Assembly: GCA_035063765.1 (NCBI GenBank)
Contig: JAPSFT010000012.1
Location: 1 to 64,000 of the forward strand
DNA from: Deltaproteobacteria bacterium
GTDB lineage: Bacteria > Myxococcota_A > UBA9160 > PR03
Length of the DNA: 64,000 bases
Direction of reading: 5' to 3'
This document shows positions 1-64,000 of this stretch, one piece after another. Within the stretch, counting starts at the first letter, position 1, and the number at the start of each line of letters is the position of its first letter. The notes below the pieces were generated by a model. That model saw only the letters and a list, made by a program, of their open reading frames with translations, was not told the origin of the DNA and ran no database searches. Made by a program: the position numbers and the translations under genes.

Positions 1-46
1 TTCGGTTCTTTCGCTTCTATCCCCGGCCTCCCCGGGTCTGTCCCCG

Positions 47-1597
47 TCAGATCGAGCGCTCGCGGCCGGCCCAGTGGGGGTCGCGCAGCTTGCGCTTGTA
101 GAGCTTGCCGTTCGGGTCGCGGGGCATCTCGGCGATGAAGTCGATCGACTTCGGGGTCTTGAACCGGGCGAGCTTGTCGGCGCAGAAGGCGAGCAGCTCG
201 GCCGCCAGCTCCGGGCCGGGCGTGGCGCCCGCCGCCGGCTCGACGACCGCCTTCACCTCCTCGCCCCACTCCTCGTGCGGAACCCCGAAGACCGCGACGT
301 CGCCCACCTTCGGGTGCGCCAGGAAGACCGACTCGATCTCGGCGGGATAGATGTTGGCGCCGCCCGAGATGATCATGTCGGCCTTGCGGTCGCGCAGGAA
401 CAGGTAGCCATCCTCGTCGAGGAGGCCCACGTCGCCCACCGTGAAGTAGGGCCCGATCCGGTTCTTGCGCGTCTTGTCCCGGTCCTTGTAGTACTCGAAG
501 TCGGCGGCGCCGAGCTTCATGTAGACGGTGCCGACCGCGCCGGCCGGGAGCTCGTGGCCGGCGTCGTCGAAGATCTTGATCTCGGCGCCGGCCCAGGGGC
601 GGCCCACCGTGCCGGGCTTCTTCAGCCACTCCTCGGCGCCGACCAGCGTCCCGCCGCCCTCGGTGGCCGCGTAGTACTCGCTGATCGCCGGGCCCCACCA
701 CTCGATCATGCGGCGCTTCACGTCGGGCGGGCAGGGCGCGGCCGCGTGCACCATGCAGCGTACCGACGAGACGTCGTAGCAGCGGCGCGTCTCCTCGGGA
801 AGCGCGAGCAGGCGGTGGAACTGCGTCGGCACCATGTGGCTCGTGGTGACGCGCCAGCGCTCGATCGCCGCGAGGCAGAGCTCGGGCGTCCACTTCTCCA
901 GCAGCACGACGGCGTGGCCGTAGTGGAGCGAGGTCGAGGCGAAGACCAGTACGGCGGTGTGGTAGAGCGGCGAGCCGCACAGGTGGACGTTGCCGCCCTC
1001 GGGCGCGATCCCGAACATCGCGAAGAAACCCGTCAGGAGGGTGGCGGCGGTGTCGGGGTCGAGCGGGGGCAGCGCGCGGCGCACGCCCTTCGGGCGCCCC
1101 GTCGTGCCCGAGGTGTAGTTCATGACGGCGCCGGCCGCGCGCTCGGCGGGAGGTGCGTCGGACTGCCCGGCGGTCAGCTCCGCGAAGGGCCGGAAGTCCG
1201 GGATCGCCCCGATCGCGAAGCGCCGGTCGGCCGGGAAGCCGGCTTCGTCGGCGGCCTTGCGGACCGTGTCGGCGAAGCGCTCGTGCGCGACCAGCACCTT
1301 CGCCTCGCTGTCGGCGACGATGTAGGCGATCTCGGGCGCCGCCAGGTGCCAGTTGATCGGCACCAGGTACATGCCGGCCTGGCAGACGGCGAGGTAGAGC
1401 TCGAGCAGCGCGGGGTCGTTCGGCAGCACGGCGGCCACGCAGTCGCCCTTGCCGAGCCCGAGCGCGCGCAACCCGTGGACGATCCGGTTGGCCGCCGCGT
1501 GCAGCTCGCCGCGCGTGCGCGTGCCGCCCTCGGCGTCGACCAGGGCGAGGGCAGCCGGGTTGCGCTGCGCGTGGTTCCAGAAGCCGTGGTCCGCCAT
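47..1597 (-). CDS. acyl-CoA synthetase (AMP-binding, ANL superfamily)
   Basis: A 516-residue ANL-superfamily enzyme that would activate a carboxylic acid to its CoA thioester through an acyl-AMP intermediate. The phosphate-binding loop YTSGTTGRPK is at about residues 161-170. Further along are the usual EYYAATEGG segment and a C-terminal domain with ISGGANIYPAEIE and the catalytic lysine context DPNGKLYKRKLRD. The ATG at 1597 overlaps the stop of the upstream acyl-CoA synthetase in an ATGA; an in-frame extension further upstream only reads antiphase sequence of that gene. It is the last gene of the TetR-led operon. The substrate cannot be read from the sequence; the context (DUF35 and thiolase-like proteins) suggests a lipid or steroid side chain. 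Confidence 0.93.
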   Translation of the reverse strand: MADHGFWNHAQRNPAALALVDAEGGTRTRGELHAAANRIVHGLRALGLGKGDCVAAVLPNDPALLELYLAVCQAGMYLVPINWHLAAPEIAYIVADSEAKVLVAHERFADTVRKAADEAGFPADRRFAIGAIPDFRPFAELTAGQSDAPPAERAAGAVMNYTSGTTGRPKGVRRALPPLDPDTAATLLTGFFAMFGIAPEGGNVHLCGSPLYHTAVLVFASTSLHYGHAVVLLEKWTPELCLAAIERWRVTTSHMVPTQFHRLLALPEETRRCYDVSSVRCMVHAAAPCPPDVKRRMIEWWGPAISEYYAATEGGGTLVGAEEWLKKPGTVGRPWAGAEIKIFDDAGHELPAGAVGTVYMKLGAADFEYYKDRDKTRKNRIGPYFTVGDVGLLDEDGYLFLRDRKADMIISGGANIYPAEIESVFLAHPKVGDVAVFGVPHEEWGEEVKAVVEPAAGATPGPELAAELLAFCADKLARFKTPKSIDFIAEMPRDPNGKLYKRKLRDPHWAGRERSI

Positions 1598-3201
1598 CAG
1601 CTCGCGTCCTCGGCTTGCAGGGCCGCCGCGGTGCGCTTGGCCCAGGGGTAGTCGGCCTTGCCGCTCGGGGAGCGCTGGATCTCGGGCACCACGTGGAGCG
1701 CGCGCGGCACCTTGTAGCCGGCGAGCTGCTTGCGGCAGTGCGCGATCACCTCCTCCGCGGCCGGCGCACGGTCCGGCCGGAGCTGCACGACGGCGGCCAC
1801 CTGCTCGCCCCAGCGGGCGTCGGGGAGCCCCACGACCAGCGCGTCGAAGACGTCGGGGTGCGACTTCAGGGCGCCCTCGACCTCCTCGGGGAAGATCTTC
1901 TCGCCGCCCGAGTTGATGCACTGCGAGCCGCGGCCGAAGACCGTGATCGTGCCGTCGGCCTCCGGCCGCGCGAAGTCGCCGACCACGACGTGCCGCACCC
2001 CGCCGTACTCGAGGAAGGTGCGCGCGCTCTTCTCCGGGTCGTTCCAGTAGCCGACCGGCACGCGCCCGCGCAGCGCCACCCGCCCGGTCTGCCCGGAGCC
2101 CGGCGCGATCACGCGTCCCTCGTCGTCGAGCACGACCGTGTGCTCGTTCATCCGGAAGCGCATGCCGCCCTCGACGCGCCCCCCGCCCGCGTCCACGCCC
2201 TGCGAGCCGCTCTCCGAGGAGCCGAAGTTGTCCATGATCACGAGCTCGGGGAAGTGCGCCTGGAGCTGCGCCTTGACCGTCGCCGACAGGATCGCGCCCG
2301 CCGACGAGAGGATCCGCAGCGACGAGAGGTCATAGGAGACGCCGGGCTCGTCGAGGAGCTCCGCGAGGGGCCGCGCCATCGCGTCGCCCACGATCGAGAG
2401 CGAGAGCACGCGCTCGTCCTGCACCGTCTGCCAGACGAGCTTCGGGTCGAAGCGCGGCGCCAGGCAGGCGCGGTAGCCCTGCATCATCGCGATCCAGGAG
2501 GCGAGCTGGCCCGCACCGTGGATCAGCGGCGCCGCCGACATCAGCGCCTGCGGCGGCTTCTCCGCCGCGCGCGCCGCCACCTCCTCGGGCCGTGCGGGCT
2601 GGGGGCCCATCGGGTTCCCGCCCATCATCCCGGCGAAGAACCAGTCCTCGTGCTCCCACATCACGCCCTTCGGCATGCCCGTCGTGCCACCCGTGTAGAC
2701 GATCCAGAGGTCCTTCGGCGAGCGCTCCGGGAAGTCGCGCGCGGGCGAGCCCTCGGCGAGCAGCGCCTCGTAGCGCTCGGCGCCGGCCAGGTCCGCGGCG
2801 CTCCCGTCCTCGACCGCGACCACCACGCGCAGCTTCGGGCAACGCGCGCGCACCGCGGCGACGCGCGGCGACAGCTCGCGGGTGTGGAAGACGGCCTTCG
2901 AGCCGGAGTCGTCGAGCAGGTAGCGGAGCTCGTCCTCGACGTAGCGGAAGTTCACGTTGATCGGGACGGCGCGGATCTTGAAGCAGGCGAGCATCGTCTC
3001 GACGTACTCGGCGCAGTTGGTCATGTAGAGCGAGACGTGATCGCCGGGCCCGAGGCCGCGCGCCGCGAGCGCGTGGGCGAGCCGGTTGCTGCGCTCCTCG
3101 AGCTCCGCGTAGGTGCGCCGCTGCGGGCCGCAGACCAGCGCCGTGCGCTCGCCCACGCGGTCTGCGATCGACTCGTAGAGGTCGGCGATGTTGAAGTGCA
3201 T
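1597..3201 (-). CDS. acyl-CoA synthetase (AMP-binding, FadD-type)
   Basis: A 534-residue second ANL-superfamily acyl-CoA ligase of the same operon. The P-loop YTGGTTGMPKG lies at about residues 169-179. Later motifs include DNFGSSESG, VVGDFARPEADG and GGEKIFPEEVE, and the C-terminal lysine motif is SPSGKADY. Two paralogous ligases in tandem suggest two acid substrates, or two stages of one degradation route. In actinobacterial steroid catabolism FadD3 and FadD17/19 play such roles, but I cannot assign this one. It starts 21 bp after the stop of the thiolase-like gene and overlaps the next ligase by 4 bp. Confidence 0.93.
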   Translation of the reverse strand: MHFNIADLYESIADRVGERTALVCGPQRRTYAELEERSNRLAHALAARGLGPGDHVSLYMTNCAEYVETMLACFKIRAVPINVNFRYVEDELRYLLDDSGSKAVFHTRELSPRVAAVRARCPKLRVVVAVEDGSAADLAGAERYEALLAEGSPARDFPERSPKDLWIVYTGGTTGMPKGVMWEHEDWFFAGMMGGNPMGPQPARPEEVAARAAEKPPQALMSAAPLIHGAGQLASWIAMMQGYRACLAPRFDPKLVWQTVQDERVLSLSIVGDAMARPLAELLDEPGVSYDLSSLRILSSAGAILSATVKAQLQAHFPELVIMDNFGSSESGSQGVDAGGGRVEGGMRFRMNEHTVVLDDEGRVIAPGSGQTGRVALRGRVPVGYWNDPEKSARTFLEYGGVRHVVVGDFARPEADGTITVFGRGSQCINSGGEKIFPEEVEGALKSHPDVFDALVVGLPDARWGEQVAAVVQLRPDRAPAAEEVIAHCRKQLAGYKVPRALHVVPEIQRSPSGKADYPWAKRTAAALQAEDAS

Positions 3202-3222
3202 GGTTCGAGTGCGCCTTCCCGT

Positions 3223-4380
3223 TCAGGGCCGCTGCCCGCGGACGATCCACATCGCGAAGAACTGCGAGCCGCCGCCGTAGGCGTGGCCGAGGGCGGTCCG
3301 GGCCCCGTCCACCTGGTGCTCCCCGGCCTGCCCGCGCACCTGCAGCGCCGCCTCGGCGAAGCGCAGCATGCCCGAAGCCCCGATGGGGTTCGACGAGAGC
3401 ACGCCGCCCGACATGTTGACGGGCAGGTCGCCGTCGAGCGCCGTCGCGCCCTCGTAGGTCATGCGCCAGCCCGAGCCCTCGGGTGCGAAGCCCAGGTTCT
3501 CCATCCACATCGGCTCGAACCACGAGAAGGGCACGTAGATCTCGGCGCAGTCGATCTCGCGCCGGGGATCGCGGATCCCCGCCTTGTCGTAGACGGCCTT
3601 CGCGCACGCGCGCCCGGCCAGCGGGTTCACCTTCTCCTGGCCGGCGAACTGGGTCGGCTCGCTGCGCATCGCGGTGGACCAGACCCAGGCCGGCGGGTGC
3701 GCGGTCTCCGGCAGCGCCGCATCGCTCGACAGCACCAGCGCGCAGGCGCCGTCCGAGGACGGACAGGTCTCGTGGAAGCGGATCGGGTCCCAGAGCATCG
3801 GCGAGGCGGCCACCGCGTCGAAGCTCAGGGTCGCGTCGCGCACGTGCGCGTAGGGGTTCTTGAGCGCGTTCGCGCGGTCCTTCACCGCGACGCGGATCCC
3901 GGTGTCGTCGGGCGCGCCGCTGCGCTGCATGTAGGCGCGGATCAGCGGCGCGAAGTAGCCGCCCGCGCCCGCCACCACCGCCGCCTGGAGCGGCGTCTTC
4001 ACGGTGAGCGCCCACATCGCGTTGCTCTCGCTCTGCTTCTCGAAGGCGACGGTGAGCACGCGCCGGTGGATGCCGGCCTGCACCAGGCTCGCCGCGACGA
4101 TCGCGGTCGAGCCGCCGACCGAGCCGGCCGTGTGTACGCGCAGGAGCGGCTTGCCCGCCGCGCCGAGCGCGTCGGCCAGGTACAGCTCGGGCATCATCAC
4201 ACCCTCGAACATGTCGGGCGCCTTGCCGACGACGACGGCCTCGATGTCGCCCCAGTCGAGCCTGGCATCGGCCAGCGCGCGCTCGGCGGCCTCGCGCACG
4301 AGGCCCGCGATCGACACGTCGTCGCGGCGCGCCGTGTGGTGCGTCTGCCCGATCCCGACCACGGCGCAGCGCTCGGCCAT
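3223..4380 (-). CDS. thiolase-like (SCP-x/lipid-transfer-type) protein
   Basis: A 385-residue thiolase-fold protein of the SCP-x/Ltp subgroup. It starts MAERCAVVGIGQT, and its C-terminal region reads SSNPIGASGMLRF followed by GHAYGGGSQFFAM. The nucleophilic cysteine of true thiolases is not visible: the corresponding region reads HTAGSVGGSTAIV, and the second catalytic cysteine position near GHAYGGG also lacks Cys. Ltp2-type proteins of this subgroup act with a DUF35 partner as retro-aldolases in steroid side-chain cleavage. The presence of DUF35 genes in the same operon makes such a role plausible; this is inference. The ATG overlaps the stop of the upstream thiolase-like gene. Confidence 0.88.
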   Translation of the reverse strand: MAERCAVVGIGQTHHTARRDDVSIAGLVREAAERALADARLDWGDIEAVVVGKAPDMFEGVMMPELYLADALGAAGKPLLRVHTAGSVGGSTAIVAASLVQAGIHRRVLTVAFEKQSESNAMWALTVKTPLQAAVVAGAGGYFAPLIRAYMQRSGAPDDTGIRVAVKDRANALKNPYAHVRDATLSFDAVAASPMLWDPIRFHETCPSSDGACALVLSSDAALPETAHPPAWVWSTAMRSEPTQFAGQEKVNPLAGRACAKAVYDKAGIRDPRREIDCAEIYVPFSWFEPMWMENLGFAPEGSGWRMTYEGATALDGDLPVNMSGGVLSSNPIGASGMLRFAEAALQVRGQAGEHQVDGARTALGHAYGGGSQFFAMWIVRGQRP

Positions 4381-5429
4381 CACTCCCCCTCCAGCACGCA
4401 GACCAGGTTCTGCTGCAGGCACGGGCCCGAGGTGGCGTGGGCCACCGCGCGGCGCGCTCCTCCCTCGTGGATGCGCCGGGCCGCCTCGCCGATCCGGACC
4501 AGGCCCGCCGCCATCATGGGGTTCGCTGCGAGCGCCCCGCCCGAGGGGTTGATCACGACGTCCTCGCCGAGTCCCAGCGCCTCGCGCAGGATCCACTCCT
4601 GGTGCGTGAAGGGTGCGTGCAGCTCCGCCAGGTCCACCGGCGCGCGGCCCACACCGGCCTGCTCGCCGGCGAGCCGCGTGGAGGGCGAGCTCGTGAGGTC
4701 GCGCGCGCCGAGCGCGTGGGGCTCGATGCGGTGGTCGATCCCGCGGATCCAGGCCGGACGCCGGCAGACCTGGCGGGCGCGCTCGCCCGCCACCAGCACC
4801 AGCGCGGCGGCGCCGTCCGAGATCGGCGCGCAGTCGTGGCGGCGCAGCGGCGAGGCAACCGGCGGCTCGGCGAGCAGCTTGGCGACCTCGAAGTCGCCGG
4901 CCACGGTCGCGTAGGGGTTCGCCTTCGCGTCGCGGCGGCTGCGCGCCGCCACCGCGGCCAGGTCGCCCTCGCTGCGCCCCGTCTTCTCGAGCCAGGCGCG
5001 CGCCTGGAGCGCTGCCAGCGACACCGCGTCGGGCCAGAGCGGCGCCAGCACGTAGGGATCGAGCTGGCGCGAGAGCACCTCGGGCAGGTCGCCGGGCGAC
5101 GACTTCCCGAAGCCGTAGACCAGCGCCGTCTCCGCCTCACCGGTCTGGATCTTCACCCACGCCTCGTAGAGCGCCCAGGCGGCGTCCATCTCGACGTGCG
5201 ACTCGGGGATCGGCGGCCAGGCGCCCGCGGCGTCGAGCGCGAGCACGAAGGCGAAGGGCTGGCCCTGCAGGAAGTCGGTCGAGCCCGAGCAGGTGAAGTC
5301 GAAGGGACGCGCGATGCCCGAGCGCTCGACCGCCTCGTGCACCACCGGCATCAGGATCTCGACCTCGTTGCGCAGATCGCGCCGCGCGTGCTTCGACTGG
5401 GCGAAGGAGACGATCGCGACCTCGCGCAT
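4380..5429 (-). CDS. second thiolase-like protein, divergent
   Basis: A 349-residue divergent thiolase-like protein starting MREVAIVSFAQSKH. Typical landmarks are present: GSTDFLQGQPF, VYGFGKSSPGD, CAPISDGAAALVL and the C-terminal VINPSGGALAANPMMAAG. The usual nucleophile region reads ESHVEMDAAWALYEA, so the catalytic cysteine is absent here too. Two non-canonical thiolase homologues in tandem often form a heteromer, as with Ltp1/Ltp2-type pairs. It overlaps its neighbours on both sides by 4 bp (ATGA), which argues for co-translation with DUF35 protein and the next thiolase-like subunit. Confidence 0.86.
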   Translation of the reverse strand: MREVAIVSFAQSKHARRDLRNEVEILMPVVHEAVERSGIARPFDFTCSGSTDFLQGQPFAFVLALDAAGAWPPIPESHVEMDAAWALYEAWVKIQTGEAETALVYGFGKSSPGDLPEVLSRQLDPYVLAPLWPDAVSLAALQARAWLEKTGRSEGDLAAVAARSRRDAKANPYATVAGDFEVAKLLAEPPVASPLRRHDCAPISDGAAALVLVAGERARQVCRRPAWIRGIDHRIEPHALGARDLTSSPSTRLAGEQAGVGRAPVDLAELHAPFTHQEWILREALGLGEDVVINPSGGALAANPMMAAGLVRIGEAARRIHEGGARRAVAHATSGPCLQQNLVCVLEGE

Positions 5430-5932
5430 CACAGGTGCTCCTGGAGCTGGTCGAAGGGCACGTCCGGCTCGTCGATCGGCCGGAACCAGCGGATGCTCTG
5501 CAGGGTGGGCGCGAGCTCGGCCTCCGGCACCCAGGCCGCCTGCACGCGCATGCCGATCCGGACCTGCTCGAGCGGGCACTCCTGCACGACCGAGAAGAAC
5601 GGCACGTCGGTGCCGTCGAGCAGGATGTGCACGCAGGCGAAGGGCAGCGGCACGTCCAGGTTCTCGCTCGGCACGCGCACGATCGCGAAGGTGGTGACGG
5701 TGCCCTTGTCGGAGCACTCCACCTCCTGCTCGGTGGCCACCGCGCAGCGCGGGCACGAGCCTCGCGGGGGCACGTACACCTTGGCGCAGCGCGGGCAGCG
5801 CTGGCCCAGGATCTTCCCCTGCGCGATGCCGTGCAGGAAGCGCGAGGTGGCCGTACCGGCCGTGTACTGGTACTGGAGCCGCATGGGGGTCTTGATCGTC
5901 TTGACGGGCTGGGGCGCGGCGGTGTCGCTCAT
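5429..5932 (-). CDS. DUF35 OB-fold protein with zinc ribbon
   Basis: A 167-residue DUF35 protein. A rubredoxin-like zinc ribbon carries CPRC at residues 46-49 and CPRC at 60-63, followed by an OB-fold acyl-CoA-binding domain (GTVTTFAIVR, LPFACVHILLDGTD). DUF35 proteins pair with thiolase-fold partners, for example ChsH2 with Ltp2 and the archaeal HMG-CoA synthase/thiolase complexes, where they hold or channel the acyl-CoA. The gene overlaps the thiolase-like gene by 4 bp, consistent with such a complex. The four-cysteine ribbon is intact, unlike that of its neighbour. Confidence 0.92.
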   Translation of the reverse strand: MSDTAAPQPVKTIKTPMRLQYQYTAGTATSRFLHGIAQGKILGQRCPRCAKVYVPPRGSCPRCAVATEQEVECSDKGTVTTFAIVRVPSENLDVPLPFACVHILLDGTDVPFFSVVQECPLEQVRIGMRVQAAWVPEAELAPTLQSIRWFRPIDEPDVPFDQLQEHL

Positions 5933-5935
5933 GGT

Positions 5936-6394
5936 TCAGCCCTCCAGCTCGAAGCACTCGATGTCGCCGATGTCGCCGACGGTCTCGGTGCGCCAGCGCG
6001 GGCGCACGCGGGCGCCCGTGCGCAGCCGGGCCGGGTCGCCGGCGTCGACCGCGTGCAGGAGCGCGGTGTCGGCGCCGTCGAGCCGGATCAGCGCGTAGGC
6101 GAAGGGGTGCGCGAGCGGCTGCGTCTCCCGCGGCCGGGACACCCAGGTCCAGGTCGTGATCGTGCCGCCCGGGCCGACCTCGACGTAGTCGTCGGTCACG
6201 GCGGCGCCGGTGGCGGGATCCGCCTCGGCAGGCGGGCACAGCACGCGGCCGGCGCGCGTGCGCACCCCGACCAGCCGGCGCTCGCGCAGCGCGGTGAAGA
6301 AGCGCGACAGCACCGGCCCCACCGAGCGCCGGTACGGGTACTCGAGCACGTGCGGCGCCGAGAGCACGCCGTCGATCGTGGTCGCCTGGCCCAT
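5936..6394 (-). CDS. DUF35 OB-fold protein, zinc ribbon degenerate
   Basis: A 152-residue second DUF35-type protein beginning MGQATTIDGVLSAPHVLEY. The OB-fold portion is recognisable (GPGGTITTWTWVS, HPFAYALIRLDGADTALLHAV). The zinc-ribbon half is degenerate: only one cysteine remains (VLCPPAEADP), where a paired CxxC-CxxC arrangement is expected. The gap to the other DUF35 gene is only 3 bp. The intact plus degenerate pair parallels the two thiolase-like genes, so a complex with two DUF35 and two thiolase-like chains is possible; this is inference. Confidence 0.86.
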   Translation of the reverse strand: MGQATTIDGVLSAPHVLEYPYRRSVGPVLSRFFTALRERRLVGVRTRAGRVLCPPAEADPATGAAVTDDYVEVGPGGTITTWTWVSRPRETQPLAHPFAYALIRLDGADTALLHAVDAGDPARLRTGARVRPRWRTETVGDIGDIECFELEG

Positions 6395-6421
6395 GCGTTC
6401 CTCCCCGGTGCCGCGACCGGC

Positions 6422-7117
6422 TCAGCGTCCCCCGGTCCCGAGCACCAGCTCCGCCGCCACCCGCACCTGCTCGACGACGCCGCGCTCGGTGTGCAGCCCG
6501 GCCGACCAGCCGACCAGCGCCGAGAACCAGACGTGCATGAGCGTCTGCGCGGCGGCGCGCTCGCGCGCGCTCCCGATCGAGGCGTCGAGCGGCGCGGCGA
6601 GATCGGCCGGCGCGCCGCGCAGCGCCGCCGCCACGAGCCGCGCGATGCGGAGCTGGAAGGCCGCGACCTTGAACGCCAGCTCCTCGGTGCCGGTGAGGGC
6701 ACGGATCATGGCGCGGGTCAGGGCGGGGCGGCCGATCAGTGCCCGGCTCGTGCGGCCGAAGAAGTCCGCGGCGCGCTCGAAGGGGCTCGCGCCCGCGGGC
6801 GGGCGCGCGAGCAGGCCCTGCTCGAGCCGGCCCACCTCCTCGTCGAGCGCGAAGAGGAGGATGTCCTCCTTCGAGCGGAAGTACTTGTAGAGCGTCCCGA
6901 GCGCGACGTCGGAGCGCTCGGCCACGTCGCGCAGGCGCACCGCCTCGAAGCCACCCCCTTCGGCCAGCGCGACCGCGGCGTCCACGATCCGGCGCATGCG
7001 CTTGATCTGGTTGGCCGCGAGCCGGGCACCGGTCGGCACGGGCGTTCCAGGCAGCGGCGCGCGCGCGGCACGGGAGCCGGCACCAGCGGCGGGGTCGGCC
7101 TGGCGGGGGCGGGCCAT
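6422..7117 (-). CDS. TetR-family transcriptional regulator, KstR-like
   Basis: A 231-residue TetR-family repressor. The N-terminal helix-turn-helix spans roughly residues 40-85, with LRDVAERSDVALGTLYKYF and SKEDIL as the diagnostic part. The HTH is close in style to KstR-type regulators of steroid and lipid catabolism. It is the first gene of the minus-strand operon that continues with DUF35, thiolase-like and acyl-CoA synthetase genes, so it probably controls them and itself. A perfect KstR-type palindrome lies at 7128-7141, immediately upstream of its start codon. The ligand is presumably an acyl-CoA, by analogy with KstR and KstR2. Confidence 0.92.
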   Translation of the reverse strand: MARPRQADPAAGAGSRAARAPLPGTPVPTGARLAANQIKRMRRIVDAAVALAEGGGFEAVRLRDVAERSDVALGTLYKYFRSKEDILLFALDEEVGRLEQGLLARPPAGASPFERAADFFGRTSRALIGRPALTRAMIRALTGTEELAFKVAAFQLRIARLVAAALRGAPADLAAPLDASIGSARERAAAQTLMHVWFSALVGWSAGLHTERGVVEQVRVAAELVLGTGGR

Positions 7118-7127
7118 GGCGCAGGAT

Positions 7128-7141
7128 TAGAACACGTTTCA
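7128..7141. promoter_or_regulatory. KstR-type operator palindrome
   Basis: The 14-mer TAGAACACGTTTCA fits the published KstR consensus TnnAACnnGTTnnA at all eight fixed positions. It sits 10 bp upstream of the TetR start codon in an AT-richer 25-bp stretch of an otherwise very GC-rich sequence. That is where an autoregulatory operator overlapping a promoter would be expected. Binding is inferred from the match and context. Confidence 0.6.
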
Positions 7142-7171
7142 TTCCTGGCGGCAAGCGCCGGGGACGCCGGC

Positions 7172-7654
7172 TCAGCGCCGCCCGCGCGCCGCCTTGGCCT
7201 TGCGGGGCCGCTTGGTCGGCCGGGCCTTCGCGGCGCTCCGGCGCTTCGCCGCGCGCGGCGCGCGCAGCCGCGCGGTCACGCGGATCTCGACCAGCGCCCC
7301 GGGCGCCGCCAGCTCGACGATGCCGATCGCGGTCCAGGCCGGCCAGGGCGCCCGGAAGTAGCGGTCCTTCACGGCGAGGAAGGTGGCGATGTGCTCGCGC
7401 AGGCCCACGTGGAAGGTGGTCATCTCGACCACGTCCGAGAAGTCGAGCTTCGCCGCCGCCAGGACGCGCTTCACGTTCTCGAAGGCCTGCACGAACTGCG
7501 CCTCGGGCTCCGTCGAGGCCAGGACGAAGTGCTCGTCGGTGCCGAGCTGGCCCGCGCAGCGCAGCAAGCCGCCGGCGCGGACGGCCGGTGCGAAGTGGAA
7601 CTGGTCGTAGGCGATCTCCATGCCCCTCGGCACGACGACGTCGCTCTGCTTCAT
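7172..7654 (-). CDS. Rid-family (YjgF/YER057c/UK114) protein with basic C-terminal tail
   Basis: A 160-residue Rid-superfamily protein. The core (about residues 1-127) has GGLLRCAGQLGTD, FENVKRVLAAAKLDFSDVV and AIGIVELAAPGALVEIRV. The arginine that binds imine/enamine substrates in RidA is not conserved: the PARSCVEV-like motif reads PAWTAIGI. RidA-type deaminase activity is therefore unlikely, and a Rid1-7 or other subfamily is more probable. The last 30 or so residues form a lysine/arginine/alanine/proline tail (RPTKRPRKAKAARGRR) resembling histone H1-like or nucleic-acid-binding tails, which is not usual in the family. It sits upstream of the TetR operon with a 54-bp gap. Confidence 0.88.
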   Translation of the reverse strand: MKQSDVVVPRGMEIAYDQFHFAPAVRAGGLLRCAGQLGTDEHFVLASTEPEAQFVQAFENVKRVLAAAKLDFSDVVEMTTFHVGLREHIATFLAVKDRYFRAPWPAWTAIGIVELAAPGALVEIRVTARLRAPRAAKRRSAAKARPTKRPRKAKAARGRR

Positions 7655-7731
7655 GGTGTCCTCCCGGGTCCCTGCGCGCGGCCAGACGATAGCGGCAGCA
7701 CGGCGAAGCGGGGGGACGGTACGATCGGCCC

Positions 7732-7839
7732 GTGCCCGGCAAGCCGCGCGTCTTCATGCCCGACCTGGGCGTCCCGCCCTACGTCGCCCGCTGCAACGAG
7801 GTGGCGGCGCGGGGCTACGAGGGCTTCGCGGTCGCCTGA
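7732..7839 (+). pseudogene. C-terminal remnant of a class B flavin monooxygenase
   Basis: In plus frame from the GTG at 7732, 35 codons read VPGKPRVFMPDLG, then PPYVARCNEVAARGYEGFAVA, then TGA. This is the typical extreme C-terminus of Baeyer-Villiger/4-hydroxyacetophenone-type monooxygenases (VPGKPRVFMPY...YR..CDEVAA.GYEGF). No upstream FAD or NADPH domain precedes it: 78 bp further left the start of the Rid gene is reached on the other strand. The stop codon overlaps the end of the SDR gene on the opposite strand by 25 bp. I read it as the stump of a monooxygenase gene lost by deletion. Confidence 0.72.
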
Positions 7840-8600
7840 GTCTCGGGGCGCACCGCTCCGCGCGCGCGCAGCTCTCCGATCGTCACGATCTGGCCCGTCC
7901 AGGCGAGCGGCTGGCGCGCCATCCACAGGACGGCGTCGGACATGATGACGGGGTCCTCGAAGGGGAAGGCGTCCGCGTCGCCGAGCGTGGCGGCGAAGCC
8001 CTCCGTCCAGACCGGGACCTCGAGGCGCAGGCAGTTCACGGCGACCGCGCGCGCGCGCAGCTCGTGGCCGAGGCACTCGGTGAGCGACTCGAGCGCCGCC
8101 TTGGTCACCGTGTAGCCGGGGCGGCCGAACTGCGGGGTCCGCGCCGCACCGGAGGAGACGTTGACGACGCGGCCGCCGCCGGCCGCGGCCATGCGCGGCG
8201 CCAGGTGCCAGATCGCGTAGAAGGGGCCGTTCAGGTTCACGTCGACCGCGAGGCGCCAGCGCTTCGGCGTGTCGGCGAGGGCGGGCTTCGCGGGCGCCAC
8301 GGCCGCGTTGTTGACGAGCAGGTCGCAGCGGCCCCATTCCGCGTAGAGCCGCTCGACGAGCCCGGAGACCGCGCCCTCGTCGCGCACGTCGAGCGGTACG
8401 GCCCAGGCGCGGCGGCCGGCCCGCTCGACGAGCGCCACCGTCTCCTCGAGCGTGCCGGGGAGGCTGCCGGGCCGCTCGGAGGTCGAGCGCGCGGCGCACA
8501 CGACGTCCCAGCCGGCGGCAGCCAGGTCTGCGGCGAGCCGGCGGCCGATGCCGCGGCTCGCCCCGGTGACGAGGGCGACCGGCGCCGGCGCCGCACTCAT
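7815..8600 (-). CDS. short-chain dehydrogenase/reductase (SDR)
   Basis: A 261-residue classical SDR. The NAD(P)-binding motif TGASRGIG is near residues 13-20, LLVNNAAV follows, and the active site has NVSSGAARTPQFGRPGYTVTK with Ser, Tyr and Lys in the YxxxK arrangement. It would oxidise an alcohol or reduce a ketone of an unknown substrate. The ATG at 8600 overlaps the stop of the epoxide hydrolase, so the two are a transcriptional and translational unit. Together with the monooxygenase stump this looks like a small oxidative catabolism cluster. Confidence 0.9.
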   Translation of the reverse strand: MSAAPAPVALVTGASRGIGRRLAADLAAAGWDVVCAARSTSERPGSLPGTLEETVALVERAGRRAWAVPLDVRDEGAVSGLVERLYAEWGRCDLLVNNAAVAPAKPALADTPKRWRLAVDVNLNGPFYAIWHLAPRMAAAGGGRVVNVSSGAARTPQFGRPGYTVTKAALESLTECLGHELRARAVAVNCLRLEVPVWTEGFAATLGDADAFPFEDPVIMSDAVLWMARQPLAWTGQIVTIGELRARGAVRPETQATAKPS

Positions 8601-9757
8601 CCGCGCACCTTGCGGAAGAACGACCGCACGTCCTCGACGAGCAGCTCCGGCTCCTCGAGCGCCGCGAAGTGGCCGCCGCGCGGCATGCGCGTCCACTGCT
8701 GCACCTCGAAGGCGCGCTCGGCCCACGCGCGCGGCGCGCGGTAGAGCTCCTTCGGGAAGATCGCGCAGCCGGTCGGCGTCTCGACGCGCTCGCCGGCCGG
8801 GCCGAAGCGGCCCGAGTGCATGGTCTCGTAGTAGAGCCGCGTCGACGAGGTGATCGACTGCGTGATCCAGTAGATCATCACGTTCGTGAGCAGCTCGTCC
8901 TTCGTGAAGCGCCGCTCGACGTCGCCGTCGCAGTCGCTCCAGGTGCGGAACTTCTCGACGATCCAGGCCGCCAGGCCGGCGGGGGAGTCGTTGAGGCCAT
9001 AGCCCAGGGTCTGGGGCTTGGTGCCCTGGATCTGCTGGTAGCCGGTCTCCTCCTTCTGGAAGTGGGCGAGGTCCCCGAGCCCGGCCTTCTCGACGTCGTC
9101 GAGGCCCGCCATCGGATCGCTCCCGTCGGCCGGCGGGAACGCGACCACCATGTTGAGGTGGATGCCGACGCAGTGCGCGCGGTCCACCAGCGCGTTCTGG
9201 GTCGAGATGATGGCGCCCCAGTCGCCGCCCTGCGCGCCGTAGCGCGCATAGCCGAGCCGGGCCATCAGCTTGGCGTTCCCCTCGGCCATGCGCCGCACGT
9301 CCCACCCCTTCGTGCGCGGCGCCTCCGAGAAGCCGTAGCCCGGGATCGACGGGCAGACCACGTGGAAGGCGTCCTCGGCGCGCCCGCCGTGCTTCTCGGG
9401 CTCGCTCAGGGGGCCCAGGATCTTGTGGAACTCGAAGATCGAGCCGGGCCAGCCGTGGGTCACGACGAGCGGGAAGGCGCCTGCGTGCGGGGAGCGCACG
9501 TGGAGGAAGCGCACGCGGTGGTCGTCGATCACCGTCGAGAAGTGCGGGAAGGAGGCGAGCCGCGCCTCGTGGCGGCGCCAGTCGTAGTGGTCGCGCCAGT
9601 AGGCGACGAGCTCGCGCAGGTACGCGAGCTCCGTGCCGTAGCTCCAGCCCGCGCCCTCGAGCTCGTCCGGGAAACGGGTGCGTGCGAGCCGCTCGCGGAG
9701 GTCGGCGAGCACCTCGTCGGACACCTCGATGTGGAACGGCTCGATCGCGTCGCTCAT
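8597..9757 (-). CDS. epoxide hydrolase (alpha/beta-hydrolase, EHN type)
   Basis: A 386-residue protein with an N-terminal EHN lid domain (about residues 1-110) and an alpha/beta-hydrolase fold. The oxyanion-hole motif HGWPGS is at about 101-106, the nucleophile is Asp179 in GGDWG, and the catalytic histidine is in MPRGGHFAALEEPE near the C-terminus. Length and motif set match bacterial homologues of microsomal epoxide hydrolase, which open epoxides to diols. The gene is the first of a two-gene unit with the SDR, which could oxidise the diol product. Confidence 0.93.
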   Translation of the reverse strand: MSDAIEPFHIEVSDEVLADLRERLARTRFPDELEGAGWSYGTELAYLRELVAYWRDHYDWRRHEARLASFPHFSTVIDDHRVRFLHVRSPHAGAFPLVVTHGWPGSIFEFHKILGPLSEPEKHGGRAEDAFHVVCPSIPGYGFSEAPRTKGWDVRRMAEGNAKLMARLGYARYGAQGGDWGAIISTQNALVDRAHCVGIHLNMVVAFPPADGSDPMAGLDDVEKAGLGDLAHFQKEETGYQQIQGTKPQTLGYGLNDSPAGLAAWIVEKFRTWSDCDGDVERRFTKDELLTNVMIYWITQSITSSTRLYYETMHSGRFGPAGERVETPTGCAIFPKELYRAPRAWAERAFEVQQWTRMPRGGHFAALEEPELLVEDVRSFFRKVRG

Positions 9758-9804
9758 GGCGTGGCCTCCGGCGCAGGCGCGCGGCGACGATACCCCAAAG
9801 TGAA

Positions 9805-9834
9805 GGGGCCGGGACGGTCTCCCGTCCCGGCCCC
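9805..9834 (-). terminator. strong GC hairpin after the DUF1329 gene
   Basis: A perfect 13-bp inverted repeat (GGGGCCGGGACGG and its complement) with a 4-nt loop lies 21 bp beyond the stop of the DUF1329 gene. On the minus strand it is followed by TTCACTTTGG, a weak T-rich run. It is a probable intrinsic terminator that also separates the gene from the epoxide hydrolase gene downstream. Confidence 0.65.
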
Positions 9835-9854
9835 CGATTCCTGCGGTACGCGGC

Positions 9855-11174
9855 TCAGCGCCCCTTGGTGAGGCGCCCGATGTCGATGTAGCGGCGGATC
9901 TTGCCCTTGCTCGAGTAGGGCGTACCGCTGTTGTCCCAGAACTCGATGCGGTTGCCGGTGCCGGTCTGGACGTTCACGATCGTGTCGGACACGATGCGCA
10001 GGTCCAGCGGCTTCGGGATCCCCTCCCAGCCCTTGTACTCCGGGAAGTCATCCTCGCTCCAGCGCGTGTTGTGCCAGATGATCTTCCACAGCTCCTCCTT
10101 CTGGTCGTAAGCGAAGGAGTAGAGGGCGTTGTAGGTCTGCTTGTCGATGTAGATGTCCTTGTGGTGGTACGGATGGTCCTTGGCGTTCGGGACCATGCGC
10201 ACCTTGACCGCCTTGCGGAGCTCCCAGTTGTCGCTCGCGTAGGACAGGCCGTAGGGGCCGAAGTTGTGGTCCTTCGTGTACGGGTACGCGCGCACCTTCG
10301 AGTTCACCGGCGCGATGATGTCCATCTCGCCGAGGCAGGTCCACTGGTACTGGGGGACGATGCCGGCGAAGGAGCGCAGGTCGTCGAAGGTGAAGTCGGT
10401 GCCCGACACGGCGTCGGTGCGCTGCGCGGTCGAGATGCGGCGCACGCGGCGCAGCGTCGGCACGTAGACCCAGGTGTCGTCGTTCTTGGTCTCCGAGGTC
10501 TGCTTGTCGGAGTCCTTGTAGCGGTAGGTCATGACGAGGATGCCGCGCGCGTCGAAGGGCGCGTCCACCTCGATGCCGAAGGCGAGCTTGCGCTTCTCGC
10601 CGCGGAACAGGTCGCCGTTCTGGGTCTCGAGGAGCTCCGGCTCGATCCGATGCGAGAGGCGGATCGTCTTCGAGGTGCCCTCGTAGTAGAGGGGCAGCTC
10701 CTCGCCGCGGTCCCAGTACGAATAGAAGAAGTGGGTATCGGAGCCGTCGCCGTCCCAGGCGTAGTCGAAGTTCCACATGTGCTTCACGCCGGCCTCTGGA
10801 TCGCCCTTGCAGTCGATCTCACCGGGGAAGGGGGCGCCGGCGACGTAGTTCACGAGGCTGTTGCCGGGACCGATCTTGGGCTGCCCCTTGAACTTGTCGG
10901 TGGCGGCCTGGTACTCCGGCGGCGGCGAGTAGTCCCGGAAGGAAGGACCGATCTCGAGCTTCATGCCCTCGTAGAAGAAGAAGTCCCGGTTGGCCCAGAA
11001 CTCGGGGGGCAGGAAGGGCTTCAGCTTGTCGACCTGGTCCAGCGTGATGACGTCGCCTTCCTTGAAGCTCGGACCGGCGACGCCCGCGTCGTCCTGCGCG
11101 CGTGCGGCGGGCGGGAGGACCAGGGCGGTCAGGGTGAGAGCGGCCAGGAGCCAGCTCGGGCGCCAACGCGTCAT
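9855..11174 (-). CDS. exported DUF1329 protein
   Basis: A 439-residue DUF1329 protein with a clear signal peptide (LLAALTLTALVLPPAARAQ, cleavage near residue 26). The body carries typical family segments such as DTWVYVPTLRRVRRIST, DFTFDDL, YQWTCLGEMDII and WHNTRWSEDDFPEY. DUF1329 proteins are periplasmic or outer-membrane LolB/LppX-like proteins. They recur in gammaproteobacteria and deltaproteobacteria near RND exporters and lipid or steroid catabolism genes and probably carry a hydrophobic ligand. The start chosen gives the best signal peptide. The upstream 145 bp must hold its promoter. Confidence 0.9.
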   Translation of the reverse strand: MTRWRPSWLLAALTLTALVLPPAARAQDDAGVAGPSFKEGDVITLDQVDKLKPFLPPEFWANRDFFFYEGMKLEIGPSFRDYSPPPEYQAATDKFKGQPKIGPGNSLVNYVAGAPFPGEIDCKGDPEAGVKHMWNFDYAWDGDGSDTHFFYSYWDRGEELPLYYEGTSKTIRLSHRIEPELLETQNGDLFRGEKRKLAFGIEVDAPFDARGILVMTYRYKDSDKQTSETKNDDTWVYVPTLRRVRRISTAQRTDAVSGTDFTFDDLRSFAGIVPQYQWTCLGEMDIIAPVNSKVRAYPYTKDHNFGPYGLSYASDNWELRKAVKVRMVPNAKDHPYHHKDIYIDKQTYNALYSFAYDQKEELWKIIWHNTRWSEDDFPEYKGWEGIPKPLDLRIVSDTIVNVQTGTGNRIEFWDNSGTPYSSKGKIRRYIDIGRLTKGR

Positions 11175-11319
11175 CGCGTCGATCTCCTTCGTTGATCCGC
11201 GGATGGATCGGGGCGCCCATCCTACCTCATCGACCCGGGAAGTCAGCGCGAATCCGCTCGCGCCCCGTGAAGAGCAGACGCACGGGCTCGGGCGGTGGAT
11301 TCGCTGACCAGCAGTCGCG

Positions 11320-11799
11320 TCAGGAGCGCGCGAGCGCACGGTGGGCGGCGATCACCTCGGGCGGGGCCTGCACGAGCTCGATCAGGACGCCCGCGCCGCC
11401 GATCGGCGCAGCCTCGTTCCCCTTGGGGTGGATGAAGCACACGTCGAAGCCGGCCGCGCCCTTGCGGATCCCGCCCGGTGCGAAGCGGACCCCCTGTTCG
11501 CCGAGCCACTCCACCGCCGCCGGGAGGTCGTCGACCCAGAGTCCCACGTGGTTCAGGGGAGGCTCGTCGACGCGCGGCCTGCCCGCGGGGTCGATCGGCT
11601 GCATGAGGTCCACCTCGACCGCGAACGGCCCGCGGCCGGCCGCCGTGATGTCCTCGTCGACGTTCTCGCGCTCGCTGCGGAAGCTGCCCTTCGGCTCGAG
11701 CCCGAGCAGATCCACCCAGAGCCTGCGCAGCGCCGCCTTGTCCCGAGCCCCGACGGCGATCTGCTGGACTCCGAGCACGTGGAAGGGGCGGGGCGACAT
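11320..11799 (-). CDS. VOC-superfamily (glyoxalase/epimerase-like) protein
   Basis: A 159-residue vicinal-oxygen-chelate protein with the two-module beta-alpha-beta-beta-beta fold: [20 protein letters not shown] in the first half, and [17 protein letters not shown] and FIHPKGN in the second. The general layout resembles methylmalonyl-CoA epimerase and lactoylglutathione lyases. The first metal-ligand histidine position is occupied by Gln (VQQIAV), so the catalytic class is uncertain. It is 145 bp upstream of the DUF1329 gene on the same strand and 57 bp from the divergent rimO. Confidence 0.85.
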
Positions 11800-11856
11800 C
11801 GCGGGCTCCTCGGGCAGGAGCCGTAGGCTACCAGCCTCCTGCTAGCCTGCCTCGCC

Positions 11857-13254
11857 GTGCCCAACCCCCCCAAGGCCGCCGTCCACTTCCGCACGCTCGG
11901 CTGCCCGAAGAACCGCCTCGACGGCGAGGTGATGCTCGGCACCCTCGCGAGTGCCGGCTACGCGCTCGCCGAGCGGATCGAGGACGCCGACGTCGCGGTG
12001 GTCAACACCTGCTCGTTCATCGAGAGCGCCCGCGCGGAGTCGATCGACGCGATCCTCGAGGTGGCCGAGCGGCGCGGCGGCGGGCGGCTGCGGGGGCTCC
12101 TCGTGACCGGCTGCCTGCCCCAGCGCTACGGCGCCGACCTCGCCACGGAGCTTCCGGAGGTCGACGCCTTCATCGGCACCGGGGAGTTCCCGCGCATCGC
12201 CGGGATCCTCGACGGCCTCCTCGAGGATCCGGAGGGCACGCGCCGGGAGGGCCGCACCCGGGGCGTCTACGTCGAGGCCGGGCGCACGCACCTCTACGAC
12301 GAGCACGCGCCGCGCCTCCTGATCGGGCCGACCCACACGGCCTACCTGAAGATCGCCGAGGGCTGCGACCGCGTGTGCGCGTTCTGCGCGATCCCGGGCA
12401 TCCGCGGCCGCTTCCAGAGCCGCACGCTCGACTCGGTGCTCGCCGAGGCGCGCCAGCTCGCCGCCGCCGGGGTGCGCGAGATCAACCTCGTCGCGCAGGA
12501 CTCGACCTCGTGGGGGAAGGACCTGGGGCCCTCCGCGGAGGGCGCCGGCCGCCGCCGGCTCGCCGACCTGCTCGTCGCCCTCGACGCCGATCCGGGGCTC
12601 GACGGCGTGGCGTGGGTCCGCCTCCTCTACGTCTACCCGAGCGCGGTGACGGAGCCCCTCATCGAGGCGCTCGCGGCCCGCCGGCGGGTGCTGCCCTACG
12701 TCGACGTGCCGCTCCAGCACGCGAGCGACGCGATGCTGGAGGCGATGCGCCGGGGGACCACGGCCGATCGCCAGCGCAGGCTCGTCGAGCGCCTGCGCGC
12801 CGGGATCCCGGACCTCACCCTCCGCACGACCTTCGTCGTCGGCTTCCCGGGCGAGACGGACGCGGACTTCGAGACGCTCTGCGATTTCGTTCGCGAAGTA
12901 CGTTTCGATCGGGTCGGCGCGTTCCGCTACTCCGACGAGGAGGGCACCGCCGGCTTCGAGCTGCCCGCCAAGGTGCCGAAGCGGGTCGCCCGCGAGCGCC
13001 ACCGCGCGCTGCTGGCGCTCCTGCGCGAGCTCCAGCGCGAGCAGCTCGGCGCGCTCGTCGGCCGCGAGGCCGACGTTCTCGTCGACGCCGGCGGCCGCGA
13101 CCGCGCCCGGGGCCGGCTCGCCTCCCAGGCGCCCGAGATCGACGGCGAGGTCCTGCTGCGCGGCGGGGCCGGGACCGGGAGCTTCGTACGCGCGCGGATC
13201 AGCGGGGTGCGCGCTCCGGACCTGGTCGCGGAGCCCTGTGCGGAGCCGGCCTGA
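11857..13254 (+). CDS. rimO: ribosomal protein S12 methylthiotransferase RimO
   Basis: A 465-residue radical-SAM methylthiotransferase that adds a methylthio group to the conserved aspartate of ribosomal protein S12. An N-terminal UPF0004 domain has cysteines 16, 52 and 86 (TLGCPKN, VNTCSF, VTGCLPQR). The radical-SAM cluster CDRVCAFC has Cys 170, 174 and 177. A C-terminal TRAM-type domain follows, with LVGREADVLVD. The N-terminal TLGCPKN motif and length distinguish RimO from MiaB. A GTG start at 11857 is needed to place the first motif. It converges on rlmE with an 18-bp gap. Confidence 0.95.
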   Translation: MPNPPKAAVHFRTLGCPKNRLDGEVMLGTLASAGYALAERIEDADVAVVNTCSFIESARAESIDAILEVAERRGGGRLRGLLVTGCLPQRYGADLATELPEVDAFIGTGEFPRIAGILDGLLEDPEGTRREGRTRGVYVEAGRTHLYDEHAPRLLIGPTHTAYLKIAEGCDRVCAFCAIPGIRGRFQSRTLDSVLAEARQLAAAGVREINLVAQDSTSWGKDLGPSAEGAGRRRLADLLVALDADPGLDGVAWVRLLYVYPSAVTEPLIEALAARRRVLPYVDVPLQHASDAMLEAMRRGTTADRQRRLVERLRAGIPDLTLRTTFVVGFPGETDADFETLCDFVREVRFDRVGAFRYSDEEGTAGFELPAKVPKRVARERHRALLALLRELQREQLGALVGREADVLVDAGGRDRARGRLASQAPEIDGEVLLRGGAGTGSFVRARISGVRAPDLVAEPCAEPA

Positions 13255-13272
13255 AGGCGCCCGGATGCGTGG

Positions 13273-13947
13273 CTACTCGTCGGAGGCGTCCCGGCGGACC
13301 GGATCGGCCGGAACCGGCGCGGGGGAGCCGGCCCGGGCAGCATCCCTCGCCGGCAGCCCCCTGAAGTCGCGGGCGACCAGGTACTTCTCCGCGCTCCCCT
13401 GCCGGGTCGCCTGGAGCTTCGTCGTCTTGCAGGCCGCGAAGCGGCGGCCGAGGCGGCCGGCGATCGCCTGCGCCTCCGGGCTCTCGAGCAGCTTCAGGAC
13501 GAGCGCTCCGCCCGGGCGCAGGAGCTTCGGGACGAGCGCCTCGACCGCCTCGAGGAGCGCCTCCTCGCGGGCGCGGTCGGTCGCACGCACCCCCGTGAGC
13601 TTGGGCGCAGCGTCCGAGAGCACGACGTCCGCCAGGCCCCCGAGCGCGTCGAGAATCCTTGCTTCGACGCCGGCTTCCGAGAGATCTCCATGGATTGCGA
13701 TCGCGTTCGCGAGATCCGGAAACGGCTCGATCCCGGCCTGATCGATGCCGGCGACGCGGCCGCCGGGCCCGACCGCCGCCGCGGCCACCTGCATCCAGCC
13801 CCCCGGCCACGCGCCGAGGTCGGCGACGCGCTGGCCCGGGCGCAGCACCCGATGGGCGCGCTGGAGCTCCTCGAGCTTGTAGGCCGCGCGCGAACGGAAC
13901 CCTTCCCGCTTGGCACGCCGGTAGAAGGGGTCCTTGCGCTCGTACAT
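13273..13947 (-). CDS. rlmE: 23S rRNA 2'-O-methyltransferase RlmE (FtsJ/RrmJ)
   Basis: A 224-residue SAM-dependent methyltransferase that modifies U2552 (E. coli numbering) in the A-loop of 23S rRNA. The catalytic K-D-K-E tetrad is visible: SRAAYKL for the first Lys, SDAAPK for Asp, LVLKLL for Lys and GSAEKYLV for Glu. The SAM-binding loop is DLGAWPGGW. The ATG at 13947 (MYERKDPFYRR) matches how family members begin; a GTG at 13974 would add nine residues. A C-terminal tail of about 25 residues after DFRGLP is rich in Ala/Pro/Asp and unlike the E. coli enzyme. It lies 45 bp behind the L3 gene and is probably co-transcribed with it. Confidence 0.93.
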   Translation of the reverse strand: MYERKDPFYRRAKREGFRSRAAYKLEELQRAHRVLRPGQRVADLGAWPGGWMQVAAAAVGPGGRVAGIDQAGIEPFPDLANAIAIHGDLSEAGVEARILDALGGLADVVLSDAAPKLTGVRATDRAREEALLEAVEALVPKLLRPGGALVLKLLESPEAQAIAGRLGRRFAACKTTKLQATRQGSAEKYLVARDFRGLPARDAARAGSPAPVPADPVRRDASDE

Positions 13948-13992
13948 GACGACCCGGAGGGCCAGGCGCTCCACGCGCCCTGCAGGCAGGCC

Positions 13993-14637
13993 CTACCTGC
14001 GCGGAGCCACCGCTGCCCGCACGCGGACCAGCCCGTCGTTCGGGCCGGGCACGGCGCCGCGCACGAGGAGCAGGTTGCGGTCGGCGTCCACGCGGGCCAC
14101 GACGAGGTTGCGCGTCGTGACCTGCTCGTTGCCCATGTGGCCCGGCATGCGCAGGCCCTTGATCACGTGGCCGGGATAGGTGCCGGGGCCGATCGAGCCC
14201 GGCAGCCGGAAGCCCTCGTGGGTCCCGTGCGATTCCTTCTTGACCGCGAAGTGGTGGCGCTTCACGACGCCGGCCATGCCCCGGCCCTTGCTGGTGCCGA
14301 CGACGTCGATGCGCTGGCCCTTCGCGAACACGTCGACCTTCACTTCCTGGCCGACTTCCCACTTCGTGGCATCCTCCCCCGTCACCCGCGACTCGCGCAG
14401 GTGGCGCTTGGGAGCGACCTGGGCCTTGTCGAAGTGGCCGAGCAGCGCCTTCGTCGTGCGCACCCGCTTGCGCTCGCCGAAGCCGAGCTGGAGCGCATCG
14501 TACCCGTCCTTCGCGGCGGTCTTCTTCTGGACGACGGGGTTCGGGCCGGCCTCGAGGACCGTCACCGGGATCATCTGGCCCGTCTCGTCGTAGATCCGGG
14601 TCATGCCGATCTTGCGGCACAGCAGCTCGAGCGCCAC
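13993..14637 (-). CDS. rplC: 50S ribosomal protein L3, outside the S10 operon
   Basis: A 214-residue full-length L3. Diagnostic segments are CRKIGMTRIYDETG at the N-terminus, VVQKKTAAKDGYDALQLGFG, VGTSKGRGMAGVVKRH, MPGHMGNEQVTTRN and NLLLVRGAVPG. L3 binds 23S rRNA early in assembly, and its central extension reaches the peptidyl-transferase centre. The start is a GTG at 14637, preceded by GGGAG at 8 nt; a start at the internal ATG would delete the conserved N-terminus. Neither rpsJ nor rplD flanks it: the neighbours are rlmE downstream and, divergently, an isocitrate dehydrogenase gene. It may be the only copy or a second copy; the window cannot tell. Confidence 0.93.
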   Translation of the reverse strand: MALELLCRKIGMTRIYDETGQMIPVTVLEAGPNPVVQKKTAAKDGYDALQLGFGERKRVRTTKALLGHFDKAQVAPKRHLRESRVTGEDATKWEVGQEVKVDVFAKGQRIDVVGTSKGRGMAGVVKRHHFAVKKESHGTHEGFRLPGSIGPGTYPGHVIKGLRMPGHMGNEQVTTRNLVVARVDADRNLLLVRGAVPGPNDGLVRVRAAVAPRR

Positions 14638-14640
14638 GAA

Positions 14641-14650
14641 GGGGTCTCCC
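14641..14650 (-). promoter_or_regulatory. Shine-Dalgarno of rplC setting a GTG start
   Basis: On the minus strand GGGAGACCCC lies just upstream of the GTG codon at 14637, leaving about 8 nt between GGGAG and the start. It supports the GTG as the L3 start. The divergent isocitrate dehydrogenase gene begins at 14692, so promoters for both genes must share the 54-bp interval. Confidence 0.55.
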
Positions 14651-14691
14651 AGGCTCTGAGGGGCGGCGGAAAGTAGGAGAAGCGTCCCATC

Positions 14692-15713
<1,022 letters not shown>

Positions 15714-15717
<4 letters not shown>

Positions 15718-17411
15718 GCCGGCCCGGAGGTCGCGGGCACGGCCGGGCGCTCGTCGTCGGCTTCGACGGCGCGGACTGGGACGTGCTGCGGCCGCTCGTC
15801 GCAGCCGGCCGCATGCCGCACCTGGCGGGGTGGCTGCGCGAGGCGGGCGCTGCGGGGGGCGCGGCTCCACCGGGCGCCCGGCTGCCGAGCACGACGCCGC
15901 CGATGAGCTTCCCCGCCTGGAGCTCGTTCGCGACGGGCCTCGCGCCGGGCCACCACGGGGTCTTCGACTTCACGCAGAAGCTCGACGGCGCCTGGCGCCT
16001 GCGCTTCGTGAACGCGACGGATCGCCGCGGGGCCTCGCTGTGGGGACGCCTGGCGGCGGCCGGCGGCGCCTTCCTGTGCCTGGGCGTCCCCGCCACGTTC
16101 CCGGCCGAGCCGCTCCCGGACCGTCACGGCCTGCTGGTGCCCGGCTTCGACGCGCCCGTCTCGACGGGCTCCGACGCCCGCGCCGCCAGCGACCCGGCTC
16201 GCTACGCGCGCATCGCGCGCCGCGCGGGCCCCTGGATGGTGCCCGACCTCGACGAGCGGGCGCGCACGGCTTGGCGGAGCCGTGCGGCCGGCGCCTGGTA
16301 CGCGCGCGCCAGCGAGGTGTTGCTCGGGCGCATCGACCGCAAGACCGGCTTCGCGCTCGAGGCCCTTCGCCAGCTCCGCGAGGAGGGCCGCGAGCCGGAC
16401 CTGATGGTGGTCGTCTTCTCCGAGAGCGACACCGCTGCCCACCATTTCTGGCGGGACCACGATCCGGGCTCGCCGCGCCACGACCCGGCCGCGACCCTCG
16501 CGCGCCGCGGGGCGCTCGCCGCCGTCTACGAGCGGCTCGATGCGGCGGCGGGCGCCCTGCGCGCCGCCTTCGGCGACGACGCGACCTGCGTCCTGCTCTC
16601 GGACCACGGCCAGGGGGGCGCCTCGCGGCGCGTGCTGCACCTGAACCGCCGCCTCGCCGACTGCGGCCTGCTCGCGCGCGCCCCGCGCAGCGCCGCCGGC
16701 CGCGGCGCGCGGCTCGCCCGCGACACGGCGCTCCGCTGGCTGCCGCCGCGCGCCGCCCAGGCCGTCTTCCGGCGCGCGCGCACCTCCGCCGCCCGGCTCG
16801 AGAGTGCGGCGCGCTTCGGCGGCGTCGACTGGCGCCGCACCGTCGCGGTCTCCGAGGAGGCCAACACCCAGCCCGGCGTCTGGATCGCCCTGCGTGGCCG
16901 CGAGGCCGGCGGCGCCGTCGCCCCCGCCGACTACGAACGCGTGCGCCAGGACGTGATCGACGCGCTGCTCGACTGGAAGCTCGAGGGCGGCGCCCCGGTC
17001 ATCGCCCGTGCGCGGCGACGCGAGGAGGTGTACGAGGGCCCCTTCGTCCCGCGCGCGCCCGACGTCGTCGTCGAGCTGGCGCTCGAGGACGGCTACGCGC
17101 ACTCGCTGGTGCCGACGCCGTGGCACGAGGGCGGCGGGCCCGCCGTGCGCACGCTCACGGGCGGCGAGCTGGGCGGCGGGCGGGGCTGCGGCCTGAACGG
17201 CACGCACCGTCCCGACGGGATCTGGCTCGCGCTCGGGGCTGCGCGGCCCGCGGCGCCCGCGTCGATCGCGGGGGTGGCGCCGGCGCTCGCCCCCCTGCTC
17301 GGCCTCGCGGCCGCCGGCTCCGACCACGCCGCGCCCGCACCGGCGCCCTACGACGCTGCCCAGGAAGGCCTCGTCGCCGCCCGCCTGCGCGCGCTCGGCT
17401 ACCTCGAGTGA
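15714..17411 (+). CDS. alkaline-phosphatase-superfamily phosphodiesterase/nucleotide pyrophosphatase
   Basis: A 565-residue member of the type I phosphodiesterase/nucleotide pyrophosphatase group. Metal ligands and nucleophile region are visible: VVGFDGADWDVL, the nucleophile stretch PPMSFPAWSSFATG, SESDTAAHHFW, LLSDHGQGG and NGTHRPDG near the C-terminus. No signal peptide or membrane segment is seen. Enzymes of this type hydrolyse phosphodiester or phosphonate bonds of unknown substrates and often sit in glycan or lipid gene clusters. The GTG at 15714 overlaps the previous stop, and its own stop overlaps the next GTG, so the three genes are tightly coupled. Confidence 0.88.
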
Positions 17412-18262
17412 GCGCGCCCGGAGCACCGCGCCTGTCGCTCGTGTTCCCCGTCTTCGACGAGGAGCGCAACCTGGGCCCGCTGCTCGCGAGCGCGCTCGCG
17501 CTGGCGCCGCGCCTCGCCACGCCCTTCGAGGTGATCGTGGTCGACGACGGCTCGCGCGACCGCTCGGCGGCCGTCGTCGAGGCGTGGCGCCGCCGGGATC
17601 CGCGCGTCCGCCTGCTCCGCCACCCGGCCAACGCCGGCTACGGCGCCGCCCTGCGCTCGGGCCTGCGGGCGGCGCGCGGCGAGTGGGTGTTCTTCACCGA
17701 CGCGGACCTCCAGTTCGACCTCGCCGAGCTCGGCCGCCTGCTCGCGCACACGAGCCGCGCCGATCTCGTGATCGGCTACCGCGCCCCCCGCCAGGACCCC
17801 TGGCACCGCCGCGCGATCGCACGCGCCTGGGGCCTGCTCGTGCGCGCGCTCTTCGGCCTGCGCGTTCGCGACATCGACTGCGCCTTCAAGGTCCTCCACC
17901 GCCCGGTGCTGGACGCCCTCCCGTTCGCGTCGCTCGGCGCGTTCGTGAGCACCGAGCTGCTGGTGCGCGCGACGCGCGCGGGCTTCCGGATCGTCGAGGT
18001 GCCGGTGTCGCACCACCCGCGCCGCGCCGGACGGGCGAAGGGCGCGACGCCACGCGTGATCCTGCGCGCGCTCCTCGAGCTGGCCGCCCTCCACGGGGAG
18101 CTGCGGCGGCCGGCGGCCGGGCCCGGCGGCCGGGGTCTCGGGCACGCCGCAAGCGGCCCGGCGGACGCGCTGCGCTACTCGAGCCAGACCGCCGCGCAGC
18201 CGCGCGGCGCGCTCACCGGATTGCAGCGTGCGACCGTTTCGCCCGGGAACGAGACCTCGTAG
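17408..18262 (+). CDS. family 2 glycosyltransferase, polyprenyl-phosphate glycosyltransferase type
   Basis: A 284-residue GT2 enzyme. The nucleotide-sugar binding part has LSLVFPVFDEERNLGPLL and VVDDGSRDRS. The metal-binding DxD is in FFTDADLQFDL, and RDIDCAFKVL follows. The layout resembles dolichyl/undecaprenyl-phosphate mannosyl- or glucosyltransferases that lack C-terminal membrane helices. A GTG at 17408 overlaps the preceding stop. The last 29 codons run through the 3' end of the convergent PI-PLC gene (88-bp overlap), so the C-terminal tail may be recently extended. Confidence 0.88.
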   Translation: MSAPGAPRLSLVFPVFDEERNLGPLLASALALAPRLATPFEVIVVDDGSRDRSAAVVEAWRRRDPRVRLLRHPANAGYGAALRSGLRAARGEWVFFTDADLQFDLAELGRLLAHTSRADLVIGYRAPRQDPWHRRAIARAWGLLVRALFGLRVRDIDCAFKVLHRPVLDALPFASLGAFVSTELLVRATRAGFRIVEVPVSHHPRRAGRAKGATPRVILRALLELAALHGELRRPAAGPGGRGLGHAASGPADALRYSSQTAAQPRGALTGLQRATVSPGNETS

Positions 18263-19431
18263 CCGGTGCCGAAGCGGGGATCCGGCTCCGGGTAGTCGGT
18301 GCTCACGAACTGGGCGCCGCTGGCGAGCGCGGCGTCGCGCGGGCCGGTGTCGCCGAGCCGGGCCTCGACGGTGTCGGCGTCGGCGCGGGTGCGCACCAGG
18401 TAGCCGGCGGCGACGGCGGCCTGGATGCGGGCGAAGTCGCCGATCGGGTCGTTGAGCTTGATGAAGGCGGCGTCGGGCGCGCCCTCGACGGCGTTCGGGA
18501 ACAGCACGCGGCCCTCGGCCGAGGGGCGCCCGTCGGTGTAGATCGCGCGCTTGCTTCCCCCGTTGTCCATCGCGAAGAGCAGCGTGCCGCGCAGGCGGCC
18601 GAGCGCGGGCCAGCCGTCGCGGCGGATCGCCTCGTCGAGGGTGGCGCGCCGGCCGCGCACGTCGTCCGGCGTCACCAGCTTGTGGCGGGGGACCACGGCG
18701 CGGATCTCGGCGTCGAGGTCGTCCATCTCCTCGGGGCCGAAGGGGATCGGGACGACCCACCCGAAGTCGGGCTCGACGCGCTCGTCCTTGAGCTCGAGCA
18801 GGATCAGGATCGGCAGGTGGCGCGGGTTCGCGTCCGACCACGCCACGACGGTTTCCAGGCACGCGCGCAGCGTGTAGCAGGTGGTCTCGAAGTCGAGATC
18901 CTGCACGTGCAGCACCTTCATCCCGGGCTGGTCGAGCGCGGGAACACCGGATGCGGTCGGCAGGCCCACGGCCGCCGGGCCGAGCCGGCTCGCGTAGCGG
19001 CCGCCCTCGGGGTCCGCGAAGACGTCGAGCTCGATCTGCCGCACGCCCTCGACGCCGAACTGCAGGTCGAGCGGCGGGTGCTCGTAGTCCCACGCGGTCC
19101 CGATCAGGGGAATGAAGCTCGCGAGCGTCGAGAAGAGCGGCTCGTGCGGGCGCCGGTGATAGCTGTTGTGCGAGCCGATCACCTGGATCTCGTCGAGGCG
19201 GAGGCAGTCGTGCAGGGGCTCGAGCTTGCGCGCCAGCACCCGGCGCTGGAAGGCGCGCAGGTAGTCGCGGCGGAAGTTGCGGGAGCCGGGCGCGGGCACG
19301 GCCTCGAGGTCGGCGAGCACGGCGAGGCGCTGCGGGTAGCCGCCGCAGCCGGACAGGGGGCGGCGCAGGTCGGCCGCCGCCGGCGCGGCGGCGGCGAGGG
19401 CGAACAGGACGGCGAGCACGCGCGCGCGCAT
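18175..19431 (-). CDS. secreted Ca2+-dependent phosphoinositide-phospholipase C-like protein
   Basis: A 418-residue exported protein with a signal peptide (about residues 1-20, ending APAAA). It belongs to the bacterial Ca2+-dependent PI-PLC/PLC-like phosphodiesterase TIM-barrel group. Visible landmarks are VIGSHNSYHR with the catalytic histidine, the acidic strand IELDVFADPEGG, VLHVQDLDFETTCY, LILLELKDE and, near the C-terminus, AQFVSTDYPEPD. Such enzymes cleave glycerophospho-inositol or related headgroups. The actual substrate is unknown. It converges on the GT2 gene and diverges from the GT4 gene across 137 bp. Confidence 0.85.
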   Translation of the reverse strand: MRARVLAVLFALAAAAPAAADLRRPLSGCGGYPQRLAVLADLEAVPAPGSRNFRRDYLRAFQRRVLARKLEPLHDCLRLDEIQVIGSHNSYHRRPHEPLFSTLASFIPLIGTAWDYEHPPLDLQFGVEGVRQIELDVFADPEGGRYASRLGPAAVGLPTASGVPALDQPGMKVLHVQDLDFETTCYTLRACLETVVAWSDANPRHLPILILLELKDERVEPDFGWVVPIPFGPEEMDDLDAEIRAVVPRHKLVTPDDVRGRRATLDEAIRRDGWPALGRLRGTLLFAMDNGGSKRAIYTDGRPSAEGRVLFPNAVEGAPDAAFIKLNDPIGDFARIQAAVAAGYLVRTRADADTVEARLGDTGPRDAALASGAQFVSTDYPEPDPRFGTGYEVSFPGETVARCNPVSAPRGCAAVWLE

Positions 19432-19568
19432 GGGTACCTCCGGCAGCGAGGACGCCGGGGCGCCCGCGGGCGGCCATCCTATCCCAGACCAGGCCGCGGG
19501 TGGGGGAAAACTCTCCCTCGGTCACCCTTCGCCGGCCGGCCGCGTGGCCGGGCGACGGGAGCGGGTTC

Positions 19569-20741
19569 ATGCGACGGGTTCTAGGCTGCCGCGCCGTGCG
19601 GATCGCGATCGTCGGCGCGTTCCCCTTCCCGCTGCCCCAGGGCTCGCAGGTCTACTGCGCGGAGCAGGCCCGCGCGCTGCAGGCTGCCGGCGCCGAGGTC
19701 GAGCTGCTCGTCTACGGCAGCGGGGCCGGCGCGCTGCCGGCGGCGGCGCGAGGGCTTGCGATCACGCGCGTGCCGCGCGCGCTCTCGCCCCGCCGGCTCG
19801 GCTCGGGCCCGCACGCGGCGAAGCCGCTCGCGGACCTGGTCCTCGCCGCGATCCTGCTGCGCGCCCACCGGCGCCGGCGCTTCGACGCCGTGCTCGCGCA
19901 CAACGCCGAGGCGGCGCTCGCGGCGCTGGCGGTGCGGCCGCTGCTCCGGCGCCCGGTCGCCTACGTCGCCCACACGCTCTGGCGCCACGAGCTCGCGAGC
20001 CATGCGCCGGGCCCGCTCGCGACGCGGCTCGCCGTGCCGCTCGCGGAGCTCGGCGCGGGGCTCGACGCGCTGGTGGCGCGCCGTTGTGACGCCGTCCTCG
20101 CGCTCGCGCCGGCCGCAGGACGGGCCCTCGCTCCGCACGCGCACGGGCCCCTGGCCGTGATCCCGCCGATGCTCGAGCCGGCTCCCGATCCCGCTCCCCG
20201 CGCCGTCGCCGGGGCCTGCGCCCGCCACGGGCTCGAGCCCGGCCGCTTCGCGCTCTACGCGGGCAACCTCGACGCCTACCAGGCGCTCGCCACGCTGGCC
20301 GCCGTGGCGCGCAGGATGCGCGCGCCGATCGTGGTCGCGACGCACGCCACGGGCGTCGCGCCCGCACCCCTGCGCACGGTCCACGCCGCCGACGCGGCCG
20401 TGACGCGGCTCCTGACCTTCGGCGCGGGCGTGGCGGTGCTGCCGCGCCGCGCGCCGGGCGGCTTCCCGGTGAAGCTGCTCAACTACCTCGAAGCGCGCCG
20501 TGCGGTCGTCGCGCGGCGCGGCATCGCGGCGGGGCTCGTGCACGGGGAGTCCGCCTGCCTCCTGCCCGACGACGCGGGTCCGGCGGTCTGGGCCGAGGCC
20601 ATCGACGCGCTGCTCGACGACCCCTCCCGCGCCGCCCGGCTGGGGGCCGGCGGGCGCGCGGCGCTCGAGCGCGGGCACGATCCGGACGCGCTCGCGCGCG
20701 CGACGCTCGGCCTGCTCGCGCGCGCGGGCGCACGCCCGTGA
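19569..20741 (+). CDS. family 4 glycosyltransferase
   Basis: A 390-residue GT-B glycosyltransferase of the GT4 type. The N-terminal Rossmann half starts VRIAIVGAFPFPLPQGSQVY, the acceptor-domain loop is AHNAEAALAAL, and the C-terminal half has YAGNLDAYQAL and the donor-binding GGFPVKLLNYLEARRAVVA, in place of the usual E-x7-E. The ATG at 19569 has GGGAG at 7 nt. A GTG at 19596 would begin exactly at the Rossmann strand and is an alternative. It probably adds a sugar to an envelope glycan or lipid. Confidence 0.85.
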   Translation: MRRVLGCRAVRIAIVGAFPFPLPQGSQVYCAEQARALQAAGAEVELLVYGSGAGALPAAARGLAITRVPRALSPRRLGSGPHAAKPLADLVLAAILLRAHRRRRFDAVLAHNAEAALAALAVRPLLRRPVAYVAHTLWRHELASHAPGPLATRLAVPLAELGAGLDALVARRCDAVLALAPAAGRALAPHAHGPLAVIPPMLEPAPDPAPRAVAGACARHGLEPGRFALYAGNLDAYQALATLAAVARRMRAPIVVATHATGVAPAPLRTVHAADAAVTRLLTFGAGVAVLPRRAPGGFPVKLLNYLEARRAVVARRGIAAGLVHGESACLLPDDAGPAVWAEAIDALLDDPSRAARLGAGGRAALERGHDPDALARATLGLLARAGARP

Positions 20742-20833
20742 GGGGAGCCGGCGCAGATCGGGATCGAGACCGGCGCGCGGGCGGCCGAAGAGCAGGACGG
20801 CCCGCCGCGGCGAGCCCACCGGAGGCCCGGCCG

Positions 20834-22003
20834 ATGCAGTGCTGCCCGCCCTCCCCGCGCGCCCCCCTTGTGCTCCTCGCCTGCGCGCTGCTCGCCGGCT
20901 CCGGCCTCGCCCGCGCGGCCGGCAACCCCGCCGGCGGCTGCGCGGTGCCGGCCGAGGCGCAGGCGGAGGACAGCTCGGACCCGGACGTCGTGGTCGGCAA
21001 CGGCACGCCGGAGAGCTGCACGGGCGCGGCCTTCGTCGCGGCCGTCGCCGCGGGGGGCGTCGTCACCTTCGACTGCGGGCCCGCGCCGGTCACCATCGTG
21101 CTCGACGAGACCGCCAAGGTCTTCAACGACACGGGCCCCCGGATCGTGATCGACGGGGGGAACCGGGTGACGCTGAGCGGTGGTGGCCAGGTCCGGATCC
21201 TCTACATGAACACCTGCGACCCGAACCAGGTCTGGACGACCTCGCACTGTGACGACCAGGACCACCCGCAGCTCACCGTGCAGAACCTGACCTTCGCCGA
21301 CGGCGACGCCAGCGGCGAGAGCCCGGGCGGCGGGGGGGCGATCTTCGTCCGAGGGGGGCGCTTCAAGGTCGTGAACAGCACCTTCGTCCGGAACCGCTGC
21401 GACGAGGTCGGGCCGGACGTCGGGGGGGCCGCGATCCGGGTCTTCGACCAGTTCCAGGACCGGCCCGTCCACGTGACGCACTCGACCTTCGGCGGGGGGC
21501 CGGCGCTCGGCAACGTCTGCTCGAACGGGGGCGGGCTCAGCAGCATCGGCGTCTCCTACACCGTGTGGAACAGCCTCTTCTCCCACAACCGGGCGATCGG
21601 CTACGGCGCCAACCCAAAGCGTCCCGGCACCCCCGGCGGCGGCAGCGGCGGCGCGATCTACAACGACGGCAACACCTTCGCGCTGCGCCTGTGCGGTACG
21701 CGCATCGTCGAGAACAGCGCCAACGAAGGGGGGGGCGCGATCTTCTTCGTGAGCAACAACGGCACCGGTACGCTCGCGATCGAGGACTCGCTGCTCGCCG
21801 CCAACCCGAGCCTCGGCTTCGAGACGCGGGGCCTGCCGGGCATCTTCCTGCTCGGCGACCCCTCGCCCGAGATCGTCGACTCCGTGATCACGGCACCCGA
21901 GGCCCCGGCGGCCGGGCTCGCACTCGGAGCGCTCGCGACGTTGGCCGCGCTCGCACGGCGCCGGCGCGCGCCGCTCAGGGCGCCGGCTTCGCCCGCGGCT
22001 TGA
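20834..22003 (+). CDS. secreted parallel beta-helix protein with sorting-type C-terminus
   Basis: A 389-residue exported protein: signal peptide of about 29 residues (VLLACALLAGSGLARAAG) followed by a right-handed parallel beta-helix. The helix is seen in repeated strands such as LTVQNLTFADGDA, FKVVNSTFVRNRC and VHVTHSTFGGG, with GGGGAIF and GGSGGAIYND turns. The C-terminus has PEAP followed by a hydrophobic stretch (AAGLALGALATLAALA) and RRRR, the architecture of PEP-CTERM-like surface-sorting signals. Its 3' end overlaps the convergent methyltransferase gene by 29 bp. Ligand or enzymatic activity is unknown. Confidence 0.82.
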   Translation: MQCCPPSPRAPLVLLACALLAGSGLARAAGNPAGGCAVPAEAQAEDSSDPDVVVGNGTPESCTGAAFVAAVAAGGVVTFDCGPAPVTIVLDETAKVFNDTGPRIVIDGGNRVTLSGGGQVRILYMNTCDPNQVWTTSHCDDQDHPQLTVQNLTFADGDASGESPGGGGAIFVRGGRFKVVNSTFVRNRCDEVGPDVGGAAIRVFDQFQDRPVHVTHSTFGGGPALGNVCSNGGGLSSIGVSYTVWNSLFSHNRAIGYGANPKRPGTPGGGSGGAIYNDGNTFALRLCGTRIVENSANEGGGAIFFVSNNGTGTLAIEDSLLAANPSLGFETRGLPGIFLLGDPSPEIVDSVITAPEAPAAGLALGALATLAALARRRRAPLRAPASPAA

Positions 22004-22829
22004 CGAAGCGCAGGGTCATGCGGTCGCTCTCGCCGATGGCCTGGTACTTCGCGCGGTCCTGCTCGCCGAGGCGGTAGGTCGGCGGGAGGGTCCAGACCCC
22101 CTCCGGGTGGTCCCGGGTGTCCTTCGGGTTCGCGTTGACCTCGGAGCGGCCGGCCAGCTCGAAGCCGGCGCGCTCCGCCGCGGCGATCACCTCGGACTCC
22201 GGCACGTAGCCGGTCTTCGCCGACAACGCCGGATCGGCGCCCTCCGCGGCCCGGTGCTGCACGACGCCCATCACCCCGCCCGGCTTCAGCACCCGGAAGG
22301 CCTCCTCGTACACCGCATCCTGGTAGCCGCCGTTGATCCAGGTGTGGTTGTTGCGGAAGGTCAGGACGAGGTCGTAGTGATCGGCCGCACCGAGAACGAG
22401 CTTCGACGGCGGGTCGATCGTGACCACCTCGACGGCGCCGAAGCGGGCCGGATCGCCGGCGAGCTTGTCGGCCAGGGCCTTCGCCGCGCGCGTCGCGTAC
22501 GCGTCCGCCGGGCCCTCCGGGTCGAAGTTCGTGACGGTGAGCCGCCCGTCGGGCGCCAGGAACCCGGCGAGGATCTCGGTGTACCAGGCGCCGCCGCCTG
22601 GCCAGAGCTCGAGCACGCGCATGGTGGGCTCGATCCCGAAGAAGAGCAGGGTCTCCTGCGGATGGCGCCAGCCGTCGCGAGCGCGGTTCTCGGGCGCGCG
22701 CTGCGGCGCGTCGATCGCCTGGCGCAGCTTCGCGGCGGTGGCGGCGGGCGGCACCTCGCTCGCGGCCAGCGCGGGCGCGGCGGCGAGCAGGATGGCGGCG
22801 GCGAGCCAGGAGACGGAGCGGGTCGTCAC
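21975..22829 (-). CDS. exported SAM-methyltransferase-like protein
   Basis: A 284-residue protein of the predicted methyltransferase group COG4798. It begins with a signal peptide (VSWLAAAILLAAAPALAA). It then shows an ordinary class I Rossmann core: VLELWPGGGAWYTEIL as the SAM loop, DHYDLVLTFRNNHTW and LKPGGVMGVVQHRA. Export of a SAM-dependent enzyme is puzzling because SAM is cytoplasmic. The family nevertheless carries signal peptides in many Proteobacteria, so this is not a mis-start. The substrate is unknown. The next gene upstream ends 16 bp before its start. Confidence 0.88.
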   Translation of the reverse strand: MTTRSVSWLAAAILLAAAPALAASEVPPAATAAKLRQAIDAPQRAPENRARDGWRHPQETLLFFGIEPTMRVLELWPGGGAWYTEILAGFLAPDGRLTVTNFDPEGPADAYATRAAKALADKLAGDPARFGAVEVVTIDPPSKLVLGAADHYDLVLTFRNNHTWINGGYQDAVYEEAFRVLKPGGVMGVVQHRAAEGADPALSAKTGYVPESEVIAAAERAGFELAGRSEVNANPKDTRDHPEGVWTLPPTYRLGEQDRAKYQAIGESDRMTLRFVKPRAKPAP

Positions 22830-22845
22830 GAGGGTTCCTTTCGCT

Positions 22846-23667
22846 TCAGCCGATCCGCGCGCTCTGGCCGCCGTCGACCGCGAGCGCGACGCCGGTGACG
22901 AAGCGCGCCTCGTCGGAGGCCAGGAAGAGCGCCGCGTAGGCGACGTCCCAGGCGGTGCCCATCTTGGCGCCGAGCGGCACCTGCGCGTCGCGCAGCTCGA
23001 TCAGCTTCTGCTTGTCGGCGCCGGTGGCGGCGGCGATGCCCTCGATGGCCATCGGCGTGTTCATGAGCCCTGGCATGATGGCGTTCGCGCGGATCCCGAA
23101 CTTCGCGTTGCCGACGGCGAGCGACTGGGTGTAGGCGTTGACGCCCGCCTTCGAGGCCTTGTAGGCGACGATCGGGGTCGCGCAGACTGCCGCGATCGAC
23201 GAGATGTTCACGATCGCCCCGGCCCGCTGCCGGCGCATCACGGGCAGCACGTGCTTGCAGGGCACGACGACGCTCTTCAGGTTGACGGCGAGGATCCGGT
23301 CCCAGGCGTCGAGGTCCACGTGTGCCGGCCCGGCGTCGCCGCCCCCGATGCCCACGTTGTTGTGCAGCACGTCGATCCGGCCGTGCTCCGCGACGCAGCG
23401 CGCGAACAGCGCCGCGACGTCCGGCTCGCGCGTGGCGTCGGCGGCCACGGCGTCGGCCGCGCCGCCCTCGCCGCGGATCTGCGCCACCGTCTCCTGGGCC
23501 GCCTCGAGCCGGTGGTCGACCACCACCACGCGCGCGCCCTCGCGCGCGAAGAGCACCGAGGTCGCCCGCCCGTTGCCGATCGTGTCGCCGGGCGTCTGGC
23601 CGCCGCCCATCACGACGGCGATCTTGCCGGCGAGCCGCGGCGCCCGCGGACCGATCGGGCCGGCCAT
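22846..23667 (-). CDS. short-chain dehydrogenase/reductase (SDR)
   Basis: A 273-residue SDR. The cofactor loop is atypical, reading VVMGGGQTPGDTIGNG where TGxxxGIG is usual, which is a recognised variant in some steroid and lipid SDRs. Other motifs are NNVGIGGG, NISSIAAVCATPIVAYKASK with Ser, Tyr and Lys, and the C-terminal LAVDGGQSAR. It starts 2 bp after the stop of the upstream CMD gene, so both are in one unit. The substrate is unknown. Confidence 0.9.
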   Translation of the reverse strand: MAGPIGPRAPRLAGKIAVVMGGGQTPGDTIGNGRATSVLFAREGARVVVVDHRLEAAQETVAQIRGEGGAADAVAADATREPDVAALFARCVAEHGRIDVLHNNVGIGGGDAGPAHVDLDAWDRILAVNLKSVVVPCKHVLPVMRRQRAGAIVNISSIAAVCATPIVAYKASKAGVNAYTQSLAVGNAKFGIRANAIMPGLMNTPMAIEGIAAATGADKQKLIELRDAQVPLGAKMGTAWDVAYAALFLASDEARFVTGVALAVDGGQSARIG

Positions 23668-23669
23668 CC

Positions 23670-24218
23670 TCAGCGCACCGGCAGGGTCGGCAGCTCGGGC
23701 GAGTCCGGCTGCACGCCGAGGGTGTTGAGCGCCATCGACACGAGCTGGTACTGGCCGACCGCGAAGACGAGGTCGAGGACCTGCTGGGTCGAGAAGTGGT
23801 TCCCGAGCGCCGCCCAGGTCGGGTCCGAGACGAAGGCGTCGGCGCGCAGCTCGTCGACGGCGCGGAGCAGCGTGCGATCGGCGTCGCTCCAGCCCGGCGC
23901 GCCGGGGCCGTCGGCCACGCGCTCGATCTCGGCCTCGGAGACGCCAGACTGGCGCGCGATCACGGCGTGCTGCCCCCACTCGTAGCCCGAGCGGCACAGC
24001 CAGCCGATGCGCAGGATCGCGAGCTCGCGCTCGCGCGGCGCCAGCGTCGAGCGCGCCAGCACGTGGTTGCCGAACACCAGCCAGCGCTTCATCAGCTTCG
24101 GATGATGGGCGAGGGTGCGGAAGATGTTCAGCAGCGGCCCGGAGCCGAAGCGCTCGCGGGTCTCGGGGTCGATCTCGGCGTCGGGGAGCGGCGCGAGCCG
24201 CGGCTTGTCGAGGCGCAT
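23670..24218 (-). CDS. carboxymuconolactone decarboxylase (CMD/AhpD-like) family protein
   Basis: A 182-residue CMD-fold protein. The core motif is ELAILRIGWLCRSGYEWGQH, with the single cysteine, glutamate and histidine of the one-Cys subgroup. It is not the CxxC motif of AhpD, so peroxidase-reductase activity is less likely. Members of this subgroup accompany catabolic SDR genes. It lies between a serine hydrolase gene (22 bp upstream) and the SDR (2 bp downstream) on the same strand. Confidence 0.88.
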   Translation of the reverse strand: MRLDKPRLAPLPDAEIDPETRERFGSGPLLNIFRTLAHHPKLMKRWLVFGNHVLARSTLAPRERELAILRIGWLCRSGYEWGQHAVIARQSGVSEAEIERVADGPGAPGWSDADRTLLRAVDELRADAFVSDPTWAALGNHFSTQQVLDLVFAVGQYQLVSMALNTLGVQPDSPELPTLPVR

Positions 24219-24240
24219 CGGTCCCTCCTCGTCGCCGATG

Positions 24241-25296
24241 CTACAGCGGAGCGCGCAGCAGGGGAAAGGCGTCCACGATCGCGCGCAGATCGTGGACCAC
24301 GGCCGCGCGCTGCTCGGGCGTCGAGACCCCGAGGCGCACGAGCACGAGGTCGCGCCCGGGGTCCACGACGACGTACTGGCCCTGGAAGCCGTTGGCCGTG
24401 AAGATCCCGGTCCCGTCCTGGGCGAGCCACCAGTGCGCGCCGTAGCGGCCGATGCTGGCTGGCGTCTCGCGGCGCGCGTGGTCGACCCAGCCTGCCGGCA
24501 GCACGCGCCGGCCCTCCCAGAGCCCGTCGCGCAGGTAGAGCAGCCCGAAGCGCGCGAAATCCCGCGCCGTCGCGAACACGTACGAGGAGCCGATGAAGGT
24601 GCCGGCCGCGTCGAAGCGCGGCTCGGCGCTGCGCATCCCGATCGGGTCGAAGAGCGCGCGGCGCAGGAACGCCTCCATCCCCGCGCGCCCGCCGCCGACG
24701 GCCGCGCCCGCGATCGCGGCCACCAGGTTGCTGGTCCCGCTCGAGTAGTTCCAGTAGGTGCCGGGCGGGTGCGCGAGCGCGCGCGCCGCGGCAAAGCGGG
24801 CGATGTCGTCCCTGCCCTCGCGGAACAGCATCTCGACCACGTCGGAGCGGCCCGTCGCCTCGTAGAGCTCGACGAAGTCGAGCCCGTCCACCATGCGCAG
24901 CAGGTGCTCGAGCGTGATCGCACCGCGCGGATCGCCCGGGCCGCGCCAGGCCGCGACGGGCGCCGGCGCGTCGAGCGCGAGCCGGCCCTCGGCGACCAGC
25001 ACGCCGACGGCCGCGTGCAGCATGCTCTTCGCCATCGACCAGGAGGGAAAGGTGTCACCGGCGCCCTTGCCCGGCGCGTAGCGTTCGAGCACGAGGCGCC
25101 CCTGGTGGACCGCGAGCAGCGCGAGCGTCTCGCCGTGGGACGCGGCCGCGCCCGCCGCGAACGCGCGCCCGGCCGCCGCGTCGAGACGGGCGGCGTCGAC
25201 CTCGGCCCCGGGCGTGGCGATCGGCCACGCGTCGGTCGGAAAAGGCACGGCCGCGGGCTGCGGGGGAAGCGGCAGGAGGGGCGCCATCCCGCCCAT
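24241..25296 (-). CDS. beta-lactamase-fold serine hydrolase
   Basis: A 351-residue serine hydrolase of the class C beta-lactamase/esterase EstB fold. The SxxK catalytic motif is in SWSMAKSML, with Ser acylated and Lys as base. The tyrosine motif is YWNYSSGTSN. The C-terminal part has GAHWWLAQDGTG and FTANGFQGQYVVVDPG. No export signal is evident. The start could be the ATG at 25296 or 25287; neither has a strong ribosome site. The reading frame stays open far upstream only as the antisense of the RND gene. Likely an esterase or amidase of lipid metabolism. Confidence 0.87.
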   Translation of the reverse strand: MGGMAPLLPLPPQPAAVPFPTDAWPIATPGAEVDAARLDAAAGRAFAAGAAASHGETLALLAVHQGRLVLERYAPGKGAGDTFPSWSMAKSMLHAAVGVLVAEGRLALDAPAPVAAWRGPGDPRGAITLEHLLRMVDGLDFVELYEATGRSDVVEMLFREGRDDIARFAAARALAHPPGTYWNYSSGTSNLVAAIAGAAVGGGRAGMEAFLRRALFDPIGMRSAEPRFDAAGTFIGSSYVFATARDFARFGLLYLRDGLWEGRRVLPAGWVDHARRETPASIGRYGAHWWLAQDGTGIFTANGFQGQYVVVDPGRDLVLVRLGVSTPEQRAAVVHDLRAIVDAFPLLRAPL

Positions 25297-25521
25297 GTAG
25301 CCCAGCCCGGTCGCGCCGTGTAGGCGCGGAGCCGTCCGCCCTGCGGGCGTCGAGCCGAGGGCGTGGTGCGCAGCGCAGCACGCCGATGTGCGCGACCGGG
25401 AGTCCGCGAGCGCAGCGGCCCTCGCGCCACCCCGGAGTTGGCGACAAGGGAAGCGGGAAGTGGTAACCCCTGCGGGCCGGCGGCCCGGAGCGTGCCCTCT
25501 GGCCGCGTTCGCTGGAGCTCC

Positions 25522-28500
25522 GTGACCGCGCCGCACGAACCCCCGCGCCCCGAAGCCGCCCCTGCGCCGCGCGCTCCCGGCTTCGTCGCCTTCTTCATCG
25601 ACCGGCCGATCTTCGCCGCGGTGGTGGCGATCCTGATCACGCTGGCCGGCGCGATCTCGATCCCCCTGCTGCCGGTCTCGCAGTTCCCGCCGATCGTACC
25701 GCCCACCGTGCAGGTCTCCGCGAGCTACACGGGGGCCAGCGCCGACGTGGTGGAACGCACCCTGACCCTCCCCATCGAGGAGCAGGTGAACGGCGCCGAA
25801 GGCATGCTCTACATGAGCTCGACCAGCGCCAACGACGGGTCGATGGGGCTCACCGTCACCTTCGAGCTCGGCCGGGACGCCGACATCGCCACCGTCAACG
25901 TGAACAACCGCGTGACGGTGGCCGAGCCGCGCCTGCCCGAGGAGGTCCGGCGCCTCGGCATCACCGTGCGCAAGCAGTCGCCCGACCTGACGATGGTCGT
26001 GAACCTGGTCTCGCCGGACCGATCGCGCGACGCGCTCTTCCTCTCGAACTACGCGCTGATCAACCTGGTCGACCCGCTCAAGCGCGTACCGGGAGTGGGC
26101 GAGGTGTCGCTCTTCGGCGAGCGCCGCTTCGCGATGCGCGTGTGGCTCGACCCCGAGCGGCTCGCCAAGCTCGGCCTCGACGCCACCGACGTCGTCACCG
26201 CGGTGCGCGAGCAGAACGTGCAGATCGCCGCCGGCCGGGCCGGCGCGCCGCCCGCCCCCGAGAGCCAGCAGCTCGACATCCCGCTCCAGACCCGGGGCCG
26301 GCTCACCACCGAGGAGGAGTTCCGCGCCATCGTGATCCGCGCGGAGCCGGACGGCTCGCTGCTCCGGCTCGGCGACGTCGCGCGGGTCGAGCTCGGCGCG
26401 CAGAGCTACGCGGGCTTCACGCGCCTCTCGGGCCAGCCCACCATCTCGATGGGCGTGTTCCAGCTCCCGGAGGCCAACGCGCTCGACGTGTCGGCCGCCG
26501 TACGCGCCGAGCTCGCGCGCATCGCCGAGCGCTTCCCGGCCGGGGTCGACTGGCGGGTGCGCTACGACCCGACCGAGTTCGTCGCCGAGTCGATCGACGA
26601 GGTGGCACGCACGCTCCTCGAGGCGATGGCGCTGGTGTTCTTCGTGGTGTGGATCTTCCTCCACGACTGGCGCACCACGCTGATCCCGGCCGTCACGATC
26701 CCCGTCTCGCTGGTCGGCACCTTCGCGGTCCTGAACGCGATCGGGCTCTCGATCAACACGATCACGCTCTTCGCGCTGGTGCTCGCGATCGGGCTCGTGG
26801 TGGACGACGCGATCGTGGTGGTGGAGAACGTGGCGCGGCTGATGGCGGCCGGGGTCCCGCGCCGCGAGGCGGTGGGACGATCGATGGGCGAGGTGACCAG
26901 CGCGATCGTGGCGTCGACGCTGGTGCTCGGGGCCGTCTTCGTGCCGGTGGCGTTCCTGCCCGGCACCACGGGCCTCCTGCTGCGCCAGTTCGGGATCACC
27001 GTCACCTGCGCGGTGCTGATCTCGCTGCTCAACGCGCTGACGCTCTCGCCGGCCCTGTGCGCGCTGGTGATGCGCGCGCACGGCGAGGAGAAGAACGCCC
27101 TGTTCCGCGGCTTCGAGCGCGGCTTCGGGGCGGTGCTGCGCCGCTACGATCGCGGCGTGCGCGCGCTCTTCCCGCGCCGGCTGCTGGTGCTGGGTGTGTT
27201 CGGCGCGCTGGTCCTCGGAACCGCGCTGCTCTTCCGCGCGATGCCCACCGGCTTCCTGCCCGACGAGGACCAGGGCTACTTCATCACGAGCTTCCAGCTC
27301 CCGGACGGCGCCTCGCTCGACCGTACGCTGGCCCTCGCGAAGCAGGTGGAGGAGGTCCTGCTCGGCACGCCCGGCATCGTCGCCACCAACCTGTTCGGCG
27401 GCTTCGATGCCCTGACCGGCACCTTCCCGCCCAACATCGGCTCGGTGTTCGTGTCGCTCGCGCCGTGGGACGAGCGCGGCAAGCAGGGCCAGTCGCTCGA
27501 GGCGATCTTCGCCGCGGTGCGCCCGAAGCTCGCCGCGATCCCGGGCGCGCGGATCTTCGCGCTGAACCCGGCGCCGATCCGCGGCCTCTCGCGCACGGGC
27601 GGCTTCGAGTTCCAGCTCCAGGACCGCGGCGGCGGGCCGCTGCCGGAGCTGGCCGCCGTCGCGCAGCGGATCGTCGACGCGGGCAACGCGGCGCCGGAGC
27701 TCCAGAACCTGTTCACGACCTTCCGGCCCACCGTGCCCCAGGTGTTCGTCGACCTCGACCGCGCCAAGGCCCGGACGCTCGGCGTCGGTATCACCGACGT
27801 CTTCCAGACGCTCCAGATCTACATGGGCGGGCTCTACGTGAACGACTTCGACCGCTTCGGCCGCCTGTTCCGGGTGTACGCCCAGGCCGAGCCCGACCTG
27901 CGCGCTCGCCCCGAGGACGTGAAGCGCCTGTGGGTGCGCTCGGAGCGCGGCGAGATGGTGCCGCTCTCGACCCTCGTCCGGCTCGAGCGCATCACCGGGC
28001 CGCGCGACATCCCACACTACAACGTGTTCCGGGCGGCCAAGATCCAGGGCGAGCCGGCACCCGGCTACAGCTCGGGCCAGGCCCTCGACCGCATGGAGGC
28101 GATCGCGCACGAGCTGATGCCGCCGACGATGTCCTTCGAGTGGACGGGTACCGCCTTCCAGGAGCGCCAGGCGGGCCGCGAGGCGCAGATCATCCTCGCG
28201 CTCTCGCTGCTGGTCGTGTTCCTGTTCCTGGCCGCGCAGTACGAGAGCTGGACCCTGCCGCTCGTGATCATGCTGGTGGTGCCGCTGGCGTTCCTGGGGG
28301 CGCTCGGTGCCCAGGCGCTGCGCGGGCTCGCGAACGACCTCTACTGCCAGATCGGCCTCGTGACCCTGATCGGGCTCGCCAGCAAGAACTCGATCCTGAT
28401 CGTCGAGTTCGCCAAGCGCCGCCGCGAGGAGGGCCTGAGCCTGGTGGACGCCGCGCGCGAGGCCGCCGAGACGCGCTTCCGGCCGGTCGTGATGACGGCC

Positions 28501-28716
28501 TTCGCGTTCATCCTCGGCGTCGTTCCGCTGGTGGTCGCGGGCGGCGCCGGCTCGGCCGCGCGCCGCTCGCTCGGCACGGCGGTCTTCGGCGGCATGCTGG
28601 TGGCGACCCTGCTGAGCCTCGTGCTGGTGCCGGCGCTCTACGTGCTCGTGCAGGGCGCGGCCGAGTGGCTGCGGCGACGGCCGGGCCGCGAGGACCCTGC
28701 GGAGCACCGGGCATGA
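25522..28716 (+). CDS. RND multidrug/hydrophobe efflux permease (HAE1, AcrB-like)
   Basis: A 1064-residue inner-membrane RND pump with the usual 12-helix, two-porter-loop arrangement. Early porter-domain motifs include [17 protein letters not shown] and NGAEGMLYM. The proton-relay Asp-Asp pair is in [17 protein letters not shown] (TM4), and the TM10 lysine is in [17 protein letters not shown]. Length matches AcrB/MexB (about 1040-1050). The GTG at 25522 has GGAG at 5 nt. It is immediately followed by its adaptor, the reverse of the usual adaptor-permease order. Confidence 0.95.
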
Positions 28717-28765
28717 GAGCCTCTGGAGCATCCGGAGCGGGCGAAGCGCGGGAAGGAGCCTCGTG

Positions 28766-29914
28766 ATGAGGAGAGGGCACAGGCGCGCGGGGCTCGCGGC
28801 CGCGGCACTCGCCGTCCTCGTGGCCGGCTGCAGCGGGGGTGAGCAGGCGCAGGCCCCTCCGCCGCCGGAGGTCGTGGTGGCCACGGCGCGGCTCGGGGTG
28901 GTTCCCGATCGGCGCGAGTACGTGGGCAACGTGCGCTCCGCCAACCGCATCGAGGTGCGTGCGCGCGTGCGCGGCTACCTGCTGGCGCAGCGCTTCACGG
29001 ACGGCCAGCGCATCGCCGAGGGCGACGTGCTCTTCGAGATCGATCCGAGCACCTACCTGGCTGCGCTCGGGGAGGCGAAGGGCGAGCTCGCCCGCGCGAA
29101 CGCCGCAGCGACCCGGGCCCGGCGCGACTTCACGCGCGCCCAGGAGCTCTTCGACGCGAAGGTGGTGAGCGTGTCGGTGCTCGACCAGCGCCGCGCCGAG
29201 CGCGATTCGGCGCTCGCCGACGTCGAGGCCGCCGCAGCCGCCGTGCACACGGCCGAGCTCAGCGTCTCGTACTGCACGGTGCGCGCCCCGATCGCCGGCC
29301 GCATCGGCCGCGCGCTGGTCGACGTCGGGAACCTGGTCGGGGAGTCCGGGCAGGACACCGTGCTGGCCGAGATCGTGCAGATCGACCCGATCCACGTCTA
29401 CTTCGCGCCCACGGAGCTCGAGCGGCTCGAGGTCCAACGCGGCGCGCGGGAGGGCCGCATCCCGAGTGAGCGCACCGGCACGATCCCGATCCGGATCCGG
29501 CTCGGCGACGGCACCCCGTACCCGCACGAAGGCGTGGTCGACTACGTCGACCCGACCGTCGAGCCGACGCGCGGCACGATCACCGTGCGCGCGCTGGTGC
29601 CGAACCCGGACGGCGTGCTCAAGCCCGGCGAGTTCGTGCGCGTGATCGCGGTCTTCCCGGACATCCACGACGCGGTGCTGGTGCCACAGCGCGCGGTCCT
29701 CGACCAGCAGGCCGGCCAGTACGTGCTGGTCGTGAAGGACGACGACACCGTCGAGCAGCGCTCCGTCCAGATCGGCGGGGTCCACGACGGCATGCAGCAG
29801 ATCCGTGAGGGCCTCGCTGCGGGCGAGCGCGTGATCGCCGATGGGGTGCAGAAGGTGCGTCCCGGGGAGAGGGTGACGTCGAAGCCGCTCGCGGCGCCGG
29901 CGCCGGGCGGGTGA
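28766..29914 (+). CDS. RND periplasmic adaptor lipoprotein (membrane-fusion protein)
   Basis: A 382-residue adaptor with a lipoprotein signal (LAVLVAGCS, lipobox Cys near residue 23). The barrel-sandwich half-motifs are [20 protein letters not shown] and [21 protein letters not shown] coiled-coil hairpin lies between them and a C-terminal membrane-proximal domain follows. It links the RND permease to an outer-membrane channel, which is not encoded here. The ATG at 28766 has AAGGAG at 7 nt and is preferred over the GTG at 28763. The gene is 49 bp after the permease. Confidence 0.93.
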
Positions 29915-29978
29915 GCGCACCCGGCGCTGCTCGTGCGGTGGCGATGGCGCCACCCCGAAGCGGCGCCGGAGCGCGCGC

Positions 29979-31496
29979 GTGGTAGCTTCGCCAGCGGTGA
30001 CGCAGGACCCGATCGCATCGCGGGTGGGTGCGCGAGCCGGCCGGCGCGCCGAGTGCTTCGCATGGGCCGGCGCGCTTCTGGCCGCGGCTTCGTGGCAGGC
30101 CTACAGCGTGACGGCGCTGCCCATCATCGTCTCGCCGGACGGCTTCGACTATCTGTACCTCTCCGGAACGCTCTTCGAGCAAGCGGGCTGGGGCTCGGTG
30201 CGGATGCCGCTCTATCCGCTCTCGCTCCGGCTCGCGATCGCCACCTTCGGCTTCGACAGCGCGACCCTGGTCGGGCTCAACGCCGCGCTGGCCCTCGTGG
30301 GCTCGCTGCTGCTCGCCCTCGCCGTCCGTGCGAGCTTCGGGCTGGTCCCCGGGCTCGTGCTCTTCGCACTGCTCTGCATCCATCCTCCCAACGTCGCCTA
30401 CGCGCACGCGGTGCTCACGGAGTCGGGCCAGTACGCGTTCGTGGCGGCGCTGGCGCTCGTCAGCTCCCTGCGGGCGTCGCAGGCGCGGCCCGGCGAGGGC
30501 CCGCTCGCAGTCGCCGCACTCGTGCTGCTCCTGCTCGCATTCCTGTGGCGCCAGACTCTCGTGTTCCTGGCGCCGGCCGTCGCGCTGTGCTTCGCACTCG
30601 CCACCCGACGCGACGGGCTGGGGGCGGCGCGGCCCCCGGCCGGATCGGGATGGAGGGGCCGCCTCCAACGCTACCGGTCTTCCCTGGCGCTCCTGCTGCT
30701 GCCACCCCTCGCGATCCTCGCCTGGAGGGCCCCGCTCGATCGGCAGGGCGCCGGTCCTCGCGAGGGCCTTGCGGTCCTGTACGGCGCGCTGCTGCAGGGC
30801 CTGCCGCCCGTGGACTCGCCCGCGGTCGCCTCGATCCGAGAGCCCTACCGGGCGGCACTTCGCCGCGCCGCACCCGAGGGCTCGCTGCCGCTGCACGGGC
30901 TCCAGGGAAGCTCCGGCCTCTGGGAGATGCTGGAGACCTTCCGGGCGAGCACCGCCGAGCCCGAGCAGCTCTTCTGGGAGCTCGCCCGACGCCATCCCGG
31001 CCGCTACCTCGCGGGAGCCGCCCGGACCGCCGGCCATCTGCTCGGCATCGAGAGCTCGCGGAGCGCCGTCGCGGAGATGTGCGGGCTGGTCCTGGTGAAG
31101 GACCGGGATTTCGTACCGACGACCTGGTCGATCGACCCTCGGCCGGACGCGGTTCGCTACGTGACGGAGCGGCTCTCCCTCGCTCATCCCGGAAGGCCCT
31201 ATGCGAGCGCCGCACGGCTGCTGCGCCACGCGATCGAGCCGTTCCGCAGCCTCGTCATGATCGGGGGGCTCGCCGCATGCGGCTTCGCCCTCCTGGCGCT
31301 CGTCCGGCTCGACCCGCGCATCGCGTGGCTCGGCTGCCTGCCCCTGGCGCTGGTCGCCCCCTACACCGTCCTGCTCCTGTCCGAGGACCGCTACGCCTAC
31401 GCCGCTCACGGCCTCCTGCTGGCCAGCGCGGTCGTGGCGGTCACGCTCGTGTGGAGGCGCTCGCGCCCTCGCGCGCCCCTGCCCCGCCACCGCTAG
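29979..31496 (+). CDS. polytopic membrane protein, possible GT-C-type glycosyltransferase
   Basis: A 505-residue integral membrane protein with about nine to ten hydrophobic segments: residues 30-45, then a run between 90 and 200, and a C-terminal set from about 425. An early loop SPDGFDYLYLSGTLFEQAG carries the acidic residue position typical of GT-C (ArnT/PMT-like) enzymes, and HAVLTESGQYAF is another conserved-looking loop. I cannot name the family. It follows the RND genes by 64 bp but has no obvious link to them. A GTG start is used. Confidence 0.7.
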   Translation: MVASPAVTQDPIASRVGARAGRRAECFAWAGALLAAASWQAYSVTALPIIVSPDGFDYLYLSGTLFEQAGWGSVRMPLYPLSLRLAIATFGFDSATLVGLNAALALVGSLLLALAVRASFGLVPGLVLFALLCIHPPNVAYAHAVLTESGQYAFVAALALVSSLRASQARPGEGPLAVAALVLLLLAFLWRQTLVFLAPAVALCFALATRRDGLGAARPPAGSGWRGRLQRYRSSLALLLLPPLAILAWRAPLDRQGAGPREGLAVLYGALLQGLPPVDSPAVASIREPYRAALRRAAPEGSLPLHGLQGSSGLWEMLETFRASTAEPEQLFWELARRHPGRYLAGAARTAGHLLGIESSRSAVAEMCGLVLVKDRDFVPTTWSIDPRPDAVRYVTERLSLAHPGRPYASAARLLRHAIEPFRSLVMIGGLAACGFALLALVRLDPRIAWLGCLPLALVAPYTVLLLSEDRYAYAAHGLLLASAVVAVTLVWRRSRPRAPLPRHR

Positions 31497-31544
31497 CGGG
31501 CGAGGAGGGCGGGCTAGCTAGCTCGCTCTCTTACGAGATGGGCT

Positions 31545-34523
31545 CTAGACCTCGTCCGCAGACACGACGGCCTGGAAGGAGACGCCGAGTGCGGCGAAGT
31601 GACGCTCACCGCATCGGACCTTGTCCGCCTCCAGGCTGCGGAGCTTCAGGAAGTCCTTCGTGCTCTTCGTCTCGCGCACGAGGTACACCGTCTCGTCGGC
31701 CTGCTTCACGATCGCCCAGTCCGGGTTGTACGCGCCGACGGGGGTGTCGACGACGAACCAGCGCGGCAGCTTGACGAACAGGCGGATGTCGTCGCGCTGG
31801 TCGAGGCGCTCGGCGAACTTGCGTTCGACCTCGGAGTCGTACTGCACGTAGGGGTAGATCGACCTCTTCACTTCGAGCGAACGGAGATGGTCGACCAGCT
31901 CCGGGCTCTCGAACCGGGTCATCTCCCATTCGCTGTCACCGTCGGGCCCGCCGAGGCGTTCGTACTTGATCCCGTCCACCAGGAGCCGGTGCAGCGCGTG
32001 CTTCAGGATCGCGGCGACGGCGTCGAGGAAACGCTGGGGATCGGCGAACAGCTCCGCCAGGCGGCCGCACTCGCGGAGGATGCGCGCCAGCGTGGCGCGG
32101 GTCAGCTCGGTCTCGTTCTGGAGATAGGCGAGCACGTCCGGGACGGGCCGGTCCCCCCAGTCGACTTCCTCGTCGCTCACGCCCGCACCCGCGGCGCTCA
32201 CACCGCCACGGCCGATCGCGATCCGCCCCGCGCTCACGCGCACGACCGGCTTCTCGATGCGCGGCATCCGGCGCAGCGCGGCCAGCGAGCGCGCCACCAG
32301 GGTCTCGGTGTCGAACTCGACGCGGTACGTGGTGCGCGGCTTGATGCGGTTCCAGAGCGCCTCGAACTCGGGGCCGAGCTGGACCTCCTTGCGGAGCACG
32401 TTCTCGCGCTGGTCGCGCTCGCGCTGGATGTGGCGCTCGATCTGGTACGACGCCAGCAGGTCCACCACGGCTGGAGCGAGCGGCGCGTGCGCGTCGGGCA
32501 GCACCAGCGCGAAGCCCGGCTTGCGGGGATCGAAGGCGGGCTGGATCCGTCCCTCGGCATCCAGCAATCCCTGGCCGACGAGGCTGTCGCGGATCTCCCC
32601 GGCCGCCACACGCCCGATCGGCTGCTCCTCACCGCCGACGACGCGCACGAGCCGGGCGAGGGCCGTGATCGGCACCTTGCCGAAGCGGACGCCGCAGTCC
32701 TCCTCGTACTCGCTCTGGAGCGCGCGCGCGAAGTCCTCGTAGCTCTCGTTGGCCATGACGAAGAGCCGGTTCACGGACTCGTCGAAGACGCGCCGGCCGG
32801 TCTGGTCCACCGGCAGGCGCAGGCCACGGCCGATCTCCTGGCGCTTCTTCAAGGTGCTGCGCGTCTCGTTGAGCGTGCAGATCTGGAAGACGTTGGGATT
32901 GTCCCAGCCTTCACGAAGAGCCGAGTGGCTGAAGACGAAGCGGAGCGGCTCGTCGAGCGAGAGGAGCTGCTCCTTGTTGCGCATGATCAGCTCGTAGACC
33001 GCGTCGTCGGCCTGGGTATCGCCGCGCGTGTCCTCGAGGACGCCCTTGCGGTCCTGCGCGAAGTAGCCGTCGTGGAGCTTCGCGAAGGGAAGCTCGAGCC
33101 ACGGGATCGAACGGAAGCGCTCCTGCTTCGCCAGCTCGGCCAGCGCCTCCTCGAAGGCGAGCGCGAACTTGCCCTGCACCGGCTGGCCGGCGCCGTCGTA
33201 GTCCCGGTAGTTGGCGACCCGGTCCACGAAGAAGAGCGACAGCACCTTGATCCCGCGCTCCCGCACCTGGAGCTCCTTCTCCAGGTGCTTCGCGACCGTG
33301 TGCTTGATCTGGGCGCGCCAGCCGTCGTCGCGCAGGCCTCCCATCTCCTCGCCGAGGCGCAGCTCGCGGCCGCTGCTGAAGCGCACGCGCTCGCGCCCGG
33401 GCTCGCAGTCGATCTCGGCCACCGAGAAGCCGTCCCGGTAGCAGGCGCGCTCGTTCGAGAGCGCGTAGAGATCGGCGCCGGCGCCGAGGGTGACGGACTT
33501 CTCCTTCGGGCCGCCGGGCTGCTGCACGTGGATCCGCAGCTTCGCCTTGATGCCGCGACGGTTGTCGACCTGTTCGAGCCGCACGAAGGCGTCGTTGGCG
33601 CCCGCCTCGGCCGCCGCGCCCGCCACCACGATCTGCTTCACGAGCCGCAGCTCGAAGGCCCGCACGGGATCGAGCCGGTAGACGGGGTTGTAGAGATCGC
33701 GGTGGGTCGCCGAGTAGCGGAGCGTACAGAGGGGATTGAGCGCCCGGATCGCCTCCTGCGCGCGCTCGGTCGAGTCGACGCTCTGCGGCTCGTCGATGAT
33801 CACGATCGGGCGCGCCGCCTGGACGAAGTCGATCGGGGCGCGGCTCGAGAGCTGGTCGCTCCCCCGGTAGATGACGTTGCTCTTCTGCTCCTCCTCGCTG
33901 CCCATGAAGTTGCGGCGGAAGGCGTCGATGTTGATGACGAGGATCTGGAGGGTCGTGCCGAGCGCGAACTGGCGCAGCCGGCTCACGCGCCGGGCGTCGT
34001 ACACGAAGTGCTCGCAGGCGAGCTGGTCGTAGAGCGCCCGGAAGTGGTCCTTCGTGATCTCGATGTTCTTGAGCACGCCCTCGCGGACCGCCACGCTCGG
34101 AACGACGATCACGAACTTGCGGAAGCCGTAGCGTCGCGACAGCTCGAAGATCGTGCGCAGGTAGACGTAGGTCTTGCCGGTCCCGGTCTCCATCTCGACC
34201 GTGAAGTGCGGGCAGCGCCGGGCCTGGTTCGCCGGCGCGTCGAACAGCTCCCAGGCCGCGAGCGGTGCGGCGGGATCGGCGACCTCGATGTCGTTGCGCT
34301 CCTGCACCTCGCGCGTGTTGGCGAGGAGCCGCTCCTCGGAGACGAGCACCTGGTTCCCGAGGCCCAGCTCGGTGCGCTCCTGACCCGGGAACAAGGCTCC
34401 GATCGCTTCGGTGTGCACCACCGAGAACGCCGGCCCGCCCTGGGGCTGCCCCTCGAAGAGATCCGCGACGGCGCGGACCGCGTCGAGCTGGAAGGCCTGG
34501 TTGGGGTCGAACTGGAGCTTCAT
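31545..34523 (-). CDS. type III restriction system Res subunit (DEAD-like helicase/endonuclease), orphan
   Basis: A 992-residue SF2 helicase-nuclease typical of type III restriction Res subunits. Helicase motif I is METGTGKTYVYLRT at about residues 110-123, motif II is IIDEPQS, motif III is YSATHRD and motif VI is GRGLRLPVD. The C-terminal PD-(D/E)xK nuclease is visible as NPDWAIVKQADE followed by YLVRETKSTKD. All catalytic motifs look intact and I see no frameshift. A type III enzyme needs its Mod partner for recognition and translocation; no methyltransferase gene is present. Upstream in the same direction are DUF2442 and DUF4160 genes and then gene debris. Confidence 0.9.
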   Translation of the reverse strand: MKLQFDPNQAFQLDAVRAVADLFEGQPQGGPAFSVVHTEAIGALFPGQERTELGLGNQVLVSEERLLANTREVQERNDIEVADPAAPLAAWELFDAPANQARRCPHFTVEMETGTGKTYVYLRTIFELSRRYGFRKFVIVVPSVAVREGVLKNIEITKDHFRALYDQLACEHFVYDARRVSRLRQFALGTTLQILVINIDAFRRNFMGSEEEQKSNVIYRGSDQLSSRAPIDFVQAARPIVIIDEPQSVDSTERAQEAIRALNPLCTLRYSATHRDLYNPVYRLDPVRAFELRLVKQIVVAGAAAEAGANDAFVRLEQVDNRRGIKAKLRIHVQQPGGPKEKSVTLGAGADLYALSNERACYRDGFSVAEIDCEPGRERVRFSSGRELRLGEEMGGLRDDGWRAQIKHTVAKHLEKELQVRERGIKVLSLFFVDRVANYRDYDGAGQPVQGKFALAFEEALAELAKQERFRSIPWLELPFAKLHDGYFAQDRKGVLEDTRGDTQADDAVYELIMRNKEQLLSLDEPLRFVFSHSALREGWDNPNVFQICTLNETRSTLKKRQEIGRGLRLPVDQTGRRVFDESVNRLFVMANESYEDFARALQSEYEEDCGVRFGKVPITALARLVRVVGGEEQPIGRVAAGEIRDSLVGQGLLDAEGRIQPAFDPRKPGFALVLPDAHAPLAPAVVDLLASYQIERHIQRERDQRENVLRKEVQLGPEFEALWNRIKPRTTYRVEFDTETLVARSLAALRRMPRIEKPVVRVSAGRIAIGRGGVSAAGAGVSDEEVDWGDRPVPDVLAYLQNETELTRATLARILRECGRLAELFADPQRFLDAVAAILKHALHRLLVDGIKYERLGGPDGDSEWEMTRFESPELVDHLRSLEVKRSIYPYVQYDSEVERKFAERLDQRDDIRLFVKLPRWFVVDTPVGAYNPDWAIVKQADETVYLVRETKSTKDFLKLRSLEADKVRCGERHFAALGVSFQAVVSADEV

Positions 34524-34539
34524 CCGGTGTGCGTCCGGC

Positions 34540-34797
34540 CTATTCGAGCACCCAGCGCCCGTTGCGGCGCAGCTCGACGTGCATCGCGTCGGGAGCCAGG
34601 TCGAGGTCCCCCGGCCATTCCACGAAGCCCTGCGCGCAGTGCACTGCGGAGAAGAGCGCTGGATCCCGCAGCGGCTCGAAGACGCCGCGGAAGAACGAAT
34701 CGCGGAACTCGACCTCCCCGCTGACACCGTCCGCGAAGCGCACCGACAGGCGGTGCGGACCGCTGACCTTCACGCTGACCACCTCGTCCAGTCGCAT
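34540..34797 (-). CDS. DUF2442 small protein
   Basis: An 85-residue DUF2442 protein: VKVSGPHRLSVRFADGVSGEV, then LFSAVHCAQGFVEWP and DLAPDAMHVE. Proteins of this family are frequently encoded beside DUF4160 proteins in pairs that resemble small toxin-antitoxin-type modules, but no biochemical role is established to my knowledge. The gene is 5 bp from the DUF4160 gene and 16 bp from the Res gene, so it is carried within the restriction locus. Confidence 0.85.
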   Translation of the reverse strand: MRLDEVVSVKVSGPHRLSVRFADGVSGEVEFRDSFFRGVFEPLRDPALFSAVHCAQGFVEWPGDLDLAPDAMHVELRRNGRWVLE

Positions 34798-34802
34798 GGC
34801 GT

Positions 34803-35069
34803 CTACTCCAGGGGAGCGATCTGGCGCGGCTGCTCGTGGCGCCGGCACTGCTCCCAGTTGACACGCAGCTCCTCGCGGTGGAGCGCCGCCCATTCGAGCA
34901 CCAGCGCCAGGGAGCGGCGAGGAAGGGCTCCCCCGATCACCTCCAGCGTGTCGATCGCGATCTCGGCCGACTCCCCGCCGTAGACGGCGTGGAAGTGAGG
35001 CGGAGGATGGTCGGCGAAGAACATGCGGATCGTGATCCCGTAGAAGTAGGAGATCCTCGGCAATCGCAC
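34803..35069 (-). CDS. DUF4160 small protein
   Basis: An 88-residue DUF4160 protein beginning LPRISYFYGITIRMFF, with the family hallmark DHPPPHFHAVYGG. The start is a GTG at 35069, one codon after the TAG that ends the upstream remnant frame. This shows the original gene order was [upstream gene]-DUF4160-DUF2442-Res in one transcription unit. Function is unknown; the pairing with DUF2442 is recurrent. Confidence 0.85.
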   Translation of the reverse strand: MRLPRISYFYGITIRMFFADHPPPHFHAVYGGESAEIAIDTLEVIGGALPRRSLALVLEWAALHREELRVNWEQCRRHEQPRQIAPLE

Positions 35070-35072
35070 TCC

Positions 35073-35207
35073 CTACACGGTGCGGAAGCTCGTCACGCCC
35101 TTGCTCTCGAAGGTCTTCACCGCGTTCGCTCCATGGTCGAGACGGTAACCGAGGCGCAGGCGAGCCAGCCGCTCGCGCCGACCATGCCCCCGCGAGGTGG
35201 TCTTCCA
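35073..35207 (-). pseudogene. C-terminal remnant of an unidentified gene
   Basis: A minus-strand frame closed by a TAG at 35073-35075 reads RERLARLRLGYRLDHGANAV, then KTFESKGVTSFRTV. Codon third positions look like real coding up to about 35180, and the frame is blocked by a stop at 35208-35210. In loci of this layout the gene before DUF4160 is often the Mod methyltransferase, so this may be its end. The peptide is too short to assign. Confidence 0.45.
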
Positions 35208-35265
35208 CTACCGGGGCAGCCGTCGCAGGATCGCGCTCCTCGAGGGACCGGGGTGGATCGCTTCG
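35188..35265 (+). pseudogene. plus-strand fragment, possibly an inverted piece of the helicase
   Basis: In plus frame the stretch reads PREVVFHYRGSRRRIALLE, then GPGWIASP. It has coding-like third positions and an amino-acid mix unusual for a shadow frame. It resembles, from memory, the segment that follows the VGHPLAQ region in SNF2-type helicases of restriction loci. That segment would be expected on the opposite strand, so an internal inversion is possible. Identification is tentative. Confidence 0.3.
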
Positions 35266-35286
35266 CCCGGGAAGGGGTTGCGGTGG

Positions 35287-35589
35287 AGGCGGCGTCGCGA
35301 GATCGCGGGCGCGCGCGAGGAGGCGCTGCGCCAGCGGGTGGCCCACCCGATAGGGATTCACGTCCTCGACCCGGGATCCCATCCGGTACCCGAGGCCGAC
35401 CTCGTCGGCCAGGAGGACGCCCTTCGAGAACGGGGTGCGGAAGGCGAAGAGCGCGGCGTCGACCTGGTGCGGGTTCAGGTCGACCTGGGCGTCGGCCAGC
35501 ACCGGCGCGAGCCGGTCGAGGGTGCCGGAGGGCGAGCGCCTGGTCAGCTCGTGCGCCAGGTAGCGGGCGTGTACGTCGGTGATCGGCAG
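35287..35589 (-). pseudogene. internally deleted helicase remnant
   Basis: A minus-strand frame reads PITDVHARYLAHELTRRSPS and, 30 residues on, SKGVLLADEVGLG. This is the N-terminus of a large SNF2/DEAD-type helicase found with restriction systems. Directly after VGLG, where GKT of the ATP-binding motif should continue, the frame jumps to YRMGSRVEDVNPYRVGHPLAQR, a far downstream part of the same type of protein (split here for length: YRMGSRVEDVNPY then RVGHPLAQR). Several hundred residues are missing. A CTG (35589) stands where ATG would be expected, behind GGAG. The stretch 35590-35713 holds nothing I can identify. Confidence 0.6.
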
Positions 35590-35713
35590 CGCCTTCTCCG
35601 GCCGGCAGTGTACGCGCGGGTGCCCAGGGGGCGATCCCGCGCCCCGCATGCGCGCCACGCGGTCCCGGGCGCGCACGCCCCGCGCACCCGGACCGCAGCC
35701 AGGCCGGCCCCCC

Positions 35714-36103
35714 TCAGATTGCGCGCGCGCGCAGGCCCGACACGGCCGCGAGCGCCGCGTAGTCGCGGTCGCGGTGCAGGACCTCGAGGTCGTGACGGAG
35801 CGCGCACGCGGCGATCAGGCAGTCGACCGAGGAACGCACCGTGCGGCCGGCCCGGCGGGCGGCGCGGTAGAGCGCGACGGCCTCGAGGACGGTGGCGTCG
35901 GCGAGCGGCGACTCGACGATCGGCAGCGCCAGCATCGCTTCGCGCGCGAGACGGTAGGCGCGCTCGTCGGCAAAGCCCTGCAGCACCTCCTGGATCACCG
36001 GCAGGCAGGTGACGACCTCGTCGAAGTCCACGAGGGCCTCGAGGTCGAGCGGCCGCACGCGCCGCAGGACCTCGATCCAGACCGACGTGTCGACGAGGAT
36101 CAC
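35714..36103 (-). CDS. vapC: PIN-domain toxin VapC
   Basis: A 129-residue PIN-domain ribonuclease, the toxin of a VapBC module. The acidic active site is complete: Asp5 in ILVDTSVWIE, Glu in VIQEVLQGF, Asp in SSVDCLIAACAL and Asp in HRDRDYAAL. VapC toxins cleave tRNA or rRNA when free of VapB. The ATG overlaps the antitoxin stop by 4 bp, the normal arrangement for co-translation. It is intact, unlike the neighbouring restriction debris. Confidence 0.93.
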   Translation of the reverse strand: MILVDTSVWIEVLRRVRPLDLEALVDFDEVVTCLPVIQEVLQGFADERAYRLAREAMLALPIVESPLADATVLEAVALYRAARRAGRTVRSSVDCLIAACALRHDLEVLHRDRDYAALAAVSGLRARAI

Positions 36104-36324
36104 CCGCGCCGGCCCGGCCGCGCCGCGACCCGGTCGCGGCGCATCGTGGCCAGCTCTCCCTCCCAGAGGCCCGATCCGCGCAGCTCCAGGATCCGGCGGG
36201 CCTTGACGCGCCGGACGAACTCCTCGAGCGCCCGCTGCACCGCCCGCGAGTAGGTCTTCTCGCCGGAGAGGCGCGTCGCCTCCTCCAGCAGATCCTCAGG
36301 AAGCACAAGATTCGTACGTTTCAT
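36100..36324 (-). CDS. vapB: VapB-type antitoxin (ribbon-helix-helix)
   Basis: A 74-residue antitoxin with an N-terminal ribbon-helix-helix-like segment: RTNLVLPEDLLEEATRLSG, then TYSRAVQRALEEFVRR. Its C-terminal tail would wrap around VapC. It is the first gene of the pair. The region upstream of the ATG contains the AT-richer stretch TAGAGTCATACAC, a plausible promoter and autoregulatory site. About 235 bp separate it from the divergent mfd gene. Confidence 0.9.
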   Translation of the reverse strand: MKRTNLVLPEDLLEEATRLSGEKTYSRAVQRALEEFVRRVKARRILELRGSGLWEGELATMRRDRVAARPGRRG

Positions 36325-36559
36325 GTGTATGACTCTAGCATGCCGCGGAGGGCGGGCGCCCCGGGCGGGACGAAGGCTCCGGGCGGACCCGGGCGCGGCG
36401 GGGTCGTGGGGAAGGGCCGGGAGCAGGCATCCGGGACCTCCCGGGCGGCGCTCCGGCAGACCCGGACGACCCGGGGACGCGGTCGGCTAGAGTGGGCGGA
36501 CCTTCGACCCACCCCTCTCCCCGGGGCGGGCTCGGGGGTCCTTGTGTTCGCGGAGATCC

Positions 36560-39500
36560 ATGGAGCCGGCCCCGCCCCGCCACCTCGACGAGCTGCTCGA
36601 GCGCGTGCTCGCGCGCGCGGGGCCGGTGCGGGTCACGGGGCTGCGCGGCGCCGCGCGGGCGCTCGTGGCGGCGCGGCTCGCACGCGCGTCGGCGCCGGGA
36701 CCGGCGCTGGTGGTCGCGCCCGACGCCAAGGCCGCGGACGCGCTCCTCGACGACCTCACGGCCTTCCTCGGCGAGCCGCCGCCCGAGGAGGGCGGCCGGG
36801 TGCGCGCCTTCCCGCGTCCCGACACCCTGCCCTACGACCGGCACTCGCCGCAGCCCTTCGTGGTGGCGCAGCGCATGGACGCGCTCTACCGGCTCCTCGC
36901 CGAGCCGGCGGAGCTGGTGCTGGTGGCGCCCGTCACGGCGCTTGCGCTGCGCGTGCCGTCGCGCGAGGCGGTGCGCGGGCGCACGGTCCACCTGGAGGTC
37001 GGCCAGACGATCGACCGCGACGCGCTCGTCGAGCAGCTCCTCGCCGCCGGCTACGCGCGCATGCCGCTCGTCGAGGAGCGCGGCGAGCTGGCGGTGCGGG
37101 GCGGCATCGTCGACCTCTTCCCGCCGCACCGGCGGCGCCCGGTGCGGATCGAGCTGCTCGGGGACGACGTCGAGTCGATCCGCGAGTTCGACGCGGCGAG
37201 CCAGCGCTCGCAGGAGAAGCTCGTGCACGTGGCGGCGCCGCCGCCGCGCGAGCTGCTCCTCGACCGCGGCCTCCTGATCGCGCGCGGCGAGGAGATCCGC
37301 GCGCGCGTCGAACACGAGGGCGCGTCGCCCCGCGAGATCGACGCGCTCCTCGACGCGCTGCTGCGCGGGCACCTTCCCCCCGGAGCCGAAGCGCTGGCGC
37401 CGGTCCTCGCGCCGGGCCTCGAGACGCCCTTCGACTGGCTGCCGCCCGGGACCCTCGTCGCGATCGAAGAGCCGGAGGCGTGCCGCGAGCGCCTCGCTCG
37501 CTTCGCCGAGGAGGCCGCCCACGGCCACCGGGTGGCGCGCGAGGCGGCGCGTCCGGTGGCGCCGCCCGGCGAGCTGCTGCTCGCGCCGGGCGCCGTGTGG
37601 GCCGCGCTCGATCGCCTCCGCTCGGTGTCGCTCGAGCGCCTCGACGTGGCCGACGACACGGGGGTGCCGCGCCTCGCCTTGCGCACGGCCGACCACGACG
37701 AGCTGCGCCGCGAGCTCGTCCGCGCGCGCGCCGGCGACGCCGCCCTGCTCCCGCTCGTGACCCGGCTCGAGGGCTGGCTGCGCGAGCGCTGGCGGGTGGT
37801 GCTGGCGGCGCCGGCGCTCTCGGGCGCCGAGCGCCTGCGCCAGCTCCTCGCCGAGTACGGCCTCGACCCGAAGCTGGTTCGCGACGCGCGCCCCGTCCCG
37901 GCGTGGGGCCGCTCGGGACGCGTCGAGGTGCGGGTCGCCGGCGTCTCCGAGGGCTTCGCGCTGCCCGGCGAGCGCTTCGCGCTCGTCACGGAGGAGGAGG
38001 TCTTCGGCCCGCGCGAGCGCCGCCGCCACCACCTCTCGATCCGCGAGACCGCGGCGATCGAAGGCCTGGGCCAGCTCCAGCCGGGCGATCCCCTCGTGCA
38101 CCACGAGCACGGGATCGGCATCTACCGCGGGCTCGTGTCGCTGGCGCTCGACCTGCGTGGCGCCGGCCCGCGCGTCGAGGGCGAGTTCCTGCGCCTCGAG
38201 TACGAGGGCGGCGACCGGCTCTTCGTACCGGTGCACCGGCTCAACCTCGTGCAGCGCTACGTGGGCGCCGAGGGCGTCGCCCCGAAGCTCGACAAGCTCG
38301 GCGGGCAGAGCTGGGAGAAGACGCGCCGGCAGGTGAAGGGCTCCCTGCGCGACATGGCGCGCGAGCTCCTCGGCCTGCACGCCGCCCGCGAGCTCGCCGA
38401 GGGCTTCGCCTTCTCCCCGCGCGACCGCGCGCTCGAGGAGTTCGAGGCCGCCTTCCCCTACGAGGAGACGCCGGACCAGCACGCCGCGATCGAGGACGTG
38501 CTGGCCGACATGCAGCGCCCGAAGCCGATGGACCGGCTCGTGTGCGGCGACGTCGGCTTCGGCAAGACGGAGGTGGCGATCCGCGCGGCCTTCCAGGCGG
38601 TGAGCGCCGGCAAGCAGGTGGCCGTGCTGGTGCCCACCACCGTCCTGTGCGCGCAGCACGAGGAGACCTTCCGCCGGCGCTTCGACGGCCACCCCGTGCG
38701 CATCGAGTCGCTCTCGCGCTTCCGCACCCCGAAGGACGCCCGGGCCGTGCTCGAGGGGCTGCGCAGCGGCCGGGTCGACATCGTGATCGGAACCCACCGG
38801 CTGCTCCAGAAGCACGTCGAGTTCCGCGACCTCGGGCTCCTGGTGGTGGACGAGGAGCACCGCTTCGGGGTCGCCGACAAGGAGCGCATCAAGCGGCTGC
38901 GCAAGACCGTGGACGTGCTGACCCTCACCGCGACGCCGATCCCGCGCACGCTCCAGCTCGCCTTCGCCGGCCTGCGCGACCTGTCGGTGATCCACACGCC
39001 GCCCGCCGACCGGCTCTCGATCCGCACCCAGGTGGCGCGCTGGTCGGAGTCGCTGATCCGCGAGGCGGTGCTGCGCGAGGTGCGGCGCGGCGGGCAGGTG
39101 TTCTTCGTGCACAACCGGGTGCACTCGATCGGCGAGATCGCCGAGATGCTGGCGCGCGTGGTGCCGGAGGTGCGCGTGGTGGTGGCGCACGGGCAGATGG
39201 GCGAGCGCGAGCTCGAGGCGCGCATGCTGCGCTTCCTCCACGGCGAGGCGGACCTGCTGCTCTCGACCACGATCATCGAGAGCGGCCTCGACGTGGGCCG
39301 CGCCAACACGATGCTGGTGGACCGCGCCGACCACTTCGGGCTCGCCCAGCTCTACCAGCTGCGGGGCCGGATCGGCCGCAGCCACCACCGCGCCTACTGC
39401 TACCTCCTCGTGCGCGGCGCCGAGCGTACGCTCAGCGACGACGCGAAGAAGCGCCTCGAGGCGATCCAGTCCTTCACCGAGCTCGGCAGCGGCTTCAAGC

Positions 39501-40093
39501 TCGCGAGCATGGACCTCGAGATCCGCGGGGCCGGCAACCTGCTCGGCGCCGAGCAGTCGGGCAACCTCGCCGCGGTCGGCTTCGACGCGTACATGGAGCT
39601 GCTCGAGGAGACGGTCGAGGAGCTGCGGGGCCGGGCCCGCCCGCCGGCGGTGGACCCCGAGATCCGGCTCCCGGTCGCGGCGCGGCTCCCCGACGACTAC
39701 GTGCCCGACGTGAGCCAGCGCCTCGTGCTCTACAAGCGCCTGGCCTCGGCGCCCGACGAGGCCGACGTCGACCGCATCCGCGACGAGCTGCTCGACCGCT
39801 TCGGGCCCTGCCCGCCCGAGACCGCCAACCTGCTGGCCGTGATCCGGCTCAAGATCGCGGCCCGCCGGCTCGGCGTGGCCGCCGTCGACCTGGCCGGCGA
39901 CCAGATCGTCCTGACCGCCGCCGAGACCACCCGCATCGACCCGCGCCGGCTCGTGAACCTGCTGACCCACCCGACCGCGGGCATCCGCGTGGCACCGAAC
40001 CACCGCATCTACGCACCGGTGGCCGGCGACGCGCGCGACCCCGAGCACCTGTTCGGGGCCGCGCACGCCCTGCTCGGCCAGCTCGCGGCCTGA
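36560..40093 (+). CDS. mfd: transcription-repair coupling factor Mfd
   Basis: A 1177-residue ATP-dependent translocase that removes stalled RNA polymerase and recruits UvrA. In order it shows a UvrB-homology N-terminal module (residues 1 to about 340), an RNA-polymerase-interacting domain with VHHEHGIGIYRGL (about 515), RecG-like translocase domains with CGDVGFGKTEVAIRAAF, DEEHRFGV and ESGLDVGRANTM, and a C-terminal TRCF domain. Length is normal (about 1150). The ATG at 36560 has GGAG at 5 nt. uvrA lies about 5 kb downstream on the same strand, consistent with shared repair function but not one operon. Confidence 0.96.
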   Translation: MEPAPPRHLDELLERVLARAGPVRVTGLRGAARALVAARLARASAPGPALVVAPDAKAADALLDDLTAFLGEPPPEEGGRVRAFPRPDTLPYDRHSPQPFVVAQRMDALYRLLAEPAELVLVAPVTALALRVPSREAVRGRTVHLEVGQTIDRDALVEQLLAAGYARMPLVEERGELAVRGGIVDLFPPHRRRPVRIELLGDDVESIREFDAASQRSQEKLVHVAAPPPRELLLDRGLLIARGEEIRARVEHEGASPREIDALLDALLRGHLPPGAEALAPVLAPGLETPFDWLPPGTLVAIEEPEACRERLARFAEEAAHGHRVAREAARPVAPPGELLLAPGAVWAALDRLRSVSLERLDVADDTGVPRLALRTADHDELRRELVRARAGDAALLPLVTRLEGWLRERWRVVLAAPALSGAERLRQLLAEYGLDPKLVRDARPVPAWGRSGRVEVRVAGVSEGFALPGERFALVTEEEVFGPRERRRHHLSIRETAAIEGLGQLQPGDPLVHHEHGIGIYRGLVSLALDLRGAGPRVEGEFLRLEYEGGDRLFVPVHRLNLVQRYVGAEGVAPKLDKLGGQSWEKTRRQVKGSLRDMARELLGLHAARELAEGFAFSPRDRALEEFEAAFPYEETPDQHAAIEDVLADMQRPKPMDRLVCGDVGFGKTEVAIRAAFQAVSAGKQVAVLVPTTVLCAQHEETFRRRFDGHPVRIESLSRFRTPKDARAVLEGLRSGRVDIVIGTHRLLQKHVEFRDLGLLVVDEEHRFGVADKERIKRLRKTVDVLTLTATPIPRTLQLAFAGLRDLSVIHTPPADRLSIRTQVARWSESLIREAVLREVRRGGQVFFVHNRVHSIGEIAEMLARVVPEVRVVVAHGQMGERELEARMLRFLHGEADLLLSTTIIESGLDVGRANTMLVDRADHFGLAQLYQLRGRIGRSHHRAYCYLLVRGAERTLSDDAKKRLEAIQSFTELGSGFKLASMDLEIRGAGNLLGAEQSGNLAAVGFDAYMELLEETVEELRGRARPPAVDPEIRLPVAARLPDDYVPDVSQRLVLYKRLASAPDEADVDRIRDELLDRFGPCPPETANLLAVIRLKIAARRLGVAAVDLAGDQIVLTAAETTRIDPRRLVNLLTHPTAGIRVAPNHRIYAPVAGDARDPEHLFGAAHALLGQLAA

Positions 40094-40105
40094 CGGCCGC
40101 GTGCG

Positions 40106-40438
40106 TCAGGCTGCCGGCTTCTCGTAGCGCGTCCGCTCGAGCCCGCGCGTGGAGCGGCGCGTCCACCCGTGCCACTCCGCGACGATCATGGCCGCGATCA
40201 GCAGGCCCAGCCACCCGGATGGGCGGCCGAACAGGAAGGTCAGCAGGAAGGCCGCGGCAGCCCCGGCGGAGAAGAACAGCGACCGCTCGATGCGACGCGC
40301 GAACTCCTCCCGGACCCCGGCGTTGGGCAGGACGTACGCCGTGCGCGAGAACGGAAGCCAGGGAAGGAAGAGGTCCCGCCCGGCCGCGTCCGACACGAGC
40401 GAGCGTTGGAGCCGTCCCTTCCAGGTCGATGCGTTCAT
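40106..40438 (-). CDS. small membrane protein of unknown function
   Basis: A 110-residue hypothetical protein with two adjacent predicted membrane segments (SLFFSAGAAAAFLLTFLFG and GWLGLLIAAMIVAEWHGW). It has a cytosolic-looking charged N-terminus and a basic C-terminal tail. I do not recognise a family. It begins 3 bp beyond the stop of the RHS gene on the same strand, so the two are probably co-transcribed, and it converges on mfd with a 12-bp gap. Confidence 0.65.
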   Translation of the reverse strand: MNASTWKGRLQRSLVSDAAGRDLFLPWLPFSRTAYVLPNAGVREEFARRIERSLFFSAGAAAAFLLTFLFGRPSGWLGLLIAAMIVAEWHGWTRRSTRGLERTRYEKPAA

Positions 40439-40441
40439 GGT

Positions 40442-43400
40442 TCAACTCCGACAGTGCGTGCCTGCGCCGCGCCGGGAAGCACGACCCAGGCACCAGAGGA
40501 TCAGGAGCAAGGGCTCGGCGCCGAGCAGGCCGCAGCCCGGCGCCGGAGCCGCGAGATCGAGTGCGGGATGGATCGAGGGGAAGCCCAGTCCGCGCGAAGG
40601 AGGCGGCGTATTGCGCCACCCGGACCCCGTCGGCCGCTCGCCGGGTCCGATCCAATGCGGCAGGCCTGGCCCGGACACCGGGAGGGAGGTAAAGGGGAGC
40701 ACGAGAAGATTCATCTCGAGCGGGTTGCCCGTCGATTCGGGCGGGCTCGAGGAGTCCTCCCCCGTGATCCAGTCGTAGAGGAGCGTGTAGTAGAGCTGAT
40801 AGAGCTTGCCGGTGAGATCGGCCATGTGGGACGCCATCGCCGCACCCGCACCCAGGAACAGGGGATTGCCGGTCAGGAGACTTGCCACCAAGCCGGTTCC
40901 TACCGAGACGGCGGCACCGCTGAACCTCCCGAAGGCGCCGGCCATCTGGAAGCCCACGGTCTCCTGCGCCCTCCGTCCCGTCCAGTCCCAGTAGTGTGCC
41001 GGATCCCCGGCGCCGTACACGTACTGGTGGACGGCATTGTAGATGGGGTCGGGGCTCAGGAAGCGGCGGGCGGCGGGATCGTAGAGGCGGTCGCCGAGGA
41101 GGACGAGGCCGGCGGCCTCCTGGCCCTGGGCGAAGCCGCGCTCGTCACCAGGCTCGCCGTGGACGCGATCGGGGCCGTAGGCGGTGTACTCGCGCACGCT
41201 GCGCAGCTCGCCGGTCTCGCTCCAGCGCGAGCGCACGTTGCCGCGCCAGTCGAAGTGCCGGTAGCTCCGGCGATTCGCGACGAGGTCGATGTCGACGGCG
41301 CCGAGGTCGATGCGGACCGCGTCGCCGTTCGCGTCGGCCTCGACCAGGCCCCCGAAGCGCTGCTTGCGCACGACGCCCGCCACCACCGAGCCCCGCAGGC
41401 GGCCTTCCGCGTCGTGCTGGAAGCTCGCGCCGCCGAAGCTCGCCACGTGCCCCGTCGCGTCCCAGGTGATCGGCACGCCGTTGCGGCGGGTGGCGAAGCC
41501 GGCGGCGTCCCACTCGTAGCGGCTCTCCACGACCTCCGTCGTGGACGTGCAGGGGCTGCAGGGTCGCGGCAGCGACGTGATCGTGCGCAGGACGATCTCG
41601 TGCAGCCGGTTCCGTTCGGGATTGGTGACGAAGTGCCGCTCGCGACGCACGTCGCCGTCCGTCTCGCTCTCGAACTGGAGGTCCATCAGACCCGAGTGGA
41701 CGTTCCACACCGTGGCGTCATCCGCCTCGCAGGCCGGCCCGTTGCACCAGTAGACGGTTCCCGAATCGGTGAGGCCCACCGGCCACCGCCGCCCGTCGAC
41801 GTAGCGGAAGCCGATCGCACGCTCCATGAACGCGACCGCGCCGAAGGAGGCAGGGGCCTGGTAGCGCGCGTTCGTCTCGCGGAACGGGCCGTTGGGAGCG
41901 GGCCCCGAGAGATCGCGCCCGATCCTCTCGATCGTCTCGCGCTCGACCTCGCGGCCTGCACCGTCGTGGCTCACGGCGCCAGCGAGCCGCCCGAACTCGT
42001 CGTAGGAGAAGCTGCGCACGATTCCGTTACCGTGGCGGATCTCCTCGAGCCGCCCGTTCCCGTAGACCTTCTCGTAGACGACCGCGGCTCCGTCGAGGAG
42101 CTGCGCCTCGCGGCCCGCCGCGTCGTAGCGGATCCCGAGCAGGCGGAGCAGCTCGCCGTCGGCCCGGATCAGGGCCGCGCTCGTCGGGCGGTCGCGCCCG
42201 TCGTAGCCGAACCACGACCGCTCGCCGTCGGGCCAGGTGACGGTGAGGACCCGGCCCTGCGCGTCGTAGGCGATCTCGGTCGAGCCGGGAACGGTCGAGT
42301 CGTCCTTGCGGACCAGACGGCCCTGGGCGTATGCGTAGCCGACCTCGGACGCGGGCGCGCCCGGGCGCTGGTTGCGCCGCCACACCGTGCGCCCGGTGGC
42401 GTCGTGGGCGAGCTCCGTCGTCATGCCGTTCGGGCGCTCCACGCGCGCCAGCTCGCCGAGCGCTGTCCACGCGAGCTGCGTCGCCCGCCAGGCACCGTCG
42501 ACGCGCTCGCGCTGGCTGCGCAGCCGTCCGAGCGCATCGTAGTCGAGCTCGGTGGTGGCGCCGTAGGGGCGCAGGATCGCGCGCAGCCGGCCGTCGCTGC
42601 GGCGCTCGAGGACGACATCCTGGCTCTGGCCGCCGCTGGCCGTCTGGCTCATCACGAGCGAGCGCACCTGGCGAGCGGCGTCGAAGACACGCGCCACCAC
42701 GCCCGGGAACTGCGTGCCGCTCTCCGAGCCCGGGTCGACCCCGATCGTCAGGTTGCCCACCGCGTCGAACTCGCGGTGCGCGACGAAGTCCGGGTCGCCG
42801 GGGTGGGCTGCCGGGAGCCGCACCTCGGCGGGCTGTCCGTGCTCACCGTACTCCGCGAGGTGGACCGTGCGGCCGTCTGCCAAGGTCACCCGCGCGACCG
42901 TCTCGAGGGGCCCGTACTCGAGAGCGAACTCCTCCCCGGCGCCGTTGCGCTCGCTCACGAGCCGGCCCTGCGCGTCGAAGCTGCGCTCGACCAGCACGCC
43001 ACCACCGTCGCGGATCCGCCGCGGCAGCGCGGTCCAGGGGTCGCCGAGGTGGACGGTGCCGGGCGCGTACTCGATCTGGATCCGGCGGCCGCTCGGCGGC
43101 GTCGACTCGACCAGCTCGTCGGTGGCGTCGTAGCGGGCGCTCGTGACGAGCCCGTCGGGCGTCCGCACGCTCGTGACGCGCGCGCCCGTCCAGCCGAGCT
43201 CGGTGCGCTCGCTCATCGCGTTCGTGTGCGCGAGCAGCCGGTGCGAGGCATCGAAGACGAACTCCGAGGTGCGCCCGAGCGGATCCGTCACCACGGTGCG
43301 CAGCGGCGTCGCGTCGTGGCGGAAGCCCCAGCGCGGCGACTCCTCACCGAGCAGCGTCATCGCGAGCGTGCGTCCGAGCGGATCGAGCTCGTAGCGGACG

Positions 43401-44269
43401 CGCTCCTGCTCGGGGTTGGTCACGACGATCGCCCCGGGCCGCCGGCCCTGCGCGTCGAGCTCGTAGGCGTAGCCCTGCACCGGCAGGCCCTGCTCGCGGC
43501 CGAAGGCCGTCTGCACCCAGGCGAGCCGGCCCCGGTCCCAGCCGTAGGTGCACTGGCGGCCCGCGCGATCGAGGATCTCGACCACCTCCGGCCCCTGGTA
43601 GCGCACGAGGAAGACGTCCGTGCAGGCGCCGGGTGCCGTGCACTGCGCGATTCGGAGCGACACCGCGTCGGGCCGCTGGAGCTCGAGGCGCGGATAGCTC
43701 GCATGGCGCCACGCGATCCGTTCGAGCCGCCCGTCCGGTGCGAAGGAGAAGCGCAGGCCTCCGCGCGATTCGACGGCCGTTGCGTCGACGACGCGCCAGC
43801 GGGTGCCCGGGACCGGGCCGGGCGCGCTCGTCAGGTGGAGCGCGCCCGTGTCGTCGCGGAAGACGCCGCCTGCGTAGGTCATCTCGAACGACCAGCTCCA
43901 GCGGTCGGTCGCCGAGTTGTAGACCTGCGTCACGGCCTGGGTCCCGAGCCGGGTCTCGATCGTGAGATCGGTGCGGCGCAGGAGCAGGTTGCCGCCCGCC
44001 AGGTCCACCACCCCATCGCGCGCGGCGAAGGCGGCGGGCTCCCGCCACGCGGCGAGCCCCGGGTGCGGCGCGAGAGGCTGGGGCGCGCAGGTCGCCCCGA
44101 GAACCACCGCCAGCGCGAATGCCGATGCGAGCGCACCGAGCCGTCTTCCGTGCCCGGTCCAGAACGCGATCCCGACCTCGATCCACAGCCTGGTCGCGAC
44201 GATCCACAGCCTGGTCCCGAAATTGGGCCCGCGCTGGGCCCCGTGGTCCGTCCCGAGCTTCGTCCCCAT
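40442..44269 (-). CDS. secreted RHS/YD-repeat protein with sorting-type C-terminal tail
   Basis: A 1275-residue RHS-family protein. After an N-terminal export segment (hydrophobic stretch ALASAFALAVVLGATC) come many YD repeats such as DALGRLRSQRERVDGAW and YDATDELVE, then the RHS core end FLSPDPIYNAVHQYVYGAGD. No recognisable nuclease or deaminase toxin follows. Instead there is a hydrophobic stretch and finally GCGLLGAEPLLLILWCLG with a basic end, a shape like C-terminal membrane-anchoring or sorting tails of deltaproteobacterial surface proteins. No immunity-gene candidate is obvious beyond the small membrane protein that follows. Confidence 0.88.
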   Translation of the reverse strand: MGTKLGTDHGAQRGPNFGTRLWIVATRLWIEVGIAFWTGHGRRLGALASAFALAVVLGATCAPQPLAPHPGLAAWREPAAFAARDGVVDLAGGNLLLRRTDLTIETRLGTQAVTQVYNSATDRWSWSFEMTYAGGVFRDDTGALHLTSAPGPVPGTRWRVVDATAVESRGGLRFSFAPDGRLERIAWRHASYPRLELQRPDAVSLRIAQCTAPGACTDVFLVRYQGPEVVEILDRAGRQCTYGWDRGRLAWVQTAFGREQGLPVQGYAYELDAQGRRPGAIVVTNPEQERVRYELDPLGRTLAMTLLGEESPRWGFRHDATPLRTVVTDPLGRTSEFVFDASHRLLAHTNAMSERTELGWTGARVTSVRTPDGLVTSARYDATDELVESTPPSGRRIQIEYAPGTVHLGDPWTALPRRIRDGGGVLVERSFDAQGRLVSERNGAGEEFALEYGPLETVARVTLADGRTVHLAEYGEHGQPAEVRLPAAHPGDPDFVAHREFDAVGNLTIGVDPGSESGTQFPGVVARVFDAARQVRSLVMSQTASGGQSQDVVLERRSDGRLRAILRPYGATTELDYDALGRLRSQRERVDGAWRATQLAWTALGELARVERPNGMTTELAHDATGRTVWRRNQRPGAPASEVGYAYAQGRLVRKDDSTVPGSTEIAYDAQGRVLTVTWPDGERSWFGYDGRDRPTSAALIRADGELLRLLGIRYDAAGREAQLLDGAAVVYEKVYGNGRLEEIRHGNGIVRSFSYDEFGRLAGAVSHDGAGREVERETIERIGRDLSGPAPNGPFRETNARYQAPASFGAVAFMERAIGFRYVDGRRWPVGLTDSGTVYWCNGPACEADDATVWNVHSGLMDLQFESETDGDVRRERHFVTNPERNRLHEIVLRTITSLPRPCSPCTSTTEVVESRYEWDAAGFATRRNGVPITWDATGHVASFGGASFQHDAEGRLRGSVVAGVVRKQRFGGLVEADANGDAVRIDLGAVDIDLVANRRSYRHFDWRGNVRSRWSETGELRSVREYTAYGPDRVHGEPGDERGFAQGQEAAGLVLLGDRLYDPAARRFLSPDPIYNAVHQYVYGAGDPAHYWDWTGRRAQETVGFQMAGAFGRFSGAAVSVGTGLVASLLTGNPLFLGAGAAMASHMADLTGKLYQLYYTLLYDWITGEDSSSPPESTGNPLEMNLLVLPFTSLPVSGPGLPHWIGPGERPTGSGWRNTPPPSRGLGFPSIHPALDLAAPAPGCGLLGAEPLLLILWCLGRASRRGAGTHCRS
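44180..44216. repeat. tandem 21-bp repeat in the RHS gene start
   Basis: The 16-mer GATCCACAGCCTGGTC occurs twice, at 44180-44195 and 44201-44216, with a 21-bp period. It encodes the duplicated TRLWI segment in the N-terminal extension of the RHS protein. Its location before the export signal suggests the first 30 or so codons may be a recent extension, or that translation begins later. Confidence 0.7.
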
Positions 44270-44458
44270 CGTCGTCTCGCCGGGACACGAAGGGGCGAGG
44301 TCGGGTGCGATCCTACCGCGCGCGGGCCAGTGGCAGATCCAAGGAACGCGCTAGGAAGCCCGAAGGTCCGGAGGATCGGCCGGCCCCTTGGGGGCCCGAT
44401 GGGGACGGTGCCGGGCCCGGCCGTTACCATGCGCCCGGTCTCGGGAGGGAACCACCGC

Positions 44459-45525
44459 ATGGTCTCGTTGCGACGCTCGCACCGCCCGCGCCGGGCCAAG
44501 CTTCCGTTCGCGCTGCTCGCGGTCCTCGCCGCCGTTCCGGGAGCCGCCGAGGATGCCGGGCCGGCTGCCCCCGACCCGGCGGATCCGCCGGCCGCGGCCG
44601 CGGGCGAGGTCGTGGACGGGATCGCCGCCCAGGTCGGCACCGACGTCGTCCTGGTGTCGGACGTGACGCTCCTCGCCACCCCGATCGAGGTGAAGATGCG
44701 GGAGGGCGGCGCCCCCGACTCGGACCTCGCGCTGATGCGCGGCGAGGTGCTCGAGCGGCTGATCGACCGCAAGCTGATCGCGCTGTTCGCCAAGCGCGCC
44801 GAGATCCAGGTCAACGACCTCGAGATCGACGAGGCGGTGAGCGGCATCGCCGCCGAGAACCACCTGAGCCCGGAGCAGCTGCGCGCGAGCGTCGAGGCGC
44901 AGGGGATGACGTGGGAGGCCTACCGCCAGCGCCTCGGCGAGGACATCCTCCAGCAGAAGGTGATCGCCGGGATGGTGCGCTCCAAGGTGCGCGTGGACGA
45001 CGCCGAGGTCCGCGCGTTCTACGACGAGCGCTTCGGTGACCAGCCCACGACCGGCGACGAGGTCCATCTCCAGCACATCGCCGTCGCCAGCCAGGGCGAC
45101 AAGCCCGGCGCCAAGCAGGCCGCCTGCGACCGCGTGCGCAGCGGGCTCGGCCGGGTGCGCGCCGGCGAGGACTTCCTGGCCGTCGCCCGCGAGGTGTCCG
45201 AGGGCAATCCGGACCTCGGCTACGTGCCGGTGGCCTCGCTGGCGCCCTGGATGGCGGAAGCCGTCGCGGGCCTGCGCCCGGGCTCGCTGTCCGGCGTCCT
45301 CGAGCTGCCGGTCGGCTGCGCCGTGCTGCGGCTCGTCGATCGCCGCGCCGTCCAGCCGGTGAGCTACGAGCAGGCCCAGGAGCGGATCCGCCAGGGTCTC
45401 CTCGAGCAGAAGTTCGAGAAGGAGCTCGACGCCTTCCTCGAAAAGCTCCGCAAGCAGACCTACGTCGAGCGCAAGGGCGCCTTCGCCCGCCGCGACGCCA
45501 GCGCCGGAGGCGCACCGCGGCTGCA

Positions 45526-45529
<4 letters not shown>
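44459..45529 (+). CDS. SurA-like periplasmic chaperone/peptidyl-prolyl isomerase
   Basis: A 356-residue exported chaperone of the SurA group. A signal peptide ([18 protein letters not shown]) precedes a SurA N-terminal domain ([19 protein letters not shown], then [16 protein letters not shown]). One parvulin domain follows at about residues 195-300, with [11 protein letters not shown] and [12 protein letters not shown]. coli SurA has two parvulin domains and 428 residues; the single-domain form is common in Deltaproteobacteria. GGGAGG lies about 10 nt before the ATG. The stop overlaps the GTG of uvrA. Confidence 0.88.
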
Positions 45530-48332
<2,803 letters not shown>

Positions 48333-48336
<4 letters not shown>

Positions 48337-49205
48337 GCCCGCCCCCGGACGCGAAGGCCGCGCGCGAGCCGCGGGCCTTCCCGAGCCCCTTCCAGGCTTC
48401 GCTCCTCGTGCTCTCCGGGGTCTTCGTCGCGAGCCTGGTCGCGGCGCTCGTCCAGGAGGCGACCTCCCCGACCACGGCTGCCGGCCTGGCGACCGTCTTC
48501 GGGCTCGGTGCGGCGGCGCTCCTCGGCGCGAGCCACGTCCCGCCACCCCATGCCGAGCGGCTCGGCCTGCGCCGTCTGCGCCCCGCGCAGCTCGTTGCGC
48601 TCGTGCTGCTCCTGCCCGTGGTGCTGCTCGCGGCCGAGCTCGACCCGCTGCTCTCGACCTGGCTGCCCGCTCCCGACGCCGCGGCGTACGAGCAGCGCCT
48701 GCGCGAGGCGCTTCCGACCGGCGAGAAGCTCGGGCTCGTCGAGACCGTGGTCGTCGTGATGGGGCTCGCGCCGCTCGTCGAGGAGTGGCTCTTCCGCGGC
48801 GTGATCCAGCAGGGCCTCGTGGCGCACCTCGGTGCAACGGGCGGCATCTTCGTGACGGCACTGCTCTTTGCGCTCGGCCACGGCGGGGCGGGCCTGTCGG
48901 TGCAGGCCTGGGCGGCCGTCGTGGCGCAGGTCTTCGTGCTCGGGCTCGCCTTCGGCTGGGTGCGCCACGCGACCGGCTCGCTCTTCGCCGCGATCCTGCT
49001 CCACGCCGGCACGAACGGACTCGGCGTGCTCGCGCTCACGCTCGGCCAGAGCCAGGCCGCAGCAGCGGGCGGCCACCTCCCGCTCGGCGTGCTCGCCGGG
49101 GCCGCGCTATCCGTGGCGCTCGGCGGCTGGTGGCTGCGCCGCATCCCGCCGGTCCCGGCCGCCCCGGAGCCGTCCTCGCGTGGAGCCGACGATGTTGATC
49201 TATGA
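48333..49205 (+). CDS. CPBP-family intramembrane metalloprotease
   Basis: A 290-residue membrane protein with about seven to eight hydrophobic helices. The CPBP/CAAX-protease motifs are EEWLFRGVIQQGL (EExxxR), LFALGHGGAG and the histidine in AILLHAGTNGLG. Such proteins are putative type II CAAX-type proteases or bacteriocin-immunity proteins. It overlaps uvrA by 4 bp and the GST gene by 14 bp. The substrate is unknown. Confidence 0.88.
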
Positions 49206-49842
49206 CGCCGAGAGCCCGGCCCCGCGCCGCCTGCGGATGTTCCTGCTCGAGAAGGGCCTCGAGCTGCCGGCCGTCACGGTGGACGTCTTCGCCGGCGAGA
49301 ACCGCGAGCCCGCGTTCCTCGCCGTCAATCCGGCGGGCCAGACACCGGCCCTGCGCTGCGACGACGGCAGCACGCTCGGGGAGGCGGTCGCCATCGCCGA
49401 GTACCTCGAGGAGCTGCACCCGGCGCCGGCCCTGATCGGCAGCACGCCCGAGGAGCGGGCCCGGACCCGGCAGTGGTGGCGGCGCGTGGAGCTCAACGTC
49501 ACCGAGTTCATCCACAACGCCTATCACTATGCCGAGGGGCTCGCGCGCTTCGAGTCGCGCATCCCGGTCCTGCCGGACGCGGCAGCCGGACTGAAGGCCG
49601 TCGCGCAGGATCGCCTGCGCTGGCTGGACGGCCTGCTCGGGACGGGCCCCTACCTGTGTGGCGAGCGCTTCAGCGCCGCCGACGTGTGGCTCTACGTGTG
49701 GCTCGACTTCGGCCTCGCCGCCGGCCAGCCCTTCGACCGCGCCCTGCCGCGCGTGGGACCGTGGTTCGAGCGGGTGGCAGCGCGGCCGAGCGCCGCCGGC
49801 AGCCGCTCGTTGCTGCCGGCCGCCCGGACCGGGGGCGCATGA
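49192..49842 (+). CDS. glutathione S-transferase family protein
   Basis: A 216-residue GST. The N-terminal thioredoxin-like half ends with PAGQTPALRCDDGSTLGEAVAIAEYLEE (key residues Pro-Ala-Leu and Leu-Gly-Glu-Ala for glutathione binding). The all-helical C-terminal half includes GTGPYLCGERFSAADVWLY. The first helix reads SPAPRRLRMFL, the position that holds Ser or Cys in the active site. Family assignment is clear, substrate unknown. GGAG lies 6 nt before the ATG, inside the CPBP gene. Confidence 0.92.
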   Translation: MLIYDAESPAPRRLRMFLLEKGLELPAVTVDVFAGENREPAFLAVNPAGQTPALRCDDGSTLGEAVAIAEYLEELHPAPALIGSTPEERARTRQWWRRVELNVTEFIHNAYHYAEGLARFESRIPVLPDAAAGLKAVAQDRLRWLDGLLGTGPYLCGERFSAADVWLYVWLDFGLAAGQPFDRALPRVGPWFERVAARPSAAGSRSLLPAARTGGA

Positions 49843-49894
49843 GGCCCTCCGGCGGGTGACGCCCGGCGGGAGCGAACGATTCCCTGCAACCCTC

Positions 49895-51799
49895 TCAGGC
49901 CGCCCCGGCGATCCCGCCCCCCGCCGTCTTCGCGCGGTACATCGCGCGGTCCGCCGCCTGGAGGAGGCCCTTCAGGTCGCCGCCGTCCTCGGGGAAGAGC
50001 GCGATCCCGACGCTCACGCCGCACGCCACGTCGCGGCCGTCGATCGCGACCGGCTCGCGGGCGGCGGCAAGCACGCGCTCGGCGACGTCGCGGGCACCGG
50101 CCGCGCCGACGTCGGGCAGCAGCAGCACGAACTCGTCGCCGCCGAGGCGGGCCAGGAGGTCGGGCCCGCGCGTGCAGCGCTGGAGGCGCGCGGCCACCTC
50201 GCAGAGCAGGAGGTCGCCGGCCTCGTGGCCGAGCGAGTCGTTCACGCGCTTGAAGTCGTCGAGGTCGACGAAGAGCAGGGCGGCCGGCACCGGCTGCTCG
50301 GTGGTGTCGGCAAGGAGCGCGGCGGCGTCGGCCTCGAGGCCGCGGCGGTTCAGGAGCCCCGTGAGGGGGTCCTGGCAGGCCGCCTCCTCCATCGCGCGCT
50401 CGCGCTGCTTGGGCTCGGTCACGTCGACGACCGTCACGAGCAGGTCCTCGCCCGCCGGCACCGCGAGGAAGCGCAGCCAGAGCTCCTCGCCGCCACGCAG
50501 GACCGGGCGCTCGACGTCGCAGGCCTCGCCCGTGCGCACCACCTCGCGGAAGGCCTGGAACAGGAAGGGCGTGTGCGGGTGGACGGCGTCCCGGAAGGGC
50601 CGGCCCATCAGCTCGACCTGCGCCTTGCCCATCCAGGCGGCGGCGGCCGGGTTCGCGAACACGCACAGGAAGTCGCGCACCTCGCCGGCCGCGTCGCGGC
50701 GCGGGCGCAGGCGCAGGATCCCGTTCGGCGAGCCGTCGACGATGCCGCGCACGAGCGCTTCGCTGCGGCGTAGGGCGGCCTCGGCGCGCTGGCGCTCGGT
50801 CCCGTCGCGGAGCATCACGACGCGGCCGCGCAGGCCGCCGCGCGGCAGCAGGATCGGCGAGATCGAGAGATCGAGGCGGCGCCCGTCGGCGGTCTCGACC
50901 TGCGCGCTGCCGGCGCGCGCGCGCAGCGCCTCGGCGAGGCCGGACGCGCTCGCCAGCAGCTCCTCGACGCGATAGCCGACGGCGCGATCCCGCTCGCAGC
51001 CGAGCATCCGCAGCGCCGCCGGATTCACGTCCACGACGCGGTCGTAGCCGTCCGCCACGACCACCCCGTCCTGCATGTGGTCGAAGACCGTGTGGTAGGC
51101 GACGCCGCTCATGCGGAAGAGCTGGAGCCGCAGGAAGCCCCAGGCGTAGAGCATGCAGCTCAGCGACAGCGCGATCGGCGTCGGGCCGAACTCCATCTCG
51201 AAGAAGCCGATCGTGAAGAGCACGTTCACGACCGAGGGCAGCAGGGTGGCCACGAGCAGCAGCGCCACCTGCGAGCGGTGCAGCTTGGATTCGCGCCACC
51301 ACTCGGAGGCGATCATCGCGACGCTGGTGGCGATCAGCAGGTAGGAGTAGGGCAGGTGGACGCGCCAGAACCACGGCCCCCAGCGCGCGCGGATCGTGCC
51401 GTGATGGATCGCATCGGCGGCCGACATCGTCCACATCCAGCCGTGCAGGTCATTGGTCCAGACCAGCGCGACCGTCACGGCCGGCAGCGCGAGGAGCCCG
51501 GCGACGTGCCAGGGCCGCACGCGCAGGCGCTCGAGGTGGCGGACCAGGAAGAGCAGGAGCAGCGGCGGCACCAGCGCGATCGCGGTGTACTTGACCTTGG
51601 CCGCGAGCCGCACCACCTCGCGCGAGCCGGCCTGCCACTCGACGACCGCGGCGATCGTCCACACCGCGACCCCGAGCATGCACAGGGCGATCGTGCGCGT
51701 CCCCGGCCCGGAGCGGCGCCGGAGCAGGGCGCTCCCGAGCGCCAGGTAGCCACCGGCCGCAACGAGCAGGAACGGTGCCCAGCCGTTCATTTCCAGCAT
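49895..51799 (-). CDS. membrane diguanylate cyclase with two PAS domains
   Basis: A 634-residue signalling enzyme. The N-terminus is the seven-helix histidine-kinase-type sensor region (residues 1 to about 235). PAS domains follow at about 240-345 and 365-470. The GGDEF domain is at about 475-630 with an intact LGGDEFVLLL active site. An RxxD inhibitory site is present five residues before it (RGPDLLARLGGDEF), so product inhibition by c-di-GMP is expected. It would make c-di-GMP from GTP. The start is the ATG at 51799 (MLEMNGWAPF); upstream in-frame sequence lacks a membrane-protein character. It converges on the GST gene. Confidence 0.93.
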   Translation of the reverse strand: MLEMNGWAPFLLVAAGGYLALGSALLRRRSGPGTRTIALCMLGVAVWTIAAVVEWQAGSREVVRLAAKVKYTAIALVPPLLLLFLVRHLERLRVRPWHVAGLLALPAVTVALVWTNDLHGWMWTMSAADAIHHGTIRARWGPWFWRVHLPYSYLLIATSVAMIASEWWRESKLHRSQVALLLVATLLPSVVNVLFTIGFFEMEFGPTPIALSLSCMLYAWGFLRLQLFRMSGVAYHTVFDHMQDGVVVADGYDRVVDVNPAALRMLGCERDRAVGYRVEELLASASGLAEALRARAGSAQVETADGRRLDLSISPILLPRGGLRGRVVMLRDGTERQRAEAALRRSEALVRGIVDGSPNGILRLRPRRDAAGEVRDFLCVFANPAAAAWMGKAQVELMGRPFRDAVHPHTPFLFQAFREVVRTGEACDVERPVLRGGEELWLRFLAVPAGEDLLVTVVDVTEPKQRERAMEEAACQDPLTGLLNRRGLEADAAALLADTTEQPVPAALLFVDLDDFKRVNDSLGHEAGDLLLCEVAARLQRCTRGPDLLARLGGDEFVLLLPDVGAAGARDVAERVLAAAREPVAIDGRDVACGVSVGIALFPEDGGDLKGLLQAADRAMYRAKTAGGGIAGAA

Positions 51800-51951
51800 C
51801 GCGACCGGCCCTTCGGCGGGACGACTGTGTGCGGAGGCGCGCCCATCGGCTCCCCGTCGGAACACCGGTTTCCGGCGCTCCGCCGGGGAAATCGGCTTCT
51901 CGAGAGGCGGTCTTGAACCGGACCGGACGCGGTGGGAGGTGTTGGCCCACA

Positions 51952-51967
51952 CCCCCCCCCTAGGGGG
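51952..51967. repeat. C9 tract with 12-bp CCCCCTAGGGGG palindrome
   Basis: A run of nine C residues (51952-51960) is followed by TAGGGGG, making the perfect palindrome CCCCCTAGGGGG at 51956-51967 directly against the pyrF stop codon. With no loop and no T-tract it is a poor terminator on paper. It lies in the 168-bp gap upstream of the diguanylate cyclase gene. Otherwise I see nothing in that gap. Confidence 0.5.
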
Positions 51968-52723
51968 CTAGCCGAACAGCTCGGCGATCGTCGCCTGCAC
52001 GGCGAGCGCCGCGGCCCGCGGATCGGGCGCCTCCCGGATCGGGCGTCCGATCACGACGTAGTCGGCGCCCGCCTCGAAGGCCGTGCGGGGGGTCGCAACG
52101 CGGCGCTGGTCGTCGCCGCCGCCCGCCCCGTGCCCGCTGGCCGGGCTCGCCGGCCGGATGCCCGGCGTCACGATCGCGAGCCGATCGCCCAGCTCGGCGC
52201 GCAGCCGGCGCACCTCGAGCGGCGAGGCCACGACGCCGTCGCAGCCGGCCGCGAGCGCCGTGCGCGCGCGTTGCAGGACGAGATCCTCCGCCGTGACCGA
52301 GGGCGGATAGCCGAGATCGCGCAGGTCGGCGGCGTCGAGGCTCGTCAGCACCGTCACGGCCAGGACCCCCGTCGCGCCCTTCTCGGCACAGGCCGCCTCG
52401 AGCACGCGCCGGCCCGCGTGCACGGTCACGAAGTGCGCGCCCTGGGCTCGCACGTTGCGCACCGCCGCGCCGACGGTCGCGGGGATGTCGAGGAGCTTCA
52501 GGTCGAGGAAGACCTTGCGGCCGCCGTCGAGCAGCTCGCGCACGAAGGGGAAGGCGCCGTCGGCGCAGAAGAGCTCGAGGCCCACCTTGTAGAAGGCCAC
52601 CGCGTCGCCGAGCGCGCGCACGAGCCGCCGCGCCTCGCCGGGGTTCGCGAAGTCGAGCGCGACGATCAGGCGCTCGCGCGGCGGGATCGCGCGGGGCGGC
52701 GGCGGCTCGGTCGCGGCGGCCAT
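51968..52723 (-). CDS. pyrF: orotidine-5'-phosphate decarboxylase
   Basis: A 251-residue TIM-barrel enzyme that converts OMP to UMP in pyrimidine biosynthesis. The catalytic DxKxxD array is clear in FLDLKLLDIPATV, with LIVALDF at the N-terminus, FYKVGLELF, VTPGIRP and YVVIGRPI near the phosphate-binding end. The loop after GIRP is longer than usual and Gly/Arg-rich (residues 203-213). It is followed on the same strand by the diguanylate cyclase. Confidence 0.95.
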   Translation of the reverse strand: MAAATEPPPPRAIPPRERLIVALDFANPGEARRLVRALGDAVAFYKVGLELFCADGAFPFVRELLDGGRKVFLDLKLLDIPATVGAAVRNVRAQGAHFVTVHAGRRVLEAACAEKGATGVLAVTVLTSLDAADLRDLGYPPSVTAEDLVLQRARTALAAGCDGVVASPLEVRRLRAELGDRLAIVTPGIRPASPASGHGAGGGDDQRRVATPRTAFEAGADYVVIGRPIREAPDPRAAALAVQATIAELFG

Positions 52724-52749
52724 CCGCGGGTGGCTAGCCCGCGGCCCGG

Positions 52750-52980
52750 TCAGGCGCCAGCGGTGCTCCCGCCGCCGGGGCCACCTCCCGACTCCCCCGA
52801 GCCGCGGGGCCGCGCCGCCTCCATTGCCCTGGCGACGAAGCGCTTCGCGTCCTCGAGCCAGGCCAGGCGCTCCTGCGCCGTCGTTGCCTGCCAGGACCTC
52901 CGCTGCTCCGCGTCGTGGGCCGACCAGCCGTCCGGCCCCCTCGCGGAGGCGGTCCCGCTCTCGGCCCCGCGTTCACCCAT
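52750..52980 (-). CDS. small conserved-type protein paired with a nucleotidyltransferase remnant
   Basis: A 76-residue protein whose centre reads QATTAQERLAWLEDAKRFV, a helical motif seen in short proteins encoded just after nucleotidyltransferase genes of toxin-antitoxin-like pairs. The ends are Gly/Ser-rich and probably disordered. Its ATG overlaps the stop of the nucleotidyltransferase remnant (ATGGGTGA), showing former translational coupling. Function unknown. Confidence 0.6.
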   Translation of the reverse strand: MGERGAESGTASARGPDGWSAHDAEQRRSWQATTAQERLAWLEDAKRFVARAMEAARPRGSGESGGGPGGGSTAGA

Positions 52981-53203
52981 CGTCTCGTCCTCCGCCGCCG
53001 CCCGCCAGCCCTTCGAGTGCGGCCACGTCCTCCAGATCCTTCGCCCGACCGACGCGCCGCTTCATCTCGACGAGGTCGCGGATCGACGCCACCCGGATGG
53101 CTCCGGCCCCGAGCTCGACGACCTGGGCGCGGCGGTAGGTCTCCTCGAACGGGAAGGGGGGGTCCGCGAAGACGTCCAGTGGTCCTCCACGGACATCCCC
53201 GCT
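52973..53203 (-). pseudogene. C-terminal remnant of a nucleotidyltransferase-like protein
   Basis: A 76-codon minus-strand frame without ATG or GTG at its head (stop at 53204-53206) reads LDVFADPPFPFEETYRRAQV, then ASIRDLVEMKRRVGRAKDLE and DVAALEGLAG. This is the C-terminal half of small nucleotidyltransferases (MNT/DUF6036-like). The N-terminal catalytic part with the GSx-DxD motif is missing, because the tmk gene ends only 37 bp further on. Probably a TA-like pair cut by deletion. Confidence 0.6.
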
Positions 53204-53240
53204 TCACCGCGCAGCGCAGCGGCGAGGCGAGCCGCAAGCG

Positions 53241-53843
53241 CTAGAGACCGAGTCGGCTGCGCACGATCGCGCGGATGGCGGCCGCTACGCGATCGACCGA
53301 GACGCTGGCGTCGACATGTTCCAGGTAGGGCCGGTCGAGCGCGCGGAACCGCTCGGCGACGCCTGCGAGGAAGGCCCCGTCCTCGAAGGCCGGCTCCGCG
53401 ACGGCGCCGCGCGCCGCCACCCGGGCGAGCCCCGCCCCGGGGTCGAGGTCGAGCACCAGCGCCAGGTCGGGGAGCGGGAACTCGGCCTCCGCCTCGGCCA
53501 GCAGCCGCGCGGGATCGAGCCCGCGGGCACCCTGGTAGGCGACCGTCGAGAGGAAGTAGCGATCGGTGAGCACGAGCGCGCCGCTCGCCACACCGGGACG
53601 CAGGACCTGCGCCACGTGCTCGCGCCGGTCCTCGACGAACCAGCGCAGCTCCTCCTCGGGCACCACGCGAGCGCCCGAGCGCGCCATCTCGCGGATGCGC
53701 CGGCCCCACGGGCCGTCGCTCGGCTCGTGCGTCTCGACGACCGTGTGGCCGCCGGCGCGCAGCACGCCGGCGAGGCGGCGGAGCTGGGTGGACTTGCCGG
53801 CGCCGTCGACGCCCTCGAAGGCGATCAGGCGACCGGCGTTCAC
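53241..53843 (-). CDS. tmk: thymidylate kinase
   Basis: A 200-residue dTMP kinase, which phosphorylates dTMP to dTDP. The P-loop FEGVDGAGKST is at about residues 8-18, the DR(Y/H) motif is LTDRYFLSTVAYQGARGL, and the LID region follows in LALVLDLDPGAGLARV. The GTG at 53843 places the start just before the first strand. An in-frame ATG at 53888 would add 15 Arg/Pro-rich residues not typical of the family. The lid arginines indicate a type I/II variant not resolved here. Confidence 0.93.
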   Translation of the reverse strand: MNAGRLIAFEGVDGAGKSTQLRRLAGVLRAGGHTVVETHEPSDGPWGRRIREMARSGARVVPEEELRWFVEDRREHVAQVLRPGVASGALVLTDRYFLSTVAYQGARGLDPARLLAEAEAEFPLPDLALVLDLDPGAGLARVAARGAVAEPAFEDGAFLAGVAERFRALDRPYLEHVDASVSVDRVAAAIRAIVRSRLGL

Positions 53844-54093
53844 CGGCGTCTCGTGACGGGCCGGGCACGGAAACGCCGTGCGGCGCACGCAGCGCGCAGC
53901 CCAGGGCCGGCACGCGCCTTGCTCCTACACGGCCCGGCGTCGCAAGGCGCCTCCCGCACGCGCCCCTCTGACGGGACCGGGGGAGCGGGCGGGAGGGGAG
54001 ACGCCGGGCGGGAGCAGGTGGTGCGAGGCGGGAAGATCAAACGGGGTGAGGCCCGCCTCGCCGCTCTCATGCCCGGCGTCTCTCCGTTCGCCT

Positions 54094-54124
54094 TCGGCTC
54101 CCGGTGACGATCGGCGGGAGCCGA
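54094..54124 (-). terminator. hairpin downstream of atpE
   Basis: TCGGCTCCCG (54094-54103) and its perfect complement CGGGAGCCGA (54115-54124) enclose an 11-nt loop, beginning 5 bp past the atpE stop. There is no T-run, as is common at this GC content. It is a candidate terminator of the F0 operon. The rest of the interval 53844-54093 shows nothing recognisable. Confidence 0.5.
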
Positions 54125-54129
54125 GCCGT

Positions 54130-54444
54130 TCAGATCTCGCCGATCAGGAGGAAGGCGGTCACGAAGCCGACCAGCGCGATCGACTCGATGAGCGCCATCC
54201 CGAGGATGAACGGGGTGTTCATCGCCCCCGCCGCGCCCGGGTTGCGGGCGATGCCGGCGGTGGTGTTGCTGGCGGTGAGACCCTGGCCGAGGCCGCAGCC
54301 GAGCGCCGCGAGGCCGAAGGCGAGGCCTGCGCCGAGCGCCGGGCCCCAGCCCGCACCGTGCTCGGCGGCTTCCTGGGCGAAGGCCACGTCGGCCACCAGC
54401 AACGCAGCAAAGGTGAAGACCAGCAGCTTCGAGAACCGGACCAT
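54130..54444 (-). CDS. atpE: F0F1 ATP synthase subunit c
   Basis: A 104-residue proteolipid that forms the rotor ring. Residues 1-23 look like a signal peptide (LVFTFAALLVADVAFA). Helix 1 is about 36-58 with CGLGQG, the polar loop is ARNPGAA at 66-72, and helix 2 carries the essential carboxylate Glu87 in ALIESIAL. Gln54, Glu87 and Ser88 sit with the same 33-residue Gln-Glu spacing as Gln32, Glu65 and Ser66 of Na+-type rings (Propionigenium/Ilyobacter); the Tyr70 position is Val92. The coupling ion could be Na+ or H+. Confidence 0.95.
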   Translation of the reverse strand: MVRFSKLLVFTFAALLVADVAFAQEAAEHGAGWGPALGAGLAFGLAALGCGLGQGLTASNTTAGIARNPGAAGAMNTPFILGMALIESIALVGFVTAFLLIGEI

Positions 54445-54505
54445 GTTTGCTCCTTGCCAGGCCCCGCCGTGCGAGGCCGCTTCCTTGGCCGAGCCTCTGC
54501 CGAGC

Positions 54506-55219
54506 CTAATGATGCTCCTCGAGGGCCAGACCGATGTAGATCATGCTGAGCAGCGCGAACACGAACGCCTGGATGAACGCGACCACGAGCCCGAGCCCGA
54601 GGAAGATCGCGGGAATCGCGATCGGCACGAGCCCGAGCCAGACGGCGACCACGGTGTGGTCCGCGAACATGTTCGCGAGCAACCGGATCGCCAGGGTGAA
54701 GATGCGCGCCACGTTGAGCGGCAGCTCGATCGGGATCATGAGCGGCGCGAGCAGCGGCACGTGGAGGTGCTTGCCCCCGATCTTCAGGTCGAAGAGCGGG
54801 CCGGTGAACTGGTAGACGTACTTCCACCCCTGCTTGGCGATCCCGACGTAGTGATAGACGAAGAACACGATCGTGCCCCAGGCGAGCCCGACCGAGATGT
54901 CGCTCGTCGCTCCGCCCACGGCCGGGACGAGGCCGAGCAGGTTCGAGATCAGGATGAAGAAGAAGATCGAGGCCACGAGCGGCATGAAGCGCTTGTAGTC
55001 GTCGCCGATGATCTGGTGCGCGAGGCTCGCGAGTCCCTCGAGGACCGCCTCGATCACGTTGCGCACCGTGATGCCCTGGTCGGGCAGCAGGCCGCCGTCG
55101 CTCGTCGCGAGCGAGCGCCGCACCGCCACGGCCGCCAGCACCAGCAGCGTCACCGCGAGCAGCGCCGCCTGGATCACCCAGTCGACCCCCGCGTGCTCGA
55201 GCGGCCGGTAGATGTTCAC
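54506..55219 (-). CDS. atpB: F0F1 ATP synthase subunit a
   Basis: A 237-residue membrane stator subunit forming the ion half-channels. The essential arginine is in FTLAIRLLANMFADH. Other markers are ISNLLGLVPAVG and FVFALLSMIYIGLALEEHH at the C-terminus. The start is a GTG at 55219 that overlaps the atpI stop by 4 bp. It is followed by atpE after 61 bp. Subunits b, delta, alpha, gamma, beta and epsilon are not in the window. Confidence 0.95.
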   Translation of the reverse strand: MNIYRPLEHAGVDWVIQAALLAVTLLVLAAVAVRRSLATSDGGLLPDQGITVRNVIEAVLEGLASLAHQIIGDDYKRFMPLVASIFFFILISNLLGLVPAVGGATSDISVGLAWGTIVFFVYHYVGIAKQGWKYVYQFTGPLFDLKIGGKHLHVPLLAPLMIPIELPLNVARIFTLAIRLLANMFADHTVVAVWLGLVPIAIPAIFLGLGLVVAFIQAFVFALLSMIYIGLALEEHH

Positions 55220-55692
55220 GCCGGATCCTCCTCGTCGGCCGGCGGCGGGAGGACGTCGGCGCGCCAGACGCTCCAGTGCTCCCACGCGGGGTCGTCGGGC
55301 GGGAGCGCCGGCGCGTCCGGATCGAGCGGGGGGCCGAGCCACCAGGCGCCGACCAGCAGGGCGGGCACCACCGTGGAGACCCCGAGCAGGAGCCCGAGCG
55401 GGTGGGCGCCGGCGACCAGCGCCACCCCCATCGCCGCGAAGAGCATCGCGAGGCGCATGCCGAGCAGCGCCACCCACGGGCGGCTGCCCCCGAGCTGGCC
55501 GGAGAGCAGGCGCGTGGTGCACGCACACAGCGCCCGGAAGTTCACGACCTCGAGCCCGGCCCCGAGCGCGTAGGCGGCCGTGAAGGCAGGCCCACCGAGC
55601 AGCGCCGAGGTGGCGATCCCGCCTGCCGCGAGGGTCAGGTGGAAGCGCTCGAGGACCCGCGAGGAATCGACGTTGGGGGAGAGGCTCGTCAC
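55216..55692 (-). CDS. atpI: ATP synthase I-type membrane protein (AtpI)
   Basis: A 158-residue protein with four hydrophobic segments in residues 15-122 and an acidic, Pro-rich C-terminal tail (DDPAWEHWSVWRAD). Position between atpZ-type and atpB genes, size and topology mark it as the small ATP synthase I protein, which assists assembly of the c-ring. Sequence conservation in this family is low, so the call rests mainly on context. 4-bp overlaps join it to both neighbours. Confidence 0.8.
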   Translation of the reverse strand: MTSLSPNVDSSRVLERFHLTLAAGGIATSALLGGPAFTAAYALGAGLEVVNFRALCACTTRLLSGQLGGSRPWVALLGMRLAMLFAAMGVALVAGAHPLGLLLGVSTVVPALLVGAWWLGPPLDPDAPALPPDDPAWEHWSVWRADVLPPPADEEDPA

Positions 55693-56102
55693 TTCGACTC
55701 CGGCGCTCCGCCGCTCTGCTCGTCTCCGTCCCGATCCGGATCGCGATCCCGGTCACGCTCCGGTGTCAGGACGCTGCTCCAGCCCGGATCCCGGTCGCCC
55801 TCGTCGTCACCCGGCAGCGGGTCCGCCCGTCCGATCGTCGGCGTCTTGATCCGCAGCAGGCGCAGCAGCAGCGCTGCGAACCCGAACGCCATGCCCGCGA
55901 AGAGCCCCCAGGGCTCGCTACCGAAGCGCCGGTCGACCCACCAGCCGGCGGCGGCGCAGATCACCATCGCCACCACGGCCTCGATCGCCCCCTGGTAGGC
56001 CGACGCCATGCCTCGCTTCGCCGCGAGCGGGTCGGGCACCCACCGGCTCGCGGGCCCACGGTCGGGCGGCGCGGGGCGGCGCGGTTGCTCGGGTCCGCTC
56101 AT
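55689..56102 (-). CDS. atpZ: AtpZ/AtpI-family F0 assembly protein
   Basis: A 137-residue protein with two membrane helices (GAIEAVVAMVICAAAGWWVD and LFAGMAFGFAALLLRLL) separated by the hallmark RRFGSEPW turn of the AtpZ/AtpI (pfam09527-type) family. The N-terminus is Pro/Arg-rich and the C-terminal 45 residues are a charged Asp/Arg tail that looks disordered. It is the first gene of the F0 operon and overlaps atpI by 4 bp. Its likely role is c-ring assembly or Mg/Ca transport. Confidence 0.85.
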   Translation of the reverse strand: MSGPEQPRRPAPPDRGPASRWVPDPLAAKRGMASAYQGAIEAVVAMVICAAAGWWVDRRFGSEPWGLFAGMAFGFAALLLRLLRIKTPTIGRADPLPGDDEGDRDPGWSSVLTPERDRDRDPDRDGDEQSGGAPESK

Positions 56103-56184
56103 CGGCCTCGCTCCGCAGGAGGGCGTGTCCGACCCCCGAGGGCTCCGAGAGCGGCGCGCACCATAGCGACTGGCCCCGCGGCGC

Positions 56185-57471
56185 TCAACGCAGGCGCCGG
56201 AAGGCCCGCCCGGCTGCAGCGAGGGTGGCGGCGACGTCGGCGGGGCGGTGGGCGAGGGACACGAAGCAGGCCTCGAAGGGCGACGGCGGCAGGTAGACGC
56301 CGGCCTCGAGCAGCGCGTGGAAGAAGGCGCGGAAGCGCTCGGCGCTGGCCTTCTTCGCGGTCTCGAAGTCGCGCACCGGGCCCGGGTGGAAGAAGAAGCC
56401 GAACAGGCCCCCCACCGCGCTCGTCGCGAGCTCGACTCCCGCCGCCGCCGCGCGCTCGGCGAGCCCCTCGGCGAGCGTGCGGCTGCGTGCCTCGAGGGCG
56501 GGATAGGTCCCGGGCTTCTCGAGCTCGCGCAGGGTCGCGAGCCCGGCGGCCATCGCGAGCGGATTCCCGGACAGGGTGCCCGCCTGGTAGATCGGGCCCT
56601 CGGGCGCGATCTGCGCCATCAGGTCCGCGCGCCCGCCGTAGGCCGCGGCCGGGAGCCCGCCTCCCACCACCTTGCCGAGGATCGTGAGGTCGGGCCTCAC
56701 GCCGTAACGTTCCTGCGCGCCGCCGAAGGCGACCCGGAAGCCCGTCATCACCTCGTCGAAGACGAGCAGCGCGCCGTGCCGGTCGCAGAGCGCGCGCAGG
56801 CCCTCGAGGAAGCCCGCGACGGGCGGCACGCAGCCCATGTTCCCGGCCACCGGCTCGACCAGCACGCAGGCGATCTCGCCGGGCCGACGCCGGAAGGCGT
56901 CGGCCACGGCGTCGAGGTCGTTGAAGGGCGCCTGCATGGTGAGCGCCGCGAGCTCGGGCGGCACCCCCGGCGAGCCCGGGATCGCGAGGGTCGCCACCCC
57001 GCTGCCCGCTCCCACCAGCAGCGAGTCGGCGTGCCCGTGGTAGCAGCCGTCGAACTTGAGGATGCGCGGGCGGCCGGTGGCGCCGCGCGCCAGCCGGATC
57101 GCGCTCATCGCCGCCTCGGTGCCCGACGACACGAAGCGCACCCGCTCGACCGACGGGAGCGCGCGGCAGACGAGCTCCGCCAGCTCCACCTCGCGCTCGG
57201 TCGGCGCGCCGAAGCTGGTGCCGGCGGCCGCCGCGGCGCGCACCGCGCGCAACACCGCCGGATGGGCGTGGCCGAGGATCAGCGGCCCCCACGAGCCCAC
57301 GTAGTCGACGTACTCGTTGCCGTCCGAGTCCCAGATCCGCGCGCCCCTGCCGCGCACCAGGAAGGGCGCCGTCCCGCCGACCGTGCCGTAGGCCCGGACG
57401 GGGCTGTTCACGCCGCCCGGGATCACCTTCCGGGCGCGCACCATGAGCCGCTTCGAACGCTCGTGCTTCAT
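56185..57471 (-). CDS. hemL: glutamate-1-semialdehyde 2,1-aminomutase
   Basis: A 428-residue PLP enzyme that converts glutamate-1-semialdehyde to 5-aminolevulinate in the C5 heme pathway. It begins near RKVIPGGVNSPVRAYG. The PLP lysine is in LTILGKVVGGGLPAAAYGG, the aspartate that contacts PLP is in VFDEVMTGFR, and GCYHGHADSLLV and GTLSGNPLAMAAG are family hallmarks. The ATG at 57471 fits the family start, though a GTG at 57489 is possible; neither has a strong Shine-Dalgarno. It lies 82 bp upstream of atpZ. Confidence 0.95.
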   Translation of the reverse strand: MKHERSKRLMVRARKVIPGGVNSPVRAYGTVGGTAPFLVRGRGARIWDSDGNEYVDYVGSWGPLILGHAHPAVLRAVRAAAAAGTSFGAPTEREVELAELVCRALPSVERVRFVSSGTEAAMSAIRLARGATGRPRILKFDGCYHGHADSLLVGAGSGVATLAIPGSPGVPPELAALTMQAPFNDLDAVADAFRRRPGEIACVLVEPVAGNMGCVPPVAGFLEGLRALCDRHGALLVFDEVMTGFRVAFGGAQERYGVRPDLTILGKVVGGGLPAAAYGGRADLMAQIAPEGPIYQAGTLSGNPLAMAAGLATLRELEKPGTYPALEARSRTLAEGLAERAAAAGVELATSAVGGLFGFFFHPGPVRDFETAKKASAERFRAFFHALLEAGVYLPPSPFEACFVSLAHRPADVAATLAAAGRAFRRLR

Positions 57472-57530
57472 GGCCGGGAGGGTAGGCACGCGGCTCGCCC
57501 TTGTCGGCCCGCATCGGATAGCGTCCGGGC

Positions 57531-58409
57531 ATGCTGCACGCCTGGCAGGCGAGGGCGGAGGAGCGCTACCGGACGCGGCTGCGAGAGGCGCTGCGCGGCC
57601 GGCGCGTCCTGATCACGGGCGCCTCTTCGGGGATCGGACGCGCCTTCGCGCTCGATGCCGCGGCCGCCGGTGGCGACCTCGTCCTGGTGGCGCGCCGGCG
57701 CGAGGAGCTCGAGCGGGTCGCCGGGGAGTGTCGCCGGCGCGGCGGCCGGGCCGAGGTGCGCCCGGCGGACCTAGCCGACATCGGCGCGGTCCGCGAGCTC
57801 ACGGAAGCGCTCGGGCGCGAGGAGCGAGCGGTCGAGGTGCTCGTCAGCAACGCCGGTGTCTCGCTGCGCCGCCCGCTCGCCAGCCACCGGCCCGAGGACC
57901 TCGAGCGCCTGGCCGCCGTGAACTACCTGGGGCCGGCCGCGCTCACGCTCGGGCTCCTGCCCGCCATGCTCGCGCGGGGCGCCGGCCACGTCGTCCACGT
58001 CTCCACGATCGGCACCCAGACCGGGGCGCCGCTTTTCGCAGCCTACGTGGCGGCCAAGGCCGCCTGTGATCACTTCCTGCGGACGCTCCGCCTGGAGCTC
58101 GGCGAGCGCGGCATCGCCGTCACCGCGGTCCACATGCCGCTCGTGCGCACCCCGATGATGGCGCCCTCGCGCATCTACGAGCTCTTCCCCGCGCTCACCG
58201 CCGAGCGCGCCGCGCGACGCATCGGCTGGGCCGTCGTGAAGCGCCCGCTCCGGGTGGCGCCGCGCTGGGCCACCGCGCTCGAGCTCGGCCACGTGCTGGC
58301 CCCGCGCCTCGTGCAGCGGGCCTTCGCGTGGGGCCACGAGCCGCTCCACGGCTGGTTCGGGCGGCGCCTCGCGCGCCGCGACCGGCTCCGCGCGGGGCGC
58401 GATCGCTAG
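57531..58409 (+). CDS. short-chain dehydrogenase/reductase, acyl/mycolate-reductase-like
   Basis: A 292-residue SDR with a roughly 25-residue N-terminal extension before the cofactor motif VLITGASSGIGRAFAL. Other motifs are LVSNAGVSLRRPL and HVSTIGTQTGAPLFAAYVAAK (Ser, Tyr, Lys). The C-terminal 60 residues are basic and Trp/Leu-rich, as in membrane-associated AcrA1/CmrA-like long-chain reductases. It stands alone on the plus strand between hemL and gyrA. Confidence 0.88.
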   Translation: MLHAWQARAEERYRTRLREALRGRRVLITGASSGIGRAFALDAAAAGGDLVLVARRREELERVAGECRRRGGRAEVRPADLADIGAVRELTEALGREERAVEVLVSNAGVSLRRPLASHRPEDLERLAAVNYLGPAALTLGLLPAMLARGAGHVVHVSTIGTQTGAPLFAAYVAAKAACDHFLRTLRLELGERGIAVTAVHMPLVRTPMMAPSRIYELFPALTAERAARRIGWAVVKRPLRVAPRWATALELGHVLAPRLVQRAFAWGHEPLHGWFGRRLARRDRLRAGRDR

Positions 58410-58460
58410 GAGGGCGGCCGGGACGGGAGGCAGCGGCGCGAGCCGGGCGAGCCCTGCGGT

Positions 58461-60998
<2,538 letters not shown>

Positions 60999-61008
60999 CG
61001 CCGGGCCC

Positions 61009-63588
<2,580 letters not shown>

Positions 63589-63630
63589 CTAAGTACCCGT
63601 AAAGGCTTCGGGATCGCTCCTGCTCGAGAC

Positions 63631-64000
63631 TCAGAGGCGCATCGGCATCACGACCGCGAGGCTGTCGCCGTCCTCGATCGGGCGGACGAGCGCAGGTGCC
63701 AGCTCGTCCTCGAGGGCCAGCTCGACCTCCTTGGCCTTGAAGGCGGCGAGGCAGTCGGCGAGGTAGCGGGCGTTGAAGCCGATCGCGAGCGCGTCGCCCT
63801 GGTAGTCGACGTCGAGCTCCTCGAGCGCGTCGCCGAGGTCCGGGTTCGTGGACGAGATGCGCAGGACCCCCGGCTCGAGCTCGAGCCGGATCGCCTTGCT
63901 GCGTTCGATCGAGACCAGCGAGGCGCGCCGCACGGCCTGGGCGAGGGCATCGCTGGGGACCGCCACGCGATGGCGGTTGCCCTTCGGGAGCACCTGGCGG
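63631..64000 (-). CDS. dnaN: DNA polymerase III beta sliding clamp, C-terminal part (partial)
   Basis: The frame is open at the window edge, so only the C-terminal 122 codons or so are seen. The third clamp domain is recognisable: VAVPSDALAQAVRRASLVS, RKAIR-type strand (SKAIRLELEPGVLRIS), NARYLADCLAAF and the terminal VVMPMRL. The beta clamp tethers replicative polymerase to DNA. The order dnaN-gyrB-gyrA on one strand is typical of the oriC region. Normally recF would lie between dnaN and gyrB; here only 168 bp separate them. Confidence 0.93.
   Translation of the reverse strand, partial: RQVLPKGNRHRVAVPSDALAQAVRRASLVSIERSKAIRLELEPGVLRISSTNPDLGDALEELDVDYQGDALAIGFNARYLADCLAAFKAKEVELALEDELAPALVRPIEDGDSLAVVMPMRL

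Follow-up and report, generated by a model that had tools for sequence, protein, structure and literature searches.

In Mycobacterium tuberculosis the use of cholesterol is switched by KstR (Rv3574/MSMEG_6042 in mycobacteria), whose circuit has, to our knowledge, so far been described in, and treated as a property of, the actinobacteria. KstR2, which acts on the lower cholesterol pathway, is likewise a TetR-type repressor of steroid catabolism, although it has a different type of operator, AnCAAGnnCTTGnT, unlike the motif considered here. The operator of mycobacterial kstR lies in the promoter, where it overlaps the −10 element, and the gene is autoregulated; other published KstR sites precede Rv3520c/Rv3521, Rv3515c/Rv3516, Rv3545c/Rv3546 and Rv1894c (PMC1995591). 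The inducer of KstR is 3-oxo-4-cholestenoic acid or its CoA thioester, and KstR homologues were reported to be absent from bile-acid-degrading Proteobacteria (PMC8399759). Aerobic steroid degradation has been mapped out for Actinobacteria and Proteobacteria only (PMC4810484), and our literature search returned no relevant paper that connects KstR to either Myxococcota or Deltaproteobacteria.

KstR-family TetR proteins of Streptomyces and Nocardioides are of the same family as the regulator described below and about 34–40% identical to it, and many of their loci have TAGAACAAGTTTCA, TAGAACAAGTTACA or a similar sequence upstream. For Streptomyces and its kin (L112–L154), TAGAACAAGTTTCA or TAGAACAAGTTACA stands in a conserved stretch, mostly about 90–220 bp upstream of the start codon that our script selected. 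Judged by its sequence, the locus described here is part of a KstR-type regulatory system in Myxococcota, a system of known kind whose occurrence in this phylum is new as far as the searched literature shows.

Operator and promoter of the TetR gene

The window, by which we mean the whole 64-kb stretch of DNA analysed, carries TAGAACACGTTTCA at 7128–7141, a palindrome to which no strand is assigned. All eight of its eight fixed positions match TnnAACnnGTTnnA, as the original prediction stated, and this is the operator core of mycobacterial KstR too. The likeness extends to one published site: the 16 bases ATTAGAACACGTTTCA at the window operator are identical to the M. smegmatis MSMEG_3519 site (PMC1995591, Table 3), which bears out the earlier identification of the motif with the published KstR operator. 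The ATG of the TetR gene lies at 7117–7115 on the minus strand, and the gap between it and the operator is exactly 10 bp (7118–7127), again as first described. The pattern TnnAACnnGTTnnA has its single match within the window here, so the earlier statement that there is no other promoter-placed copy stands for the window; it does not extend to the genome, which holds five more sites of the same class elsewhere.

Dinucleotide shuffles of the window gave an expectation of 0.04 matches, and at least one match was present in 4 of 100 shuffles. A lone match in 64 kb is by itself only mildly unlikely, and these few shuffles are what speaks for a chance palindrome. However, a perfect operator stands upstream of TetR in 27 of 30 orthologous loci (own locus counted), conserved in both sequence and position, and the genome-wide count exceeds its reversed control, so that the site is far more than a chance match; footprint and control counts rule chance out, to a degree that leaves it a negligible probability. 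TAGAACACGTTTCA is very probably a functional operator of the kind through which tuberculosis bacteria regulate cholesterol breakdown.

In the TetR loci the operator usually takes the form TGAAAC(G/A)TGTTCTAAT or TGAAAC(G/A)TGTTTCAAT, and its distance from the start codon is mostly 8–11 bp. Aligning 27 relatives on the operator revealed other well kept columns, namely T-n-G-A-C-A at −13 to −8 and A at −2, together with a conserved A-T directly after the operator, which we read as part of a −10 element TCTAAT. The promoter predicted in the relatives is thus a TnGACA −35 element, 17 bp and a TCTAAT −10 element. At the equivalent columns of the window, both on the minus strand, the predicted −35 element is TTGCCG (7149–7154; relatives' consensus TnGACA) and the predicted −10 element is TCTAAT (7126–7131), 17 bp away and sharing four bases with the operator. 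The operator therefore occupies the spacer of TetR's own promoter and overlaps its predicted −10 element, the same layout as in mycobacterial kstR, for which autoregulation with an operator over the −10 element is established and here is predicted (PMC1995591).

Considering this layout, a repressor dimer would bind the palindrome within the 17-bp spacer, over the −10 element, and we propose that RNA polymerase is blocked as a result. The start codon of the window is 8 bp past the predicted −10 element, and across loci this distance is 6–9 nt; the transcript would therefore begin at the start codon or a few bases from it, and a leaderless-type transcript of the TetR operon is predicted.

In loci L074, L092 and L094 the perfect operator is preceded, at a distance of about 22 bp, by a second, slightly degenerate one of the TGAAACGTGTTTCC or TGGAACGTGTTTCC type. 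In the window a RidA-family gene (7172–7654) adjoins the TetR promoter on its upstream side, on the same strand as TetR. Its place is taken in the genus-mate G001 by an SDR gene homologous to window 7815–8600, which suggests that the RidA gene was inserted or lost locally.

The regulator and the operon that it heads

The gene behind the operator (6422–7117, minus strand) encodes a KstR-like TetR repressor of 231 aa, assigned by its Pfam domains (TetR_N and TetR_C_20), NCBIfam and PDB matches and position in the tree. Its best NCBIfam model is KstR (NF033703, an equivalog model), nearly the whole of which is covered at 110.4 bits, whilst the curated cut-off of 280 bits is reached neither by the regulator nor by any other protein of the genome. 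The runner-up reaches 49 bits, and some 20 further TetR proteins are weak matches to the model, so the regulator is the sole strong KstR relative in the genome. In the PDB it matches M. tuberculosis KstR best (E 5e-24), and the recognition helices of the two, VALGTLYKYFRSK and VAVGTLYRYFPSK respectively, are nearly identical, in agreement with the KstR-like HTH noted originally. Identity across the aligned piece is 36%, and the ligand domain is divergent.

A tree of 83 rows places the regulator in a Myxococcota-centred clade (support 99/97) and outside the neighbouring, mainly actinobacterial clade that holds M. tuberculosis KstR (support 97/89) and, unlike the regulator here, the Streptomyces and Nocardioides proteins; the root of this tree is soft, since the outgroup branches are long. 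A single clade of the actinobacterial rows alone gave a p-AU of 0.036, and one Acidobacteriota row nests among them. We also considered whether an actinobacterial KstR had been acquired recently; this is unsupported, given that the protein sits inside a broad Myxococcota-centred clade. The protein would work like KstR yet represent a separate branch; on its score (110 bits, with 280 required) and its place in the tree we class it as a KstR relative and not as a KstR equivalog.

Unlike its mycobacterial counterpart, the regulator here itself heads an Ltp3/Ltp4/ligase operon. The gene order on the minus strand is TetR, DUF35, DUF35, two thiolase-fold proteins and two AMP-binding ligases, with intergenic gaps of no more than 27 bp or slight overlaps, and the run is apparently a seven-gene operon. 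Family matches identify a DUF35/OB_ChsH2_C protein (5936–6394) and a DUF35 protein with a ChsH2-type zinc ribbon (5429–5932). They are followed by thiolase-fold proteins matching PRK07937 ('lipid-transfer protein'; 4380–5429) and PRK08313 (3223–4380), an acyl-CoA synthetase matching PRK07798 (1597–3201), all three above cut-off, and a second AMP-binding acyl-CoA ligase (47–1597; gene call and family match), probably the last operon gene in the window. We presume that the PRK07937, PRK08313 and PRK07798 proteins correspond to mycobacterial Ltp4, Ltp3 and FadD19, respectively, and use the names in that sense. The thiolase/DUF35/acyl-CoA synthetase operon of the original prediction is thereby confirmed.

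Sister sites and conserved targets

The assembly is 4.4 Mb and 96% complete, and the genome-wide statistics rest on pattern counts. TnnAACnnGTTnnA has 11 palindromic matches, and the reversed pattern used as control has 1. Six of the 11 form a tight class, with TGAAAC on one side and a purine-pyrimidine centre, and all six are promoter-placed; the five others were set aside, four of them lying within called genes. Relaxing the motif (TGNAACNYGTTNCA, one mismatch) added little (15/12 against 7/9 for the control).

Besides the window operator before the TetR operon (C12:7128), tight sites lie 34 bp before an igr-like operon (C11:15698), 11 bp before the probable ATG of an acyl-CoA dehydrogenase gene (C11:7181) and 31 bp before a nitronate-monooxygenase-family (NMO) gene (C3:71772), by our own gene calls. 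A fifth, TGTAACGTGTTTCA at C4:231649–231662 (L036:9949–9962), is 26 bp before three SDR genes, and also adjoins a divergent gene of 136 aa without a family match. The sixth, TGAAACGCGTTACA at C3:16990–17003 (L034:9990–10003), lies between the genes for a beta-propeller and a PEP-CTERM protein, which a lipid-catabolic regulator would hardly be expected to control.

The igr-like operon has the composition ChsE/ChsH2/ChsE/ChsH1/Ltp2/FadA5, and a site lies within 250 bp before its first gene in 24 of 30 loci; for the NMO gene the count is 12 of 30, and the reversed pattern gave 0 in both cases. G001 and G002 have four tight sites each, one for each of the TetR operon, igr operon, acyl-CoA dehydrogenase and NMO gene. 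The four targets recur in G015, which has three further sites, whilst G006 has sites before TetR, the igr operon and a different acyl-CoA dehydrogenase. Sites thus precede sterol side-chain gene types (igr/FadA5, Ltp3/Ltp4 and FadD19). We take Rv3520c/Rv3521 to be DUF35-Ltp4-Ltp3, Rv3515c/Rv3516 to be FadD19, Rv3545c/Rv3546 to be CYP125/FadA5 and Rv1894c to be an NMO-family protein; the target types common to mycobacterial KstR would then be the igr/FadA5 genes, DUF35-Ltp4-Ltp3 and FadD19, and we presume to liken Rv1894c to the NMO target. The regulon here has fewer sites than the mycobacterial one, about 4–7 tight sites in each TetR-bearing genome. A genome-wide scan for enrichment before lipid-catabolic operons, which the original prediction had proposed, was therefore positive, both in the 11 matches against 1 and in the conserved target sites.

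After the igr-like operon on C11, a further side-chain-type block (L038:12931–17491) encodes a luciferase-like monooxygenase, a thiolase-fold protein, a DUF35 protein and an AMP ligase, without an operator copy of its own.

The sites also follow the regulator across genomes. Across the 46 genomes with TetR the tight palindrome TRRAACRYGTTYYA occurs at 183 sites and its reversed control at 10; for the 15 genomes in which TetR was not found the corresponding counts are 11 and 10. At least one tight site was present in 46/46 and 6/15 of these genomes, respectively (p 3e-8, a value that is indicative only, since relatives are non-independent and some genomes are incomplete). Co-occurrence with FadA5 was rejected as a discriminator: a related thiolase is present in 61/61 genomes, above cut-off in 49. 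The roughly 20 further TetR proteins that weakly match the KstR model do provide candidates for another regulator that binds the sites, with the neighbouring KstR-like protein incidental, yet this is very improbable: the site is kept 8–11 bp from the start of the KstR-like TetR in relatives, it tracks the presence of that protein, and it is the published operator of that protein's best characterised relative. We are confident instead that the KstR-like TetR regulates its own gene through the adjacent 14-mer and also binds the sister sites, so that side-chain degradation is co-induced. Site, conservation, spacing, regulator association and target families are computed, and from them we infer binding, repression and the leaderless start. 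The repressor would hold the igr-like operon, the lone acyl-CoA dehydrogenase and the NMO-family gene together with its own operon, and an intermediate of the substrate would free it, so that the sterol-type side-chain genes are induced together.

Substrate and distribution

By analogy with KstR, the ligand may be of the steroid-acid or steroid-acyl-CoA type. The best PDB matches of the igr-like operon are 4x28 for the acyl-CoA dehydrogenase, 6ok1 and 4wnb for ChsH2, 6ok1 for Ltp2 and 4ubv for FadA5, and the Ltp2 and FadA5 types exceed NCBIfam cut-offs, with 'steroid 3-ketoacyl-CoA thiolase' among the models. Ring-degradation genes (KshA, HsaACDB, KstD) are a further target type expected of a KstR-type system. 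KshA_C, the oxygenase family of steroid 9-alpha-hydroxylase, was not found in this genome or in the genus-mate G001, a difference from mycobacteria, and is present in 44 of 61 genomes searched; the KstD-like protein of this genome is well below its model cut-off. A complete steroid pathway therefore lacks support, whereas control of the side chain is supported.

These same absences, and the divergence of the ligand domain from that of M. tuberculosis KstR, would also fit real operators and targets that serve another branched or polycyclic lipid (bile-acid-like, hopanoid-like or other isoprenoid acids) through a different ligand. We think this somewhat unlikely, as the FadA5- and Ltp2-type enzymes pass curated cut-offs that include the steroid thiolase models and have M. 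tuberculosis steroid enzymes as their best PDB matches. The evidence thus supports a repressor that probably controls a sterol-type side-chain pathway; the original proposal of a KstR-like system controlling lipid side-chain degradation is upheld by the conserved sites before side-chain genes and by the regulator match. More speculatively, the KstR-type regulon, with its operator, promoter layout and core side-chain targets, might be anciently shared by Myxococcota and Actinobacteria and here concern only the removal of side chains, with no coupling to 9,10-seco ring degradation.

TetR homologues are present in 46 of 61 near genomes (own counted) and in 52 of 189 genomes sampled across the phylum. 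The regulator, 14-bp operator, promoter layout and core targets, found in many uncultured Myxococcota, could serve as a marker for candidate sterol side-chain degraders, and the set offers a natural comparison for telling which parts of KstR recognise DNA and ligand. The host had been described as proteobacterium-like; it groups with MAGs of Myxococcota, formerly Deltaproteobacteria. The nearest named loci are from such Deltaproteobacteria/Myxococcota MAGs, with the isolate UBA9160, of the window's order, among them, and the promoter sequence of the UBA9160 locus is that of G025, another member of this order.
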